From: Rhodopirellula sp. SM50
GTDB lineage: Bacteria; Planctomycetota; Planctomycetia; Pirellulales; Pirellulaceae
Assembly (NCBI RefSeq): GCF_002289565.1
Contig: NZ_NTFY01000040.1
Span: 1-64,000, forward strand
Length of the DNA stretch: 64,000 nucleotides
Reading direction: 5' to 3'
Numbering within the stretch: the stretch's first letter is position 1; each line of letters begins with the position of its first letter. The notes beneath the pieces were generated by a model. The model saw nothing but the letters and a program-made list of their open reading frames with translations, was not told the DNA's origin and searched no databases. Below are positions 1 to 64,000 of this stretch, one piece after another. The position numbers were made by a program, and so were the translations under genes.

Positions 1-93
1 GGTACCGGAGATCGTCTGTTCGATCGATCGAGGGAAGCCGATTGCCAGACGGTCCAGGGCTCTCTCGCATGACATCTACCGATAGACGCTGCA

Positions 94-173
94 GTAGGGC
101 ACGCTGTGCATGCCAAGTGCCGTAGCCGTAGGGCATGCTGTGCATGCCAGGTGTCACGCACAGCGTGACCTAC
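94..173. repeat. Short hairpin repeat cluster just 3' of the ABC operon
   Basis: GTAGGGCACGCTGTGCATGC at 94-113 recurs as GTAGGGCATGCTGTGCATGC at 128-147. It is followed by GTCACGCACAGCGTGAC at 153-169, which folds on itself, as does GGCATGCTGTGCATGCC. An outer GTAGG/CCTAC pair closes the second copy. The cluster starts at the TAG stop of the minus-strand operon, so the transcript would fold immediately after its last codon. A terminator or mRNA-stabilising role is inference; there is no clear T-tract. Confidence 0.55.
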
Positions 174-2009
174 CTATTGGGCCGGCGACTCGGATTCCTC
201 CGCCTCGCCGTCACTCTCGCTCTCGGGCGTTTCCTCCGCGGCCGCCTCATCCTCGCTCGACTCGTCCGCCTTCTCGGTCGTCTCCACTTCCTCGACGGGC
301 TCCTCCGCAGGCGTTTCCTTTGCGGGCGGTTCCTCCGCAGGCGATTCCGCGTCCGCCTTCATTTCCTTGGCGGCTTCTGCCTCTCGGCGTCGCTCCTCTT
401 CCTCAAGCTCTTTCTGTCGCTTGGCGGCCAGTTCCTCTTGTTCCTTGCGGAACCGCTCGTAGCTTTCCGGGCTGGTCCGCCCGAGGCCCTGCTCCATCAT
501 CTCGGCGAACCCGCTGAGGGGGAAATCTTCGGAGAGTTCTTCCGAGTCGATCATGATCATGTAGCGGCGGATCGACGCGTACAGGTCTTCGGCCGAGTCA
601 TCGATGGTCAACACCGGATAGTCTTCAAAGATCTCGTACCAGATCTGGAAGGCTTCCAGGTACAGCTTGATCGCCAAGTCGACTTCGGCTTCTCGGTTGG
701 CCTTTTCGGCGTCGTAGATCAGCTTCCGGGCTTTCACCGTTCGGTCTTCCTGTTCGGCCATGGAAAGGCTTTCCCAGTAGACGTAGTTGATCTGTTTCCG
801 CAGGCCATCGGTTTTTTGAATCCGTTGGTCCAAGTCGTCGATTTCGTCCAGGATTTGCAGGGCGGGCAATTGTTTTTCCGTCGGCAGACGCTGTGCGACC
901 TCTCGGAAATTCGGTTCGATCGCGGCCAGGATATTGGGCATCGCTTCCTTGCCGGCCTCGGTCCGCTGTTCCGGATCCTTTTCGTAAACGTTGCGCATGT
1001 CGATCGGCAGCTGGTCGATCTTTTCTTGCCTCATGTCCAGATAGACTTGTCCGCCAAGTTTGCGGAATTTTTCTGCCAGTTCGCCGCGTTCGTTCAGCAG
1101 GTCCGCCAGTGATCCCAGTTTGACGGTGAATCGGGCCAGGGTGGGGATGCTTCGTTTGCCGAATCGGTCCCAGTTTTCCGACGCCTTGGTCCAGGCGCTG
1201 ATGGCGCGTTGATCCAGAACGCCTTCGCTTTCGATGGCTTCGGCGTGTTTGATCGACCACTTCGGGCCGGTTTCATAGAAATTGATCGGGGTTTGACGCC
1301 GGATCTCGACGCCGGCGTCGACGACATCGTAACCGTGATTGAGCCACAGCCGTCCGACCAGCCAATTGTCGGGTTTCTGAAACGGCCCGAGTGCTTCGCT
1401 GCTGTCGACGGCGATGCCTTCGTTGGCCAACGAATCATGCAGCACGGTGTCGTCGGCAAACAGACGTCGGAATTGACGTTTCTCGTCCGACATGCCGATC
1501 TTCTGGCCGTAGAACCAACCGGTGTACCAGATCAGCCGCGGGGCTTTGCGGTTTTGCCGCACGCCACGGGTCAGAAACTCGGTGCCTTCGCGGACCATTT
1601 CGTACCGCTGGCGATAGTCGTCGAACTCGACCGAAACGTTGTAGGCCAGGTTGTGGGCCTGGTGTTCCCAGACTTTGTCGTAGTGCGGCTGCAACAGGGC
1701 GATGTTGTTCAGGGCAGCCTTGAGGCGGTCCCATTCGTGCAGCACCCGATACTTGTGCGCCTTTTCCCACAACAGCGTGGCGGCGACACCGCGCAGTCCG
1801 AGCGACGCGAGTTTCATCGTTTCGCTGGCCGGGCTGATTTCACCGAGGTCGCTTTCGGCGATCCCGAATTCTTGCCGCATCGTGGCCAGTTGACCGCCTG
1901 AATCGGCGGTCCCATCGGAGGGCTGGCCCAACAGATAAAGCGGGACCAAGGTCGCCACAAGAATCACCAGGTAAATGATTTTGCGACGAAACGCAGTCGA
2001 CTGATTCAT
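174..2009 (-). CDS. Membrane-anchored protein with acidic C-terminal tail, third gene of ABC export operon
   Basis: The 611-residue product has no family I can name with certainty. Residues about 11-29 (IIYLVILVATLVPLYLLG) form a single N-terminal membrane anchor. The rest is soluble and largely helical, with Trp/Tyr-rich stretches around residues 100-180 that look TPR-like. The last 80 or so residues are low-complexity and very rich in Glu, Ala and Pro, starting at a charged helix (KRQKELEEEERRR). Its start codon overlaps the permease stop in an ATGA (2006-2009), so it is translationally coupled to the ABC permease and ATPase upstream. I infer an accessory role in that transporter, probably outside the cytoplasmic membrane. 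The transporter's substrate is not visible from sequence. Confidence 0.85.
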   Translation of the reverse strand: MNQSTAFRRKIIYLVILVATLVPLYLLGQPSDGTADSGGQLATMRQEFGIAESDLGEISPASETMKLASLGLRGVAATLLWEKAHKYRVLHEWDRLKAALNNIALLQPHYDKVWEHQAHNLAYNVSVEFDDYRQRYEMVREGTEFLTRGVRQNRKAPRLIWYTGWFYGQKIGMSDEKRQFRRLFADDTVLHDSLANEGIAVDSSEALGPFQKPDNWLVGRLWLNHGYDVVDAGVEIRRQTPINFYETGPKWSIKHAEAIESEGVLDQRAISAWTKASENWDRFGKRSIPTLARFTVKLGSLADLLNERGELAEKFRKLGGQVYLDMRQEKIDQLPIDMRNVYEKDPEQRTEAGKEAMPNILAAIEPNFREVAQRLPTEKQLPALQILDEIDDLDQRIQKTDGLRKQINYVYWESLSMAEQEDRTVKARKLIYDAEKANREAEVDLAIKLYLEAFQIWYEIFEDYPVLTIDDSAEDLYASIRRYMIMIDSEELSEDFPLSGFAEMMEQGLGRTSPESYERFRKEQEELAAKRQKELEEEERRREAEAAKEMKADAESPAEEPPAKETPAEEPVEEVETTEKADESSEDEAAAEETPESESDGEAEESESPAQ

Positions 2010-3901
2010 GCCGCGATCTCACGAGCTTTCAAAAAGAAGTAACTGATCAAAAATGCCAACAGGCAATAGCCGAATGTCGCGACGGTGTGACGCGCCAACA
2101 CGGCGTTGAAAATATCGATTCCGCTGGCGGCGTATTCGGCCGTCGACACCATCCGCGGCAGGTTCGGCAATGCCGTCGCCACGGCGTCCATGGTGTAAAC
2201 GATCACCGCGTCAGCCGACTTGATCAAGGTGTTGGCAACACCCTCGACGTCCAGCTGGGTGGTCATCGCGTCTTGTTTGACCAGACGCACCAAGGACTCG
2301 ATCGGGCCGCCGCCGCGTTCGATGTTCGAATCGATGAAGTGACGGGTGTCATAGATGCTCTCGGCGGAAAATCCGAGCAGCACGCAGACGGCGGTGGCGA
2401 CCATCGCGACCGGTCCGCTCAAGAACGTGCTGAACATCACGCCGAACGCGATGATCATCGTCATCTGCAACCAGATCGAACCGTACGCCTTGGTCAGGTT
2501 CCATGCGAAGCTGGATTCCGCCGGGCGCAGATAGAGACCGCTCTTGGTCACCCCGAGGTACTGGCTGCTGTCCAAGCATTTCAGCAGGATCTGCATGCGA
2601 CCGTCTTCGGTCACGACGTGGTCAAACACGTTTCGCGTTTCCACTTCGCCGGTTTCCTTGTTCAGCCATTCGAACGTCAGCGGCAGCTCACGCTCATCGA
2701 TCTGATACTCCTCCACGGTGAACTGTTTGGGAGTCAAGGAAAAACCGGTGTCGGGATTCTTGAAGGTCAGCGATCCGCGGATGCCCGACTCGATGTCCCC
2801 TTTGAACGACCGGTAGGCGCGGATCGACAGGTCGAACGGAATCTTGTCGGGGAAGCGTTGCCGCGTCACGTCGTCGAACGTGAACTCGGCCATCCCCAGC
2901 GTTCCGCCTTCGACGTAGGAGTGTTCCAGTTTGCGGTTTCCTTTGGCGACACCGATCAGCCGCGAGATGCCGGCCGAGCCGTAGCCGCCGGCGAGCCGTT
3001 CGGCTCCGACGTCGATTCCGGAGTCTTTGGGATCACCGTTGCGGTCATAGAATTGGATCTCCCCATACGACGGAATGCGGGCTCGCAACTGACCGGTCGG
3101 CGGGCCGATGGTAAACGACCCGTCGTCGTGGCGGGTGACGACGTGGCGGTGTCCACGGACGAAATTGGTCAGCCCCTGGGTTTCGCCGGCCTCGATGGTG
3201 AAGGTGTGCTGGTGTTTTCGGACGCGGTCGGTTTTCCCGACGATCCGGCCGTCGATTTCATTCGCCTCGACGACTCCGTAGTGGGTGTGGTCGAGCCCGC
3301 GATCGACGAAGATATAACTGGCCAAGCCCATCGGGATCAGCATCACGGTTCCGACGGCGACAAACCCCAGCATCCGCCCGAGCACGATTTCGGTCGCGCG
3401 AACGGGTTTGGTCACGATCGTGTAGATCGTCCGGTTCTCGATGTCTTGTGGCAGCGAAAACGCGCTGATGAACAACGCCAGGGCCAACACCAGGTAGTTG
3501 GTCGCGGTGAGTACAAAACTGATATACAGTCGCGCCGGGTCATCGCTTTCGGGGTTCAGGAACCAGCCGGCCAGCAGCAGGATGACGACGAACAAGCCGA
3601 CGACGAACAACACGCGGCGACGGATGGCTTCCTTGAACGCCAACCTTGCCAACGCCACGATCCGGCTGGGACTGGTGCCCGGCAGGTCGGTGCGGAGCAG
3701 GTCGCGGATGGCACGGGCGACGGCGTAGAACCCTTCACCGGGGCCGTAGCGGGCGGCGGAGATCACATAGCCGACCAGCAACCCCAGCACGATCGCCAGG
3801 ACGATCAGCACGACGCCTTGCAGGAACGCGCTTTCGAGAAACGCTCCGGGCCGGAACAGCCATTCGGAAAAGGTCCAGAAATCATCTGGTTGCAAATTCA
3901 T
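2006..3901 (-). CDS. ABC-2 type transporter permease with large extracytoplasmic insert
   Basis: This 631-residue integral membrane protein has hydrophobic segments at about 27-48, 94-116, 130-155, 180-205, 470-510 and 607-626. After the third segment comes [20 protein letters not shown] followed by LGRML. This is the pattern of ABC-2 permeases of the NosY/multicopper-maturation type, where the family motif resembles 'RTLYLLLSKPVSR..ILLGK'. Between the fourth and fifth segments lies a soluble insert of roughly 260 residues, larger than in most ABC-2 permeases and rich in beta-strand-like sequence. The gene overlaps the ATPase stop by ATGA (3898-3901) and the next gene by ATGA (2006-2009). With the single ATPase subunit it should form a homodimeric exporter or lipid/protein translocator; direction and substrate are inference. 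Confidence 0.88.
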
Positions 3902-4971
3902 GATTTGTCACTCCCCGCTTGCGATCCATCTGCGGCGGAGGCGTCGGCAGCCGGCTCGTCGGCAGCCGGCTCGTCGGCAGCCGGCTCCTCGCTGGCGGTG
4001 GCCGAAACGCGACGTGCGCCGGGGCGGGCTTCGCTTTCGCGGACGATGTTGAGGAACAAGTCCTCCATCGTCGCGGTCGGGTTGTCCATCGATTTCAGAT
4101 CCGCACCGTGCCGCGCGATGACCTCGCGAATTTCGTTCTTGGCCTCTTCGCTGAGCCCACTGGCGTGGACTTCGGTCACGTCTTGGACCTTCAGCAGGTC
4201 CGTCACGCGGCCGAGTTCTTTCAGCTCGCCCTGGTGCAAGATGGCGACACGATCACAGACGTCCTGCACGTCACCGAGTTGGTGGCTGCACAGCAGAATG
4301 GTCTTTCCTTGATCGCGAAGGGCCAAGATCAGGTCCTTCATCTCGCGGATCCCGATCGGGTCCAAGCCGGTGGTGGGCTCGTCCAACAGGATCAGGTCGG
4401 GGTCGTTGATCAGCGCCTGGGCCAAGCCGACGCGCCGCCGCATCCCTTTGCTGTATTCACGCAGTTGGCGGTGGCGGGCGCCTTGCAACCCGACCAGCGT
4501 CAGCAGTTCCTCGACGCGTTGTTTTCGTTGTCGCCCGGACATGTCGAACAGGCGTCCGTAAAAGTCCAGGGTCTCTTCGGCGTTGAGAAACTGATACAGA
4601 TAAGATTCTTCGGGCAGGTAGCCGATCTGCTCGTTCTTTTTGGTTTCGGTGGCGTCTTTGTCAAACACCAGAACACGTCCGCTGGTGGGGAACAGCAAGC
4701 CCAAGATCAATTTGATCGTGGTCGACTTGCCCGAGCCGTTGGGGCCGAGCAGGCCGAAGATCTCGCCCTTGCGGACTTCGATGTCCAAGGATTTCAACGC
4801 GTGGACTTTCTTTCGGCCCCAGAAATCCTTGTAAATCTTGCTCAAGTTGCGGGTTTCGATGACGACATCGCTGCCCGTCGCACTGGAGCGGGCGGCGACC
4901 GGAGCGGCGCCGGCGGGGGTGTTTTCGTCGGCGGAGTCCGCGACGGCGGTTGAATCGGTATCCACGAACAA
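3898..4971 (-). CDS. ABC transporter ATP-binding protein
   Basis: This 357-residue nucleotide-binding subunit has all the canonical motifs: Walker [10 protein letters not shown] at 76-84, signature YSKGM at 173-177, Walker B LILLDEP at 193-199 and the switch histidine in LLCSH at 230. It is the first gene of a three-gene operon with the ABC-2 permease and a membrane-anchored protein. The reading frame opens with TTG at 4971 (GGAAG four bases upstream). A GTG at 4965 sits at a better distance from the same GGAAG and could be the true start. After the ATPase core, the last 40 or so residues form an Ala/Asp/Glu/Pro tail encoded by three perfect 15-bp repeats (3943-3987, unit DEPAA). The tail is not part of the family fold and probably varies between strains. 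Confidence 0.93.
3943..3987. repeat. 15-bp coding tandem repeat, three perfect copies
   Basis: GTCGGCAGCCGGCTC is repeated three times without mismatch at 3943-3957, 3958-3972 and 3973-3987. It lies in frame inside the 3' end of the ABC ATPase gene and encodes repeated D-E-P-A-A on the minus strand. The unit length is a multiple of three, so copy-number change would not break the gene. Confidence 0.9.
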
Positions 4972-5075
4972 AGGCTTCCGTAGAAAAGGGCAAAAGGGTG
5001 GGCTGATCAGGCAGAAACAGTCGGCCCTGTCTAAAAATCCAGCCGGAATATTGAGGGTTGGTTACGCTACGCGAG
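4972..5075. promoter_or_regulatory. Divergent intergenic region between ABC operon and folC
   Basis: The two transcription units diverge here, so promoters for both should lie in or near this gap. No strong -35/-10 pair is visible for the minus-strand operon. On the plus strand an AT-rich TTTTTATAAG occurs at about 5113-5122, inside the longest possible folC frame. If it is the folC -10 region, translation of folC must start later, for example at GTG 5256. Confidence 0.3.
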
Positions 5076-6905
5076 ATGGCTACCGGCGGTTCGGACTTTT
5101 TCCGCCAGACTCTTTTTATAAGTCTTCGCCACGATGCGTCGTTGCCAAGGCGGTACCGGCCTTGGCACAATACCGCGGCCCCCGCGGGCGATCGAGAGGC
5201 GGCTCGGCAAACGCCCGCACCCAAACGCCCCATTCCCCTTGCTCCAGACCACTTCGTGCTTGATCCGCGCAACGTCGAACCGCCAAGTCGCCGATCGGAC
5301 TACCAGCAGGCCGTCGCGTACCTCTATGACCGGATCGATTACGAACGAACCGCTGGCAGCCGAAAGGACCATCTTTTTCGGCTCGAACGCACCGAAGAAC
5401 TGTTTCAACAGCTCGGACTCGGCGGCTACCTCCATCGCCGACCGCGGGGCGAAGGCGGAGATCGCCAGCCGTCTGGCGGGCAGCGCGATCGCGGCCCCAA
5501 AGTCCCCCTGATTCATTTGGCCGGCACCAAGGGCAAAGGGTCCACCGCGACGATGGTCAGCCAGATTCTGACCGCCGCCGGCTATCGCGTCGGCCTGTAC
5601 ACCTCGCCCCACCTGACCGATCTGGAAGAACGCTTTCGCATCGATGGGGTGCCCTGCAGCCACCAGGACCTGATCGAGTTGGTCGAGCGGGTTGCCCCCG
5701 TGGTCGATCCGCTCGATGCCTCGGGCAACCCGGTGTCGTTTTTCGAATTGACCACGGCGATGGCGGTGCTGCACTTCGACCGCAACGACTGCGACGTGAT
5801 TGTCTTAGAAGTCGGCCTCGGCGGCCGCCTCGATAGCACCAATGTCTGTGCCAGCACCGTTGCGGCGATCACCTCGATCGGCCTGGATCACCAACGCATC
5901 CTGGGAGACTCGATCGGGGAAATTGCGGCCGAGAAAGCCGGGATCATCAAAGGCGGCGTGCCGGTCGTCTCGGGGGCGGTTCAACCGGAGGCGCAGGCAG
6001 CGATCCGCCGGGCCGCCCGACGCGGCGGCAGCGTGCTGTTTGAAAAAGGCCTGGCCTTTGACGTTCGGATCGGCCCGCAACTGGCCGTCGGCAGTGAATT
6101 CGTCTACGACGCCTCCGCCGCCGAACTGGCCTCGGGCGAGCAAGCCGCGGGGGAATCGACCGAGGGATTGCCGCTGTTCCTCGCGCTCGATGGGGCCCAT
6201 CAGGTTCACAACGCGGCCATCGCCATCTCGATCATCCGGCTGTTGGACAGCCCGCACGTCGCGCAGCGATTGTCCGTCAGCGACCAACAGATCGCCGCGG
6301 GGCTGCACAACGTCCGCTGCATGGGGCGATTGGAGCGGTTTTGGTTGCAGCCGCCATCGCCCCTCGACTCGGCCCCCATCCAAGTGGTGCTGGACACCGC
6401 ACACAATCACGATTCGATCGTGGCCTTGTGCCAAACGATCAGCCGCCGCGTGATCGAGCCGCCTGTTGATCGCTGCGATTTGAATTCGTCTGGGCAGTAC
6501 AGCCGCCCCCTCGTCGTGATCTTTGCGACCAGTCGAGACAAAGACGTCTCGTTGATGGCGGCGGAACTCGGCAAGATTGCCGACGAAATCATCTGCACCC
6601 GCTACACGACCAATCCACGCTCGATATCGGCCGATCAGCTGGCCGACGCGTTCGCCCCACTCGGCGACACGCTGGAAAACGGACAGGACCGAGACGTGAA
6701 GATCCGCTGCGTCGAGGATCCACAGCAGGCACTCGACGTGGGCATCGAGGCGGCGGGCATCGAGGCGGCGGACGGTGGAACGTTGATCATCTGCGGGTCA
6801 TTTTTTCTGGCCGGCGAACTGCGTCCGCGACTGTTGTCGCTGTCCACGCTGCGGCGCAGTGACAACCGCTGCGTGGCGGCGGATCCCACCGACCAGGCGT
6901 CGTGA
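5076..6905 (+). CDS. folC: Bifunctional folylpolyglutamate synthase / dihydrofolate synthase
   Basis: FolC adds glutamate to dihydropteroate and to reduced folates using ATP, in the cytoplasm. Diagnostic stretches in order are the P-loop GTKGKGSTATM, the following SPHLTDLEERFRIDG, FFELTTAMAVLHF, the metal-binding LEVGLGGRLDSTNV, SIGLDHQRILGDSIGEIAAE (with KAGIIKGG immediately after), and CGSFFLAGE near the C-terminus. The protein is longer than the usual 420-450 residues, because of a poorly conserved N-terminal part and a short linker before the P-loop. The conserved fold starts at SDYQQAVAYLYDRIDYE (about 5295). The first ATG in frame is 5076; GTG at 5256 is a plausible alternative, since the intervening sequence looks non-coding. 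Its stop overlaps the GTG start of the phosphopantetheinyl transferase, so the two are coupled. Confidence 0.93.
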   Translation: MATGGSDFFRQTLFISLRHDASLPRRYRPWHNTAAPAGDREAARQTPAPKRPIPLAPDHFVLDPRNVEPPSRRSDYQQAVAYLYDRIDYERTAGSRKDHLFRLERTEELFQQLGLGGYLHRRPRGEGGDRQPSGGQRDRGPKVPLIHLAGTKGKGSTATMVSQILTAAGYRVGLYTSPHLTDLEERFRIDGVPCSHQDLIELVERVAPVVDPLDASGNPVSFFELTTAMAVLHFDRNDCDVIVLEVGLGGRLDSTNVCASTVAAITSIGLDHQRILGDSIGEIAAEKAGIIKGGVPVVSGAVQPEAQAAIRRAARRGGSVLFEKGLAFDVRIGPQLAVGSEFVYDASAAELASGEQAAGESTEGLPLFLALDGAHQVHNAAIAISIIRLLDSPHVAQRLSVSDQQIAAGLHNVRCMGRLERFWLQPPSPLDSAPIQVVLDTAHNHDSIVALCQTISRRVIEPPVDRCDLNSSGQYSRPLVVIFATSRDKDVSLMAAELGKIADEIICTRYTTNPRSISADQLADAFAPLGDTLENGQDRDVKIRCVEDPQQALDVGIEAAGIEAADGGTLIICGSFFLAGELRPRLLSLSTLRRSDNRCVAADPTDQAS

Positions 6906-7699
6906 TCAGCATGCATCCCGAGACCCCCGAGGCACCGTCGCGACCCTGCCACCTGCGTGTTTGGCATGCGGCGACGTCGACCGACCAACGCGGCGAGTTT
7001 GAACGCCGCTGTGAACGCTGGTTGGCCCAGGACGAACTGATCCACGCCGATCGTTTCCAACGCACCACCACTCGCAATCAACATGTCGTCGGTCGAGCCA
7101 TGGCGCGCCGTCTGCTGGCCGCCCGCAACGTCGCGCCCCAGGAGATTCGATTCGGCACGGGCCGACACGGCAAACCGCAAGTCGTGATGCCCGATGCAGC
7201 GATTCAGCCGTTCAATATCGCCCACACCGACGGCCTGGTTTTATGCGGCGTCGCCGATCCGCACGTCGATTTGGTCGGCGTGGATGTGGAATCGATTCAC
7301 CGTCGCACCTCGACCGAACTGGCCGAACGGTACTTTGCCGAGCCGGAAGTGCAGTTTTTGCGTCGCCAGCCGGGCGAGTTGCAGCAATACTTCTTTCTGC
7401 GGATCTGGACCCTCAAAGAGGCCTTCATCAAAGCCATCGGGACGGGGTTGCACACGCCCCTGGCCGATTTTGCGTTTGATCAAATCGATTCGGAGCGACC
7501 TGTGATTCGATTCCTGATGCCGGGATTGGACATGGAAAAGCAGTGGAGTTTTGTATGCTCTTCACCAAGAGAAGGGTACATCGCCTCCGCTGCGGTCGCC
7601 GTAACGGGCGAGGCTTCGCCGGCGAGGGTCAACTGGCAGCCCTTCGAGGATCTCGTTGGGGGGGCGGGCAGTCGCTCAAATGTCGGAGAACAACTTTGA
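6902..7699 (+). CDS. 4'-phosphopantetheinyl transferase (Sfp type)
   Basis: The enzyme transfers the phosphopantetheine arm of CoA to a serine of acyl, peptidyl or polyketide carrier proteins. Both family signatures are present: GVDVESI near residue 121, with the Mg-binding Asp and Glu, and WTLKEAFIKAIGTGL about 45 residues later. An upstream FGTGRHGKPQV matches the first conserved block. At 265 residues it has the two-lobed Sfp length rather than the short AcpS length. Translation probably starts at GTG 6902, which overlaps the folC stop (GTGA); ATG 6911 is an alternative. No carrier protein or synthase gene lies in the window, so the substrate cannot be told from context. Confidence 0.9.
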   Translation: MISMHPETPEAPSRPCHLRVWHAATSTDQRGEFERRCERWLAQDELIHADRFQRTTTRNQHVVGRAMARRLLAARNVAPQEIRFGTGRHGKPQVVMPDAAIQPFNIAHTDGLVLCGVADPHVDLVGVDVESIHRRTSTELAERYFAEPEVQFLRRQPGELQQYFFLRIWTLKEAFIKAIGTGLHTPLADFAFDQIDSERPVIRFLMPGLDMEKQWSFVCSSPREGYIASAAVAVTGEASPARVNWQPFEDLVGGAGSRSNVGEQL

Positions 7700-7725
7700 C
7701 AAAACGGTCCAAGATATGTCAGACT
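7696..7725 (+). promoter_or_regulatory. Possible promoter upstream of the ECF sigma gene
   Basis: A consensus TTGACA (7696-7701) overlaps the stop codon of the preceding gene. About 18 bases downstream lies CAGACT (7720-7725), a poor -10; TATGTC at 7715 is closer to consensus but spaced only 13 bases away. The position suits transcription of the sigma factor/kinase pair. The assignment is tentative. Confidence 0.25.
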
Positions 7726-7789
7726 GTGAGCAGATGGAGATAGGCGGCTCGACGTTTTGAGACGTTGCTTTTCACCCCTCCCCGCCTCA

Positions 7790-8620
7790 ATGCTTATGTC
7801 TGAAAGCTCAATCACCCTGATCTTGAATCAGCTTCGTCAGGCGGGAACCGATGAAGAACGCCAGGCCGCCGCGGCAAAGCTGTATCGTTGTTACCGCGGC
7901 CAGGTCGAGCGTGTCGCGCGGACTCGGCTGACCACCGGCGGCGGTTTGGCCGATGAGGAAGATGTTGCTCAAAGCGCCTTCCGTAGTTTTTTCGACCGGA
8001 TCGAAACGGGCCAGCTGGACGCGCTCGTGACCGGCGGACAGGCTTGGGCGATCTTGGCGCGACTGACACGAAACAAAGCGATCGACTCGGTCCGCTACGA
8101 CAACGCGTTGTGCCGTGGCGGTGAAGGCGGACGTCGTCCCGCTGAACCCCAGGCCGGCGAGTCGGTCAGTGGCGGCTCACCGAAGTCAAACCGGTTGGAT
8201 CGGCTTGAGCCCCAAACGGGTTCGTCGAACCCCGGTGTGACCCGGTCGGGCCCGTTAGCGGGCGGACGCAACCGATTATCGCTCGGCGACGGGGCCAACC
8301 CGAGTTCCTCGAGAATTGAATTCGCTTCGCAACGTGTGGGACGAAAGCATGAAGATTATCCACTCGACGCGGTTCGCGACAGGAACCAACGCTCCGGCGC
8401 CGAACAGGCGGCGTCCAACGAAGCGATCGAGCAGTTTTTGGAACAGCTTTCCGAAGCGACCTTGCGCGGGATCGTGTCGTTAAAGTTGCATGGGTTTACC
8501 AACGAGGAGATCGCCGGGCAACTCGGCTGCGCCACGCGGACGGTGGAGCGAAAACTGAATTTGATCCGTCGATTGTGGAGTCCGATATTGGAGAACTCCG
8601 ATGAACACCGGCAATCCTGA
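7790..8620 (+). CDS. ECF-subfamily RNA polymerase sigma factor with long inter-domain linker
   Basis: This ECF sigma factor directs RNA polymerase to a small regulon. Region 2 is seen in the N-terminal half (DEEDVAQSAFRSFFDRIETG and the following LARLTRNKAIDSVR). Region 4 is seen at the C-terminus (LRGIVSLKLHGFTNEEIAGQ, then CATRTVERKLNLIRRLW), a helix-turn-helix that binds the -35 element. Between them is an unusual linker of about 100 residues (about 106-207), rich in Gly, Ser, Pro and Arg with no evident fold; the usual ECF linker is far shorter. The open frame extends up to TTG 7757, but ATG 7790 or ATG 7796 is more likely. It overlaps the kinase gene by 20 bases, the planctomycete ECF-kinase arrangement, so the kinase probably controls it. 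Confidence 0.9.
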   Translation: MLMSESSITLILNQLRQAGTDEERQAAAAKLYRCYRGQVERVARTRLTTGGGLADEEDVAQSAFRSFFDRIETGQLDALVTGGQAWAILARLTRNKAIDSVRYDNALCRGGEGGRRPAEPQAGESVSGGSPKSNRLDRLEPQTGSSNPGVTRSGPLAGGRNRLSLGDGANPSSSRIEFASQRVGRKHEDYPLDAVRDRNQRSGAEQAASNEAIEQFLEQLSEATLRGIVSLKLHGFTNEEIAGQLGCATRTVERKLNLIRRLWSPILENSDEHRQS

Positions 8621-11600
8621 TTCGCACGGAGGATCCGCAGACGATTCACGCGAGAAGTGGATCACGATCGATCGGTTGTGCGATGCCTACGAAGCGTCGC
8701 TTCAAGAAGGCCAGGTCGAGCGGGCTCCGTTTCTGGCCGGGGTGCCGAAAGATTGGCGGACTCAGTTGACTCAGGAGTTGGACGCCATCGACGCGGCGTA
8801 CCGCGACGCCGAAGAGACCCGCGATCAGACGGTCAAGGTTCCCGCCAGCGATCTGAACAGTCGTCGCTTGCCGACGTCGAGCCGCTTGGCGGAATTGGCC
8901 ACGCTGGATCGTGACAAGGTTTGGCTGGGACGGTTTGAAATCCGCAAACGGCTCGGCACCGGGGCGACCGGCAGTGTGTGGTGTGCGCGAGACGCGCGGC
9001 TGGCGCGTTGGGTGGCGCTCAAGGTCCCGCATGCTTCGCGGGTGACCAGTGAGACCAGTGCGGCACGTTTTCAAACCGAGGCTCGTGCCGCGGCTGCCAT
9101 CACGCATCCCAACGTGGTCCAAGTCCACGAAGTCTTGATCGAAGACGGTTTGCCGATCTTGATCCAACAGTGGATCGATGGACCGTCGCTGGCACGGTAC
9201 CTGAAAGATCACGGTCCACTGGATTTCGACCAGGCGGCGGACTGGATGTCGCAAATGGCCGACGCGGTCGCCTGTGCCCACGACCATGGCATCGTGCATC
9301 GCGACCTCAAGCCCGCTAACGTGATGCTCAACAAGAACCGTCCCATGGTTCTCGATTTCGGCTTGGCCAGCTACCCCCAGTTTTCGTCCGGATTGACGAC
9401 CGAGGGCACGGTCCTGGGGACGCCGGCCTACATGAGTCCCGAGCAGGCCGAAGGGGCCGAAAACGCCAACCAGCCGGCGACGGATCTCTATGCGCTGGGC
9501 ACCATCCTGTATGAGATGCTGGTCGGAACACCGCCGTTTGTCGGAAAAGCACGCGAGGTGTTGCAAGCGAACAAGACCGCCATTCCGACGCCTCCCCGCA
9601 GCCGCCGCGCGGCGATCCCTCGTGATCTGGAAACCATCACGCTGCGGTGCTTGGCGAAATCACCCACCGCACGCTACCGATCGGCAGCCGATCTGCGTGA
9701 TGATTTGCAACGGTTTCGCAGACGCGAGCCGATCCTGGCACGCAAGGTGTCACTGTTGGAAAACATTTGGGTTTGGGGGCGACTTCATCCCGCCTATGCG
9801 TTGTTGGTGATGGGAATCCCGGTGGTTTTAATGTTGCTGGTGGGAATCCTGGTCGCCCAGGTGCGGCACATCCAACTGAGCGATCGGGCCAATCGTTTGG
9901 TCCGCCAAAACGAACAAAGCGAAGCCGAACGCGAGGCGTTGCTGGTCCACCGCCACATGGTCGAACTGTCCCGGGCGTCGCATGAGTTAGCCGAAGGCGA
10001 CCGCACCCGCGGGCTGGAGCTTTTGCGCAACATTCCCGATTCGATGCGGAATTGGGAATGGCGACTGCTCGATCTCATCTCCCACTCTCCCTCGACCGTG
10101 CTCAACGCCGACGTCCCGGGCGTCTCCTCCACCGTGGCGATCAACGCGTTGGCCGTTTCGCGTCGGCACCAATGGATGTTTGCCGCCTGCAGCGATGGGA
10201 CGATCTTAAAATGGAAGCTGCCATCGGATCGAGAGTTCTTCAACGCCGACGAGGATCAACGACGCGGGCTCGGTCCCGCACAGATTCTCGTACGATCACA
10301 GGGCTCGGTCCACGCGTTGGCCGTCAGCCCGGACGAAAAATGGTTGTGCTGGATTGATCGAGACGGCGCGGTGACGATTTGGGATCTGCAGGAAAACGAA
10401 CAAGACCAGCGGATCGCCGCGCCCAAGTTGCGACGCGGTCATGCGATCGCGTTTTCCCCCGATTCGACACGACTGCTGGTCGGCGGCGGGGCCAACGCCA
10501 GTGGAACGCGCGCGATCGATGAGCACAGTTGGTTGGTCTTGTGGCAGCGAAATGATGCGGGCGAGTTCACCCTGACGCTCGAGCGCCATTGGGCCGATCG
10601 GCCCGCGATCACCGCCTTGCAATTCACCGATGACACCAAGTTTGTTTCCACCCGCGGACGTTTCGAAGCGACGATGGGATCGATGGGGTTTGTGGAACAT
10701 TGGCGGGTCACCCCCGAAGCGTTCCACCATGAAGGTTTGATCTGGCGCGGGCTGGGCATGCGTGGATTGGACTTTCACCCCCAAACGCATCGGATCGCTT
10801 GGTGTGACGACATCGGAATGACTTATGTCAAGGATTTACGAATGCCGCTGAGACATCCGCCGAGTCAGTTCCAGGCGAGTCAGCGAGCGGCCTCGCAGGT
10901 TCGCTTCTCTCCCGACGGAGACGAATTGATCGTCAGCGGTCGTGATGGCAACGTTTCGCGTTGGTTGCTGACGGAGATTTCCGCCACCGAGTCGTCGCCG
11001 CAACCCGCCAAGGCGTCCGCGCCGGCAACTGAGTCAGCGACGCAGTCGGCGCCGCCGAAGAAGACGGGCACGGCTGACGCGTCGCCGCCCGAAGACAAGT
11101 CCGCCGACGATCCCCATTCGCTGCCCACCGCATCGTTCGCGATTCGACTGATCCGTGATTACCGCGGGCACGAGAACGCGGTCGGGGACGTGCTTTACCT
11201 TGCCCCCTGCCGCAAGCTTGTCAAACAACCGAAATCGGGCGAGCCGCCGTTTCGTTTTTGTGAACCGTTTCTCGTCACCGCCAGTGACGACGGCAAGGTG
11301 CTGTTGTGGTCCAACGACGGTCACGACGCGATCGAAACGCTAAATGTTTCCGACCGAATGTTGGTGGATGCCGCTTGGGTTTCGCCACGACAAATTGCCG
11401 TCGCGATCTCCGGGGCAAGACGTCATCGGAACCTGTTCTACAAGACCTTCTCGCTGAGCAAACACGAGCTGGACGTTGAACTGCGACGTGTCCGGGCGGC
11501 GCGGGGGATCGGCAGCATGCAGCTTCATGGCGATGTTCGGCCGACTGAGTCGGGGCCACCCCGCTTCGCCGTCCATACCCGAAACGCCCTCGTCGTGTTT

Positions 11601-12458
11601 GAAGCGGGAAGAACCGAATTCATCGCCCAGCGGTCGATCGACACCCAGCGACGCGCCGTCTTGACCGCCGTCAGCCTGATCGATTCGCAACATCTCGTCG
11701 CGTCCTTTGCTCAAGACGTCAAGCTTTCCAAAGAAGCCGCCAAAGCGGATCCGAACGGCAATTCAGTGATCCGCCAGGAGAGTCTGTTGCTGTATGACTT
11801 GACCACCGATACGGCCCCGCAAGAACTGGTGTTGCCACGGCTCGGAGGCATTTCTCGACTGAAGGTGGCTCCGTCGGGCGATCGAATCTTTGGATGCACC
11901 CGGGCCGGACGCGTTTTCTATGCGACGCTCTTGCGATCGGCTGACGGCCAATGGCAGTGGGCGGATGCGCCGGTGCAAGTCTGGAAGGCGCATCCCAGTT
12001 CGGTCAATGACCTGGTTTGGCTCGCCGATCGAAACCAACTGGCGACCGTCGGTGACGACGGCAGTTGTGCGATCTGGAATCCGGGTGAGATGACCGATGA
12101 CGAATTGACCTCTCCGTCGACGGCCGGCCACCTCGCACATCCATTGGACGCCCCGTTGCCGGACGTCGTCGCGGACTCGCATTCACCCCAGCTGGGTCAG
12201 CGTTTGCTGGTCAGCAGCAGCCCCGTGACCCGCCTGACCGCTTCGATCACGGGGGACCGGATCGTGACGGTCGGATCCGATCGAGTCATCCGCATTTGGG
12301 ACACGCACAGCGGGTTGGAATTGATCGCCTTGCAACCACGGAAAGAGCGTGTCGTGGGAGTCGAGTTCAGCCCTGACGATCGTCACCTGATGATCGCCGA
12401 AGCCAACTCTCGGATCGAAGTCATCCGTTTGGTCGACGAGGCGACGCAGGAAGACTAA
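8601..12458 (+). CDS. Ser/Thr protein kinase with transmembrane segment and WD40 repeats
   Basis: This is a 1,285-residue membrane kinase. Residues 1-105 form an N-terminal segment seen in planctomycete kinases (ITIDRLCDAYEASLQEG). The Hanks-type kinase domain follows: glycine loop LGTGATGSVW near 117, VALKVP with the ATP lysine near 140, HRDLKPANV near 233, DFG at about 252 and GTPAYMSPEQ. One membrane span lies at about 398-420 (ALLVMGIPVVLMLLVGILVA). The C-terminal 780 residues contain WD40-like repeats, for example HALAVSPDEKWLCWIDRDGA, and sequences ending IWD or IWN, interrupted by an Ala/Pro/Thr-rich spacer near residue 800. The WD40 propeller should sense or bind a partner outside the membrane. 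It starts inside the sigma factor gene and ends convergent to the haem protein gene. Confidence 0.93.
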   Translation: MNTGNPDSHGGSADDSREKWITIDRLCDAYEASLQEGQVERAPFLAGVPKDWRTQLTQELDAIDAAYRDAEETRDQTVKVPASDLNSRRLPTSSRLAELATLDRDKVWLGRFEIRKRLGTGATGSVWCARDARLARWVALKVPHASRVTSETSAARFQTEARAAAAITHPNVVQVHEVLIEDGLPILIQQWIDGPSLARYLKDHGPLDFDQAADWMSQMADAVACAHDHGIVHRDLKPANVMLNKNRPMVLDFGLASYPQFSSGLTTEGTVLGTPAYMSPEQAEGAENANQPATDLYALGTILYEMLVGTPPFVGKAREVLQANKTAIPTPPRSRRAAIPRDLETITLRCLAKSPTARYRSAADLRDDLQRFRRREPILARKVSLLENIWVWGRLHPAYALLVMGIPVVLMLLVGILVAQVRHIQLSDRANRLVRQNEQSEAEREALLVHRHMVELSRASHELAEGDRTRGLELLRNIPDSMRNWEWRLLDLISHSPSTVLNADVPGVSSTVAINALAVSRRHQWMFAACSDGTILKWKLPSDREFFNADEDQRRGLGPAQILVRSQGSVHALAVSPDEKWLCWIDRDGAVTIWDLQENEQDQRIAAPKLRRGHAIAFSPDSTRLLVGGGANASGTRAIDEHSWLVLWQRNDAGEFTLTLERHWADRPAITALQFTDDTKFVSTRGRFEATMGSMGFVEHWRVTPEAFHHEGLIWRGLGMRGLDFHPQTHRIAWCDDIGMTYVKDLRMPLRHPPSQFQASQRAASQVRFSPDGDELIVSGRDGNVSRWLLTEISATESSPQPAKASAPATESATQSAPPKKTGTADASPPEDKSADDPHSLPTASFAIRLIRDYRGHENAVGDVLYLAPCRKLVKQPKSGEPPFRFCEPFLVTASDDGKVLLWSNDGHDAIETLNVSDRMLVDAAWVSPRQIAVAISGARRHRNLFYKTFSLSKHELDVELRRVRAARGIGSMQLHGDVRPTESGPPRFAVHTRNALVVFEAGRTEFIAQRSIDTQRRAVLTAVSLIDSQHLVASFAQDVKLSKEAAKADPNGNSVIRQESLLLYDLTTDTAPQELVLPRLGGISRLKVAPSGDRIFGCTRAGRVFYATLLRSADGQWQWADAPVQVWKAHPSSVNDLVWLADRNQLATVGDDGSCAIWNPGEMTDDELTSPSTAGHLAHPLDAPLPDVVADSHSPQLGQRLLVSSSPVTRLTASITGDRIVTVGSDRVIRIWDTHSGLELIALQPRKERVVGVEFSPDDRHLMIAEANSRIEVIRLVDEATQED

Positions 12459-12525
12459 CGCGTTGTCAATGTATCGTTTAGGGTAGCTGTACAGCGCGAG
12501 CCCAATGTCACTTTGGCTCAACAGG

Positions 12526-12716
12526 TGTTAGCGGAACGGCGCGAGCCGTCCGCTGACGCTTCACAAACACCATGAAAGACCGGAGGGCTCGCGCCCTACC
12601 GCTAACAAAAACCACCGCTTGTGGTGCCAACAGGTGTTAGCGGAACGGCGCGAGCCGTCCGGTGACGCTTCACAAACACCGTGAAAGACCGGAGGGCTCG
12701 CGCCCTACCGCTCACA
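12526..12716. repeat. Two tandem copies of a palindromic TGTTAGCGG repeat at a convergent gene junction
   Basis: Copy A is 12526-12607 and copy B 12635-12716, a 109-bp period, differing at only a few positions. Each copy has a left arm starting TGTTAGCGGAACGGCGCGAG and a right arm ending CTCGCGCCCTACCGCTAACA, which pair to form a long imperfect hairpin. Between the copies is a smaller hairpin, CACCGCTTGTGGTG. It fills the gap between the ends of two converging genes (12458 and 12739). The same arms in the opposite order occur at 16953-17130. Confidence 0.9.
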
Positions 12717-12738
12717 AAAACTTCTGCCATCCCTCGGT

Positions 12739-15700
12739 TCACTCCACGTCCGTGGCCGCCCTCGGATCGACTTGCAAGCTGGCCAGGTACGCGACCAGGT
12801 CACGTAATTCTCTCGGTGTCATGTGTTTGGTCAGGTCGGCGGGCATCGATGAGTTGCCTTTCCGCCGCACTTCGATGTCATCTTGCAAGATCCGTTGTTG
12901 GCTGCCGTCGGCAAGAATCAGTTCGACGACCTCGTCGGTTTCGGATTTGACAATGCCGCTGTGGACACGACCGTCAAGATCCACGATGACCGCCGTTTCG
13001 AATCCCTTGGCGATCTTCGCATCGGGCAGACAGATCGATTCGAGCAGGTAGCGGGCGTCACGCTCTTTCCCGATCACGGTCAGATTGGGGCCTACCTCAC
13101 CGCCGGCGCGATCGACTTTGTGACAGCGGACACAGGAGAGTTCGGTTTTTCCAAAGAACAACGTGGCGCCCCGCTCGGGGTCGCCTCCGGACAGAGAATC
13201 CAGCCATTTGCCGAGCGGTTGCGATTGGGCCAATTCGGTTCGGTACTCGTCCAACCGCTTTTGCTGTGCATCATCCAGTCGGCCCTGTGCCGCTTCGATC
13301 ACGTTCAATTGAACGCGGGCATCCAGGCTTCCGTCGAGGTACTGACCGACGGCCTGGCGGATCGCCGCGTCCGCTTTGGGGTGCTTCAGTTCGGCCAGGA
13401 TGTCCCATGCCTTTTGCCGCATTCGGGTATCGGCATTGGACGTGGATGCGACGAATCGATCGATCGACTTTTCGGCCGCATGATCGGCCAACACGGACAG
13501 ACTGGCCAGTCCCAGCGGTCCACGCGTGTTGTCGACGGGGATCGATTCGGCCAGCCGAACGGCGCTGGTCGCGTCCAGACGCGCCAGTGCCAGCAGGGCC
13601 CGTGCACGCGCGTCGGAACTGCGGCTGGATTCGGCGACTTGTTCGACCAGCGCGCCGGCGATTTTTTTAATTCCCAGCGTCGCGGCCACTTCGATCGCTC
13701 GCAGTCGCACGTTTTCGGGTGCGACCATCAACAGATCGATTTGCGGTTCCAGAGCGGTTGCTGCCAAGGCGGCATCGCGTTTCTCCAGCGGGCGGTAGTC
13801 ACCCAGGACTCGGTCCAGCGGCCCCGGGGAGCTCCAATTGCCCAGCATCTCGATCGCTTCGATCCGCATCGCTTCACTCGCTTCGGAACGGGTCGCGTAG
13901 GTTGCGATCGCATTGGCCGCTTCGGCGCTGCCGATGCGGTAGTTCGCGTTCAGGACGCGTCTTGCCAGTGCTTCGGATTCCAGCGGCTGTCGGATCAAAT
14001 CCGCCAGCGCGGCGGTTGCAAACTCGATCGGATTGTCGTGGATGGCTCGGGCGGCCTCCAGCACCACGCGGGGATCGTCATCGTGCAGGAATTTTGCGAC
14101 CGAACCGCTGGACAATCTTCCTAACGCGATCGCGCCCAACAGCCGTACCGTGGCATTGGGGTGCTTGGCCAGTGCGGCAATCCGGTCCGCTTTGACGGCC
14201 CGCGCCAAATACATCGACGCGGCGTGGCGGATCGCCGGATCGTTGGCGTCGATGGTTCCCGCCTTGGCCAGGACCGCTTCGATCGCTGAGCCGTCTTTCA
14301 GCCGACCGAGCGCGTCGATTGCCGCGTAACGCACCCGCGGGTTCTCGCGATTGAGCGCTGTTTGAGCGGGTTGGGAAGCGCTGGTCCAGCCCTGTTCTCC
14401 GACGATCGCCAGCGCCGCGACACACAGGTTGGCGTCGGCGTCGGCGATCAATTCGATCAACGTTCGCTTGGCGGTCGCATCGGGTTCTTCGCCGGAACCG
14501 CTTTGGCGGGCAATTTGGCCCAGCCCCCACGCCGCGTGTAAACGTGACTTGGAGGCTGCGTCGGTGTCAGCGGCGATTGCGGCCAGCGTGTCGGTTTCGC
14601 CACGGGAGGCAAGTTCCCATTGGCTTTCCAGGCGAATCCGTCGATCGGCATGCCCGATCCAATCGGCCAGGGTTTGGGGTGACAAGGCGTCCCAGTCGCC
14701 GGCAAGGCGCTGCCTGACTTCTGCGACAACGGGATCGTCAGCGTGTTCGGGGTCACTGATGCGATAGATGCGAGCTTTGCCCAGACCATCCCAGCCGTCG
14801 ACCCAGTCGCTGACGTAGAGCGCGCCATCGGGGCCGAACGCGACGTCGGTGGCCAGGCACGTCCAAATCGGCTGATCGTCGGCGACCAGTTTGTACGTCG
14901 CGCCGGCCGGTTCGACGTTGAAGGAACGAATGCCGCTGTTGCTGGGGCCGCCACGAAAATCGCAGATCAAAAACGTGTCGTTGAGGTGGTCGCCGAATCC
15001 GGTGCCGGGGTAGTACGCCAGACCGCTCGGCCCGTCGGTGAAATTGGCCACCGGCGGGATGATCGACGCGGGTTGGTTGGGGTTGGCCGGTTCCCAGATT
15101 TTCTCGCGATTGAAGGGTCCGCGGTCGCTGAGGTACTGGTAATACATCCGCCAGCCGGTGTCACCGTCTTGCAAGACGTGCACGATGCGGGCTTGGTCGC
15201 CACTGTCGCTGTTGTTGTCGACGGTAAACCAATCGCCACGATCGTTGAACGCGAGTTCCTGCGGGTTTCGCAACCCACGGGCGAACACTTCCAGTCCGGT
15301 GCCGTCCAACTCGCAGCGAAACACGGCGCCGCTGGCCGGATCGGACAAGACCTCGCCCTCGGCCGTCCGCAGGTGGTAGCCGCGGTCTCCGATCGTGAAG
15401 TACAGCCGTCCGTCGTAGCCGCGAATCAGTCCATGCAGGTCGTGGCCGCGAAATGCGACTCGGACGCCATACCCGTCCGACAGCACGACGCGTTCATCGG
15501 CCTTGCCGTCACCGTCCTGGTCGACCAATTTCCAAAGCTTGGGGATGCAGGTGTAGTAGACATCGCCGTCGATGGCCAGCACGCCGGCGCCGGTGCCTTC
15601 TTCCAATTGATGGAATCCGCTGGCCAGCACCACGCTCTTGTCGGCCACGTTGTCACCGTCGGTATCGGACAACCGTCGAATCCGGTCGTCATGCTGGGTG

Positions 15701-16194
15701 TAGGTCACCGCCGCCTCCCCCAACAGTCGCTTGTGATAATCGATGCGATCCTGGACCGTCTTGGACGCCAGATCGGCCATCAGCCACTGCTGGTCGTGGC
15801 CGCGATTGTCGGTCACGCCACGATTCTGTCGAAATGTCTCGCACGCATAGAGGTGTCCCTGTCGATCGATGTCGAACGCCACGACGTTGGCGACATCGGG
15901 TTCGGCCGCCCAGACGCTGATCGTCCAGCCCTCGGGGATCCGGATGGCGGACATCGCTTCGGACGGCTCTTGGGACGCCTTGGCAATTTCCGGTGGCAAC
16001 GGCCGGGCCGTTTCGACGTCCGCCGCCCCAACGGTCCCGATTCCCAGCCCGGTCAGTGAACCCGCTCCGCTCAGCGACACCACTGCGGCCAGCACCGCGA
16101 TCACGCCCACCGGTGATCGAAAACATTGGATTCCGCCAAGCCCGTTTCGAACCGTCTGGCGGCACCACAAGGAACTGCAAAGCTGGAATGTCAT
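12739..16194 (-). CDS. PVC-type membrane-bound dehydrogenase with HEAT repeats and C-terminal haem-binding domain
   Basis: About 1,151 residues if started at ATG 16194; the frame runs on to 16266, but the signal peptide fits the later start. After the leader (SPVGVIAVLAAVVSLSGAG), the N-terminal half is a beta-propeller of the putative membrane-bound dehydrogenase family, from EGWTISVWAAEPDVANVVAF to GPDGALYVSDWVDG. The middle is a run of HEAT-like helical repeats (NPRVRYAAIDALGRL, HPNATVRLLGAIALGRL). The C-terminal domain has a c-type haem motif CVRCH near residue 1018, followed by GGEVGPNLTVIG, ending in HMTPRELRDLVAYLASL. The protein should be exported and carry one haem. Its electron donor is unknown; in this phylum such genes are numerous and often linked to polysaccharide breakdown. 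Confidence 0.9.
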   Translation of the reverse strand: MTFQLCSSLWCRQTVRNGLGGIQCFRSPVGVIAVLAAVVSLSGAGSLTGLGIGTVGAADVETARPLPPEIAKASQEPSEAMSAIRIPEGWTISVWAAEPDVANVVAFDIDRQGHLYACETFRQNRGVTDNRGHDQQWLMADLASKTVQDRIDYHKRLLGEAAVTYTQHDDRIRRLSDTDGDNVADKSVVLASGFHQLEEGTGAGVLAIDGDVYYTCIPKLWKLVDQDGDGKADERVVLSDGYGVRVAFRGHDLHGLIRGYDGRLYFTIGDRGYHLRTAEGEVLSDPASGAVFRCELDGTGLEVFARGLRNPQELAFNDRGDWFTVDNNSDSGDQARIVHVLQDGDTGWRMYYQYLSDRGPFNREKIWEPANPNQPASIIPPVANFTDGPSGLAYYPGTGFGDHLNDTFLICDFRGGPSNSGIRSFNVEPAGATYKLVADDQPIWTCLATDVAFGPDGALYVSDWVDGWDGLGKARIYRISDPEHADDPVVAEVRQRLAGDWDALSPQTLADWIGHADRRIRLESQWELASRGETDTLAAIAADTDAASKSRLHAAWGLGQIARQSGSGEEPDATAKRTLIELIADADANLCVAALAIVGEQGWTSASQPAQTALNRENPRVRYAAIDALGRLKDGSAIEAVLAKAGTIDANDPAIRHAASMYLARAVKADRIAALAKHPNATVRLLGAIALGRLSSGSVAKFLHDDDPRVVLEAARAIHDNPIEFATAALADLIRQPLESEALARRVLNANYRIGSAEAANAIATYATRSEASEAMRIEAIEMLGNWSSPGPLDRVLGDYRPLEKRDAALAATALEPQIDLLMVAPENVRLRAIEVAATLGIKKIAGALVEQVAESSRSSDARARALLALARLDATSAVRLAESIPVDNTRGPLGLASLSVLADHAAEKSIDRFVASTSNADTRMRQKAWDILAELKHPKADAAIRQAVGQYLDGSLDARVQLNVIEAAQGRLDDAQQKRLDEYRTELAQSQPLGKWLDSLSGGDPERGATLFFGKTELSCVRCHKVDRAGGEVGPNLTVIGKERDARYLLESICLPDAKIAKGFETAVIVDLDGRVHSGIVKSETDEVVELILADGSQQRILQDDIEVRRKGNSSMPADLTKHMTPRELRDLVAYLASLQVDPRAATDVE

Positions 16195-16385
16195 GAAATC
16201 TAGATCGGGTAGAAACGAAACGGTTGCGGAGGGGCACGACAAACCTAATATCGACACATCATTCAATACGTCAACTCAATGGCTATCTGCCCGCCGGGAA
16301 GATCCATTAGAATACTTGCTTTCCTGTGTCAACGAGCGAGATCGGTTCGGGAAACTCCAACGCCGACACCCCAGTATCATCGTCC

Positions 16386-16895
16386 ATGAATCGAACCGAC
16401 GACGTTTCACCTTTGAACGACCAGCCCGGACCAAACGAAAACACCGATCCGTCGGCAACCGGGGACGCCCCCTTTGTCGCCAAACTCGTCGAGCCGGCAG
16501 CGGTCGAGCCGGCAGCGGTCGATGGGGCAGCGACAAGCCTTGCTGCGGAGACGCCGGTCCGCATCGGATCGCCGTTCCGTGTCGACCCGACGGATCTGGC
16601 AACGCCGTCTGAGCCGGAGAAGATGCTGACGCTTTCGGGCGAGGCAGCTTATGGAGAGTACGGTCCGTTCCTCTACACCGCCATGGGCGCCTCGTCCGCC
16701 GCGGTCGTCGTGCTGGTGTTTGCGGCCCTGGGGACGTGGTGGTTTCCCGCCGGAGGCGCCTTGGTCGCCGTGCTCGGGACGGTCTTGTCGATCATCGGCC
16801 TGTTCTCCCGACGCCGCTTTCGCTACGCCGCCATCGGCACGTTGCCCCTGCACATGGTGCTGTTCGTCTTGAGCTACGCGCGGTCGTTGGCCTGA
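16386..16895 (+). CDS. Small membrane protein of unknown function
   Basis: I do not recognise a family. From ATG 16386 the product is 169 residues; a GTG at 16326 would add 20. The first 80 residues are Asp/Pro/Ala-rich and contain a short repeat, VEPAAVEPAAVDGAA, encoded by a 15-bp DNA repeat (16488-16517). The C-terminal half holds three hydrophobic stretches (SSAAVVVLVFAALGTWWF, GALVAVLGTVLSIIGLF, GTLPLHMVLFVLSYARSLA) joined by an Arg-rich loop RRRFR. It is transcribed divergently from the haem dehydrogenase and ends facing the DUF1501 gene. The long N-terminal disordered part with a compact membrane domain is common among uncharacterised planctomycete proteins. Confidence 0.7.
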   Translation: MNRTDDVSPLNDQPGPNENTDPSATGDAPFVAKLVEPAAVEPAAVDGAATSLAAETPVRIGSPFRVDPTDLATPSEPEKMLTLSGEAAYGEYGPFLYTAMGASSAAVVVLVFAALGTWWFPAGGALVAVLGTVLSIIGLFSRRRFRYAAIGTLPLHMVLFVLSYARSLA

Positions 16896-16952
16896 AGTAG
16901 GGTAAGCATCTTGCTTGCCTCGCAAGCCGCTTTGACGCCAAACGGGGTGTCG

Positions 16953-17130
16953 TCTGTTAGCGGTAGGGCGCGAGCCCTCCGGTCTTGCAAGGTGTTTTCG
17001 ACCTGTAACCGGACGCCTCGCGCCGTTCCGCTAACACCTTCCGCTGTCTGTTAGCGGTAGGGCGCGAGCCCTCCGGTCTTGCAAGGTGTTTTCGACCTGT
17101 AACCGGACGCCTCGCGCCGTTCCGCTAACA
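16953..17130. repeat. Two identical tandem copies of an 84-bp palindromic TGTTAGCGG repeat at a convergent junction
   Basis: Copies at 16953-17036 and 17047-17130 are identical over all 84 bases and are separated by 10 bases. In each, the left arm TGTTAGCGGTAGGGCGCGAG pairs with the right arm CTCGCGCCGTTCCGCTAACA around a central TTTTCGACCTG. The arms are the same family as at 12526-12716 with the GTAGGG and GAACGG variants swapped. It lies between two converging genes (16895 and 17161). Perfect identity implies recent duplication or gene conversion. Confidence 0.92.
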
Positions 17131-17160
17131 GCGTCTGTGCCACAGTCCCTGACATCGAGT

Positions 17161-18609
17161 TTACGCCAATAAGTCTCGCACCACGCGGGCTTCTTCCACG
17201 CCGGTCAGACGAAAGTCCAGGCCTTGGAACTTGAAGGTCAACCGCTTGTGATCGATGCCCAACAAATGCAACATCGTGGCGTGGAAGTCGCGCACGTGGA
17301 CTTTGTCTTCCACCGCGTTGTAGCCGAATTCATCGGTCGCCCCGTAGCTGGTTCCGCCGCGAATGCCGCCGCCGGCTAGCCACATCGAAAACCCTTTGAT
17401 GTGGTGGTCGCGTCCGCTGCCTTGGGCCATCGGTGTGCGGCCGAATTCACCGCCCCAAACGATCAGCGTCTCGTCCAACATGCCACGCTGCTTCAGATCC
17501 CGAACCAGGGCCGCGGTGCCTTGGTCCACCAACTCCGCCGTCTTGGCCACCCCCGCCTTGACGCCTCCGTGGTGGTCCCAGCCGCGATGATAGAGCTGAA
17601 TGAATCGCACGCCGCGCTCGGCCAATCGGCGGGCGAGCAAACAATTGCTGGCGAACGAACCGTCACCCGGTGTGCAGCCGTATTGGTCGATGACTTGTTG
17701 CGTTTCGCCGGACATGTCGGTCAACTCGGGCACCGAGGCCTGCATGCGGAACGCCATTTCATAACCGGCCAACCGCGTCGCGATTTCGGGATCGTTGAGC
17801 TCCTGGTTTCGAATCTGATTGATCCGCGAAACCGCGTCGACAATGTCCCGCTGTTGGTCGCGGCCGACGCCCTCTGGATTGCCGACATAGTGGACCGGGT
17901 TTCCGCTGGCGTGCATCTGGACACCTTGGTAACGACTGGGCAAAAAACCCGAGTGCCACTGCCGCGAACTGATCGGCTGACTCTGCCCCCCGCCTTCACT
18001 GGTCAGCACGATGAATCCCGGTAGATCCTCCGTTTCGCTCCCCAGTCCGTACAGCACCCACGAGCCCATCGAGGGGCGCCCACTGATCGCCGTGCCGGTA
18101 TTAAAAAACGTGTGCGCCGGATCGTGGTTGATCTGTTCGGTGTGCATCGACTTGACCACGCACATCTCATCGGCCAAGCCGCTGATGTGTTTGAACACGT
18201 CAGAAATCATCAGTCCGCTTTCGCCGCGGGCGATGAACTTGTGCTGCGGGCCCATCACCTTGAGTTCTTTGCCCTGTAGCTGCGCGATCGGCTGGCCGGC
18301 AGTGATCGACTCCGGCATCGGTTTGCCGTCCATCTCCGCCAGCACCGGTTTGTAGTCGAACGTTTCCAGATGGCTGGGGCCGCCGGCCATGCACAGATGG
18401 ATCACGCGTTTGATGCGCGGCGCGTGGTGCGGGCGGGCCAGGACGCCTTCGAAAGCACTCACGCCGGATGACGCCGCGGACGAGGACGAAACCGCACCCG
18501 CCAAATCGGATTTCAGCAACGATGCCAACGCGACCGAACCGATTCCGGTGCGGCGCAGAAACGTCCGCCGTGCGAGTCGCTGGTGGAGAGAATTGAATTC
18601 AGGATTCAT
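17161..18609 (-). CDS. DUF1501 family protein (Tat-exported, sulfatase-like fold)
   Basis: This 482-residue protein starts with a twin-arginine-type leader: RRTFLRRTGIGSVALASLL within the first 35 residues. It contains the DUF1501 hallmarks IHLCMAGGPSHLETFDYKP near residue 70 and VWGGEFGRTPMAQGSGRDHH near residue 390. DUF1501 belongs to the alkaline-phosphatase/sulfatase-like superfamily, but the reaction of its members is not established. It is the downstream gene of a two-gene operon, 7 bases after the DUF1549/DUF1553 gene. This pairing is found many times per planctomycete genome. The pair presumably acts together in the periplasm, perhaps in breakdown of complex glycans or modified carbohydrates. 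Confidence 0.93.
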   Translation of the reverse strand: MNPEFNSLHQRLARRTFLRRTGIGSVALASLLKSDLAGAVSSSSAASSGVSAFEGVLARPHHAPRIKRVIHLCMAGGPSHLETFDYKPVLAEMDGKPMPESITAGQPIAQLQGKELKVMGPQHKFIARGESGLMISDVFKHISGLADEMCVVKSMHTEQINHDPAHTFFNTGTAISGRPSMGSWVLYGLGSETEDLPGFIVLTSEGGGQSQPISSRQWHSGFLPSRYQGVQMHASGNPVHYVGNPEGVGRDQQRDIVDAVSRINQIRNQELNDPEIATRLAGYEMAFRMQASVPELTDMSGETQQVIDQYGCTPGDGSFASNCLLARRLAERGVRFIQLYHRGWDHHGGVKAGVAKTAELVDQGTAALVRDLKQRGMLDETLIVWGGEFGRTPMAQGSGRDHHIKGFSMWLAGGGIRGGTSYGATDEFGYNAVEDKVHVRDFHATMLHLLGIDHKRLTFKFQGLDFRLTGVEEARVVRDLLA

Positions 18610-18616
18610 CGCGGTC

Positions 18617-21600
18617 TCAGTAGCGCGTAATGGTTTCGTGAAGATTTAAGATCACGCGGGCAACACTCGTCCAGGCGGCCAACTCAGCCACATCCAGATC
18701 GCTGGGCACCGGTGCTTCGCCGTGGGCGATCAATTTCGCCGCTTCGTCGACGTCGGCCCGGTAGTGTTCCAGGTGATCCCGGAACACGGCGCGCAACGGA
18801 TCGGCGATCTCCGCAGACGCGGCCCGCGAGACGGCATTCTGGTAGGCCCATTGCAGTCGTTGGTCGACGTTCTGGCCGCCTTCACGCATGATGCGTTCGG
18901 CGAACACGCGTGCCGCTTCGACGAAAGTCGGATCGTTGAGCAACACCAGTGCCTGCAGCGGCGTGTTGGACCGTGCCCGCTTGGCCGTGCATTCTTCGCG
19001 ACTGGGCGCGTCAAAGGCTTTGAGCATCGGGTGCAGGAACGTGCGTTGCCAGTGCGTGTACAGCCCGCGACGGTATTGGCCCGAGCCTTCATCAGCAACG
19101 TAGGTGCGGCGCGGGAAATTCAGTTGTGCGTAATAGCCCGCCGGTTGGTACGGTCGGACGCTCGGTCCGCCGATGGTTTCGAACAACAGGCCGCTGATCG
19201 CCAGCGCCCCGTCACGGACCACTTCCGCGTCCACGGTGAATCGCCCCTGACGGGCGAACAGATCGTTGTAGGGATCGCGTTGTGCAAGTTCCGCTGTCGG
19301 CGTGGAGGAACGCCGATACGCTTGGCTCATCGCGATCGAGCGCATCACGTGTTTGACGTCCCAACCCGATTGGATGAAATCGATCGCCAAGGCATCCAGA
19401 AGATCTGGATACGACGGATAGGTCCCCTGGCCGCCAAAGTCATCGACGCTGGCACAGATCCCCCGTCCAAACAACAGGCTCCACAAGCGGTTGACCATCG
19501 TTCGGGCGGTCAGAGGGTTGTCCTGGCGGCACAGCCAGTTGGCCAAATCAAGCCGCGTCGGTCGCGCCTCGCCGGTGTCCAACGTTCCCAAAAACGCCGG
19601 GATCGCCGGGCTGACGACGTCGCCGGAATCGTCCATCCAGTTGCCGCGGGGCAAGATCCGAATCGTTCGCGGGGTGACGCTCCGCGAGACGACGGTTTCG
19701 GGAGCCGTTTCGTACTTCGCCTTGCGACGGGTTTCCAATTCCCGAATCTGGTTTTGCAGCGACACCATCTCCTCGGATTCCGCCACGTAATAATCGGTGA
19801 TCGCCTGACGCTGTTGATCCGACCGCTGGTCTTGGTCCAGGCGTAAGGCTTCGGCGACTTCGGTGGGAATTCCGCCGGCGGTGATCACGCCGCAATCGTC
19901 CCAGTGAACCAGACCGCCGAATTGGGTGAACGCCATCCCTTTGACCTTCGCCCCTTCCGCCAATCCGACTTCCTCGGCGGTGGCTTCCAGTCGCACCCAC
20001 TGGCCGGTCGCGGGAAGATCCCCGCCGCGGCGATAGCCCGCATAGCTCTCTTTCTGTCGGCCATAGGTGATGTCATCGCTGCCCCAGACCTTGCGGTGCG
20101 TCCAGTCGCCGTCGTTGAGTTGCAGCATGATCGCCAAGGGAGGATTTTGGGGATCCAGATAGACCCAACAGAAAAACCGAGCGTCTTTGGTGACGACAAA
20201 GGGCTGCTTGGCGTCGTCGAACAGGTGTTGCGTCAGACCCTTGCTTTGCTGTTTTCGCGATGTCGCGCCGCGATGTACCGGTGCGTCGTCCTGGCGAACG
20301 AATCGCCAATCGCCGCTCTGATTGGCCTCCAATGAAAGCGCATCGTCGATCCAAACCGTTTCGATTTCTTGCTGGTCATCGATCCGGTCGATCACGTCGG
20401 CTTCCCACTCGTCCTGGGCCGCGATCAGCGATTGCCGCAGCGGATCGATTTCCGCTCGGAGCGCACCGATTTGGCGATCCATTTCCGCCAGTTCTGCCTG
20501 CAGCCTTTCACCGGGCACGCGGATCATCGGCGGCCGGCTCCGCGCCCCATAGACGCCGCGTTCGTCCAGGTCGGCAAAAAATGCTCCCAGCGAGTAGAAG
20601 TCGCGCGTCGTGTACGGGTCGTACTTGTGGTCGTGGCATTGGGCACAGCCCATCGTCGCGCCCATGAAGACCTGCGAAACATTTCGAACGCGGTCGGCAA
20701 AGTAGATCGCCAAATACTCTTTCGCCTGCGATCCACCTTCTTCGGTCGTTTGGTTCAGCCGGTTGTATCCCGACGCCACTTGTTGATCGAGTGTCGCATC
20801 GGGAAGCAGGTCACCGGCGAGCTGTTCGCGGACGAAACGGTCATACGGCAGGTTGTCGTTGAAGGCGTTGATCACGTAATCGCGATAAGGTGATTGAGAC
20901 ACATTTTGGTCGCCGTGGTAGCCGACGGTGTCGGCGTAACGCACCAGATCCAACCAATAGATCGCCATCCGTTCGCCGAAGCGTGGTGAATTCAACAGCC
21001 GGTCGACCAAATCCGCATAGGCATCAGTTGATTCATCATTGACGAATGCCTGGACTTCGTCGGCCGTCGGCGGCATGCCCGTCAAATCGAACGACAGGCG
21101 ACGGATCAATGTGACCCGCTCGGCTTGCCCGGTCGGCTGGATGCCTTCGTCGGCCAGTCGTGCCGCAATCTTGTGATCGATCAACTGAGTCGCATTGCTG
21201 GACGCGACCGGTTCGGCCGATTCGATCCGGTGCATCGGTTCATAAGCCCAGTGGGCTTCGTAGGGCGCACCCTCGGCGATCCAACGGACCAGCACTTCAC
21301 GCTCGGCAGCGGTCAGACTCTTGTGCGACGACGGCGGCGGCATCACCTCGTCGTCATCGGTCGAAAAAATTCGCCGAATCACTTCACTCTCATCCGGCGA
21401 TCCCGGAACGATCGCTCCGGTCGATGCATCGGTGGCTTCGTCCGGCAGATCCAGTCGCAAGCCTCCCTCGACCGTTTGAGCATCCGGGCCGTGACAGGCA
21501 AAACACTTGTCACTCAGGATCGAGCGGACGTCGCGGTTGAACCGAATCGGGCGGTCCGCCGCGCGGGAAACCGTGGCTGCCATGAAAGCAGGGGCGGCGA

Positions 21601-21649
21601 AAACGCTGGCAGCAAGCACGTGCAGGGCGGCGATCTGAAAACGATGCAT
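18617..21649 (-). CDS. PSCyt1/DUF1549/DUF1553 cytochrome-like secreted protein
   Basis: This 1,010-residue protein has a signal peptide (HVLAASVFAAPAFMAATVSR; cleavage near residue 30). The PSCyt1 domain has a CxxCH haem site, C49-F-A-C-H53. DUF1549 (PSCyt2) follows at roughly 150-365, with RLSFDLTGMPPT and a second CxxCH in MGCAQCHDHKYDP. Next is a coiled segment and a beta-sandwich-like insert (about 460-630, with FFCWVYLDPQNPP and HWDDCG) resembling a carbohydrate-binding or ConA-type domain. The DUF1553 (PSD1) domain is at about 720-990 (NPLTARTMVNRLWSLLFGRG, AYRRSSTP). Two haem motifs and the partner DUF1501 gene suggest a periplasmic redox complex; the substrate is unknown. It diverges from the SGNH hydrolase gene across about 111 bases. 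Confidence 0.93.
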   Translation of the reverse strand: MHRFQIAALHVLAASVFAAPAFMAATVSRAADRPIRFNRDVRSILSDKCFACHGPDAQTVEGGLRLDLPDEATDASTGAIVPGSPDESEVIRRIFSTDDDEVMPPPSSHKSLTAAEREVLVRWIAEGAPYEAHWAYEPMHRIESAEPVASSNATQLIDHKIAARLADEGIQPTGQAERVTLIRRLSFDLTGMPPTADEVQAFVNDESTDAYADLVDRLLNSPRFGERMAIYWLDLVRYADTVGYHGDQNVSQSPYRDYVINAFNDNLPYDRFVREQLAGDLLPDATLDQQVASGYNRLNQTTEEGGSQAKEYLAIYFADRVRNVSQVFMGATMGCAQCHDHKYDPYTTRDFYSLGAFFADLDERGVYGARSRPPMIRVPGERLQAELAEMDRQIGALRAEIDPLRQSLIAAQDEWEADVIDRIDDQQEIETVWIDDALSLEANQSGDWRFVRQDDAPVHRGATSRKQQSKGLTQHLFDDAKQPFVVTKDARFFCWVYLDPQNPPLAIMLQLNDGDWTHRKVWGSDDITYGRQKESYAGYRRGGDLPATGQWVRLEATAEEVGLAEGAKVKGMAFTQFGGLVHWDDCGVITAGGIPTEVAEALRLDQDQRSDQQRQAITDYYVAESEEMVSLQNQIRELETRRKAKYETAPETVVSRSVTPRTIRILPRGNWMDDSGDVVSPAIPAFLGTLDTGEARPTRLDLANWLCRQDNPLTARTMVNRLWSLLFGRGICASVDDFGGQGTYPSYPDLLDALAIDFIQSGWDVKHVMRSIAMSQAYRRSSTPTAELAQRDPYNDLFARQGRFTVDAEVVRDGALAISGLLFETIGGPSVRPYQPAGYYAQLNFPRRTYVADEGSGQYRRGLYTHWQRTFLHPMLKAFDAPSREECTAKRARSNTPLQALVLLNDPTFVEAARVFAERIMREGGQNVDQRLQWAYQNAVSRAASAEIADPLRAVFRDHLEHYRADVDEAAKLIAHGEAPVPSDLDVAELAAWTSVARVILNLHETITRY

Positions 21650-21760
21650 GGGGCGAGTTCGGCCAAACAGCCGAAGGTCTTGGGAGGCGAGGCGAGATCG
21701 ATCGGAAGGTTACAATACTCGGGACGCTGCGACACATCCCATGGCGGGAACCACCATTTT

Positions 21761-22747
21761 ATGCCCCACGAACTGACATCACAGGCAACAACTGGCATCT
21801 TTCACCGAATCTTTCGAACAATCGGGATTTGCTCGGCGATTGCTGCCAGTTTGCTCTGTTTTCCGCACTGGCTGCCCTGGATGATCGCCTGCTGGATCCT
21901 CTGGCACGCCGCCGCAGTCGTCAGGGGATCGCCCGGGTATTGGCCCCTGTTTGCTTGTACGCTGATCCTTGCCATTCGTCTCGTCCCGCGAACTCCGGCG
22001 ATGCTGCTGTTGGCACTCACGATGGTGATGCTGGGCACGTGGCGATTCCGGTTGCGGTCACAGCCGACGCCTGCCAAGGGACTGCTCCAGACCAGTACTG
22101 TCGCGCTGTTGGTGTTGATGTGGGGATGGATGTGGGTGGAATATCGACGCAGTGCAACCTGTGATCATGACGTCGCCTTCCATCCCGGACGTCCGATCGT
22201 CTGCATCGGCGACAGTTTGACTCAGGGGATGATTCCCGATCGTGGCTATCCCGGTCAGCTGGAACAGCGGGTTCGCGTCCCGGTGATCAATCTCGGGGCG
22301 TCCGGAATCGCGACCGGCCCGGCCATCGGAATCCTGGAGCGATCGATGGTGCATCACCCACAGGCCGTCATCATCGAACTCGGCGGTCACGATTTCCTAA
22401 GGTGGCACAGTCGAGCGAGCACGAAGGCCAATCTGACGAAAATGATCAAGCTTTGCCGTGCCAACGATTGTGAACCCGTCCTGATGGAGATTCCGCGCGG
22501 CTTTATGATTGATCCCTACGCCAGTCTGGAACGGGAGCTGGCTTACGAATTCGATTTGCAGCTGATCGACGATCGCTGGCTGCGGCACATCGTCTTGATG
22601 AGTCCGGCGGCGCCGCCGGGGATGTGGTTCAAAGACGCACAGCTGAGCGACGATGGGATTCATAGCAATCCCCGAGGCAGCGGGGCGATCGCCGAGTTCG
22701 TCACCGACGCGCTCGTCGATCTCTACGGCGACGAAATTCTTAAGTAG
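21761..22747 (+). CDS. Membrane-anchored SGNH/GDSL-type hydrolase
   Basis: The product is 328 residues from ATG 21761; the open frame extends far upstream, but that part is antisense to the DUF1553 gene. The N-terminal third has three or four membrane spans (IGICSAIAASLLCF, ACWILWHAAAVV, LLLALTMVMLGTWRF, TSTVALLVLMWGWMWV). The C-terminal domain shows the SGNH blocks: CIGDSLTQGM with the nucleophilic Ser, GASGIATG for the oxyanion glycine, ELGGHDFLRW in place of the usual GxND, and DDGIHSNPRG with the catalytic Asp and His. It is probably an esterase or acyl/deacylase acting on the outer face of the membrane. The GxND Asn is replaced by His, as in the arylesterase TesA-like subgroup, where GGND is also seen as GGHD or GAND. 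Confidence 0.88.
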   Translation: MPHELTSQATTGIFHRIFRTIGICSAIAASLLCFPHWLPWMIACWILWHAAAVVRGSPGYWPLFACTLILAIRLVPRTPAMLLLALTMVMLGTWRFRLRSQPTPAKGLLQTSTVALLVLMWGWMWVEYRRSATCDHDVAFHPGRPIVCIGDSLTQGMIPDRGYPGQLEQRVRVPVINLGASGIATGPAIGILERSMVHHPQAVIIELGGHDFLRWHSRASTKANLTKMIKLCRANDCEPVLMEIPRGFMIDPYASLERELAYEFDLQLIDDRWLRHIVLMSPAAPPGMWFKDAQLSDDGIHSNPRGSGAIAEFVTDALVDLYGDEILK

Positions 22748-23379
22748 CGTCGCACGCCGCTGGTATGCAGGCTTTAGCCCAATACCGCTAAGTTAAGCGT
22801 GGTTTCTACAGATGAGGGCCCGTAGGCTCGCGCCAAACGGCTGATATTCGTTTGATATCAGCCGGTTCGCGCCAGCGTCCGGGCCCCCTCATTCGTGTTA
22901 ACTTAGCGGTATTGGGCTTTAGCCGCTGTGTTTCGCTGCTCGGGACGTCAATTGTATGACTGAGCGTTTGCGTTTCTAGCGAGACGCCACACCGCAGAGC
23001 GGTGCCACAACACAGCCCGGGGTCGCGGAGCGCACCCCGGGTTGTGTCCAAATGGGAACTGGAACCCCAGCGGGGTTCAACAAACGGCGCGATGTGATCC
23101 GGGGCGGCAAACTGCGCGAATCCGGCAAAACCTCTTGTTCAACCCCGCTGGGGTTGGCGGCCTAAGGGTGGCCGGAACTTGGGGTGCGCTAGCGCGACCC
23201 CAAGCTTTGATGTCGCACGCCGCTGGCGTGAAACCGCTACCGCGGTGGAACGAGAAATGCCTCGGTAATACCATTGACGTTCCCCGCAGCGAATACGCAA
23301 ACGCCTGTGCGTGCCGATCAACGTCCGCGTTCCCAAAAAGTCGCTAGACTGAAGTCACCTGATCCCCTGGAGGTCCGTC
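22748..23379. repeat. Intergenic region packed with palindromes
   Basis: No gene is seen in these 632 bases. A 155-base inverted repeat runs from about 22770 to 22924: AATACCGCTAAGTTAA (22781-22796) pairs perfectly with 22898-22913, and inner parts such as GGCTGATAT/ATATCAGCC also pair. ACACAGCCCGGGGT (23010-23023) pairs with 23034-23047. AACCCCAGCGGGGTT at 23063 and its reverse complement at 23141 form hairpins alone and with each other. CTTGGGGT (23178) pairs with ACCCCAAG (23197). GTCGCACGCCGCTGG occurs at both 22749 and 23212, flanking the block as a direct repeat. Confidence 0.85.
23369..23373 (+). promoter_or_regulatory. Ribosome binding site of the secreted-protein gene
   Basis: GGAGG ends six bases before the ATG at 23380. 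It is one of the few clear Shine-Dalgarno sequences in the window and fixes the start of the gene. Confidence 0.75.
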
Positions 23380-24495
23380 ATGCGATTGTTTCTCTCTCTC
23401 TTGTTGGTCACTGCCTGCTGGACTGGGCATCCTTGCCACGCCCAGGATTACCACTTGGTCGAACGCTCGGGCGTGATCACGGGGGACGTTTACATGCGTC
23501 CCGGGCAGATGGTGGTCAATGATGCCGATGGGCGGCAGTACCTGTTTCAACGCGACCGATCCTTCGATTCCTTTGACGGTCAGTACGCCGGCTATTGGTT
23601 GCCGCCGGTCAACCGTGTGGTCAGGTTTCCCCGTTCGGGCCGGGGGCGGTTGCTGGTTTCCGACTTGGACGACGTCTTTCCCCGTTACGTGTTTTCGCGG
23701 CGAAGCGTGCGACCGGTCGGACGTCGCGGGGGACATCATCATCACCACCGCGGGCCCGCGTTTATTCCACCGTATTTCCTGAACCCCTACGGCTATCCGA
23801 CGTTCGGTTACGGATGGCAAAATTTCGGCACCACGCTCAGCATTGGTCCCTGGGGGAGTTTCGGGCCTGGGGGATTGGGTGGTGCCGTTGGCCCGGGGCG
23901 TTTCCACCGTCCCCCGCTGCAATCGATCGTCATCGAGTCGAACGTCGTTCCGCGACAACCGCTCCCGCCGGTGACGGCCAAGCTGCTCAACACGGCGAAG
24001 CGCGAAGTCCGGGTGACGGTGACCGACCGCGTCGCACCGGATCAATCCAAACAGATACCGATCGCACCGGGGACCAGTCAGCCGGTGGTCATTCAACGTG
24101 ACGCCGGTGCGGACCTCGTCCGGCACGTCCTGACCTATGCCCCTGACGGATCGCAGATCACGCGCCAAGTCTCCACGCCGATTGCACCGGTGCCGCGCTA
24201 CGAATTGACGGTGCATGAATGGAGGCTTCAGTCGGTGGCGATCGATCGCACCGGCAAAAGTCCCAACGTGATCGAAGACACCAATTTTCAAGGTCGGGGC
24301 TTGGGCCGATTCGAAATCCCCCCGGGCGATCAATTCACCGGAGGGACCTTGGACGTCGTCCGGACCGCCCTCCGCGCCGGCAACCAGGGCACTGTCGCGC
24401 CGTTGTTGGATGATCAAGACGACGCGCCACTGCGACCAGTCTCGTCACTCGAGCAAATGCTGTTGGAACAACGCAAAGCCAGCGGCAAGAAGTGA
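23380..24495 (+). CDS. Secreted protein of unknown function
   Basis: The 371-residue product has a clear signal peptide, LFLSLLLVTACWTGHPCHA, probably cleaved before QDYHLVERSG. The next 100 residues include YMRPGQMVVNDADGRQYLFQ and a Gly/His/Arg-rich low-complexity stretch with five consecutive His (GHHHHHRG). An aromatic/Gly-rich stretch follows (YGYPTFGYGWQNFG). The C-terminal half is a plausible beta-sandwich with AKLLNTAKREVRVTVTDRV, and the last residues are charged. The pattern fits a periplasmic or surface-attached structural or metal-binding protein of the phylum; I cannot name the family. A good ribosome-binding site supports the start. The 3' end runs into the 16-bp minisatellite. 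Confidence 0.8.
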   Translation: MRLFLSLLLVTACWTGHPCHAQDYHLVERSGVITGDVYMRPGQMVVNDADGRQYLFQRDRSFDSFDGQYAGYWLPPVNRVVRFPRSGRGRLLVSDLDDVFPRYVFSRRSVRPVGRRGGHHHHHRGPAFIPPYFLNPYGYPTFGYGWQNFGTTLSIGPWGSFGPGGLGGAVGPGRFHRPPLQSIVIESNVVPRQPLPPVTAKLLNTAKREVRVTVTDRVAPDQSKQIPIAPGTSQPVVIQRDAGADLVRHVLTYAPDGSQITRQVSTPIAPVPRYELTVHEWRLQSVAIDRTGKSPNVIEDTNFQGRGLGRFEIPPGDQFTGGTLDVVRTALRAGNQGTVAPLLDDQDDAPLRPVSSLEQMLLEQRKASGKK

Positions 24496-24514
24496 ACGGG
24501 CAGGCTGCTCGAAG

Positions 24515-24689
24515 AATGGGCTGGTCAAAAAATGGGCTGGTCAAAAAATGGATTGGTCAAAAAATGGGTGGGTCAAAAAATGGGTGGGTCAAAAAATGGG
24601 TGGGTCAAAAAATGGGTGGGTCAAAAAATGGGAAACGCGGCGCCGCCGTTTGGTACGTCTTCATCTTTTGACCAACCCATTTTTTGACC
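24515..24689. repeat. 16-bp minisatellite (seven units) followed by an inverted 1.5-unit copy
   Basis: Seven contiguous units of AATGGGTGGGTCAAAA and near variants occupy 24515-24626. After a 33-base GC-rich spacer, the reverse complement TTTTGACCAACCCATT (24666-24681) is followed by a half unit TTTTGACC (24682-24689). RNA from either strand can fold with the inverted copy pairing to any of the seven units. The array starts 20 bases after the stop of the secreted-protein gene and precedes hrpB. The same arrangement with a different unit is at 30963-31062. Confidence 0.92.
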
Positions 24690-24785
24690 TTCTTCTCTTC
24701 TCCGCTTCAACCGCGACGTGGACTTAGCCTCACGCTCCGCATGACTTATCATTCCCGGGTACGTTTTGTTCTCCCCGGAAACGTG

Positions 24786-27323
24786 ATGCCGGCCCATTTA
24801 CCCATACAGGATTGTCTTGCCGACGTTGTAGAGGCCGTTGCAGCACAACGCCCCGTTATCCTGCGCGCCCCGCCCGGTGCCGGAAAAACAACCGGCGTTC
24901 CCCCCGCCTTGATCAGCGGTGACTGGGTGGCCAACGGGCAAGTGATTCTGTTGCAACCGCGCCGGATCGCGGCACGTGCCGCGGCCCACCGACTGAGCCG
25001 CCTGGCGGGCGAAACGGTCGGCGGCACCTATGGCTATCAGGTTCGCTTCGATCGCAAGGTCTCCTCGCAAACCAAAGTCGTCGCGATGACGACCGGCATT
25101 CTGCTACGACGTTTGACCAATGACCCGCTGTTGGAAGACGTCGGCTGTGTCATCCTGGATGAATTCCACGAGCGTTCGCTGGAACTCGATTTGGCCCTGG
25201 GCATGCTTCATCGCGTTCGCACCACGCTGCGACCGGAATTGCGGCTGGTGGTGATGAGCGCCACGCTGGACACCCAGCCAGTCGAACGGCTGATGCCCGA
25301 CGCGGTGGTGGTGGAAAGCCATGGGCGTGCCTTTGATGTCGACATCCGTTATGACGAATCACTTTCACGCCGGTCCACCACTCGCGACGCGATCGCCCAG
25401 GCGGTTGCCGATCGGGTTCCCGCTGCGCTGCGAAGTAGCGACGGCGATGTGTTGGTCTTCTTGCCGGGCGTCGGCGAGATCCACCGGGCGGCCGATTTGA
25501 TTCAAGGCATTGCGCGTAAGGAATCACTCCAGGTTTGCAAACTGTACGGTGATTTGTCACCGAGCGACCAGGATGCCGTGCTGGCGCCGTCAGATCAACG
25601 CAAGATTGTGCTGGCGACCAACGTTGCGGAAACCTCGATCACGATTCCGGGCATCACTTGCGTCATCGACACCGGGCTGGCTCGTGTGATGCAATACGAC
25701 ACGTCGGTCGGTATCCCCAGTTTGCGACTGCAGCCGATTTCCAAAGCCTCCGCCGACCAGCGCGCCGGACGTGCCGGCCGCACCGCACCCGGCGTGTGCT
25801 TTCGGTTGTGGCCGCTGGCGTTGCATCGCAGTCGCCCCGATCACACGGCTGCGGAGGTCTCACAAGCCGATCTTTCGTCGGCGCTGCTGATGTTGGCATC
25901 ATGGGGCGAACGTGACGTGTTCGATTTTCCGTGGGTCACACCGCCGACCGATCATGCCGTCGACGCAGCGTTCAAGCTGCTCGTTCAGTTGGGCGCGCTC
26001 GATGCGTCGCTCGCGGTCACGCCGCTGGGCAATGAAATGAATCGATTGCCGGTGCACCCGCGTCTGTCACGTCTGATGCTGGCGGCGAAACAATTTGGCT
26101 GCGTGGAAGAGGCTGCGATGGCCGCCGCCCTGTTGTCCGAGCGTGACCCGTTTGACCGATCCTCGGGATCGGAGACGCACCACGAAGGCATTCAAAGCGA
26201 TTTGATCCAGCGGTTGATGCGGCTACAGCGTCACATCGGTGGCACACCCGATCCAAGCATCCATCCCGCGGGGGCGAAACAGATTCAACGCGTCGCACAG
26301 ACGCTGGTCAAGACGCTTCGCGAGTCACCGCGTCACAGCGACGGGGACGATTCAATGGCGACCGAAGAAGCGATCACGCGGTCGCTGTTGGCGGCCTTTC
26401 CCGATCGGCTGGCCAAGCGTCGTGCACCGGGATCGGCTTCCGGAGTGATGGTCGGTGGGCGCGGCGTTAAGCTCGACCGATCGTCTTCGGTTCGCAGCGC
26501 TGAATGGTTCGTTTGCGTCAGCGTGGATGGAAAGGGTGAAGAATCACTGGTGCGACTTGCGTCGGCGACGGAGGAAGCGTGGTTGCCCGAAGACCTGATG
26601 GAATCCAAACGAGAGTGTTTTTTCCACCCCAGTCTGAAAGCGGTGGTGGCGCGGGACCGCAGGTACTTTTTAGATCTGCTGATTAGCGAATCAACCGCGC
26701 AGTGCAACAGCGACGATCAGACGACCGAGATGCTGTATCGTCATGCGAAGCCCCAGCTCGATTCGATTCTGCCGGGCAAAGACAAGACGCTGCAAAGTTT
26801 CCTCGCTCGGTGGCGATTTTTGAGCGAGCAATGCGATGAATCCCCGCTGCCGATGTCGGTCGACCGAGCGATCGAATCGGTGCTGCAGGACCTTTGTCGC
26901 AATCGAACCTCGTTCAACGAACTGTCACGCGCCCCCTGGCTGGATCACCTCAAGGGGCTGCTCAGTTACGAGCAATCGCAATGGTTTCAGCAGCACGCCC
27001 CAGAGTCGATGTTGGTTCCCAGCGGCAATCGAATCCGGCTGGACTATCCGCCGGGCAAACCGCCGACGCTGGCCGTTCGCATTCAAGAGATTTATGGCTG
27101 GGCGACAACGCCGCGAATCGCCGGCGGGGCGGTCCCGTTGCAATTGCATCTGCTCGGCCCCAATCGCCGTCCCCAGCAGATCACCGACGACTTAGAAAGC
27201 TTTTGGAACACAACGTACATCGAAGTCCGCAAAGAACTCAAACGCCGCTACGCCAAACACCATTGGCCCGACGACCCCGCCACCGCCGTGGCCACACCCA
27301 ATGGTTTGAAGCCGAGGGCATGA
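24786..27323 (+). CDS. hrpB: ATP-dependent helicase HrpB
   Basis: HrpB is a DEAH-box (DExH) RNA helicase-like ATPase; in Escherichia coli its cellular role is still poorly defined. From ATG 24786 the protein is 845 residues, the normal length. Motif I is PPGAGKTT (about 29-36), motif II DEFHER (about 125-130) and motif III SAT (VVMSATLDTQP). Motif V is the DTGLARVMQYD region and motif VI is DQRAGRAGRTAPG near 325. A helicase-associated middle domain and the HrpB C-terminal domain follow, ending with RKELKRRYAKHHWPDDP. The longer frame up to 24684 would run through the preceding repeat and is not credible. Expression could be affected by the minisatellite just upstream. Confidence 0.95.
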   Translation: MPAHLPIQDCLADVVEAVAAQRPVILRAPPGAGKTTGVPPALISGDWVANGQVILLQPRRIAARAAAHRLSRLAGETVGGTYGYQVRFDRKVSSQTKVVAMTTGILLRRLTNDPLLEDVGCVILDEFHERSLELDLALGMLHRVRTTLRPELRLVVMSATLDTQPVERLMPDAVVVESHGRAFDVDIRYDESLSRRSTTRDAIAQAVADRVPAALRSSDGDVLVFLPGVGEIHRAADLIQGIARKESLQVCKLYGDLSPSDQDAVLAPSDQRKIVLATNVAETSITIPGITCVIDTGLARVMQYDTSVGIPSLRLQPISKASADQRAGRAGRTAPGVCFRLWPLALHRSRPDHTAAEVSQADLSSALLMLASWGERDVFDFPWVTPPTDHAVDAAFKLLVQLGALDASLAVTPLGNEMNRLPVHPRLSRLMLAAKQFGCVEEAAMAAALLSERDPFDRSSGSETHHEGIQSDLIQRLMRLQRHIGGTPDPSIHPAGAKQIQRVAQTLVKTLRESPRHSDGDDSMATEEAITRSLLAAFPDRLAKRRAPGSASGVMVGGRGVKLDRSSSVRSAEWFVCVSVDGKGEESLVRLASATEEAWLPEDLMESKRECFFHPSLKAVVARDRRYFLDLLISESTAQCNSDDQTTEMLYRHAKPQLDSILPGKDKTLQSFLARWRFLSEQCDESPLPMSVDRAIESVLQDLCRNRTSFNELSRAPWLDHLKGLLSYEQSQWFQQHAPESMLVPSGNRIRLDYPPGKPPTLAVRIQEIYGWATTPRIAGGAVPLQLHLLGPNRRPQQITDDLESFWNTTYIEVRKELKRRYAKHHWPDDPATAVATPNGLKPRA

Positions 27324-27686
27324 TGCGCGGCGATGATGATTCAATCATGGGCAATTGAGATGAATCCTACGAGCCACCTGACGACGCATTGCCATGCCCC
27401 AAGCGGACGCTTAGTTTTTTGGGGGGCGTATTCGCAGCAGTCGTCTCCCTCTTGCTGTTGGATTGGGCAACCCATTTAGATTCTCTCCCCCTGGGAGAGA
27501 CGGCGTTTGCGCAGCAAGCAAACGCCAGAGAGGGCCAGCGCTACGAAAGTCTTGGCGACTTCCGCTACGATCGAATCCGTCACTGATACGATTGACTTCC
27601 CTAGGCGGCTGACGCAAATGGCGTGATTCCCCCGCCATCCCTGGTCAAACCCGTCGGCCGGCGGTTAAACTTTCAGCCACGCACCC
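27324..27686. other. Intergenic region, no supported gene
   Basis: I see nothing decisive here. A 65-codon frame at 27389-27586 has a hydrophobic stretch, but no ribosome-binding site and no homologue I recognise. The bases 27477-27541 contain small inverted repeats (CTCTCCCCCTGGGAGAG; GGCGTTTGCGC with a later GCAAACGCC) that resemble the structured repeats elsewhere in the window. Confidence 0.4.
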
Positions 27687-27772
27687 GCCCGGGTGGTGGA
27701 ATTGGCAGACACAGGGGATTTAAAATCCCCCGGCCGCTTTAGGCTGTACCGGTTCGAGTCCGGTCCCGGGTA
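27687..27772 (+). tRNA. tRNA-Leu (anticodon TAA)
   Basis: This 86-nt class II tRNA has the acceptor stem GCCCGGG paired to CCCGGGT (G1-U72 wobble) and discriminator A. The anticodon arm is GGGGA-TTTAAAA-TCCCC, giving anticodon TAA. A variable arm follows, then the T arm CCGG-TTCGAGT-CCGG. The D-arm has the usual GGTGGAATTGGCAGACAC. CCA is not encoded. It reads UUA (and UUG by wobble), rare codons in this high-GC genome. A run of T-rich sequence follows at 27773. Confidence 0.96.
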
Positions 27773-28115
27773 CTTTTCTCTTGTCGCGTCCGCTGCCGCA
27801 CGTCGATTTTTCTGCCCACCCTATTTCTGCCATTCCGCTTTCGATCTGCCATCCCGGCGTGGTGCTACCATCGCTACGCGCGCTACAGGCGTTAACGTCA
27901 GCCTGATCGGTAGTGATTCGCAGCGAGCGAGGGAAAACCCTCGTGATTCACTTTGGAGAGGGTTTGCCCTCAGCCGTTATCGGTGATGACGAAGGTCACG
28001 TGTCGTGCGTCTGGTGCGCGTCTGTGGTGCAACGTGACTTGCGATTCACCCCTCCCCCAATCTTCAACTTCCGTGGACGCCCGGCGCGTCTTCGGCAGCG
28101 GAGCCGGCTATCACT
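27773..28115. other. Intergenic region, no supported gene
   Basis: This 343-base gap between the tRNA and the DUF4347 gene shows no convincing frame. Small hairpins GAGGGAAAACCCTC and GAGGGTTTGCCCTC occur near 27940-27980. No clear promoter is seen. Confidence 0.4.
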
Positions 28116-29246
28116 ATGAATCCCACCCAACGCACGTCTGTTCCCCATCGCCGTCGCTATTCCGAACCGCTCGAAGAACGAGTCTTGATTGATGCCGATG
28201 TGTCGGACTTTTTCGCCATGGATGGAGCCCATGATCCCCTTGAATCCAATGGGTCTGCAGCGGGGCACGGGCCGAAACAAAAACCTCGCACGGTGTCATG
28301 GTACGGCCGCATGGACAGCGGCTCGAGTGAAGTGCCGGGGCTGCATCCGCGTCAGTACGCGTTTGTCGACGTCACGGTCCAACAGCACGAGTCGCGGGTC
28401 GAGGACTTGGTCCGGAACGGGCAGCCGTTGGAGATCATCTACCTGGACCCGAAACAGAATGGCATCAAGCAGATGGCCGAAACGCTTTCGGGCGAAGCCA
28501 ACTTGGATGTCGTGTATCTCATTTCCGATGGCTGGGACGGGCTCCTGCAACTCGGGGATCAAGCGATTGATCGCGCCGATCTGGCACTCGATCATGCTTC
28601 GTCGCTGCGTGCCATCGGCGCCTCGCTGGCCGCCGATGGTGACTTTCTGCTTTACGGATGTGGTCTGGTCGGTTCCACCGCCGGCCTGAACCTGATCGAC
28701 GCCTTGTCTCGCTTGACCGGGGTGGAGGTCGCGGCGCTGGATGCATCGATCGGGAATGCATCACTGGACGAAAACTGGGAATTGGAGCTGCTGCGTAGCG
28801 AGTCGGTCGGACAGCATTGCATCTGTGTGTCGGCCTCCGGTACCGAGGGGCTCGCGAATCTCACACACGCGGCGCTCTCGGAGTCGACCGATCAGCAGCC
28901 GATCGGGTTGCCGGAGCAAGCCGGATTCGATCGCGGTACGTTTGGTCTCAACGTCTTGCTCGAAACCAGCTCGTGCTCACCGTGGTGCGCAGGATTTTCT
29001 CCCCACTTCGACGTGTTTCACCCACGGGGCATCCGGGTCGATGGGTTTGCGATTTACGGCGGCAACCTGTCTCCCGCTGTCGAAAGGATATTGACCGCCG
29101 CGGGTGAAATCGTGTCTGCCATCGGTGACAATCGGAGCGACACGCAACTCGTCAACGCCTCTGCGTCAGAGCAGCGATCAACTTGGCACGGCAGCCCGAT
29201 CGGCTCCGGTGCCTTCGGCGTGGGTTGGGCTTTGGTGACCGGTTGA
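28116..29246 (+). CDS. DUF4347 domain protein with LEPR-like N-terminal signature, probably a truncated surface protein
   Basis: This 376-residue protein begins with a basic segment and LEERVLIDA (residues 19-27), a variant of the LEPRxLLA/LEERxLLDA signature of giant planctomycete surface proteins. DUF4347 follows: EIIYLDPKQNGIKQMAE, then VVYLISDGWDGLLQLGDQAI, FLLYGCGLVGSTAGLNLIDA and DASIGNASLDENWELELL. In most proteins DUF4347 is only the first domain of a chain of thousands of residues, followed by cadherin-like, Ig-like or beta-helix repeats. Here the frame ends about 130 residues after the domain, in a stretch I cannot assign (PHFDVFHPRGIRVDGFAIYG). It may be a remnant or a free-standing domain. 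The DUF4347 function is not known. Confidence 0.82.
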   Translation: MNPTQRTSVPHRRRYSEPLEERVLIDADVSDFFAMDGAHDPLESNGSAAGHGPKQKPRTVSWYGRMDSGSSEVPGLHPRQYAFVDVTVQQHESRVEDLVRNGQPLEIIYLDPKQNGIKQMAETLSGEANLDVVYLISDGWDGLLQLGDQAIDRADLALDHASSLRAIGASLAADGDFLLYGCGLVGSTAGLNLIDALSRLTGVEVAALDASIGNASLDENWELELLRSESVGQHCICVSASGTEGLANLTHAALSESTDQQPIGLPEQAGFDRGTFGLNVLLETSSCSPWCAGFSPHFDVFHPRGIRVDGFAIYGGNLSPAVERILTAAGEIVSAIGDNRSDTQLVNASASEQRSTWHGSPIGSGAFGVGWALVTG

Positions 29247-29273
29247 CCCTGCTCGACAGACGCAACTCGCACG

Positions 29274-29301
29274 TTGAACACTGACACAGTACGAGTACTC
29301 T
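29274..29301 (+). promoter_or_regulatory. Possible promoter upstream of the zinc-ribbon protein gene
   Basis: TTGAAC (29274-29279) and TACTCT (29296-29301) are spaced by 16 bases, a fair match to the vegetative consensus, 155 bases before the GTG start at 29456. No other evidence supports it. Confidence 0.25.
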
Positions 29302-29455
29302 GGCAAAGTCCGAGAGTGGACGGAGCAAGAGACGCTCCTCCCGCCGATTTGAAGGAACTTGTTGGGCGAGCGACAGTCCAAGGCGATAGACTCTTCATCG
29401 GGTCGTCTGCGAACGTTTGTTGTTGATCGTCTTGTTTCTCGTTGCGGGGTCGGAA

Positions 29456-30922
29456 GTGGCTGGTCGAATCAATTTTCCGTGCGGTACGTGCGCGCAAACG
29501 CTGGCCGTTGATTCCTCGGCGGTTGGAAAACAGGTGCAGTGCCCCAAGTGCAAGGCACGGTCGGTCGTCCCCGCATCGACCCAGCCCGCATCGACCAGGC
29601 CCGCGGCGGGAACACGCACAGCCGCGGCACCCCGATCCGCACCATCCCGGTCCACCAACGCGGCGGCTTCCAGTGCAGCGGCATCCGAATCAACGATCGT
29701 GTCGTGCCCCCATTGCCGGACGAAGATGTCCGTCAAGCTGCTCGCCAAGCCCGCGGTGACGGCCTGTCCCCAGTGCAGGACTCAGGTGCCGCTGCCCGCC
29801 CGGTCACCCGTTCCGTCGCCGGTTCGGAAACCCGCCCAGCCGCCCGCAACGCAGCCGAGTACAACGCAGCCGAGTGCCGCGGCGGCCGTTTCGTCGCTTC
29901 CTCCAACGCCCGTCGCCGCCGACCCGTTCGATCTTGGGCAACTGGATTTGCCGCCGTCGGCGACACCGAGCGGCGGAGGCTTTACGTCCCGCTCGCCCCG
30001 GACGACATCGGGAGCGAACTCTGTAACGGTCGCGACGAGGCTGTTGGCGTGGGGTGGCAAACATAAGATGGTGACCGCGATCATCTTCTTGAACGTTGTG
30101 GCGTTCGCCTCCTCAATCCTCTTTCCGCCGCTGTTGTGGGTCTGCGCCGTCCAATTGCCTGTGGGGCTGGTGATTGTCGGAGCGACGTTTCTGCCGCGAT
30201 TGCATCTTGTCGAACGCGTGTCCAAAGCGGTCGGCGGTCAAATGGCCGGTCTTGGGGCTGGCGGAGTGTTGCTGTTGATCTTGGCGGTCGGTGCGAAAGC
30301 CGGATTACGGATCGCGCGGCGAAGTAGCCGGAATGAAAACTTAGACTTTTCGGGATTCGATTCGTCCAGTTTGGGCGCCATGGCCGGGGCGCTGGTCGTC
30401 GCGGTCGGTGTCATCGCCCTGGTCATCTATTTGTGGAAGCTGATCGGCATCGTTCGCGTGATTGCGGCCGGCTATCTGTTGGAAATGTCCCTGCTACTGT
30501 CGTTGTTGATCATCGGCGGAGCGGTCAACGCGCAGCGAGACGCGGCGATGGCGCGGCGGCATGAAGAAGGGATGGCGAAGATGCAACGGCCGGACCGGGC
30601 GCCCCCGGGGTTCGCAGACCGAGGCTCCAGGATGAATACGAGGCGTCCAAGCAACATCGGCGGGCCGAATGCGTCCCAGATTCGTGTCATCGTGATGCAC
30701 GGGCCGAACACCGATCTCGGCGAGGTGCGCGAGGCGTTCCTGGCGAAGGCCGGCAACCCCGACCACGAAACTCAGTCGAAAGGCCTGGCGATGACCGAGT
30801 GGATCCTTCAGGACTCGCGCAGTCCCGCCGAGCTGGCTGAGCTCGTCGACTTTGGCCGCGTGCTGAGCGTCAGCGAGTTTGGCAGGACGATCCGCGTCGG
30901 GATGCCTCGCGTGCGTCCGTAG
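29456..30922 (+). CDS. Zinc-ribbon membrane protein
   Basis: From GTG 29456 the product is 488 residues; TTG 29417 would add 13. The N-terminal zinc ribbon has C9-G-T-C12 and C29-P-K-C32. After an Ala/Ser/Pro/Thr-rich linker a second four-cysteine unit appears (CPHCRTKMS, then CPQCRTQVPLP). A second low-complexity Pro/Thr/Ala linker leads to a membrane domain of about five spans, including FLNVVAFASSILFPPLLWV, GAGGVLLLILAVGAKAGL and AMAGALVVAVGVIALVIYL. A short soluble C-terminal domain (IRVIVMHGPNTDLGEVREAF) ends in FGRTIRVGMP. Paired zinc ribbons before membrane spans are common in planctomycete proteins and may bind cytoplasmic nucleic acid or protein. The role is unknown. Confidence 0.82.
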   Translation: MAGRINFPCGTCAQTLAVDSSAVGKQVQCPKCKARSVVPASTQPASTRPAAGTRTAAAPRSAPSRSTNAAASSAAASESTIVSCPHCRTKMSVKLLAKPAVTACPQCRTQVPLPARSPVPSPVRKPAQPPATQPSTTQPSAAAAVSSLPPTPVAADPFDLGQLDLPPSATPSGGGFTSRSPRTTSGANSVTVATRLLAWGGKHKMVTAIIFLNVVAFASSILFPPLLWVCAVQLPVGLVIVGATFLPRLHLVERVSKAVGGQMAGLGAGGVLLLILAVGAKAGLRIARRSSRNENLDFSGFDSSSLGAMAGALVVAVGVIALVIYLWKLIGIVRVIAAGYLLEMSLLLSLLIIGGAVNAQRDAAMARRHEEGMAKMQRPDRAPPGFADRGSRMNTRRPSNIGGPNASQIRVIVMHGPNTDLGEVREAFLAKAGNPDHETQSKGLAMTEWILQDSRSPAELAELVDFGRVLSVSEFGRTIRVGMPRVRP

Positions 30923-30962
30923 CGAGCAGGCTTTCCGCCTGCGGCGTTGGGGCAGGCAGAAA

Positions 30963-31062
30963 GATGGATGGCAAAACGATACGGGGCAAAACGATAGATG
31001 GCAAAACGATAGATGGCAAAACGATTTCAGGCTGTGATCGTCTTGCCACCCATTGTTTTGCC
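30963..31062. repeat. 15-bp minisatellite (four units) followed by an inverted 1.5-unit copy, at a convergent junction
   Basis: Four units of GATAGATGGCAAAAC and variants occupy 30963-31022. After a 17-base spacer, the inverted form GTCTTGCCACCCATT (31040-31054) is followed by the half unit GTTTTGCC (31055-31062). This matches the arrangement at 24515-24689 (direct array, spacer, inverted 1.5 units) but with a different sequence. It lies between converging genes ending at 30922 and 31108. Confidence 0.92.
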
Positions 31063-31107
31063 GCTTGAACCGCTCAACGAGCGGAAAGTAGGTGGGATCG
31101 GCTCGGC

Positions 31108-32658
31108 TTACGGCGCCGTGACCGGTTCGGCCGTTGCGGCGGCTTCTTCGCTGTTGGGGCGAATCGCTTCGAAGTAGGTTCGCACGGTTTCGCGAACGCC
31201 CATGGGCAGCGGTTCGGAATCCAGTACGGCTTCGGCTTGGCGGCGGAAGTCGTTGTATTTGCCGGCGTAGGCGCGTGCAGCGTCTTGTTCGCCCTCGGGT
31301 GCCTGCGTGATTTCGGTTTCGCTGGGGCCTTCGCCTTGAACGCCAGTCAGCTGCTCTTCGTTGCGAGTGCTGTTGAGATTGGTCGCCTTGTCACCGAGCG
31401 GCTGGCCGCTGGAGGCGATACCGGCTTTGGTGCTGGGGCTGTTGGACTTTTTGGCGATGTTGGATTGGCATTGGCCGCGGCACTGCCCTTTGCATTCGGA
31501 GAGGCGATTGAGTTGGCAGGACATGCATTGGCCGATCTTTTTGCACTGGCCCTGTTTTTTGCACTCGCTGGCCAACTTGGACAGGCAGGCCTTGCATTCT
31601 TTCATGTTCTTGTTGCTCAGGCCTTCGGCGAGTTGCGAGATCGACTCGCTGAGTTGACCGTTCTTTCCTTGGCTGAGTTTGGCCACCATCTTTTTCAGGT
31701 TGTCGGCGACGGCGCGGCGTTGTTTGTCACCGATTTTGGACGGGTCGACCGATTCCAGTTCTTCGCTGGCCTTTTCGTAGTCTTCAGACTCCAAGGCCTT
31801 GGCGGCTTGTTGCAGTTGGTCGGAGGGTTTGATGGCGGCGGCGAGCGCTTGCATGGTGGCATCGGTCATTTCTAATTGCATCGCTTCCCGCGCTTCGGCG
31901 AGCGCTTGCTCCATTTCCGAGAGCGAAGCCATCAGGTCGTTTTCGTCGATCGATTCGGATTCCATCTCGTCGACTTTCTCGCGCAGCTCCTCGAGCAACT
32001 TCTCGATCTCGGGGTCTTCGTGCTCTTTGGCGAGTTCTTCGAGTTCGGGCAACATCGTTTCGCGAAGTGCCATCGATTGTTCGGTCGCCAGTGCGAGCAC
32101 GGGGTTGGCGTCGACCTCATTGAGCCCGCCGCTGGTCAGCGCGAGGACGACCAGCATGACGGCGGCCAGGCCTGCGGCCCAACGGAGCGGCTGGTTCCAG
32201 GGCTGGATGGAAACGCACTGAGTCGCATCGACGCGATGCAGGTGCGTGTTGGCTTCTTCGATTTGAAGCCGTTTGGCGGTTTGATGGGAATCAGACGTTT
32301 CGCCGGCGGCGGAGAGGAACTCCAGCGTCGTGATCGATCGGTCTTTCAGATCAAAGTGTTCGTCGATCAGTCGCGCGGCCGCTTGGGCGCTGCGGATCCG
32401 CGTGGCACCGATCAGCAATCCGATCAGACCGCCTAACAGAGAAATGGCCAAAGCCCATCCCCAGTGCGTGGCGGGTGCTAATAAAGCGCGTGTGAGTGCA
32501 AAGACGAGTGCGGCGGCAGTGCCGATCAGCAAGCCCGACGTCACGCCTTGGGTGACCGAAGCCAGCCAGAGTCGTTTGCGAACCGAATGGGTCAGGGACT
32601 CAATGGGGCTCGTCGTCGGCGAGTGGCTGTGACGAGAACTTTGCGAATCGTTGCTCAT
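31108..32658 (-). CDS. Membrane and coiled-coil protein with a cysteine-rich segment
   Basis: From ATG 32658 the product is 516 residues; the frame extends six codons further to 32676. Near the N-terminus two adjacent hydrophobic segments (TSGLLIGTAAALVFALTRAL and GWALAISLLGGLIGLLIGAT) form a membrane hairpin. A third segment (RWAAGLAAVMLVVLALTSGG) lies near residue 165. Residues about 195-330 are acidic, Glu/Leu-rich coiled coil. Then comes an unusual knot of nine cysteines in about 45 residues (KECKACLSKLASECK, then QCKKIGQCMSCQLNRLSECK and GQCRGQCQ). The C-terminus is Ser/Thr/Ala-rich and ends in a helix. I know of no named family. The cysteine-rich part suggests metal binding or disulfide bonding. 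Confidence 0.78.
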   Translation of the reverse strand: MSNDSQSSRHSHSPTTSPIESLTHSVRKRLWLASVTQGVTSGLLIGTAAALVFALTRALLAPATHWGWALAISLLGGLIGLLIGATRIRSAQAAARLIDEHFDLKDRSITTLEFLSAAGETSDSHQTAKRLQIEEANTHLHRVDATQCVSIQPWNQPLRWAAGLAAVMLVVLALTSGGLNEVDANPVLALATEQSMALRETMLPELEELAKEHEDPEIEKLLEELREKVDEMESESIDENDLMASLSEMEQALAEAREAMQLEMTDATMQALAAAIKPSDQLQQAAKALESEDYEKASEELESVDPSKIGDKQRRAVADNLKKMVAKLSQGKNGQLSESISQLAEGLSNKNMKECKACLSKLASECKKQGQCKKIGQCMSCQLNRLSECKGQCRGQCQSNIAKKSNSPSTKAGIASSGQPLGDKATNLNSTRNEEQLTGVQGEGPSETEITQAPEGEQDAARAYAGKYNDFRRQAEAVLDSEPLPMGVRETVRTYFEAIRPNSEEAAATAEPVTAP

Positions 32659-33435
32659 GTCGGCCTCGAGAATCAACTCAAATGGGCGGTCGGGCGAAAA
32701 AGACTCGCTGTCTAGGGTAAGGGAGTCCCACCCGCGGGGTCAAGCATCGAAAGCGACAAAATGCCCACGGGGTTCAAGCCCGCCGCTGCCAGCGAAGTCC
32801 GCCGCTGGCAGCGCTCGGGGGCCGGCGGCACGGGTGCTGCAATCGGTTCAGCTTTCCAAATCCGTCCGACCGGGCGGCGTCGGTCGGATTCTGCGGCGAT
32901 GACAGGGCGTCGCCGCGTGCCAACCGATTCGATGGTGCAACGATTGGAGCTGAATAAATGTCGATTGACGTGAAACCCTCACGCCCAAACGCCCCAATCA
33001 GGTGGGCCAAAACAGTCACTCGCCCCGAGCTGCATGAATCTAAGGAACTTTGACAGCGATTCGTCGTCCAACGTCGACGTTGGAATGTGCCGGGAAAGCC
33101 AATTCCCCGGGGTTTTTCGCACCTCAGCCACCCGGATGGGCCGGTGCTGGTTGTCTCATTTCGGCGTTCAGATCGTCACGATCGGCAGGGTCGACCACCG
33201 AAAAGTGACTGCATTGACCGTCGGAGCACGCATTTATTTGCGGGTTTTTTCGGTCGAACTATACTCGGCACTCGTTTCTCGACCGTCCTCCAGGTCGAGG
33301 GACGGCTTGTCATTTTGCCTTGTTTTATTGGGCGGTTTGTTGAACCCGAGATCGCCCGACCCACAACACGATTGTCCACCCCACCGGCCGGTTTGCCGCG
33401 GTTAGCGAAAGCTAAACGTATGCAGCGAAGCCCCC
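32659..33435. promoter_or_regulatory. Long upstream region of the first giant gene
   Basis: No gene is supported in these 777 bases, which separate the divergent starts at 32658 and 33436. A perfect 11-bp inverted repeat CGCTGCCAGCG (32784-32794) and CGCTGGCAGCG (32803-32813) is close to the minus-strand gene. TTGCGG (33238-33243) and TATACT (33260-33265), with a 16-base spacer, are the best promoter candidate for the giant gene. That would give a leader of about 165 bases. Confidence 0.4.
33238..33265 (+). promoter_or_regulatory. Candidate promoter of the first giant gene
   Basis: TTGCGG-16-TATACT, about 170 bases before ATG 33436. The -10 hexamer is the same as in the candidate before the second giant gene (TTGTCG-16-TATACT at 51229), with identical spacing, which supports both. 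Unproven. Confidence 0.4.
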
Positions 33436-36400
33436 ATGAAGGTCTGGTCTATGACTTCGCGTGAGCGAAAGAACTCAACGTCCAACATTGCTCCCCAGGA
33501 CGTCATCGAGTCGAACATCATTGAGTCACGTTCTGCCGCATCCGCTGTTTCAGGGCGAAACAAGAAACGACGCTCGTCCAAGCCGCGTGAGTTGCGGCGA
33601 CGTCGGTTGCTCGAATCGCTTGAGCCACGACAGTTGTTGGCTGGTCCGCAGCTGATCGGGATTCAGCCCAATGAAGGCGCCCTGATCACCGACGGAACCG
33701 TCCGTGATTCGTCACCGCGCGTGCTGACGTTCGGGTTTGATGAAGATCAGGTCCTGGACTCGACAACGTTTGATGGCATCCAGATCAGTCGCGCCGGAGA
33801 GGACGGACGATTGGGAACGGCCGACGACGTGGCGATCCAACGCGGCCTGGTCACGCTCGGCGACCCCAACCAGAACGAAGTGGTCGTCCGGTTTGCCGAA
33901 TCGTTGCCCGATGACGACTACCGCATCGAAGTCTACGGATTCGATGACATCGGTCTGGGAATCACCGGGCTCCGCAACACCGCGGGCGAATTGTTTGTCC
34001 CCAGCGATCCCGCGCTACGCAGCGAGCGAATTGATTTCAAGCTCAGCCTCGGTGCACTGGTCGAGTCGGTGGTTCCCCAACCGGTGATCCGCGACGCCAA
34101 TGGTCAGCTCCGGCAAAACCGCAATGAAATCGTCGTCTACTTCAATGAGGATCCGCTGTTTGTCGAAGACGATGACAACGGCAATCCCACGATGCGGTCG
34201 GCAGAGAACCCGCGCTTCTATCAGTTGCTGTTCACACAAGAGACGGTTCGAACGACCGATGACGAGTTGTTCTTCCCGGACGAAGTGGTCTATGACGAGG
34301 CGACCCACACGGCGCGTTTGTTCTTCAGTGAGGACATCAACACCTTGCCGTCGATTGCCGCCGGTGAATTGCACGAAGGCGGAACGTGGCGGTTGCGAAT
34401 CGGCACCGCCGTGGACGACCGCGTCGATCTGATTCTGCCGCCGCGTCAGTTGTCCGTGCAACCCACCGCTGTGACCGATTTCCAGCACGAAGGGTTGCGG
34501 GTCGAATTCATCCTCAACCAGATCGGCGAGGCGGCCAGCGGGCGCGAAGTCCGATTCGAAAGCACCGGGTCGGGCGGCTTGTCGGTTTCTTTGGACGCCA
34601 ACAACAACGTCGTTTTCAATTTCGGTCTTGCCGATCCCGCCGTGGATCCGCTGCCAACAGTCGACGAACTCAAAGCCGCCGTCGCGGCCACGCCTTCGGT
34701 TGCCGCCGTGCTGGCGGTTCGTTCGGAACGAAACGGCGATGTGAACGACGGTGGCGGACTGGAATTGCCGCGGAGTGTCATCGGTGCGCCCGCGCTGAAG
34801 ATGACCGCCGTCGGCGACACGCTGTCGACTTCCCTGGACGTCGGTATTTTCGGACAAGACAATTCGATCACCAGCGTGGTGGTCGCCGAATCGATCGATC
34901 CGCAACCGTTCCTGATCGAACTGGCCGGCGGAAACGATGATCCCGGACACCGCGACCTTGAATTCGGCGTTGATGGACTGCGCGGTCATATCAATTCGAA
35001 CTTCGGCCCCGACGCGCTCGATGGCATCACCGAGATCGCCTACAACTTTCAAGGGATTTTTGACAGCCAGGGTTCGACGGACTACTTGAACCAGATCAAC
35101 GCGCGGCAAAAGACGCGAATTCGTGAGGTGTTGAACCTGTGGGCGGCCGAGCTGGGCGTCCAGTTCCGCGAAACACTGAACGAAGGCATCACGTTTGCCG
35201 TCGGTGATACCGGCAATCTGCAAGCCCGCCCCAACACCACGCTGGTGCGATCCGGCGCCATCCCTTCGGTGCTCAATGCGTCGCTGCGGATCGATCCGAC
35301 GTTCGGTGAGTCGGCGATCGTGTTCAGCAATCAAGCGAACTTGAATCTGGACTTCGGCGAGGATTTCACCCGCAAAGCGACCGCGGGTGTCGGCTTCCTG
35401 CTGGGGCTCGAGCAGGCTTCCGAGCTGCCACCCCAAACCACCATGGCGCTCGATTTTCTGTTCTTGAATCAGAACATTGACACCCCGCTTGCCGGGGTCG
35501 ATTTGGAACCGGTGTTCCCCAGCAACTATGACGTCCAGCACGGTCAATACCTGCACAATCCCGACAGCGTCGACATCGACCTGTATCGATTCGAAGTCAA
35601 GTTGGGTGACGACGACAAAGTGGGGACGTTGACGGCAGAATCCTTTGCCGAGCGTTTGCCCGACAGCAGCCTGTTGGACACCACGCTGTCCTTGTTCGAA
35701 GAAACGCGGGCAGCGGCGGTTTCGGATCTCGGCTTCGGTTCCTCGCTCGGCGTGACGTTTGAAGCGTTGATCACCGGGCGATCGGGCAACGGAACGGAGG
35801 TGCGATTCATTCGATCGGACCGCAATTTCGGTGACGACGAAATCCGCGTCAATCGCGTCTTTGACAGCTCGGGCAATCCGATCGCCAACGCCGTGTTGCT
35901 GGACCTGCCCCGCAAAGGCGTCTTCATCAGCACCGTGACGGCACAACAGGTCGTCGATGCGATCAACAATGACCCCTTCGCCAGCTCGATCCTGCGGGCG
36001 TCGGTCACGCTGGGTGATCCGGCCTCGGATATCAGCGTCGGCACCGCGGCTCCTTTGCCGGTCCGGCTGCAGGGTGGTGGTCTGACCAAACTGGCCCAGA
36101 ACGATGATTACTTCAGCGAAGATTCTCGCATCATCGCGTCGCTCGACGAAGGCGTTTATTACGTCGGTGTCTCCGCCAGCGGCAACGATCAATACGATCC
36201 GACGATCCCCGGCAGCGGCTATGGCGGCCGCACCCAGGGCGCGTACGAGCTGCACTTGAAATTCGAGCCGTTGGTCGACGAAGTGGACGTGATCCGCGAC
36301 CGAGACAGCAGCCGTGTCGGAGTTCCCGGGACGCCCTTGGACGGTGACGGTGACGGGACGCCCGGCGGCGCGAACAATTTCTGGTTCCAAACTCGGCCCG

Positions 36401-39400
36401 AGCACCGGATCCTCAACTTTACCGATGACGGCGACGCGGTGGTCCCCGGTCAAACGATCACGATCGTGTCCGGTACCGGCATCGTTCGGACCTACGAATT
36501 TGTCCCCAGCGGCGGTCAACCGATTCCCGGCAATGTTCCGGTCTTCTACAGCGACGGCACCGGCGGCTTCCCGACGCCCGGTGGCAACTTGGCTTCGGCG
36601 CTGGCCTCGGCGATTAATTTCCGCCAGAACGAAACGGGCGTGTCGGTCGTGCGGGTCGGCACCGGATTGGAATTCACCGGCGAGCGTCGGATCGCGTTGT
36701 CCAACGGGTTCCGTGCAGCCGTCGCGATCGGTCGCAACATCTTCGTCGACAAGACCGCCGGGCCGAACGCCGACGGCAGCTTGGAAAATCCGTTCAATAA
36801 CATCGCCAATTCGGACGTCGCCAACGCGTTTGGCTCGGCAATCGAAGGCGACATCGTTCGCATCGTCGGCAACGGCGGTCTGGACGGTCTGGTGGAAACC
36901 GAAGTCGATAACTTCAGCTACCAGATCGGTCTGACCGATGTCGGCGGCCGATCGCTCGAGGACGGCCGCACGATGGACGTGCCCCGCGGTGTCACGACGA
37001 TGATCGACGCCGGGGCAATCTTGAAACTCCGCGGTTCGTACATCAACGTCGGCAGCAGCACCTTACAGGTCGACCGCAGCGGCGGCGCACTGCAGGTGCT
37101 CGGTGCACCGCGGTTGGTCGGATTGAGTTTGGAAGGCGATCCGGTTTCGACGACGCTGATCAGCGATGTCGATGCGGGGCTGGAAGGTTACGATGACGGC
37201 AGCGTGATCTTCACCAGCATCCGAGATCGGATGGCCGATGCCGATGCCGCCGGGGACGACAGCCCGACCTCGAAAGCCGGTGACTGGGGCGGATTGATTT
37301 TCCGTCGCGATTTGGACCAGTTCGAAGGCCGCCGCGACCTGGAAGACGAAGGGATCTTCCTGCAACGCGTCAATCACGCCGAGATCCGATACGGCGGCAG
37401 CAGCAACGTGTTGATCGATTCGGTGCAACAGTTGGTCAACCCGATTCTGGTGATCAACCTGCGGCCGACGATCACGTTCAACGAAATCACCTTCAGCGCC
37501 GATTCGGCCATCAGTGCATCGCCGGACAGTTTCGAAGAAACTTCTTATCAGGCACCGCGGTTCCAACAGGCCGGTGAGTTCACCGCCGATTACGATCGGA
37601 TCGGGCCGGAGATTTACGACAACCTGTTGGTGGAAAACACGGTCAACGGTTTGTTCGTCAGGGTCCCGACGACCGCGACGCAAACGCCCCGCGAGATGAC
37701 CGTTGCGGGACGATTCGATGACATCGACGTGGTGCACGTGTTGCCGGAAAATCTGGTCATCGCCAGCAAGCCCGGTGGATCGATCACCGACGGCTTTGCA
37801 CCGTCACTGGCGCTCGTCTCGGCCCGTCAGCTGCCGGGCGGATCGCTGGCGGCAGGCACCTACTTGTACAAGATGACGTTCGTCGACGATGACGGATTCG
37901 AATCGCTGGCCAGCGCCGATCAATTCAGTTTTACCGTCAGCGACGACGACAGCAGCGTGGAATTGACGGCGTTGCCGTTGATCAGTCGCGGCAACGACTA
38001 TGTGTCGCGACGCCTGTATCGCGCCGAAGCGTCGGCCAATCCGGAATTCCGCCTGGTCGCGGATCTGGGCGCCAGCTCGGCATCGTTCATCGATGACCTG
38101 GCCCTGGACGCCGGCACGGAGGGTCTGGTCACCTTGGATTTGAACCGAACCGGCACCCGCGGCCGTTTGGACGGTTCGTTGGTGATGGATCCGGGCATCG
38201 TGATGAAACTCAGTGGTTCGCGGATCGAACTGCAACCCGGCGCGGTGATGCTGGCCGAGGGTGACGGCAGCAACCCGATTGTGATGACCAGTATTCGCGA
38301 CGACCGATTCGGCGCCGGCGGCACGTTCGACACCAATAACGATGACGGCTCGCCTGTCTTCCAAGCTCCCAGCCACGGCGATTGGGCGGGGATTTACGCC
38401 GGCCCGACCTCCTCGATCAGCATCGACAACGGCGTCATCTCTTACGCCGGTGGCATCAGCTTGATCGAAGGCGGTGAGACGATCGGCTTCGTCCCGCTGC
38501 AGTTGCAACAAGCGGACGGACGGATCACCAACAGCCGATTCGAGTTCAACGACAGTGGCCAAGACGGTGCCGGACCGTTGGGCCGATTCGGTCGCCTTGC
38601 CGTTGCCCCCTCGACGATCTTCATCCGTGGCAGCCAACCGGTGATCGTCGGCAATACCTTCATCGACAACGACGGATCGATCATCGATATCGATGTGGAT
38701 TCGCTGACCGGCGATCGGGTGATCGATATCGGACGCGAGACCGGGGCGCTCAACCGCATCAGCGAGCTGGACGACAACTTCGGGCCGATGGTTCGATTCA
38801 ACCGTTACGACGACAACGATCTGCCGGGACTGGACCAAATCACCGGCATGGAAATCCGTGGCGGCACCTTGGCCACCGAAAGTGTTTGGGACGATACCGA
38901 CATCGTTCACCTGGTCTTTGATTCGATCATCGTTGACAACATTCACTCCGGCGGCGGGCTGAAACTTCGCAGCCGGCCCGACGAAAGTCTGGTCGTCAAA
39001 CTCGGCGACCAGGACAACCCGCTGCTGACCGAACTGAGTAGCGGTCAAGGCACGCCCAACAGCGCGACGATCGGGACGGGGTTGACCGCTTCGGGAACGC
39101 CCAACGATGCGATCGATCGTATCGGCGGCTCGATTTCGATCCTCGGTCTGCCGGATTCCCCCGTCGTCTTGACCAGTTTCCGCGACGACACGGTCGGTGC
39201 CGGATTGACCCCCGAAGGCACCCAGTTCACCGACAACAACGGCGACAAATCGAATTCACGCCCCGAAGCGAACGATTGGCGGAGCATCTTGCTGGACCAG
39301 TGGAGCAACGACCGCAACGTCGATGTGATTCCGGAATTGGAACTGGCCACCGAAGTCGCCCCCGGATTGAACGGCAGCGTTCAAAACGCGCAGGTGCTCG

Positions 39401-42400
39401 GTGAACTGGCCACCTCGCTGACCGCCAGCGACGAAGTGCTGCGACTGGGTTTCGAAGTCGAAGGGTTCCTCAGCAATCCCGATGACGTCGACACCTACAG
39501 TTTCACCGGCAGCCCGGGCACGGAGATCTGGGTGGACATCGACAAGACCAGCTTCACGCTCGACTCGGTGATCGAATTGCTCGATGCCAACGGCAACGTG
39601 CTGGCCCGCAGCAACGACAGCGGCGATGAAATCGCCAACGGTTCCAACGTTGAAGTCTTCGATCCGCGTCTTGAGGGGGTCACGACCTCGCTCCAAGCCC
39701 GTGATCCACAGTTCAGTAACTTCGGCGTCGGCGGGGTCTACGAAGACTTCGACACCACCAACCCGCGCGATGCCGGGATCCACTTCACCCTCACCGGCAA
39801 CCCGACCAATCCGAACTCGCGGAGCACGTATTTCTTCCGCGTGCGAAGTGCCTCGATCAATCCCGATGATGCAGCGGGCGGACTGACCCGCGGTGGCTAT
39901 CGATTCCAGGTGCGTTTGAGCGAAGACCAGGAATTCCCGGGAAGCGTCGTGCGTTATTCCGACATCCGCTATGCCAACCATGGCGTTCACGTCCAGGGTC
40001 TGATGGGAACCTCGCCGCTGCTCGGTGAAGCGAGTGAGAACGAGGCGGCGGACCCCTTCTTCGCCGACAACGGTCAAATCAACCCGCCGGTGTTGATCGA
40101 CACGACGACCAACAGTACCGAAGTTCCCTCCCAACGGGCTCAGTATCTCGGCAACATCGTCCAGAACCGTAACAACGTGATCAGCGTTGCCGGCGAGTTG
40201 TCGACTTCGTCAGACGTCGACTTCTACCAGATCGACTTGCTCAACGACGACATCGACGCTGCGATTCGTTCGATGATCTTTGATATCGACTACGCCGCCG
40301 GATTCAACCGGCCCGATACCAACATCAGCGTCTTCTATGATCCCGATGGAGAATTCAGCGAAGCCGTCGAGCCGCGGTTGGTCCTGTTCGGCACCAACAG
40401 CAACGTGCTGGACGACCTGACCAGCCCGAACGGTGAAAACGACGGTTCGGAAAAACTCTCACGCGGTTCGATCTCGACCGGCGACCCGTTGATCGGTCCG
40501 GTCACGTTGCCCGAAGGGACCTACTACATCGCCGTCACCGGCGCCGGCGTCGAGCCGGTCGCGCTGACGTCGTCCCAGTTTGTTCGTCGCGAGCCGATCA
40601 ACTCGGTGCGGCGGATCGTGGAGCAACGTTTTGATGCCGGCGAAAGCCCCAGCACCGCGGGCGGACCGGTCGTTCCGGACTTCTTCACCAACGTGGACAT
40701 CGGCGCCAGCGAATTCGAATTGGCCGGCGACGGCATGTTCGGACACGGCAAACCCGGGCACTTTGACGGCACCAGTGGACCGGCGCAAAACTTCAGCCAG
40801 GTCTTCAGCGAGTTCTTTGTCGCCGGCGGTGACGCACCCGGGTTTGCGTTCGGAGGATTCGGTGCGGCTGACCTCGACGCGCTCAACTGGTCTCTCGATG
40901 ACAACATCGAGATCGGCGGTGACTTCGTCTTCAACAATTCCGACAACACGTCCACCTCGATCCCGCACGTTTCGATCAACGGCTCACTCGGTGGCGATCG
41001 TTCGGACCTGTTCCAGTTCACGGTGGACACGGACAACGCACGTGTGATCCTGGACATCGATGACGGCCACAGCTTTGTCAACGATCTGGACCCCGATTCG
41101 GAAAACATCGTCTTCGTCCCCGATGCGACCAGCGTGGACACGACGATGTATCTGTTCCGCCAGGATCCGGTGACCGGTCGGTACGTCCAGGTCTTTTCCA
41201 ACACCCTGTCGTCGACCCTGGATGGACGAAGCGGCAGTAACAGTGTGCTCGACCCGTTCTTCGATAGCGCCGCGTTCGGAACGCCCAATCTGTTGGCGGG
41301 CACCTACGTTGTTGCGATCGCTCAATCCCAGGTGGGTGTTTCGGTCGATGCCAACACCGGCGCGATTGTGACCGCTAACACCGATCCGTTGTTCGGCCCG
41401 CTCGACTACCGCTTGCACGTTTCGGTGGAAGACCACCTGTTGCCGCAAGGGCTGTTCGGCAACCAAACGCTGCATTACGACCGACTCAACAACACCGCCC
41501 CGGCGACGATCACCAGTCAGCCCTTCGATTTGAGCGGCTACGTCGACTTTGACCTGCCGACGTTCTACTTCAATTATCGCTTCGATCCGTTTATCGATGG
41601 ATCGTTCAATTCCGATGACGCCCAGATCCGGATTTTCAGTAACGAAAACCCGACCGGTCGAGTGATCGCCAGCAACGTCAACCTGCAGGCCGACGACACC
41701 TGGTTCCAATTCCGCGAAGACATCGGTGATTTCGCCGGCGACACGGGCATCCGCGTCGAGGTGACGTACACGCCGGTCTCGGGGCAAAGTTTCGAGAACG
41801 ATGGCTTGTTCTTGGATGACTTCATTATCGGATTTGCCGAACGCGGTGAAACGATCTTCAACACGCCGGGCGGCACCGATGAATTCACCGGTTTCGGAAA
41901 CGGTGGTGCCGGCGAGTACCAACTCGAAACACGCCCGGCCACTCCGTATGCGGCTTCGGTAGGATTCGGAACGGTCGGACTGGTCGAGGATTTCGACACC
42001 AACGACCGTCACAACCAAGCGTTCACCCTCGTCGCTCCCGCCGGCAGCCAGATCTCCGACGGCGACACGTTTGTTCTCGGTGACGGAGCGTCGATCCAGA
42101 CGTTTGAATTCACCACCACGCCGGGCACGGTTCAGTTCGGCAACACACCGGTGTTGTACGGAGTAGGCGATTCACCGGCACAAGTCGCCCAGGCGATTCG
42201 CACCGCGATCACCCAGCAAACCGGGATCGACATCGAGGCTTCCTCGGCCGCCGGACAAGACAATGAGACGATGACCGACGGTCGTTTGTCCCTGGCCGGC
42301 AGCGCCCGCGGCAGTTTCCTTGCGATCGACTCGGTCGCCGATGCCCCGCCGTTGGGCACGTCATTGGCACGAGATACGGACGGACATCTGCTGTTGCCCG

Positions 42401-45400
42401 CGATCCTGCACAACGGGTTCGGCGACTCGAACTATGTCCGGACTCAAGGTCAGGTGATCATTGATTCGAACAAGATTAGCGATGTCCGTGCGATCGGCGT
42501 TTGGGCCGAACCGGGCGTCCGCGACATCGATCCGGAAGACGTCCGCGACAACGACTTCTCCTTCGGTTTCCCGACCTTCCTGCCGTTGATCGACGGCAAC
42601 CACCCGTTCCTGCAATACCCGCCGGTGGGAAATGCCTATCCGGGTTACGTACGCAATCTGCCGATCCTGAATGATTCGGTGCTCGGCGGTTTGGCCCCCG
42701 GAATCGTGGTGTCCAACAACACCATCGATCAGGCCGGATACTCCGGTGTGAAAGTCGATGGCGAATCCGCACCGTTTGTGCTGGATGTCTTCGACATGAT
42801 CGAATTGGCCGCGTTGGACCCGAACATCGCCGGAGCGGGCAACCGAACGATTCTCGAAGGCGCCTTGCTGACCATCGATGCCGGCGGAACTCGAGTGACG
42901 TTTGAATTCGAAGAAATCGATGGCATCGGGGGACCGGTCGGTTCGGGAACCCAAGGCGGTAATGGCGTCCGCGACGGCCACGTGCCGATCTATTATCGCG
43001 AAGACACCGCCTCGGGGTACAACCGTACCAATGCAATCGATCGGGTTTCGTATTCGTCGATCGAGTTGGCCACGTCGATCATGCAGTCGATCCAGGGCAG
43101 TATCTTGGTGACCAACGGATTGGTCGAATTGGTGACGCCGACGATCGGACCGTCTCCGTACCGTCGCAACCGGGCGTTCGAGTTCTTGCAGCAAACGCCG
43201 ATGAGCTTCGACAGCGCGGCGGTCTACCTGCAGGGGGCGAGCGAGGTTTATTTCCGGGGAAGCCAAAACGCGTTCACGACCACGCAGGCACCGGTCGCTG
43301 AATCGGTTCAACCCTTTGCCCGCATCGTCAACAACACGATTTACGGATCCGACGGACTGGAGAGTCAGTTCCCGGAAGCCAATGATGAATCCAACGACGT
43401 CATGGCCGACGCGATCGACACCAAGGTTGGTCCGAGCCACCGCAACGTGTACACCAGCACCGCGACGCTCGGCGACAACGTCGGACCGTTGGGGCCTGGC
43501 GGCGACGTCGACTTCTATCGCGTCAACCTGGGCCTCGGTGATCGTCTGGTGGTCGACATCGACACCGTCGCCGGCGGTGCCAACACGGCCATTCAGATCT
43601 TCAATGAACTGGGCGAACGTCAATCGTTTGATGGCGGAAGCGGCAACGCGTCGGTGATCAGCCTGACCGCGACCGCGCCGGACCACCTGGATCCCGCCTC
43701 GACCGGTTTGGCCGGCGGTCTGGTTCAAGATGTCGTCAATTCACGCGACCCCTTCGTCGACTTCTTCGCCCCCAAGAAGGGCGTTTACTACGTCGCGGTC
43801 AGCGCCGACAGCAATCTGAACTTCGATCCCAACGCCATCTCCGGTCGCACCGGTGCCACGGCGGATCTGGGCGACTACACGATCAACCTGGAAACGTACG
43901 CACCGCGTACCCACGTGATCAGTGCCGACACCGGTCGTGCGACCGGAATGGTCGGTTCGGATGTGATCGGCACCACGTTCGTGATCACTCAGGTTGCCGA
44001 CCTGCCGCCGAACTTCATCGTCGGCGGGGTCACCAACGCACGGACATTTGAGTTTGTTCCGCTGGGAGCCGCTGCGCAACCCGGCAACGTTGCGATCCAG
44101 GTCGGCGATGCGAACCAGGCCGAAGACTTTTTGCCGGACATCATGCGGGCGATCAGCGACGCGATCGAACCGCGCGTGGGCAACGCGCGAGTCAACTACG
44201 GGCTCAATGCGCACCCGTTGCCCAACAACGACCACACGGCAGTCCCGGGCCCGATCGCACGTGTTCGTGCGACCGCATTGGGCGGTTACGAGAGCGACAA
44301 CCAAGGCATCGTCAACACGACCCGCCGCGGGCTCGAAAACGGCGTGCTGATGACCCACCGCGACGGCATCGGCAATACCGTCGATCACGATTTCCACAGT
44401 ACGATCATCTTGGACCAAGACACGATCGGTTACGGTCACGACCGCCGCACGACGGCCGGCAGCGGAACCACGGAAAACTTCGTGTTTGTCGAGAACGCCG
44501 CCAAGATCGAACTCAGCCCCGAGGCGATCGCCGCCGGGTTGCGACTCGATCCGGCACCCGGATTCGACATCGATCAAGTGATCAACGAAACCGGCATCAT
44601 GGTGACCGCCGGTGCCAGCCCGGCGATCTTGAACAACGTGCTGCTGAACTTGCACGAGAGCGTGGTTGTGGAAGAGACACACAGCCCCGGGTTCAGCACC
44701 GTCGGGGGCGACCAGCAGGTCAAACCGATGGAAGTCGTGGTCGTCGGCAGCGTGTTCCAACACGACGAACCGGAAGCGCCCGTCTTTACCGATGCACCAT
44801 TGGTCATCGTCGGACACACCACCGATGCCAACAAAGGTCCCAGCAACGTCAACGGCGGAACGGACGATTTCAATCTGACGAACGTCGACGACGCGGTGAC
44901 CTTGGTCAATCCGGGCGGCGACAACTTCCTGCCCGCACCGTTCTCCTCGGTCATCGACAGCAACGTCGATTCGCTGCGTGAACGAAGCGCGTTGTCCAGT
45001 CTGCGTGAATCGATCGGGTTGCCGATCAGCAACGTGCTGGCACCCCGACGCGACGTCACCGGCGTCAAACGAGCCGACAACCCGTTGTATCCCAATACCG
45101 GTCAGGGTTCGTCGATCTTCGGTGACCGCGGTTCGGTCGAATTGGCCGACCTGGTCGGACCGATTGCGATCGCCGAAGCGCCTCGCGACAACGACGCCGA
45201 AGGCATCGACACCGACCCCAACGTCAGCTTCATCAACTTGGATGGCGGCGTCTATGAACAATTCCGAATCCAACTGCGTGACTCCGGTGATTCCTCCGAC
45301 CCGTTCGCCGGTTCGGGAATCGACAACAACACGATTGTCGTCGCCGAAATTCCGGGCATCCGTGACCGCGGTGCGAACGTTACGCTGTTTGAAGACGATC

Positions 45401-48400
45401 GTTTGTTGACCGAAGGCATTCACTACACCTTCAATTATGACGAAACGAAAAATACCATCACGTTGACACCGCTGGCGGGAATCTGGAACAACCAACGGGC
45501 GTACCGGATCGAGATGAACAATCGGGACCGTACGGTTCTGATTGCCCCCACCGCCGACCAGATCAACGACGGTGACCAAATCGAAATCACCGACAGCAAC
45601 GGCGGCAAGGTGGTGTTCGAGTTCGAATCCGGATTCGTGATCCAGATGCCCGAGGCGTTGACGGTCGAGGTGCCGATCGAAGGGACCAATCAGGGCGGAC
45701 TGATCGATGGCGGTGTGTTCACCATCAACGACGGTGTGAACCCGGTCGTCGTCTTCGAATTCGACCTGGACGGCACGTCGTTGCCGAGCAGCATCCCGGT
45801 CACGCTGCCGACCACGCCGACTCCCACCGATTCGGCCGATCTGGATGTGTTCCGAAACACCATCGCCACAAACATCGCCGCGGCGATTGCGACCCAATCG
45901 GCGAACCTGAATGTTGATGTGCGGGTGGACGGACCACGGGTCATCATCGGCTCAGAACGGAACACCCGGGTCGACGCTGCGACCAGCGGATTGGTGACCG
46001 CCCCGCGGACGCTCGGATTGCAGGTCCCCTCGGCGGGAGCCGATGTCGGCGGCGTGCAAGCGGGGGAAACGTTTACAATCAGCAACGGCACGTTTGTGCA
46101 GGGATTCCAGTTCGTCGACGCCACCCGTCCGACGCCGGCACCCGGTTTCATCGGCATCAACGTCGACCCGCTGCCCGGACCACCGACGCTGCCGCTCGGT
46201 GCCAACGCGGTCGCCACTGCCATTCAGAATGCGATTTTGAGTTCGGCCTTGGAATTGACTCCGACGATCATCGGAACCACCGTCTATCTGGACTTGCCCG
46301 CCAGCGGTTCGGCCACTGTTCCGTCGGGGCAATTGCGTCCGGTCGGAGTCAGTCGCACACCGGCCGACGGCGATTTGATCACCTTCACCCCCAACGATGG
46401 CAGTGCGCCGGTCATCTTTGAGATCAACCGCACCGACGAGCGAGACACAAACGGCAACATCTTCGACGACGGTGTTTCCGACCAGAACCACATTCCGATC
46501 AACATCACCCGCTCGACCACCGGCAACGAGTTGGCGGCGATCGCGGCCGGCGAGATCCAGGCCCGTTCGATTCCGGGCTTGTCGTCCAACGACGTCAATC
46601 CGATCAATGGCGGCATCCTCAAGATCGGGGGACAGCCCGGATTGCTGTTGTCGGTCTCCGGCACCAGCCTGGAAGTCATCGGATCACCGGACGTGACCGG
46701 ACCGTCAACGTTGCAGATCTTCGGACCGCTGTTGATGTCGGTTCCGTTCACCGCCCCCAATGATGGTGACAGCTTCACCATCCTGGACAATGGCGGAACC
46801 CCAATCAATTTCGAGTTCGATTCCAACAACATCTTGAACAATCCCAACGCGGTGCGAATCCTGTTCTCGCGGTTTGATGATCAAGACACCGTTGCCACCT
46901 CCGTCGTCAATTCGATCAACGGATCGACGGTCGGATTGACCGCCACGAACCAGGGCGGCGGCACGATCTCGCTGGGGTTGATTCCCACTGCACGCGTGGA
47001 CGTGAGCAACACGTCACTGACCAGTCGCCGCGGGATCGTCAGCGATGGCGAGCGAATCACCATCACCCAAGGTGCCCTGTCGGTGACGTATGAATTCGAA
47101 TCGGTCAACAACGGTGGCGGCGTGACGGGTAGCAACGTGCCGGTTCCGTTTGAACCCGGTTCGACCCAACAAGCCGTCTCGGACAGCTTGGCCGCCGCGA
47201 TCACGAACAATCCGCGTGGATTGAACTTGAGTGCCGCGGTGGAATTCGACAACACGGTCAGCCCGCCGGTTCCCCGCGTCGCCCTCCGCGATCTGCCCGG
47301 CACCGTCGTCGACGTCACCGCCGCTCCGTCGCTGATTTTGACCGGCGTCCCCGGTGGTGCGATCCCGATCAGTATCTCGCCGGCCGATACCCCGTTCGAC
47401 ATCAAGCAAGCGATCCTTTCGGCGATCAATTCGGTCAACCAAGGCCCCGACGGCGTGGTCACGACCCTGGCCGCACAGGACCGAGGCGGTGCCACCTTGT
47501 TCGTTGAAAACGGCGTGCTGATCGACGGACCGCTGACGAATTACTTCCTGCCTGCGATTCGCGACGTCCAAGGCAACGCGTTGGAAGCGAACCGGCCGGA
47601 CAACACGACACAGTTCACGATCTTGATGCCCACGGTCGGACTGGATTACGGCGATGCACCCGACCCCGTCCTCAACATTCCCGGACGCTACCCGACCCGA
47701 TTGGTCAACGACGGGGCTCGCCACGTGGTGACCGATGGGTTGTACCTGGGAACGACCATCGACGCCGACCTCGACGGGCAATCGTCGGTGGGAGCTGACG
47801 GCGATGACGCGTTGACGGGTGTTTCGACCACCGGCACCCTGTTCTCGGTGACCACGGTCAACGGCTCGACGGCGGTCAATGTGAACATCGCGACGGTGGA
47901 CCCGACCACACGTGACGGCGATACGATCACCATCAACACCGGTGTCCGCACTGCGACGCTGGAATTTGACCTCAACGGACGCTTCGACGAAGACCACTTC
48001 GCGATCCAACCGACCGATCCGAATTCGGTCGATTCGATCCTGCAAGCCATTGCCGACGCGATCGCCGAAAGTCCCGTGGAGCCGGCGGCGATCGATTTCG
48101 TCTCGACCAGCATCGTGATCAGCGGTGATGACGAAGACGGTGTTTCGTTCTCCAGTTATCAAAACCCCAGCGGAGTGTTTAACTCCAATGTCGTCACGCC
48201 GATCACCTTCACGGTGACCGGCAGCGGCATCCTGCAAGGCTGGATCGACTACGACGGCGACGGCGATTGGAGCGAAAGCGAAGCGATTGCCTTCTTCGAT
48301 CCCGGTGCCGATCCGGACACCGCGCGGTCGCGAACGTCGCTCGCACTGACCGGTGATGGAACGCGATCGTTCACCTTTGACACGTACGTTCCCGATTCGG

Positions 48401-51138
48401 CGCCCGCACCGCTGTTCCCGACCTACACCACCGCGCGATTCCGGTTCTCGCGAACCGGGAACCTCTCGCCGGTCGGATTGTCACTCAGCGGTGAAGTCGA
48501 AGACTATCAGGTGCTGTTGCTCAACGGTGAGCCGCCACAGCTCAATGCCAACACCACCACGCGACGGTTCTCCGTCGATGAAGGCCAGGTCCTGCAAGCC
48601 CTGGACATCGACGGCAACCTGACCGGGACGGTGCCGTCGGATGACGGACTGTTGGTCGGCGTGTTTGATCGGGACGGCGATCCCGTGTCGATTTTGCCCG
48701 AAGACGCCACGGTCCGCGACCTGTTCACCGAAGACGGAACCTTCGCCGGCGAACTGGACCTGGACACCAATGGGACCTTCACCTTCCGACCTGAAGAAAA
48801 CTTCAACGGAAGCATCTCGTTCCTCGCTCGGGTGACGGATATCAAGTCCAATCCGGAGGAGCAACTGGTCAACGATACGGCGATCACCGTGACGATCGAC
48901 GTGTTGCCGGTCAATGACAAACCCTTCGCGACCGAAACCGATGTGATCACCACGGCGACGATCGACGAAGACCAAATCACGATCTTCCGCGCCGAAGACC
49001 TGATCGATCCGTTCTACGCGGCCGGACCGGATAACGAGCTGAACCAACAGCTGATCTTCCAATCGGTCTCCAGCCAGAACTTGGGCGATTCGATCTCAGC
49101 GCTGGGGGGAATCCTGGAAATTCTGCCCGACGGACGCAGTGTTCGGTACACGCCGCCGACCGATTACAACGGCGACATCCCGGATGTGTTCAACTTTGTC
49201 GTCGCGGATGTCCCCGGCGGCAACTTGATCGCCCAAGCCGCGGACAAGCCGGGCACCGTCTCGATCACGATCAACGCGGTCAACGATCCGCCGATCGCCG
49301 GTAACGATTTCTTCAACGCCGTTGAAGATCAGAATCTGGTGATCGCGATCAACGGCGGCGGTTCCATCGTCGGCATTCTGGACAATGACCGTCCCGGTCC
49401 CCAGAACGAGATCGATCCCCCGGAAAGTCAAACGATCAGTCTGCCCGAAAGTCAGTTCCCGCTGACGACTGACCGCGGTGGGATCGTTCGGTTGCAGACC
49501 AACGGACAATTGCTCTACACCCCGCCGGGATTGTACAGCGGCCCGGACGGCTTCCGTTATCGCATCGTCGATAACTTGGGTGCCGAATCGACCGGTTTGG
49601 TCTCGCTCGATGTGGGCGGTGAAAACGACGCGCCGATTTTCCAAGGTGTCGACGGACAAAAGGACGCGCAAAACGAACCGGTCGAAACGATCTCGTTGGC
49701 CGAGAGCAAACCGAATGCCCAGTCCACCGTTTACGACCTGGATACCTGGTTCACGGATCCGGAAAACGACACGCTGTCCTATCAGGTCACCAGCAGCAAT
49801 CCTTCGATTGTGCAGGTGAATTTACAGGGCAGCACGTTGACGCTGACCCGTCCGGCCTTCGCGTTCGGCTCGGTCGCATTGACCGTGCGGGCCTTCGACG
49901 GCAACGTGACGACCGAGCAAGAGGTGACCGTTTCGATCATCAACGAAAATGATTCGCCCCTGGTCATCGGATCACTCGATCCGCTCGAAGGAGACGAAGA
50001 CGAAATCACCCGTCGCGAACTGACGAGTGTCTTCAGTGATCCCGATGGGGATACGTTGACCTACGTCGTCGCGAGGCTCGGTTCGATCATTCGGCCCTCC
50101 GATGCTCAGATCGCCGCCCATCCGTTGATCAACTCCATCGATTTCGAGGGAGACCAAATCGTCATCACGCCCAAGGCGGATCAATTCGGTGAAGTCACGA
50201 TCGAAATCGAAGCGAGCGACGGATCGTTCCGCGTCAGCGATAGCTTCACGCTGACCATCAATCCGGTCCCGGACGCGCCGGTCGCCGTCGCCGACAGCTA
50301 CAACGTCGCGATCGGGTCCACCCTGAACGTGCTCAATCCGGCAAACGGATTGCTGCGAAACGACAGCGATGCCGATGGCGATCCGATTTCGGTCGACCTG
50401 GCCACCGTCACACCACCGTCGCTCGGAACGCTGAACCTCAGCGCCGACGGAACGTTCACCTACACCAGCAACGCCGGCGATGTCGGCTCGGTCGATACGT
50501 TCACCTACCGTGTCGTCGATGCCCCCGCAAGCGGATCGCCGCGGTTCAGCGAATTCCGTACCGTGACGCTGACGCTTTCACAGTCGCGTTACCAGAACCC
50601 GATCCAGGGCATGGAATCCGACGTGACGGCGGATGGAAACATCTCGCCGATCGATGCCCTGCGGGTGATCAACTTCCTGGCACGGCGGGCACCGAGTTCC
50701 GGTCAAGTCGCGGTCGCCGACATCGGTTCTGGCCCGCCGGACTTCTACGACGTCGACGGAAACGGTTTCGTCAACCCCTTCGATGCCTTGCTCGTGATCA
50801 ACACGCTCGCGCAGCGGCAAAACGCAGCTCAAGGCGAAGGCGAACAGATTGGCCGAGAACTTTCGGCATCCAGCACCGTTTCCTTTGCAACGGCAAACTC
50901 GGACTTCCTGCCGACGACCAACGTCCAGCCGTCGATCGAGCGAGAGCAAGAAACGCCGACGACGGTTGCCGATTCGACCGATGCCCTGCTGACCGCCGGC
51001 ATCAACATCGAACCGGTTTCGTCGCAGCAAGCAGGATCGATTCTGATCGAGAGCTTGGCCGAAACGCCCAGCGACGAAACGATCGATCACGCGATGGCCG
51101 ACTTGTTGACGGAGCTGGATGACGCGTTCGAACTTTGA
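33436..51138 (+). CDS. Giant secreted LEPR-XLL protein with degenerate metzincin region, GEVED domain and dockerin
   Basis: The 5,900-residue product starts with a basic leader ending in the planctomycete signature LEPRQLLAG near residue 67, thought to mark export. An SbsA-like Ig region follows (LIGIQPNEGALI). A metzincin-like region has lost its zinc site: at 644-660 it reads FTRKATAGVGFLLGLEQ, where the paralogue has HEIGHSLGLGH. Downstream are PPC-type folds (VDIDLYRFEVKLG), beta-helix sections (MIDAGAILKLRGSYINVGSS), a MAM-like section, about eleven copies of a DG-x-F-x-I-x-DG...FEF module, and a GEVED domain (about 4736-5030). Five or so cadherin-like Ig repeats joined by NDxP come next. 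The dockerin at about 5718-5797 has two Ca loops (DVTADGNISPIDAL, DVDGNGFVNPFDAL). ATG 33451 is an alternative start. It is probably cell-surface or matrix attached. Confidence 0.93.
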   Translation: MKVWSMTSRERKNSTSNIAPQDVIESNIIESRSAASAVSGRNKKRRSSKPRELRRRRLLESLEPRQLLAGPQLIGIQPNEGALITDGTVRDSSPRVLTFGFDEDQVLDSTTFDGIQISRAGEDGRLGTADDVAIQRGLVTLGDPNQNEVVVRFAESLPDDDYRIEVYGFDDIGLGITGLRNTAGELFVPSDPALRSERIDFKLSLGALVESVVPQPVIRDANGQLRQNRNEIVVYFNEDPLFVEDDDNGNPTMRSAENPRFYQLLFTQETVRTTDDELFFPDEVVYDEATHTARLFFSEDINTLPSIAAGELHEGGTWRLRIGTAVDDRVDLILPPRQLSVQPTAVTDFQHEGLRVEFILNQIGEAASGREVRFESTGSGGLSVSLDANNNVVFNFGLADPAVDPLPTVDELKAAVAATPSVAAVLAVRSERNGDVNDGGGLELPRSVIGAPALKMTAVGDTLSTSLDVGIFGQDNSITSVVVAESIDPQPFLIELAGGNDDPGHRDLEFGVDGLRGHINSNFGPDALDGITEIAYNFQGIFDSQGSTDYLNQINARQKTRIREVLNLWAAELGVQFRETLNEGITFAVGDTGNLQARPNTTLVRSGAIPSVLNASLRIDPTFGESAIVFSNQANLNLDFGEDFTRKATAGVGFLLGLEQASELPPQTTMALDFLFLNQNIDTPLAGVDLEPVFPSNYDVQHGQYLHNPDSVDIDLYRFEVKLGDDDKVGTLTAESFAERLPDSSLLDTTLSLFEETRAAAVSDLGFGSSLGVTFEALITGRSGNGTEVRFIRSDRNFGDDEIRVNRVFDSSGNPIANAVLLDLPRKGVFISTVTAQQVVDAINNDPFASSILRASVTLGDPASDISVGTAAPLPVRLQGGGLTKLAQNDDYFSEDSRIIASLDEGVYYVGVSASGNDQYDPTIPGSGYGGRTQGAYELHLKFEPLVDEVDVIRDRDSSRVGVPGTPLDGDGDGTPGGANNFWFQTRPEHRILNFTDDGDAVVPGQTITIVSGTGIVRTYEFVPSGGQPIPGNVPVFYSDGTGGFPTPGGNLASALASAINFRQNETGVSVVRVGTGLEFTGERRIALSNGFRAAVAIGRNIFVDKTAGPNADGSLENPFNNIANSDVANAFGSAIEGDIVRIVGNGGLDGLVETEVDNFSYQIGLTDVGGRSLEDGRTMDVPRGVTTMIDAGAILKLRGSYINVGSSTLQVDRSGGALQVLGAPRLVGLSLEGDPVSTTLISDVDAGLEGYDDGSVIFTSIRDRMADADAAGDDSPTSKAGDWGGLIFRRDLDQFEGRRDLEDEGIFLQRVNHAEIRYGGSSNVLIDSVQQLVNPILVINLRPTITFNEITFSADSAISASPDSFEETSYQAPRFQQAGEFTADYDRIGPEIYDNLLVENTVNGLFVRVPTTATQTPREMTVAGRFDDIDVVHVLPENLVIASKPGGSITDGFAPSLALVSARQLPGGSLAAGTYLYKMTFVDDDGFESLASADQFSFTVSDDDSSVELTALPLISRGNDYVSRRLYRAEASANPEFRLVADLGASSASFIDDLALDAGTEGLVTLDLNRTGTRGRLDGSLVMDPGIVMKLSGSRIELQPGAVMLAEGDGSNPIVMTSIRDDRFGAGGTFDTNNDDGSPVFQAPSHGDWAGIYAGPTSSISIDNGVISYAGGISLIEGGETIGFVPLQLQQADGRITNSRFEFNDSGQDGAGPLGRFGRLAVAPSTIFIRGSQPVIVGNTFIDNDGSIIDIDVDSLTGDRVIDIGRETGALNRISELDDNFGPMVRFNRYDDNDLPGLDQITGMEIRGGTLATESVWDDTDIVHLVFDSIIVDNIHSGGGLKLRSRPDESLVVKLGDQDNPLLTELSSGQGTPNSATIGTGLTASGTPNDAIDRIGGSISILGLPDSPVVLTSFRDDTVGAGLTPEGTQFTDNNGDKSNSRPEANDWRSILLDQWSNDRNVDVIPELELATEVAPGLNGSVQNAQVLGELATSLTASDEVLRLGFEVEGFLSNPDDVDTYSFTGSPGTEIWVDIDKTSFTLDSVIELLDANGNVLARSNDSGDEIANGSNVEVFDPRLEGVTTSLQARDPQFSNFGVGGVYEDFDTTNPRDAGIHFTLTGNPTNPNSRSTYFFRVRSASINPDDAAGGLTRGGYRFQVRLSEDQEFPGSVVRYSDIRYANHGVHVQGLMGTSPLLGEASENEAADPFFADNGQINPPVLIDTTTNSTEVPSQRAQYLGNIVQNRNNVISVAGELSTSSDVDFYQIDLLNDDIDAAIRSMIFDIDYAAGFNRPDTNISVFYDPDGEFSEAVEPRLVLFGTNSNVLDDLTSPNGENDGSEKLSRGSISTGDPLIGPVTLPEGTYYIAVTGAGVEPVALTSSQFVRREPINSVRRIVEQRFDAGESPSTAGGPVVPDFFTNVDIGASEFELAGDGMFGHGKPGHFDGTSGPAQNFSQVFSEFFVAGGDAPGFAFGGFGAADLDALNWSLDDNIEIGGDFVFNNSDNTSTSIPHVSINGSLGGDRSDLFQFTVDTDNARVILDIDDGHSFVNDLDPDSENIVFVPDATSVDTTMYLFRQDPVTGRYVQVFSNTLSSTLDGRSGSNSVLDPFFDSAAFGTPNLLAGTYVVAIAQSQVGVSVDANTGAIVTANTDPLFGPLDYRLHVSVEDHLLPQGLFGNQTLHYDRLNNTAPATITSQPFDLSGYVDFDLPTFYFNYRFDPFIDGSFNSDDAQIRIFSNENPTGRVIASNVNLQADDTWFQFREDIGDFAGDTGIRVEVTYTPVSGQSFENDGLFLDDFIIGFAERGETIFNTPGGTDEFTGFGNGGAGEYQLETRPATPYAASVGFGTVGLVEDFDTNDRHNQAFTLVAPAGSQISDGDTFVLGDGASIQTFEFTTTPGTVQFGNTPVLYGVGDSPAQVAQAIRTAITQQTGIDIEASSAAGQDNETMTDGRLSLAGSARGSFLAIDSVADAPPLGTSLARDTDGHLLLPAILHNGFGDSNYVRTQGQVIIDSNKISDVRAIGVWAEPGVRDIDPEDVRDNDFSFGFPTFLPLIDGNHPFLQYPPVGNAYPGYVRNLPILNDSVLGGLAPGIVVSNNTIDQAGYSGVKVDGESAPFVLDVFDMIELAALDPNIAGAGNRTILEGALLTIDAGGTRVTFEFEEIDGIGGPVGSGTQGGNGVRDGHVPIYYREDTASGYNRTNAIDRVSYSSIELATSIMQSIQGSILVTNGLVELVTPTIGPSPYRRNRAFEFLQQTPMSFDSAAVYLQGASEVYFRGSQNAFTTTQAPVAESVQPFARIVNNTIYGSDGLESQFPEANDESNDVMADAIDTKVGPSHRNVYTSTATLGDNVGPLGPGGDVDFYRVNLGLGDRLVVDIDTVAGGANTAIQIFNELGERQSFDGGSGNASVISLTATAPDHLDPASTGLAGGLVQDVVNSRDPFVDFFAPKKGVYYVAVSADSNLNFDPNAISGRTGATADLGDYTINLETYAPRTHVISADTGRATGMVGSDVIGTTFVITQVADLPPNFIVGGVTNARTFEFVPLGAAAQPGNVAIQVGDANQAEDFLPDIMRAISDAIEPRVGNARVNYGLNAHPLPNNDHTAVPGPIARVRATALGGYESDNQGIVNTTRRGLENGVLMTHRDGIGNTVDHDFHSTIILDQDTIGYGHDRRTTAGSGTTENFVFVENAAKIELSPEAIAAGLRLDPAPGFDIDQVINETGIMVTAGASPAILNNVLLNLHESVVVEETHSPGFSTVGGDQQVKPMEVVVVGSVFQHDEPEAPVFTDAPLVIVGHTTDANKGPSNVNGGTDDFNLTNVDDAVTLVNPGGDNFLPAPFSSVIDSNVDSLRERSALSSLRESIGLPISNVLAPRRDVTGVKRADNPLYPNTGQGSSIFGDRGSVELADLVGPIAIAEAPRDNDAEGIDTDPNVSFINLDGGVYEQFRIQLRDSGDSSDPFAGSGIDNNTIVVAEIPGIRDRGANVTLFEDDRLLTEGIHYTFNYDETKNTITLTPLAGIWNNQRAYRIEMNNRDRTVLIAPTADQINDGDQIEITDSNGGKVVFEFESGFVIQMPEALTVEVPIEGTNQGGLIDGGVFTINDGVNPVVVFEFDLDGTSLPSSIPVTLPTTPTPTDSADLDVFRNTIATNIAAAIATQSANLNVDVRVDGPRVIIGSERNTRVDAATSGLVTAPRTLGLQVPSAGADVGGVQAGETFTISNGTFVQGFQFVDATRPTPAPGFIGINVDPLPGPPTLPLGANAVATAIQNAILSSALELTPTIIGTTVYLDLPASGSATVPSGQLRPVGVSRTPADGDLITFTPNDGSAPVIFEINRTDERDTNGNIFDDGVSDQNHIPINITRSTTGNELAAIAAGEIQARSIPGLSSNDVNPINGGILKIGGQPGLLLSVSGTSLEVIGSPDVTGPSTLQIFGPLLMSVPFTAPNDGDSFTILDNGGTPINFEFDSNNILNNPNAVRILFSRFDDQDTVATSVVNSINGSTVGLTATNQGGGTISLGLIPTARVDVSNTSLTSRRGIVSDGERITITQGALSVTYEFESVNNGGGVTGSNVPVPFEPGSTQQAVSDSLAAAITNNPRGLNLSAAVEFDNTVSPPVPRVALRDLPGTVVDVTAAPSLILTGVPGGAIPISISPADTPFDIKQAILSAINSVNQGPDGVVTTLAAQDRGGATLFVENGVLIDGPLTNYFLPAIRDVQGNALEANRPDNTTQFTILMPTVGLDYGDAPDPVLNIPGRYPTRLVNDGARHVVTDGLYLGTTIDADLDGQSSVGADGDDALTGVSTTGTLFSVTTVNGSTAVNVNIATVDPTTRDGDTITINTGVRTATLEFDLNGRFDEDHFAIQPTDPNSVDSILQAIADAIAESPVEPAAIDFVSTSIVISGDDEDGVSFSSYQNPSGVFNSNVVTPITFTVTGSGILQGWIDYDGDGDWSESEAIAFFDPGADPDTARSRTSLALTGDGTRSFTFDTYVPDSAPAPLFPTYTTARFRFSRTGNLSPVGLSLSGEVEDYQVLLLNGEPPQLNANTTTRRFSVDEGQVLQALDIDGNLTGTVPSDDGLLVGVFDRDGDPVSILPEDATVRDLFTEDGTFAGELDLDTNGTFTFRPEENFNGSISFLARVTDIKSNPEEQLVNDTAITVTIDVLPVNDKPFATETDVITTATIDEDQITIFRAEDLIDPFYAAGPDNELNQQLIFQSVSSQNLGDSISALGGILEILPDGRSVRYTPPTDYNGDIPDVFNFVVADVPGGNLIAQAADKPGTVSITINAVNDPPIAGNDFFNAVEDQNLVIAINGGGSIVGILDNDRPGPQNEIDPPESQTISLPESQFPLTTDRGGIVRLQTNGQLLYTPPGLYSGPDGFRYRIVDNLGAESTGLVSLDVGGENDAPIFQGVDGQKDAQNEPVETISLAESKPNAQSTVYDLDTWFTDPENDTLSYQVTSSNPSIVQVNLQGSTLTLTRPAFAFGSVALTVRAFDGNVTTEQEVTVSIINENDSPLVIGSLDPLEGDEDEITRRELTSVFSDPDGDTLTYVVARLGSIIRPSDAQIAAHPLINSIDFEGDQIVITPKADQFGEVTIEIEASDGSFRVSDSFTLTINPVPDAPVAVADSYNVAIGSTLNVLNPANGLLRNDSDADGDPISVDLATVTPPSLGTLNLSADGTFTYTSNAGDVGSVDTFTYRVVDAPASGSPRFSEFRTVTLTLSQSRYQNPIQGMESDVTADGNISPIDALRVINFLARRAPSSGQVAVADIGSGPPDFYDVDGNGFVNPFDALLVINTLAQRQNAAQGEGEQIGRELSASSTVSFATANSDFLPTTNVQPSIEREQETPTTVADSTDALLTAGINIEPVSSQQAGSILIESLAETPSDETIDHAMADLLTELDDAFEL
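45540..48130 (+). repeat. Cluster of repeated DG-x-F-x-I-x-DG...FEF modules inside the first giant protein
   Basis: Seven consecutive modules begin near 45560, 45700, 46054, 46360, 46756, 47040 and 47910. Each has a DG-D/E-x-F/I-x-I start (DGDQIEITDS, GGVFTINDG, AGETFTISNG, DGDLITFTPNDG, DGDSFTILDNG, DGERITITQG, DGDTITINTG). A strand ending FEF or FEI follows 10-15 residues later, and the second half usually carries VAxAIxxAI or a like helix. Four more lie earlier in the protein, near 36438, 42049, 42857 and 43970. The second giant protein has one near 54011. Copies are diverged, so the repeat is old. Confidence 0.75.
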
Positions 51139-51515
51139 CAACCGTGAATGCCGTGCGGCCGGTCCCCCGGTCGGCGGCGGACGGCGGGAACCGCCAACGT
51201 GGTTCTCGCCAACGCAATCGCCGGCCGTTTGTCGGTCAACAAACCCTTATTATACTAAACGTTTGCACCCCTAAGGCCTCGCTCGTGACGGCTCGCTTGC
51301 ATTCCCCGACGCGACAACACCGCAATTCAATCCGCCACCGGCGCGTCCCTTTCGGCCGCGCCAGGCCCCTACACTGGAGCTCGGCCCTACCGAGCGACTG
51401 AACACTCCCTGCTGGATTTGACCGAATTTTTCGTCGGCGGCCCGGCGCCGACACCACTCGATGAAGTACTCGTCGAGCCACCTTGTTTTATCATTTTTGA
51501 TTTTGGGATTCCCCG
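51139..51515. promoter_or_regulatory. Spacer between the two giant genes with hairpin and candidate promoter
   Basis: These 377 bases hold no gene. GGCGGGAACC (51183-51192) pairs with GGTTCTCGCC (51201-51210), a possible transcript 3'-end hairpin without a T-tract. TTGTCG (51229-51234) and TATACT (51251-51256) with a 16-base spacer form the best promoter candidate for the second giant gene. GTCGGCGGCCCGGCGCCGAC at about 51433 can form another hairpin in its 260-base leader. Confidence 0.45.
51229..51256 (+). promoter_or_regulatory. Candidate promoter of the second giant gene
   Basis: TTGTCG-16-TATACT, about 260 bases before ATG 51516. The -10 region lies in the clearest AT-rich island of the gap (CTTATTATACTAAACG). 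The spacing and -10 sequence match the candidate before the first giant gene. Confidence 0.42.
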
Positions 51516-54500
51516 ATGAGCTTTCGAAGCCTTGGTAACCGTGTCAGGAACCTCGCCGAGCGACGCCACGATCGGCAGCGCACGCAAAAGCGTTTTCAAA
51601 CGCGCCGGAACCTCGTCCAGCAATTGGAAGACCGGCGGCTGCTGGCCGGACCTGAGCTGATTGCGATCCGTCCCGATTCGGGGGCACTGCTCCGCAACGG
51701 CGATACGCTGAACATCGCCCCGAGCGAGTTCAATCTGCAGTTCCGCGCCGGTGCGGATATCAACGAAAGCACGATCACGACCGATTCGGTCAAGCTGGTC
51801 CGCAGCGGTGGCGATGGGACGTTTGGCGATGGTAACGAAGTCGACGTCGCGATGGGCTACGTCGGTCTGGAAACCCCGGGGGATACCGATCCGACCAACC
51901 TGCAACGCATCGTCTTCCGGCCCTCCAGTTCGGCATCGTTCAATTCGACGGATCCGGCCGCGGCGTTGCCCGACGACACCTACCAAATCCAAGTGTTCGG
52001 CTCCGGTGCCAACGTGCTCACCAACCTCAGCGGTGAAGCATTCAACGGCGGGCTCGATGAATTCACCACCTTCCGCCTGGATCGTGGTGCCCAGGTGGTC
52101 GCGGTCGTTCCCCAACCGATCAGCTACAACCCGCTGTCCCAAGCCTCCGATGAGATCGTCGTCTACTTTGACGACCAACCCTTGGATCCGACACAGGTCA
52201 TCGACCCCGCCTATTATCGACTGGTCAACACGTCCGGCTCGATGACGTCGGCTGATGATTCGACGATGCTCGCCGAAACGGTCACGTATGATTCGGACGC
52301 CAATCGCGTCACGTTGAAATTTGCGTCGGCCATCCCCGAAGGCAACTATCGGCTTGATATCGGTCAGTCCGGCGGCGACAACTCGACCCCCTCGACGGCC
52401 ATCCAGGTGGGGAGCCTGAATTCCAGCAACGCGTTTGCCCAAAACGGATTCCTCGGTGACTTCGGCGGCGTCAGCGACAACGCGGCCGACGTCGACCTGT
52501 ACAGTCTGCAACTTTCCGCCGGAAGCACGTTGACGGTCAAGGTTTCGCCGCAGGCAGCGGGGCTCAACACCCGTCTTCGCTTGCTGCAGTTCCCCGGCGG
52601 AACCGAAGTCGAACTCGACAACGTCACCGCCGGTCCCGACTTGGACAACCTCTTGAGTTTCCCGGTCGCGGTCTCCGGCAATTACTTCGTTGAAATCACC
52701 AGCGCTGATGGTTCGACGGGGTCGTACCTGCTCAACGCCGCGGTGACTGCCAGCCCGATTCTGGGCGACGACGACAACTCGACGTTTGACAGCGCCACCG
52801 ACCTCGGCACGCTCGGATCGGCCGATCTGCGTATCACGTCAAGTATCCGTCGACAGCCGATCCCGATTCCGCCGCGGGCCGGCAGCGAAGACGAACCGGG
52901 ACACCGCCAAATTCAACGGGAAGCCCACATCGGTGCCCGGGGCACACAGCCGACGGTGCCCGCGGACATTCGCACGGTCAACTACTACTTCCCCGACACG
53001 CTCGGCGTCGACACCAACGGTGATCCCTACATCAACCTGATCACCGCAAAGGAAAAACAGATCATCCGCGAGATCTTCGAGATCTACGCGCAGCTTTCGG
53101 GTTATGAATTCATCGAGTCTCCCGCCACCACCCCCGGCGGCGATCAGTTGATGATCGGTAAGGGCGACTTCCGTGCGGTCAGTCCCGGACTCGGTCCCAA
53201 CGACGGCGTGGCAGGGTTGGCCAGCGGTAGCTTTGCGCTGGCAAACGGTGCCATCTACGACCAGGCCAACCGATTCTTCGGCGATGGTTTCACCACGGTG
53301 ATGTTCCACGAGATCGGTCACTCCCTGGGTCTGGGACACTCGTATGACATTCCGTCCAACATGGGCGGCGGCGTGCCCAACGATGTGTTGCCCGGCGATC
53401 ATGATGTCGTGCACCTGCAACGGATTGTGCCGCCCAACTCAACCGACATCGACATGTACGGCTTCACGTTGGCCCAGCCGGGACAGCTGCGGGCCGAGAC
53501 GATCGCCGAGCGGTTGGCCATACCCAGCTTGCTCAACACCGCGATGTCGCTCTACCAGGAAGTCGACGGCCAGTGGGAATTGATCGCCCGCAACGACCAA
53601 TATTTTGGCGCCGACTCGTTCCTGGAGTTGCATCTCGAAGCGGGCAACTACTCGATCGGAATCACCAGTACCGGTAACACCGACTACGACCCGAACGTTC
53701 CCGATTCGGGTTACGGCGGCACCACCGACGGTGCGTATGATTTGCAACTGTCTTTCCAGGCCGAACAGGATGGCGTGTTGCTCGACGCCGACGGCACCGC
53801 CTTTGACGGAGACGCCGACGGCACCCCCGGCGGTGTGTACTCGTTCTGGTTCCAATCCAACGACCCGGACACGACGATCTATGTCGGCAAGCAGAGTGAC
53901 ACCACGCCCGGACCCGAAGGCGACGGACGTCTGTCCAGCCCCTTTGACACGGCCCAAGCCGCCCTGCGGCAGGCAGGCAACCGTATTGTGGTGCCACTTG
54001 ACGGCGCCGACTCGATCAACGACGGCGAGCGTTTCGTGATTGATGACGGCGTCAATGTGGCCACGTTCCGTTTCGGCACGTTAGGTTCCGATCCGGTCGA
54101 CATCAGCGCTGCCAACACCGCGGCCGATGTGGCTGCCGCCATCCAAACGGCGATCAACAACGCCAAAACGGCCGGGCGTCTGAGCGCCTCGGTCAACGTC
54201 AGCGTGTCGACGCGGATCGTCCAATTCTCGGGCATCAACAACCTCAATATCGCGGGTTCGCCGACGTTGATCGCCACGCCCAATCCGGTCCGGATTCTGG
54301 CCAACGGCGGCGACGACCTGGACATCGCGACGGCCTTTGACAACCGTCCGTACCTGATCGGGCAGGACACCTCCGGAAACGCGCTCGATGATGGAGCGGA
54401 ATTCCTGGTGCCGCAGGGCGTCAACGTGATGATCGAAGCCGGCGCCCTATTCAAGATGCGTCGAGCGAACCTGGACGCCGGTACGTCGTCGGGCAACCTC

Positions 54501-57500
54501 GTCCGCAGCAACTCGTCGATTCAGGTGCTGGGAACCCCCGAACAATCGGTTCTGTTCCGTTCCTATCACAACGACTCCGTCGGCGGGGATTCCGACGGCG
54601 TCGGCCCGGGCACCTCTCCCGGCGACTTCGGCGGAATTGTGTTCCGCGCCGATGCCGATTTGGATGCCAATGGCATCTATCTGAACTATGTCAACCACGC
54701 CGACATCGACAACGGCGGTGGCAATGTCTTTGTCGACGCCAACGAGTTGCCGTTCGCGCCGATCTACGTCACCGACTCGCGACCGACGATCTCGTTCAAC
54801 CGCATCACCAATGCCAAGAGCCCGGCGATCTCGGCGAGCCCCGATGCGTTCGACGACTCGAACGATCGAATCGGACCGGACATCCGCGGCAACTTCCTCG
54901 CCGACAATGCGGTCAATGGTCTGTTCATTCGGGTCAAGACGTCGCTCGGTTCCACGCTCGACAAACTGACCGTTTCGGGTCGTTTCGACGACACCGACAT
55001 CACACACGTGTTGAGCGAAAACCTGATCATTTCCGGCGCCGCCGGCGGTCCAACCTTGACCCCCGCGCGGCAACTGGTCGCGCGTGCGGCCGGTCGTCTG
55101 ATCGTCGATCCCGGTGTGGTCGTCAAACTGGATCAATCACGGATCGAGGCCGAACGCGGTGCCGGCGCGTTGATCGCCGAAGGCACGTTGAATCGCCCCG
55201 TGATCTTCACCTCCATCGCCGATGATCGTTACGGCGGAAGCGGGACGTTCAACTCCGATCCGACCAGCGGCCCCTCGCCGGCACCCGGGGATTGGGGCGG
55301 CTTGTACTTCGGCCAATCGACCTCCGGCAGCATCGACAATGCGTTGATCGCGTACGGCGGTGGTTCGGCACCGATTGAAGGCGGCGCCGTCCCCTTCAAC
55401 GCGGTCGAAATTCATCAAGCCGAAGTCCGCATTGCCAATAGCACGCTGCAGTCTAACGCCGGTGGTGGTGGCGGGGGATCGCGAAATGGCCGTGGTGCAC
55501 ATAGCGATGCCACGATCTATGTCCGCGGTGCCCAACCGATCATCGTGGACAACACGATCATCGACAACAGCGGACCGGCGATCAACATCAACGCCAACGC
55601 GATGCGATGGGAAACCCAGCGCGACTCGGGACGCACGACCGGGCCGATCGATCGCTACTCCCAGTTCGATGACAACAAAGGCCCGTTGGTGCGGCTCAAC
55701 GAACTCGATGGCAACTCGATCAACGGGATGCTGGTCCGCGGTGAGCTGCTGACGACCGAGACCTTCTGGGAAGACACCGACATGGTCCACGTGATCTCCG
55801 GTGAAGTCATCGTCGGCAATCACCACACCTACAGCGGATTGACCCTGCAAAGCAGCAATTCGGAAAGTCTGGTCATCAAAGCGACCAACGGCTCGGCCGG
55901 TTTCACCGCCACCGGAAGCCCGCAGGAGATCATCGATCGGATCGGTGGCACCATCCATGTGTTGGGAACACCCGGGCACCCGGTGGTGCTCACCTCGCTC
56001 GCCGACGACTCGGTCGGCGCCGGGTTCACACCCAGCGGTGCGCTCAACAGCAACACCAACAACTCGGCCAATCCCACGACCGGGGCGGCCGGCCAGTGGC
56101 GTGGCTTGCTGTTCGATGAATTCAGCAACGACCGCAACGTGGCGATCGTTCGCGAAGCTGAAAACCCGATGACCAACGGCAGAGATGTCAACAGCAACGT
56201 CGTCGTCGCACAGAACTTGGGCGTGATCGCTCCGGACCAGAAAAGCGGTGACGAAAACCGTCGGCTCGGTTTCGTGGTCAAAGGCTACATCAGCCCGACC
56301 GACGCGGACGATGTCGATGTCTACAGCTTTAACGGAACCGCGGGGACGGAAGTCTGGATCGATATCGATCGCACCGACACCAACTTGGACGCCGTCGTCG
56401 AAATCATCAACGCCGCCGGTACCGTACTCGCTCGCTCGGTCCGCTCCGGCGCTGCCGATCCGGGCAACCTGAACGCCGACACGCTGATCAAGAACCCGTT
56501 GCTCGGCGGCGACCACTACACCCAGAATTTCCGTGATCCCGGTTTCCGCTACACCCTGCCCGGGACGCCTGGTCAGACCGGCACCTATTTCGTTCGCGTC
56601 CGCAGCAATCCCGCGGCGCTCGGTGATCTCACCCAGTTGCGCGGCGAAAGCCGAGGTGAGTACCAGTTGCAAATCCGGCTCGACCAGGTTCAAGAATTCC
56701 CGGGTTCGACGGTCCGTTACGCCGACATTCGTAATGCCGAAACGGGAATCGATGTGCGCGGCTTGCCCGCCCACAGCCCGCTGATCGGTGAAGCCGGCGA
56801 AACCAATGACGCGAACCAGACCTTTGATCAAGCCCAACAACTGGTCAACCTGCTGGAAACCGATCTGGCGGCGTTGGGCATCTCCGGAAATATCTCCAGC
56901 GAGACCGATGCGGATTGGTACCGCTTCCGGTTGGACCAAACCGGCGTCCAGGTGATTCCCGGCGTCAACGACAGCGCCGGCACGATCGCGGTGGTGCTGG
57001 ATCTGGATTACGCCGACAAAGCGGTCCGCGCGGACACCACCGTTGCGGTCTTTAACGAAGACGGCGATCTGGTCTTTGTGGGACGCGAATCGAACGTCGA
57101 AGACGATCGTAATGCGTCTGCCGACGGCAGCATCGACGATCTGAGCCGTGGATCTTTGGGGACCAAAGACGCTTACATCGGTCCGATTCACCTGACGCCC
57201 GGTGGCGAGTTCTTTGTCGCGGTGATGAGCGATCGACTCGTACCGACCGCGCTGACCGGCGTCTTCCAAGCCAATCCGGCCAACCAGGGTAACGGTCTGG
57301 TCCGACTCGAACCGGTCAACTCGGTTTCCCGAATCGTCGAAGATCACCTCGGATTCCAAGGTTATTCGTCGCGTGGAATCGACATCGAACCGGAGACGCC
57401 GCAGGGCCTGTTCGACATCAACACGTTGACCGGCGTCGGCATGAACGTGCGGCCGTTCACGCTTCAGGATGTGGCGTTGTACGTCGCAACGGACGAACCG

Positions 57501-60500
57501 GAGAACGACAACAGCAATCGCAACAGCGACCACCTTTATACCGTCGATCCCTTCCAAAGCTCGCGTTGGTTGACGCGTGTCACCGATGGCGGTGGGCTCA
57601 ACGGCGGCGTCAACGACGTGCAAGACGTGGTGATTCGAACCGATGGCCGAATGTATGGCTATCAACGACTCAATAACAACGCGTCCAGCGTTGGCGCGTT
57701 GGTCAACATCGATCCGGAAACCGGCAACATCACGCCGGTCGGCAACGACAACATCAACGGGCAGACCCCCACCCCGAACACGTCGTCGTATTCCAACCAG
57801 ATCCAGGACAACATTTCGCGGGTCCGTCGCGCCGACCAGTTCACGACATCCGACGAAGTCGACGCGCTGACGTTCCGACGTGTCGGGACCACCGGCCCCG
57901 CCACGGCGCCGACGCCCATTTACGACGTGTATTACGCCGTCCGTGAATCGGACAACTCGTCAAAGCTGTATCTTGCGACCGAAGATGGTGACGCAAGTTT
58001 GACGGTCAATGCCCGCAATACGTACGGGGTCAAGGGCGACATTCAACCGTCCGACGTCGCCTACCAGACCTACAGCCTGACGGTGCGCGGCACGCCTCCG
58101 GCCAACGGTCCGACTCCCCAGACGACGATCCGGATCAAGTCCAAGATCGCAGGTCTGGCCGGTGCGTTCGACTTGGTCATCAACCCGTTCCGCCCCAACA
58201 ACACCAACGCCGTCGTCAGCGTCGCTGGCAACACCATCACGTTGACGCTGGGCGGAACCGGTGGGCCTCCGATCACCGGCGCGCCCTCGGCTCAAGCCAT
58301 CGTCGATGAAATCAACAACGACCCGGTCGCCAGCCGACTGATCACCGCCGTGATCTACAGCGGCAATGCGGACAACCGTGGCAACGGTGCGCCGGGAACG
58401 CTGGCGATCACGACCAACTCGACGTTGACGACCGCGGCCAGTGACGGCGCCAACGGACCGCTGGTCGGACGGGTCACCGGTCTGTCGTTTGCCAACTTCT
58501 TCGGCACCGGCAACCTGTACGGTGTGACCGACGCGGGCGAGTTTTTGGAGATCAATCCCTCCACCGGCGATGTGATCAATCGCGTCGATGCGACCAATGC
58601 GATCGGCGTGCCGAACCTGGAATTCCAAGGTCTCACCCTCGGTCCGCAAAACGTCGAAGGCGGGGTGTACAAGAACGTCCTGTTCGCCGTCACGACCGAT
58701 GGCCAACTCGTTGCCTTTGATACCTCCGGAAACGGATTCCTGGCCTTCGAATCCGGCGGTGCGGCGCAATTGCTCACCACCGGCGCCGGTCCCGACGGTG
58801 GCTTCTTTACCCTGACGACCGACGCGGGCCTGTTTGGTCGCCAAACCACCGATCCGATCGCGGCCGACGCTCCGTCGTACCTGAGCGTCAATGAAACGCA
58901 GTCCATCAACACGACCGGCTCCGGATCCGGCGGGACCTTCTCGTTGTCGATGGTGGTCGACCAAGGCGCCGTCACCAGTCCATCGTTTGATATCGATGCC
59001 ACGCAAGACTTCGTCCCCGTCCAAGACGTGTCTGGTTTCCCCACCGCTCCGTTCAATATCCAGATCGGAACGGAACAGATGCGCGTGGACTTTGTCTCCG
59101 GAAACATCTTCGGCGTCACCCGCGGGATCAACGGAACGTTTGCGACAACGCACGACGATACCGCGACGGTGTTCGAAAAACTGACGTCGTTGACCACCAG
59201 TTCTCTTTCGCTTCCGAGCAGTGATTTCCTGTCGTCTGCGATCAACGACACGACGTTGACGATTCCGGTCTTGGATGCGAGTGCGTTTCCAGCCGTACCG
59301 TTTACGATTCGCATCCAAGACGAAGAGATGCGAGTCAACTCGGTCAATACGATCGCCAACGAATTGACGGTGGACCAGCGTGGTGACAACGGCACGGCGG
59401 CCGCACACCACAGGAACTTCAGCGAAGTGCTGATCGTTTCGGATACCCTGTCCGTTCTCGATGCGACTCCCTTCCCGACATCCGGTGGATTCAATATTCG
59501 AATCGGCGGCGAAGACTTGCGGGTCACCGATGTGGTTCCCAATCCGGGTGATTTCGGCGCTCAATTCTCGGTGATTCGCGGCGCCAACGGAACGTCGCCG
59601 GCCAATCACGCGTTCGGTTCCGACCTGGCTCGCGTCGACACCACGGTGGCGATTCCCTACAACGCATCGAATTTCCAGATTCGCTCGGCGATCGCCGCAC
59701 TGCCTTTCGTCGGTGGGCTCGGTAACGTGAATGTCACCGGCGGCCCGTTGAACGGTCTGGCGGTTTCGAACCCGGTCGTCGTCGAATTCATCGGCGCGTT
59801 GGCGGCCAAAGACTTGCCAGTGCTGACCGCCGACGATACCGGATTGGTCGGCGACGAGATTCAGCGGATCTCGCTCGATCCCCGGGTCAACGACGGCGAT
59901 TTTGCGATGAGTTTCCTGGGCGCGTCGACGGGCCAGTTGGCTTGGAACGCGTCGGCAAGCGACGTCCAAACGGCGCTGGAGAACCTTGCCACGATCGGAC
60001 CCGGAAACGTGATCGTCAGTGGAACGACCCTGGCGGTCGGGCCGCTGAGCATCCGGTTCACCGGTGATCTGCAGGACAGCAATGTGCCGCTGATCACGGT
60101 GCCCGCGGCAACCGAAAACCTGTTGCAAAACGAGATTCAACAGTTCAACGTCACCGGCGGTCCCAACGGCGGTAACTTTACGCTGGAACTCACCTCCGGA
60201 CCCGTGACGGGCGTCTCGGATCCGATCGCCTGGGATGATCCGGTGGCCGCGATTCAGACGGCGTTGGAACAAGGTATTCCCGCACTGGCCGGCAACATTA
60301 TCGTGACCGGAACGGGCGCGCTTCCCGGCGGCACGATCAATATCGAGTTCACCGGGGCACTGGCGAGCACCGATATCGCCCAGTTCGTTTTCAACAATGC
60401 CCTGACCGGTGGCACATCGCCGACGATCGTCGTGACGACGGTCCAGACGACCAATGCAGCGGCGCCGTCGATCGTCGAGACCCGTGCGGGGATCAATGTC

Positions 60501-63500
60501 GACGTGCCGATCGCTCCCGGAACCGATGGCATCTTGAGCGTCCGCGACGCGTTGATCGATCTGCCGACCTTCAACCCGGCCGACGTCATGGCCGCCGGTG
60601 TCTTGAATCCGCCAGGAAACGGCGTCCTGTTGAACTTCGTCGGACAGTATGCGGGCGTCGATCTTTCACTGCTGGAAATCGACAACTCGTTGAACTTGCC
60701 CTCGACCAATGCGAGTATCAGCTTGCAGGCCGCTGTCGGATCCGGAGTCGCCGGTAGCTTCATTATGGACGTTTCCGGACTCAATGGATTTGGCGCCGAC
60801 GCGATCGGATTGGCGTTCTCGCCGCTGGACTTCAACCTCTGGCACCCGACCTCGCTCCGCGCCACCGACGACGGACACGGGATCAACGAAGCCGAAGATG
60901 ACACTCGGGTGCCCAGTGACATTAGCGAGGCCTACAACACGCCGGGAAGCTTCCGGAACTTTGACCAAGACGAAGGCGGCGTGAGCTACCAGTTCGGTCT
61001 GGAACAATGGGTCCTGAACCAAAACTCGGACTCCGAGCACTACCTGCAATACCTGCCGGGCGTCAACGCCCAGTACGGCATCCTGACGACCGCGTTCCAC
61101 GCCGACTTGAGCAGCAACCCGGCCATCGTGGGCGACTTTGGCAGCGGCGTCCAAGGGTCTTACAACCTGCCCGGGGGCGGTTATGGAACGCTGGAAACCG
61201 GCGAGTTCGATTTGAACGGTTCGGTTCGGGCCGATCGCCCCACGCTGTACTTCAGCTACTTCTTGGAAACCGAGGGACACGACGGTTCCGACATCGATTC
61301 CGATGGCGACGATCCGTTCCGCGACAGCGCCCGCGTCTTCATCTCGGCCGATGGTGGTGCGACCTGGGATCTGGTCGCATCGAACAACTCGCAACTCAGT
61401 GTCGCCGATCCGACCGATTTCGGCGGAACCGCTGAACTGCCCGGATTCCTCTCCCACCTGTCCGACGCCGGGCTCAATAGCGCGACGCCGCGGCCGCAGA
61501 GCCAACAGATCGTTCAAGAGTTGTTTGACAATACCGGCCAGTGGCGACAAGCCCGCGTGGATTTGTCCCAGTACGCCGGTCTTACTGGATTGAAACTGCG
61601 GCTCGATTTCAGCTCGGCCGGTTCGGTCAACGACTCCACGCTCGGCCGCATCGACAACGAATACAATCCCGCCGCCGCGACCGATGTCGCTCCGTTCGGC
61701 GAATACGTCAGCACGACCAACAACGCGCGGTCGATTCGATCGCTCGACAACCAACATCAAGGGTTCTTTGTCGACGACTTTATCATCGGATACGCCGAAC
61801 GCGGTGAAATGGTCACCGGCACCAACGGTGACGTGGGGCTGACGAACCTGTTCGCCGGCACCAGCCGCACCCGTGATTTGGATCCGGAGCAGTTCCCGGA
61901 CATCGTCAACGGACCGTATCAGTTGGAGATTCGCCGGACGGACGAGCACGTGGTGCTGACCCCGGTCGGCCCCGTCGTCGGTGCGATTTTTGACACCAAC
62001 GACCGTCACGTGGATGAAGCAAGCGAGACGGCCTTCCTGTCCTTCGAACCCGCCACGTTTGTTCCCAGCTTGTTGCCCCAAGACACCACGGTGTTGGGCG
62101 GATTCACCGCTTCGGAAATCTCGCCATGGTCGGTCACCGACGTTAATCCCAGCACCGGCATCAATAGTCTGCAATCCGGCCCGGTCGGAACCAATCGCGT
62201 CTCGATCTTCGAGGTCACGCGAGCCGAATTGGGATCGCTTTCCGACACCGCCGGTGTGATCCGTTTCTCCTACGACGTCAACTCGGCGCTCGAAACACAC
62301 GGGTTGCGATTCTTGATCGATGGCGTTCCGCAGCGATTGGTCAGCGACTCGGGCGAAGAGCCGATTCTCGATCCGACGCTGGCCTCCGGTGTGACCGGTT
62401 ACGTCACGGCCGAATTCACGTTCGGTTCGGGCAATCCGACCTTCACATGGGTGTACGACTTTACCGACACCGCACCGCCGCAGGGCGACAACCGTGCTTT
62501 CATCGATAATGTCCAATTGCTGCAGGGCGGTACGGGGTTGCTGGCCGATCGCAACCGCGAACGCGCTCAAGGCAACCTGATTCTCGATTCGAATTTCATC
62601 AGCAACTCGTCCATTCTTGGCATCAACGTCGAGCCGGGAACAACGGAAGCCGGTGGCAGCGTTCCGCATCCGGGATCGACGATCAACTTCCCACAGTTGA
62701 ACACCCAGCGACTGGTTCCCGGCGTCGTGATCCAAAACAACGTGATCTCTGGATCGTCCGGTATCCGTTTCGCCGGTGAGACGACCGCGGTCCCGCAGCG
62801 TCCGAATCCCTTCGGTCGGCTGATCAACAACACGCTGGTCGGATCCGGACGCACGGGTACCGGGATCGAAATTGTGGGACTGGCCAGCCCCACATTGATG
62901 AACAACTTGATCACGGATTTCAATCGAGGAATCACCGACGGCGGAACCGGAACCGTCATCCGTTCAAACTTCTTCCAGAACAACGCCAACAACGGCAACA
63001 CGGGCAGCGGCGCGCTGACCGCACCGCCGACCGCACCGCTGTTCTTGGATGCCGCAAGCGGCAATTACTACCTGGACAGTTCGTCGGCGGCCGTCGACAG
63101 TTCGCAGAACACCGAGCAAGATCGCCAAAACTATCTGACGTTCAAAACGGAGCTTGGCATCCCGGCGTCTCCGATCAATGCACCGCTGCGTGACGCGTTC
63201 GGTCAACTCCGCGTCGACCCCAATGCATCGGCGTTGGGTGATCGCGGAGCGTTGGAAGACACCGATGTCGATGCACCGTACGCGGTGATTTTGAACCCGG
63301 TCGATAATGATTCCGAAGGCAACGATCGCGATCCGAGCAACACGGTGATTTGGGTGACCGATCCGCTGTTGGAAAACTTCACGATCTTCCTGGGTGACGG
63401 CCGCGATCCGAATTCACCGTTCGAAGGCACCGGGGTGGACGGATTGACCGTCGATGATCCCAACGACGATGCGATCTCGGACCAGGCGATTGAGATCACC

Positions 63501-64000
63501 CAGAATGGGATTCCGCTGGTCCAGGGCGTCGACTACGTCGTCGGCTATAACGAACTCAGCGGCATCCTGCGTCTGACACCATTGTCGACGCTTTGGGAAC
63601 CGTCCAGCGTGTACATCATCAACTTGGACAACTCACTGATCGCCGACCGGGCCGGCAACCTGCTGCGATCGAACCAACGCAACGGTGACACCCGATTCAC
63701 GATCATCATTCCCGACGTGGAAATCGATTTCGGTGACGCTCCGGACACCTATCGCACGCTGCTGGCCAGTGACGGGCCACGACATGTCATCGCCGAAAGT
63801 GGGATGCCGATTCTCGGCGGCGTGATCGACGGCGACGACGACGGCAACCCGTCGGTCGGTGCGGTGGGCGATGACTTCACCGGAACCGGTGGCGATGACG
63901 ACGGTCTGGCCGTCGGATCGTTCCAGGGGACGTCGTTGACCGCCGGGCTGATCCTGGCCGACGGCACCGTTTCACCGACATCCGATTCGGCCGACGTGAT
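51516..64000 (+). CDS. Giant secreted LEDR/LEPR-type protein with intact metzincin zinc site (3' end outside window)
   Basis: The frame is open from ATG 51516 to the window edge: at least 4,161 codons, no stop. It begins MSFRSLGNRVRNLAERR and reaches LEDRRLLAG (36-44), then PELIAIRPDSGALL, matching the first giant protein. A PPC-like fold lies at about 311-410. The metzincin domain has HEIGHSLGLGHSYD with zinc ligands H598, H602 and H608, followed by PGDHDVVHLQRI. Next are a second PPC fold, one copy of the DG...FEF module (near 54011) and beta-helix sections. A propeller-like stretch follows (57470-58850, LYTVDPFQS and LFAVTTDGQLVAFDTSG). Three RGxNGTxAxxH repeats come next, then VTGG-type repeats (59640-60470), a ConA/MAM-like section and the start of a GEVED domain (FGDAPDTYRTLLASDGPRH). 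It is probably an active secreted metalloprotease-adhesin. Confidence 0.92.
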   Translation, partial: MSFRSLGNRVRNLAERRHDRQRTQKRFQTRRNLVQQLEDRRLLAGPELIAIRPDSGALLRNGDTLNIAPSEFNLQFRAGADINESTITTDSVKLVRSGGDGTFGDGNEVDVAMGYVGLETPGDTDPTNLQRIVFRPSSSASFNSTDPAAALPDDTYQIQVFGSGANVLTNLSGEAFNGGLDEFTTFRLDRGAQVVAVVPQPISYNPLSQASDEIVVYFDDQPLDPTQVIDPAYYRLVNTSGSMTSADDSTMLAETVTYDSDANRVTLKFASAIPEGNYRLDIGQSGGDNSTPSTAIQVGSLNSSNAFAQNGFLGDFGGVSDNAADVDLYSLQLSAGSTLTVKVSPQAAGLNTRLRLLQFPGGTEVELDNVTAGPDLDNLLSFPVAVSGNYFVEITSADGSTGSYLLNAAVTASPILGDDDNSTFDSATDLGTLGSADLRITSSIRRQPIPIPPRAGSEDEPGHRQIQREAHIGARGTQPTVPADIRTVNYYFPDTLGVDTNGDPYINLITAKEKQIIREIFEIYAQLSGYEFIESPATTPGGDQLMIGKGDFRAVSPGLGPNDGVAGLASGSFALANGAIYDQANRFFGDGFTTVMFHEIGHSLGLGHSYDIPSNMGGGVPNDVLPGDHDVVHLQRIVPPNSTDIDMYGFTLAQPGQLRAETIAERLAIPSLLNTAMSLYQEVDGQWELIARNDQYFGADSFLELHLEAGNYSIGITSTGNTDYDPNVPDSGYGGTTDGAYDLQLSFQAEQDGVLLDADGTAFDGDADGTPGGVYSFWFQSNDPDTTIYVGKQSDTTPGPEGDGRLSSPFDTAQAALRQAGNRIVVPLDGADSINDGERFVIDDGVNVATFRFGTLGSDPVDISAANTAADVAAAIQTAINNAKTAGRLSASVNVSVSTRIVQFSGINNLNIAGSPTLIATPNPVRILANGGDDLDIATAFDNRPYLIGQDTSGNALDDGAEFLVPQGVNVMIEAGALFKMRRANLDAGTSSGNLVRSNSSIQVLGTPEQSVLFRSYHNDSVGGDSDGVGPGTSPGDFGGIVFRADADLDANGIYLNYVNHADIDNGGGNVFVDANELPFAPIYVTDSRPTISFNRITNAKSPAISASPDAFDDSNDRIGPDIRGNFLADNAVNGLFIRVKTSLGSTLDKLTVSGRFDDTDITHVLSENLIISGAAGGPTLTPARQLVARAAGRLIVDPGVVVKLDQSRIEAERGAGALIAEGTLNRPVIFTSIADDRYGGSGTFNSDPTSGPSPAPGDWGGLYFGQSTSGSIDNALIAYGGGSAPIEGGAVPFNAVEIHQAEVRIANSTLQSNAGGGGGGSRNGRGAHSDATIYVRGAQPIIVDNTIIDNSGPAININANAMRWETQRDSGRTTGPIDRYSQFDDNKGPLVRLNELDGNSINGMLVRGELLTTETFWEDTDMVHVISGEVIVGNHHTYSGLTLQSSNSESLVIKATNGSAGFTATGSPQEIIDRIGGTIHVLGTPGHPVVLTSLADDSVGAGFTPSGALNSNTNNSANPTTGAAGQWRGLLFDEFSNDRNVAIVREAENPMTNGRDVNSNVVVAQNLGVIAPDQKSGDENRRLGFVVKGYISPTDADDVDVYSFNGTAGTEVWIDIDRTDTNLDAVVEIINAAGTVLARSVRSGAADPGNLNADTLIKNPLLGGDHYTQNFRDPGFRYTLPGTPGQTGTYFVRVRSNPAALGDLTQLRGESRGEYQLQIRLDQVQEFPGSTVRYADIRNAETGIDVRGLPAHSPLIGEAGETNDANQTFDQAQQLVNLLETDLAALGISGNISSETDADWYRFRLDQTGVQVIPGVNDSAGTIAVVLDLDYADKAVRADTTVAVFNEDGDLVFVGRESNVEDDRNASADGSIDDLSRGSLGTKDAYIGPIHLTPGGEFFVAVMSDRLVPTALTGVFQANPANQGNGLVRLEPVNSVSRIVEDHLGFQGYSSRGIDIEPETPQGLFDINTLTGVGMNVRPFTLQDVALYVATDEPENDNSNRNSDHLYTVDPFQSSRWLTRVTDGGGLNGGVNDVQDVVIRTDGRMYGYQRLNNNASSVGALVNIDPETGNITPVGNDNINGQTPTPNTSSYSNQIQDNISRVRRADQFTTSDEVDALTFRRVGTTGPATAPTPIYDVYYAVRESDNSSKLYLATEDGDASLTVNARNTYGVKGDIQPSDVAYQTYSLTVRGTPPANGPTPQTTIRIKSKIAGLAGAFDLVINPFRPNNTNAVVSVAGNTITLTLGGTGGPPITGAPSAQAIVDEINNDPVASRLITAVIYSGNADNRGNGAPGTLAITTNSTLTTAASDGANGPLVGRVTGLSFANFFGTGNLYGVTDAGEFLEINPSTGDVINRVDATNAIGVPNLEFQGLTLGPQNVEGGVYKNVLFAVTTDGQLVAFDTSGNGFLAFESGGAAQLLTTGAGPDGGFFTLTTDAGLFGRQTTDPIAADAPSYLSVNETQSINTTGSGSGGTFSLSMVVDQGAVTSPSFDIDATQDFVPVQDVSGFPTAPFNIQIGTEQMRVDFVSGNIFGVTRGINGTFATTHDDTATVFEKLTSLTTSSLSLPSSDFLSSAINDTTLTIPVLDASAFPAVPFTIRIQDEEMRVNSVNTIANELTVDQRGDNGTAAAHHRNFSEVLIVSDTLSVLDATPFPTSGGFNIRIGGEDLRVTDVVPNPGDFGAQFSVIRGANGTSPANHAFGSDLARVDTTVAIPYNASNFQIRSAIAALPFVGGLGNVNVTGGPLNGLAVSNPVVVEFIGALAAKDLPVLTADDTGLVGDEIQRISLDPRVNDGDFAMSFLGASTGQLAWNASASDVQTALENLATIGPGNVIVSGTTLAVGPLSIRFTGDLQDSNVPLITVPAATENLLQNEIQQFNVTGGPNGGNFTLELTSGPVTGVSDPIAWDDPVAAIQTALEQGIPALAGNIIVTGTGALPGGTINIEFTGALASTDIAQFVFNNALTGGTSPTIVVTTVQTTNAAAPSIVETRAGINVDVPIAPGTDGILSVRDALIDLPTFNPADVMAAGVLNPPGNGVLLNFVGQYAGVDLSLLEIDNSLNLPSTNASISLQAAVGSGVAGSFIMDVSGLNGFGADAIGLAFSPLDFNLWHPTSLRATDDGHGINEAEDDTRVPSDISEAYNTPGSFRNFDQDEGGVSYQFGLEQWVLNQNSDSEHYLQYLPGVNAQYGILTTAFHADLSSNPAIVGDFGSGVQGSYNLPGGGYGTLETGEFDLNGSVRADRPTLYFSYFLETEGHDGSDIDSDGDDPFRDSARVFISADGGATWDLVASNNSQLSVADPTDFGGTAELPGFLSHLSDAGLNSATPRPQSQQIVQELFDNTGQWRQARVDLSQYAGLTGLKLRLDFSSAGSVNDSTLGRIDNEYNPAAATDVAPFGEYVSTTNNARSIRSLDNQHQGFFVDDFIIGYAERGEMVTGTNGDVGLTNLFAGTSRTRDLDPEQFPDIVNGPYQLEIRRTDEHVVLTPVGPVVGAIFDTNDRHVDEASETAFLSFEPATFVPSLLPQDTTVLGGFTASEISPWSVTDVNPSTGINSLQSGPVGTNRVSIFEVTRAELGSLSDTAGVIRFSYDVNSALETHGLRFLIDGVPQRLVSDSGEEPILDPTLASGVTGYVTAEFTFGSGNPTFTWVYDFTDTAPPQGDNRAFIDNVQLLQGGTGLLADRNRERAQGNLILDSNFISNSSILGINVEPGTTEAGGSVPHPGSTINFPQLNTQRLVPGVVIQNNVISGSSGIRFAGETTAVPQRPNPFGRLINNTLVGSGRTGTGIEIVGLASPTLMNNLITDFNRGITDGGTGTVIRSNFFQNNANNGNTGSGALTAPPTAPLFLDAASGNYYLDSSSAAVDSSQNTEQDRQNYLTFKTELGIPASPINAPLRDAFGQLRVDPNASALGDRGALEDTDVDAPYAVILNPVDNDSEGNDRDPSNTVIWVTDPLLENFTIFLGDGRDPNSPFEGTGVDGLTVDDPNDDAISDQAIEITQNGIPLVQGVDYVVGYNELSGILRLTPLSTLWEPSSVYIINLDNSLIADRAGNLLRSNQRNGDTRFTIIIPDVEIDFGDAPDTYRTLLASDGPRHVIAESGMPILGGVIDGDDDGNPSVGAVGDDFTGTGGDDDGLAVGSFQGTSLTAGLILADGTVSPTSDSADV
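59008..59640 (+). repeat. Three tandem RGxNGTxAxxH modules in the second giant protein
   Basis: About 65-70 residues each, at roughly 59008-59175, 59240-59430 and 59440-59640. Conserved points are a start like DASAFP, then PFTIRIQDEEMRV or FNIRIGGEDLRV, and an end with RGINGTFATTH, RGDNGTAAAHH or RGANGTSPANH. The RG..GT...H ending resembles a motif seen in some phage structural proteins. I see no counterpart in the first giant protein. Confidence 0.65.

Follow-up and report, generated by a model that had tools for sequence, protein, structure and literature searches.

Pseudoproteases are mostly described from eukaryotes. Among metzincin-type enzymes, inactive homologues of ADAM-type metallopeptidases serve in binding in animals, and the accessible part of a review of these proteins uses "bacteria" and "prokaryot" twice each (PMC11266112). 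In Stieleria, giant adhesin-like proteins of >5000 aa have been annotated as cadherin-like and Tandem-95; in the accessible part of that report, the products of S. varia locus tags 17480, 17490, and 17500 are 6271, 7630, and 6858 aa long, and the table enters "Matrixin" for 17500 only and does not mention dead domains (PMC7717043). We found no account of dead copies in the literature that we searched, a search that did not reach most subscription journals. Here, we analyze a matrixin-like domain of a giant protein that has lost its zinc site; taken together, all computed tests identify it as an ancient pseudoprotease that selection has kept and whose kind of loss recurs within its family.

The window, a 64,000-nucleotide stretch of DNA from Rhodopirellula sp. 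SM50, contains two giant genes, both on the plus strand and 377 bases apart. The first, P1 (33436 to 51138), is a single open frame encoding 5900 aa; the second, P2, starts at 51516, runs to 63998, and continues beyond the window as a 6222-aa open frame on the contig. P1 begins with a motif resembling Planc_extracel, a planctomycete extracellular element (aa 54 to 71; 33595 to 33648, plus strand; E = 0.0011, 19 bits, under the Pfam cutoff of 25.5). There follow the dead metzincin domain, a PPC-like domain, a long middle region, a GEVED domain (48232 to 48513; E = 1.6e-7), a Big_9/cadherin-like domain (best stretch, 50269 to 50523; the fragment as a whole gives E = 6e-25 and 1e-25), and, close to the C-terminal end, a dockerin type I domain (50617 to 50808; E = 3e-9), all on the plus strand. 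The N terminus of P2 also carries a Planc_extracel-like motif (17.8 bits, under the same cutoff of 25.5), and matches to PPC, GEVED, terminal Big_9/cadherin-like, and dockerin type I domains are common to both proteins; the Big_9 repeats, GEVED, and dockerin of P2 all lie beyond the window end, where they were seen in locus L008. Judging from their domains, both P1 and P2 are probably secreted. A third paralogue, a 5268-aa open frame on contig C65, has a dead zinc site too, reading FFRGAMFGVGQLLGYGY.

An insertion of about 120 aa (35704 to 36075; approximately aa 757 to 880) that is absent from P2 interrupts the PPC-like domain of P1; the second part of the domain (aa 881 to 986; 36076 to 36393, plus strand) aligns with P2 residues 685 to 781 at 45% identity (E = 8e-22). 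The start of the insertion is also present in the P1-type relatives L017, L020, L021, and L022. A domain search of the seven frames adjoining P1 and P2 gave no functional clue: it returned an HrpB-type helicase, DUF1501, PSCyt/PSD1, HEAT/DUF7133, and DUF4347, one frame had only a weak double-zinc-ribbon match, and one had no match. The DUF4347 protein is encoded upstream of the giant genes (28116 to 29243; E = 6e-32); giant surface proteins often contain this domain.

Sequence comparison indicates that P1 and P2 are paralogues over much of their length. In blastp alignments, P1 residues 41 to 756 match P2 residues 16 to 682 at 28.8% identity (E = 5e-46), and the best further stretch pairs P1 1577 to 2399 with P2 1190 to 1945 (40%, E = 7e-142); the dead motif of P1 should thus be read as an altered copy and not as a chance likeness. 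The initial annotation had aligned the two proteins through their metzincin regions and had reported that all three zinc-binding histidines and the catalytic Glu are replaced in P1, and both statements hold. The P2 domain (approximately aa 444 to 637; 52845 to 53426, plus strand), which was identified by Pfam, a PDB sequence search, an AlphaFold2 (AF2) model, and Foldseek, contains the full site HEIGHSLGLGH at aa 598 to 608 (53307 to 53339, plus strand). Opposite it, in the same register in the family alignments, P1 reads AGVGFLLGLEQ, which lacks the HExxHxxGxxH zinc-binding motif: within the former zinc helix and its ligands (codons 644 to 660; 35365 to 35415, plus strand), A650, G651, F654, and Q660, numbered as in the annotation, replace the first His, the Glu, the second His, and the third His, respectively. 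The surrounding degenerate matrixin-like domain spans approximately aa 487 to 706 (34894 to 35553, plus strand), and its limits, like those of the P2 domain, are approximate; it was delimited by homology to P2, the AF2 model, and Foldseek. The annotation had considered that an HExxH elsewhere in P1 might supply the zinc site, but none occurs across its 5900 aa; P2 has exactly one, at aa 598, within the 4161 aa inside the window. A feature that the annotation overlooked is the candidate Met-turn methionine, M670 (35443 to 35445, plus strand), which by sequence sits 10 residues past the position of the third ligand, an arrangement shared with live relatives reading HEIGHLLGLGHSYDLPPGTIMG; it is kept in 71 of the 78 relatives of the P1 type defined below, and a Met occupies the same column in 27 of 40 live copies.

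We next consider the predicted fold. The AF2 model of P1 473 to 757, built from an alignment of 82 rows that included 6 live copies, has a mean pLDDT of 80.7 and a pTM of 0.76, with ten-residue blocks at 86 to 98 over model residues 61 to 210. The altered stretch forms a helix (aa 643 to 655) at the place of the P2 zinc helix (aa 592 to 603), as judged from secondary-structure elements and Foldseek matches and not from superposition of the two models; the P2 model is the weaker one (pLDDT 67.4, 31 rows). With the P1 model as query, Foldseek returned 48 PDB chains at E ≤0.001, with MMP-7, karilysin, and snapalysin at the top. By title, 47 of them are MMPs, karilysin, snapalysin, or serralysin-type proteases, and the remaining one (4l6t, rank 40) is a chain of an AB5 toxin. 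TM-scores were moderate (0.54 to 0.68 by target in 44/48, 0.33 to 0.41 by query; rmsd 4.5 to 9.7). The P2 model gave 62 matches, led by MMP-1, which the P2 sequence alone also reaches in a PDB sequence search (E = 1.7e-5). These models predict that the P1 domain keeps the metzincin fold with its backing helix, sheet, and active-site helix, and not the unrelated fold at residues 644 to 660 that the annotation had named as the finding that would speak against its reading.

Profile searches gave a less clear-cut result. A profile of 63 P1-like copies lacking HExxH gave 11 PDB matches up to E = 10, of which 9 were matrixins; the best E value was only 0.29, for a match that aligns the dead helix with the zinc helix. 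The 82-row profile, which includes the 6 live rows, reached E = 2e-4 against the PDB. Pfam Peptidase_M10 was matched by 18 of the 63 dead rows at E ≤0.1 (best, 0.0064; the next family matches 2) and by 10 of 10 live rows, while P1 alone gave no Pfam protease match. P2 itself lies near the Peptidase_M10 cutoff of 24 bits, scoring 23.4 (P2 1 to 1200), 26.1 (domain alone), or 26.8 (genome search).

A search of 60 genomes, including the host's own, with P1 residues 451 to 757 found matches in 40. Before counting, we dropped L001, L002, L003, L005, and L008 as the same copies as L009, L007, and L006, along with L072 (equal to L030) and L004 (no domain match). The first 91 distinct copies comprised 35 with all four zinc-site residues (live) and 56 without; 11 further loci (L205 to L215), included in no tree, comprised 6 with HEHH, 3 with an incomplete site, and 2 without a site. 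From a scan of named genomes, we took the best 80 of 260 loci by likeness to P1, with titles that include Stieleria, Roseiconus, Rhodopirellula, Roseimaritima, Pirellula, and Anammoximicrobium; 5 are live and 75 dead, a proportion biased by that choice, and 9 of the 80 were removed as duplicates of existing rows. The full set of 162 family copies, a sample biased towards P1, holds 122 dead and 40 live members. By genome, 24 of the 40 have both dead and live copies, 12 only live, and 4 only dead, with L214 (HEHN) scored as dead in these counts even though it lacks the third His only. In each of the 14 genomes of the window's genus, a P1 orthologue and a C65-type copy are both dead, and one or more live copies are present as well; in genomes of the order outside the window's family, the full site is present in 7 of 10 scorable copies. 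A search for plasmid-borne relatives gave no match.

Several further observations concern the family as a whole. The live copies L043, L047, L051, L054, L076, and L084 carry a second HExxH (such as TNVLAHEVGHGLGIAH) 636 to 687 aa upstream in the same frame and are thus giant proteins with two metzincin-type sites. Matrixin-type matches also occur in longer open frames, at G000:C46:74523-74741 (10968 aa) and G002:C1:4212021-4212182 (16321 aa). Of the 21 genomes with a P1-clade copy, 19 also contain a member of the C65-type second dead clade (L007, L040, L042, and others); none of the 19 other family-bearing genomes does.

A tree of the 162 copies, built without the motif columns, requires 11 changes of state, at least 4 of them on well-supported branches. 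With the best rooting, a live ancestor, and no regain, 12 losses are counted, namely, a clade of 78 copies of the P1 type, a clade of 29 comprising C65 and its relatives, five groups of two, and five single copies; this count comes from one quick tree under these assumptions, and well-supported branches force only 3 to 4 changes. In a careful tree of 69 rows hand-chosen from the 162, 8 changes are needed (8 to 10 over bootstraps), 3 of them forced by starred branches, and the 15 P1-type representatives form one side of a branch with 97/97 support; the root was not inferred, so that "clade" presumes a root outside the P1-type rows. These trees suggest that the zinc site was lost several times within one family of giant proteins and, on the sequence evidence, place the loss in P1 as ancient, since the dead copy is part of the old 78-row clade. 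The P1 domain would then descend from a family of active peptidases, live status being judged from the intact site. A single loss shared by all dead copies was rejected on the 69-row tree (p-AU = 0.000267), with one-change trees in 0 of 200 bootstraps.

Within the P1 clade, the first His, the Glu, and the second His are lost in 78 of 78 rows. The third His persists in 12, which, together with partial sites (GENH and HEHN) in other copies, provides bridging intermediates; L214 retains HExxH with the third His changed to Asn (HEIGHALGLGN), possibly a first step of site loss. The Glu position is occupied by a small residue in all 78 rows (44 G, 24 S, 9 A, 1 C), and 66 rows have L, F, or M in place of the second His. 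In matrixins, the stretch before the active-site helix is the upper rim that holds the substrate. Here, the P1 clade, which is present in many planctomycete genomes, has a conserved R-x-D(-P) element before the former zinc helix (R618-I-D620-P621 in P1; 35287 to 35298, plus strand), as established by the clade alignment and a pattern count. R618 is conserved in 74, D620 in 78, and P621 in 69 of the 78 rows, and W569, Q576, and T586 in 77 each; in the 40 live rows, the equivalents of the latter three are W in 3, Q in 12, and T in 13, the R618 and D620 columns are gaps in 38, and in the second dead clade, the D620 equivalent is D in 16 of 29. The pattern RxD[PKTAS] occurs within 50 residues before the site in 76/78 P1-clade, 0/29 C65-clade, and 0/40 live rows. 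In the P1 model, this region comprises a helix (608 to 613) and a strand (615 to 619), with pLDDT blocks of 91 and 96; the P2 model has no such helix before its zinc helix, but its pLDDT there is only 65 to 71. In a subclade of P1 orthologues (L021, L023, L024, L025, and L026), additional residues directly follow the Met-turn (in L021, 34 more than in P1) and split the search matches.

We think it likely that P1 carries an old pseudoprotease repurposed as a noncatalytic structural or protein-binding module, and the suggestion in the initial annotation that the dead domain is kept for binding or as a scaffold is the part of its interpretation that stands as the best reading. The domain would no longer cut anything, and its rebuilt face would work as a structural or protein-binding module near the N terminus of a surface or matrix protein, whether the downstream neighbor is live or not. 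It is conceivable, if somewhat doubtful, that the domain is instead a pure structural relic without a ligand, kept only because its loss would disturb folding of the giant protein: the zinc site is replaced by small and hydrophobic residues, most copies lie in frames of thousands of residues, and 14 of 14 aligned rows continue into the same type of PPC-like flank. However, the invariant Asp620 and the near-invariant Arg618, Trp569, Gln576, and Thr586, all much rarer in live rows, hint at something beyond a spacer, even though they could also reflect packing, and the R-x-D element may be plain structure. A more specific version of the binding-module reading, which we offer tentatively and consider unlikely in its full detail, treats planctomycete giant proteins as a natural test bed for the conversion of proteases into binders. 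In this version, the zinc site of one matrixin-like domain would have been lost some dozen times, and the P1 clade would have turned into a fixed, dedicated binding module near the N terminus of a secreted, dockerin-tailed protein. An R-x-D-P lid would have taken the place of the substrate-binding edge, and the module would recognize a partner, be it a matrix component, a second giant protein, or one of the live paralogues.

The annotation had further proposed that the dead domain acts as a partner, decoy, or propeptide of P2 and had asked whether dead and live copies occur side by side. If dead domains regulate live paralogues, they would bind P2-type proteins as an inhibitor, decoy, chaperone, or half of a hetero-oligomer. 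Inactive metallopeptidase homologues can regulate active cousins, as described in the accessible part of the review cited above (PMC11266112). As the neighbor, we took the closest further family copy that lies no more than 30 kb away on the same strand, read from match coordinates and live/dead states. P1 and P2 are one such close pair, and 19 of the 21 genomes that carry a P1-clade copy have a neighbor, the remaining two (G008 and G022) having their further family copies on separate contigs. The neighbor is live in 13, so that dead and live copies stand side by side there, and dead in 6 (G002, G004, G005, G006, G019, and G024). P1-clade and live copies occur together in 20 of these 21 genomes, as a partnership would also predict, although live copies are present in 36 of the 40 genomes with any copy; the live neighbors belong to several subclades and not to one orthologous group. 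In a search of eight genomes with a live-copy profile, which added only five very weak matches over 28 to 45 positions in other frames, the three family members of G024, a one-contig genome, were all dead, as were the single members in G018, G028, and G054; these four genomes contain other matrixin-type matches, one in G018 being below the cutoff. A live family partner is thus not needed there, and together with the dead neighbors, this makes obligate pairing with a live family member unlikely. The decoy version is further disfavored because a loosely defined Gly-rich pattern, counted over the 45 residues directly before the site and seen in 37/40 live and 15/29 C65-clade rows, occurs in only 10/78 P1-clade rows, which have the conserved R-x-D there instead. 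We therefore regard regulation of live paralogues as improbable; a role as partner of P2 is possible but not favored over a noncatalytic structural or binding module, and pairing with a live member may occur in some species.

Selection was assessed by the Nei-Gojobori method over the five closest orthologues (six for the C65 type). In P1, dN/dS is 0.105 for the dead domain, 0.113 for its core, 0.057 for the N-terminal part, and 0.063 for the PPC region; the P2 values are 0.086 (domain), 0.048 (core), 0.122 (N-terminal part), and 0.075 (PPC region), and the C65-type dead domain has the lowest value of all, 0.026. All tested regions are constrained, the P1 dead domain somewhat less than its own flanks. 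The higher values of that domain relative to its flanks, and of its core relative to the live P2 core, show that some relaxation is present, as would be expected if a useless domain in a long gene were still decaying. However, the values of 0.105 and 0.026 for the two dead paralogues indicate purifying selection, no stop lies inside any match from the 60-genome search, and all 14 genomes of the genus have the P1 type, in each case dead, so that decay is very improbable, in agreement with the initial view that an intact frame of 5900 codons does not signal a decaying gene. P1 combines loss of the catalytic residues with a gene kept by selection, as a pseudoprotease should; its residues 487 to 706, approximately, are homologous to P2, have a predicted metzincin-type fold, have lost the zinc ligands and the Glu, and are under purifying selection. 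Finally, a chance alignment of the motif, another fold, or zinc bound at an HExxH elsewhere in P1 can be practically dismissed: P1 alone lacks a Pfam protease match, but the long homology to P2 (E = 5e-46), the AF2 model, the Foldseek matches, the dead-only profile, and clade conservation argue against the first two, and the absence of any HExxH argues against the third.

This one bacterial family spans complete, half-lost, and wholly lost zinc sites, with several separate losses and a large, old dead clade that has its own signature, and so allows tests of the frequency and the route by which protease folds become binding domains. Because the P1 domain gives no Pfam protease match, domain annotation misses such copies. 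What the P1 domain shares with the matrixins (Pfam PF00413; MEROPS M10), such as MMP-1, MMP-7, and bacterial karilysin, is the predicted fold, the location of the active-site helix, and a Met-turn Met recognized from the sequence. It differs from them in retaining 0 of 4 zinc-site residues, in lying within a protein of 5900 aa that carries a dockerin close to its end, and, in the model, in an extra helix and strand with R-x-D ahead of the active-site helix. The three-copy array of G004 has open frames of 6297, 7634, and 6907 aa, close to those of S. varia 17480, 17490, and 17500, and we infer from these lengths alone that the two sets correspond. Whereas the inactive ADAM-type homologues are animal proteins, the P1 family consists of bacterial giant proteins, with several separate losses in one family.
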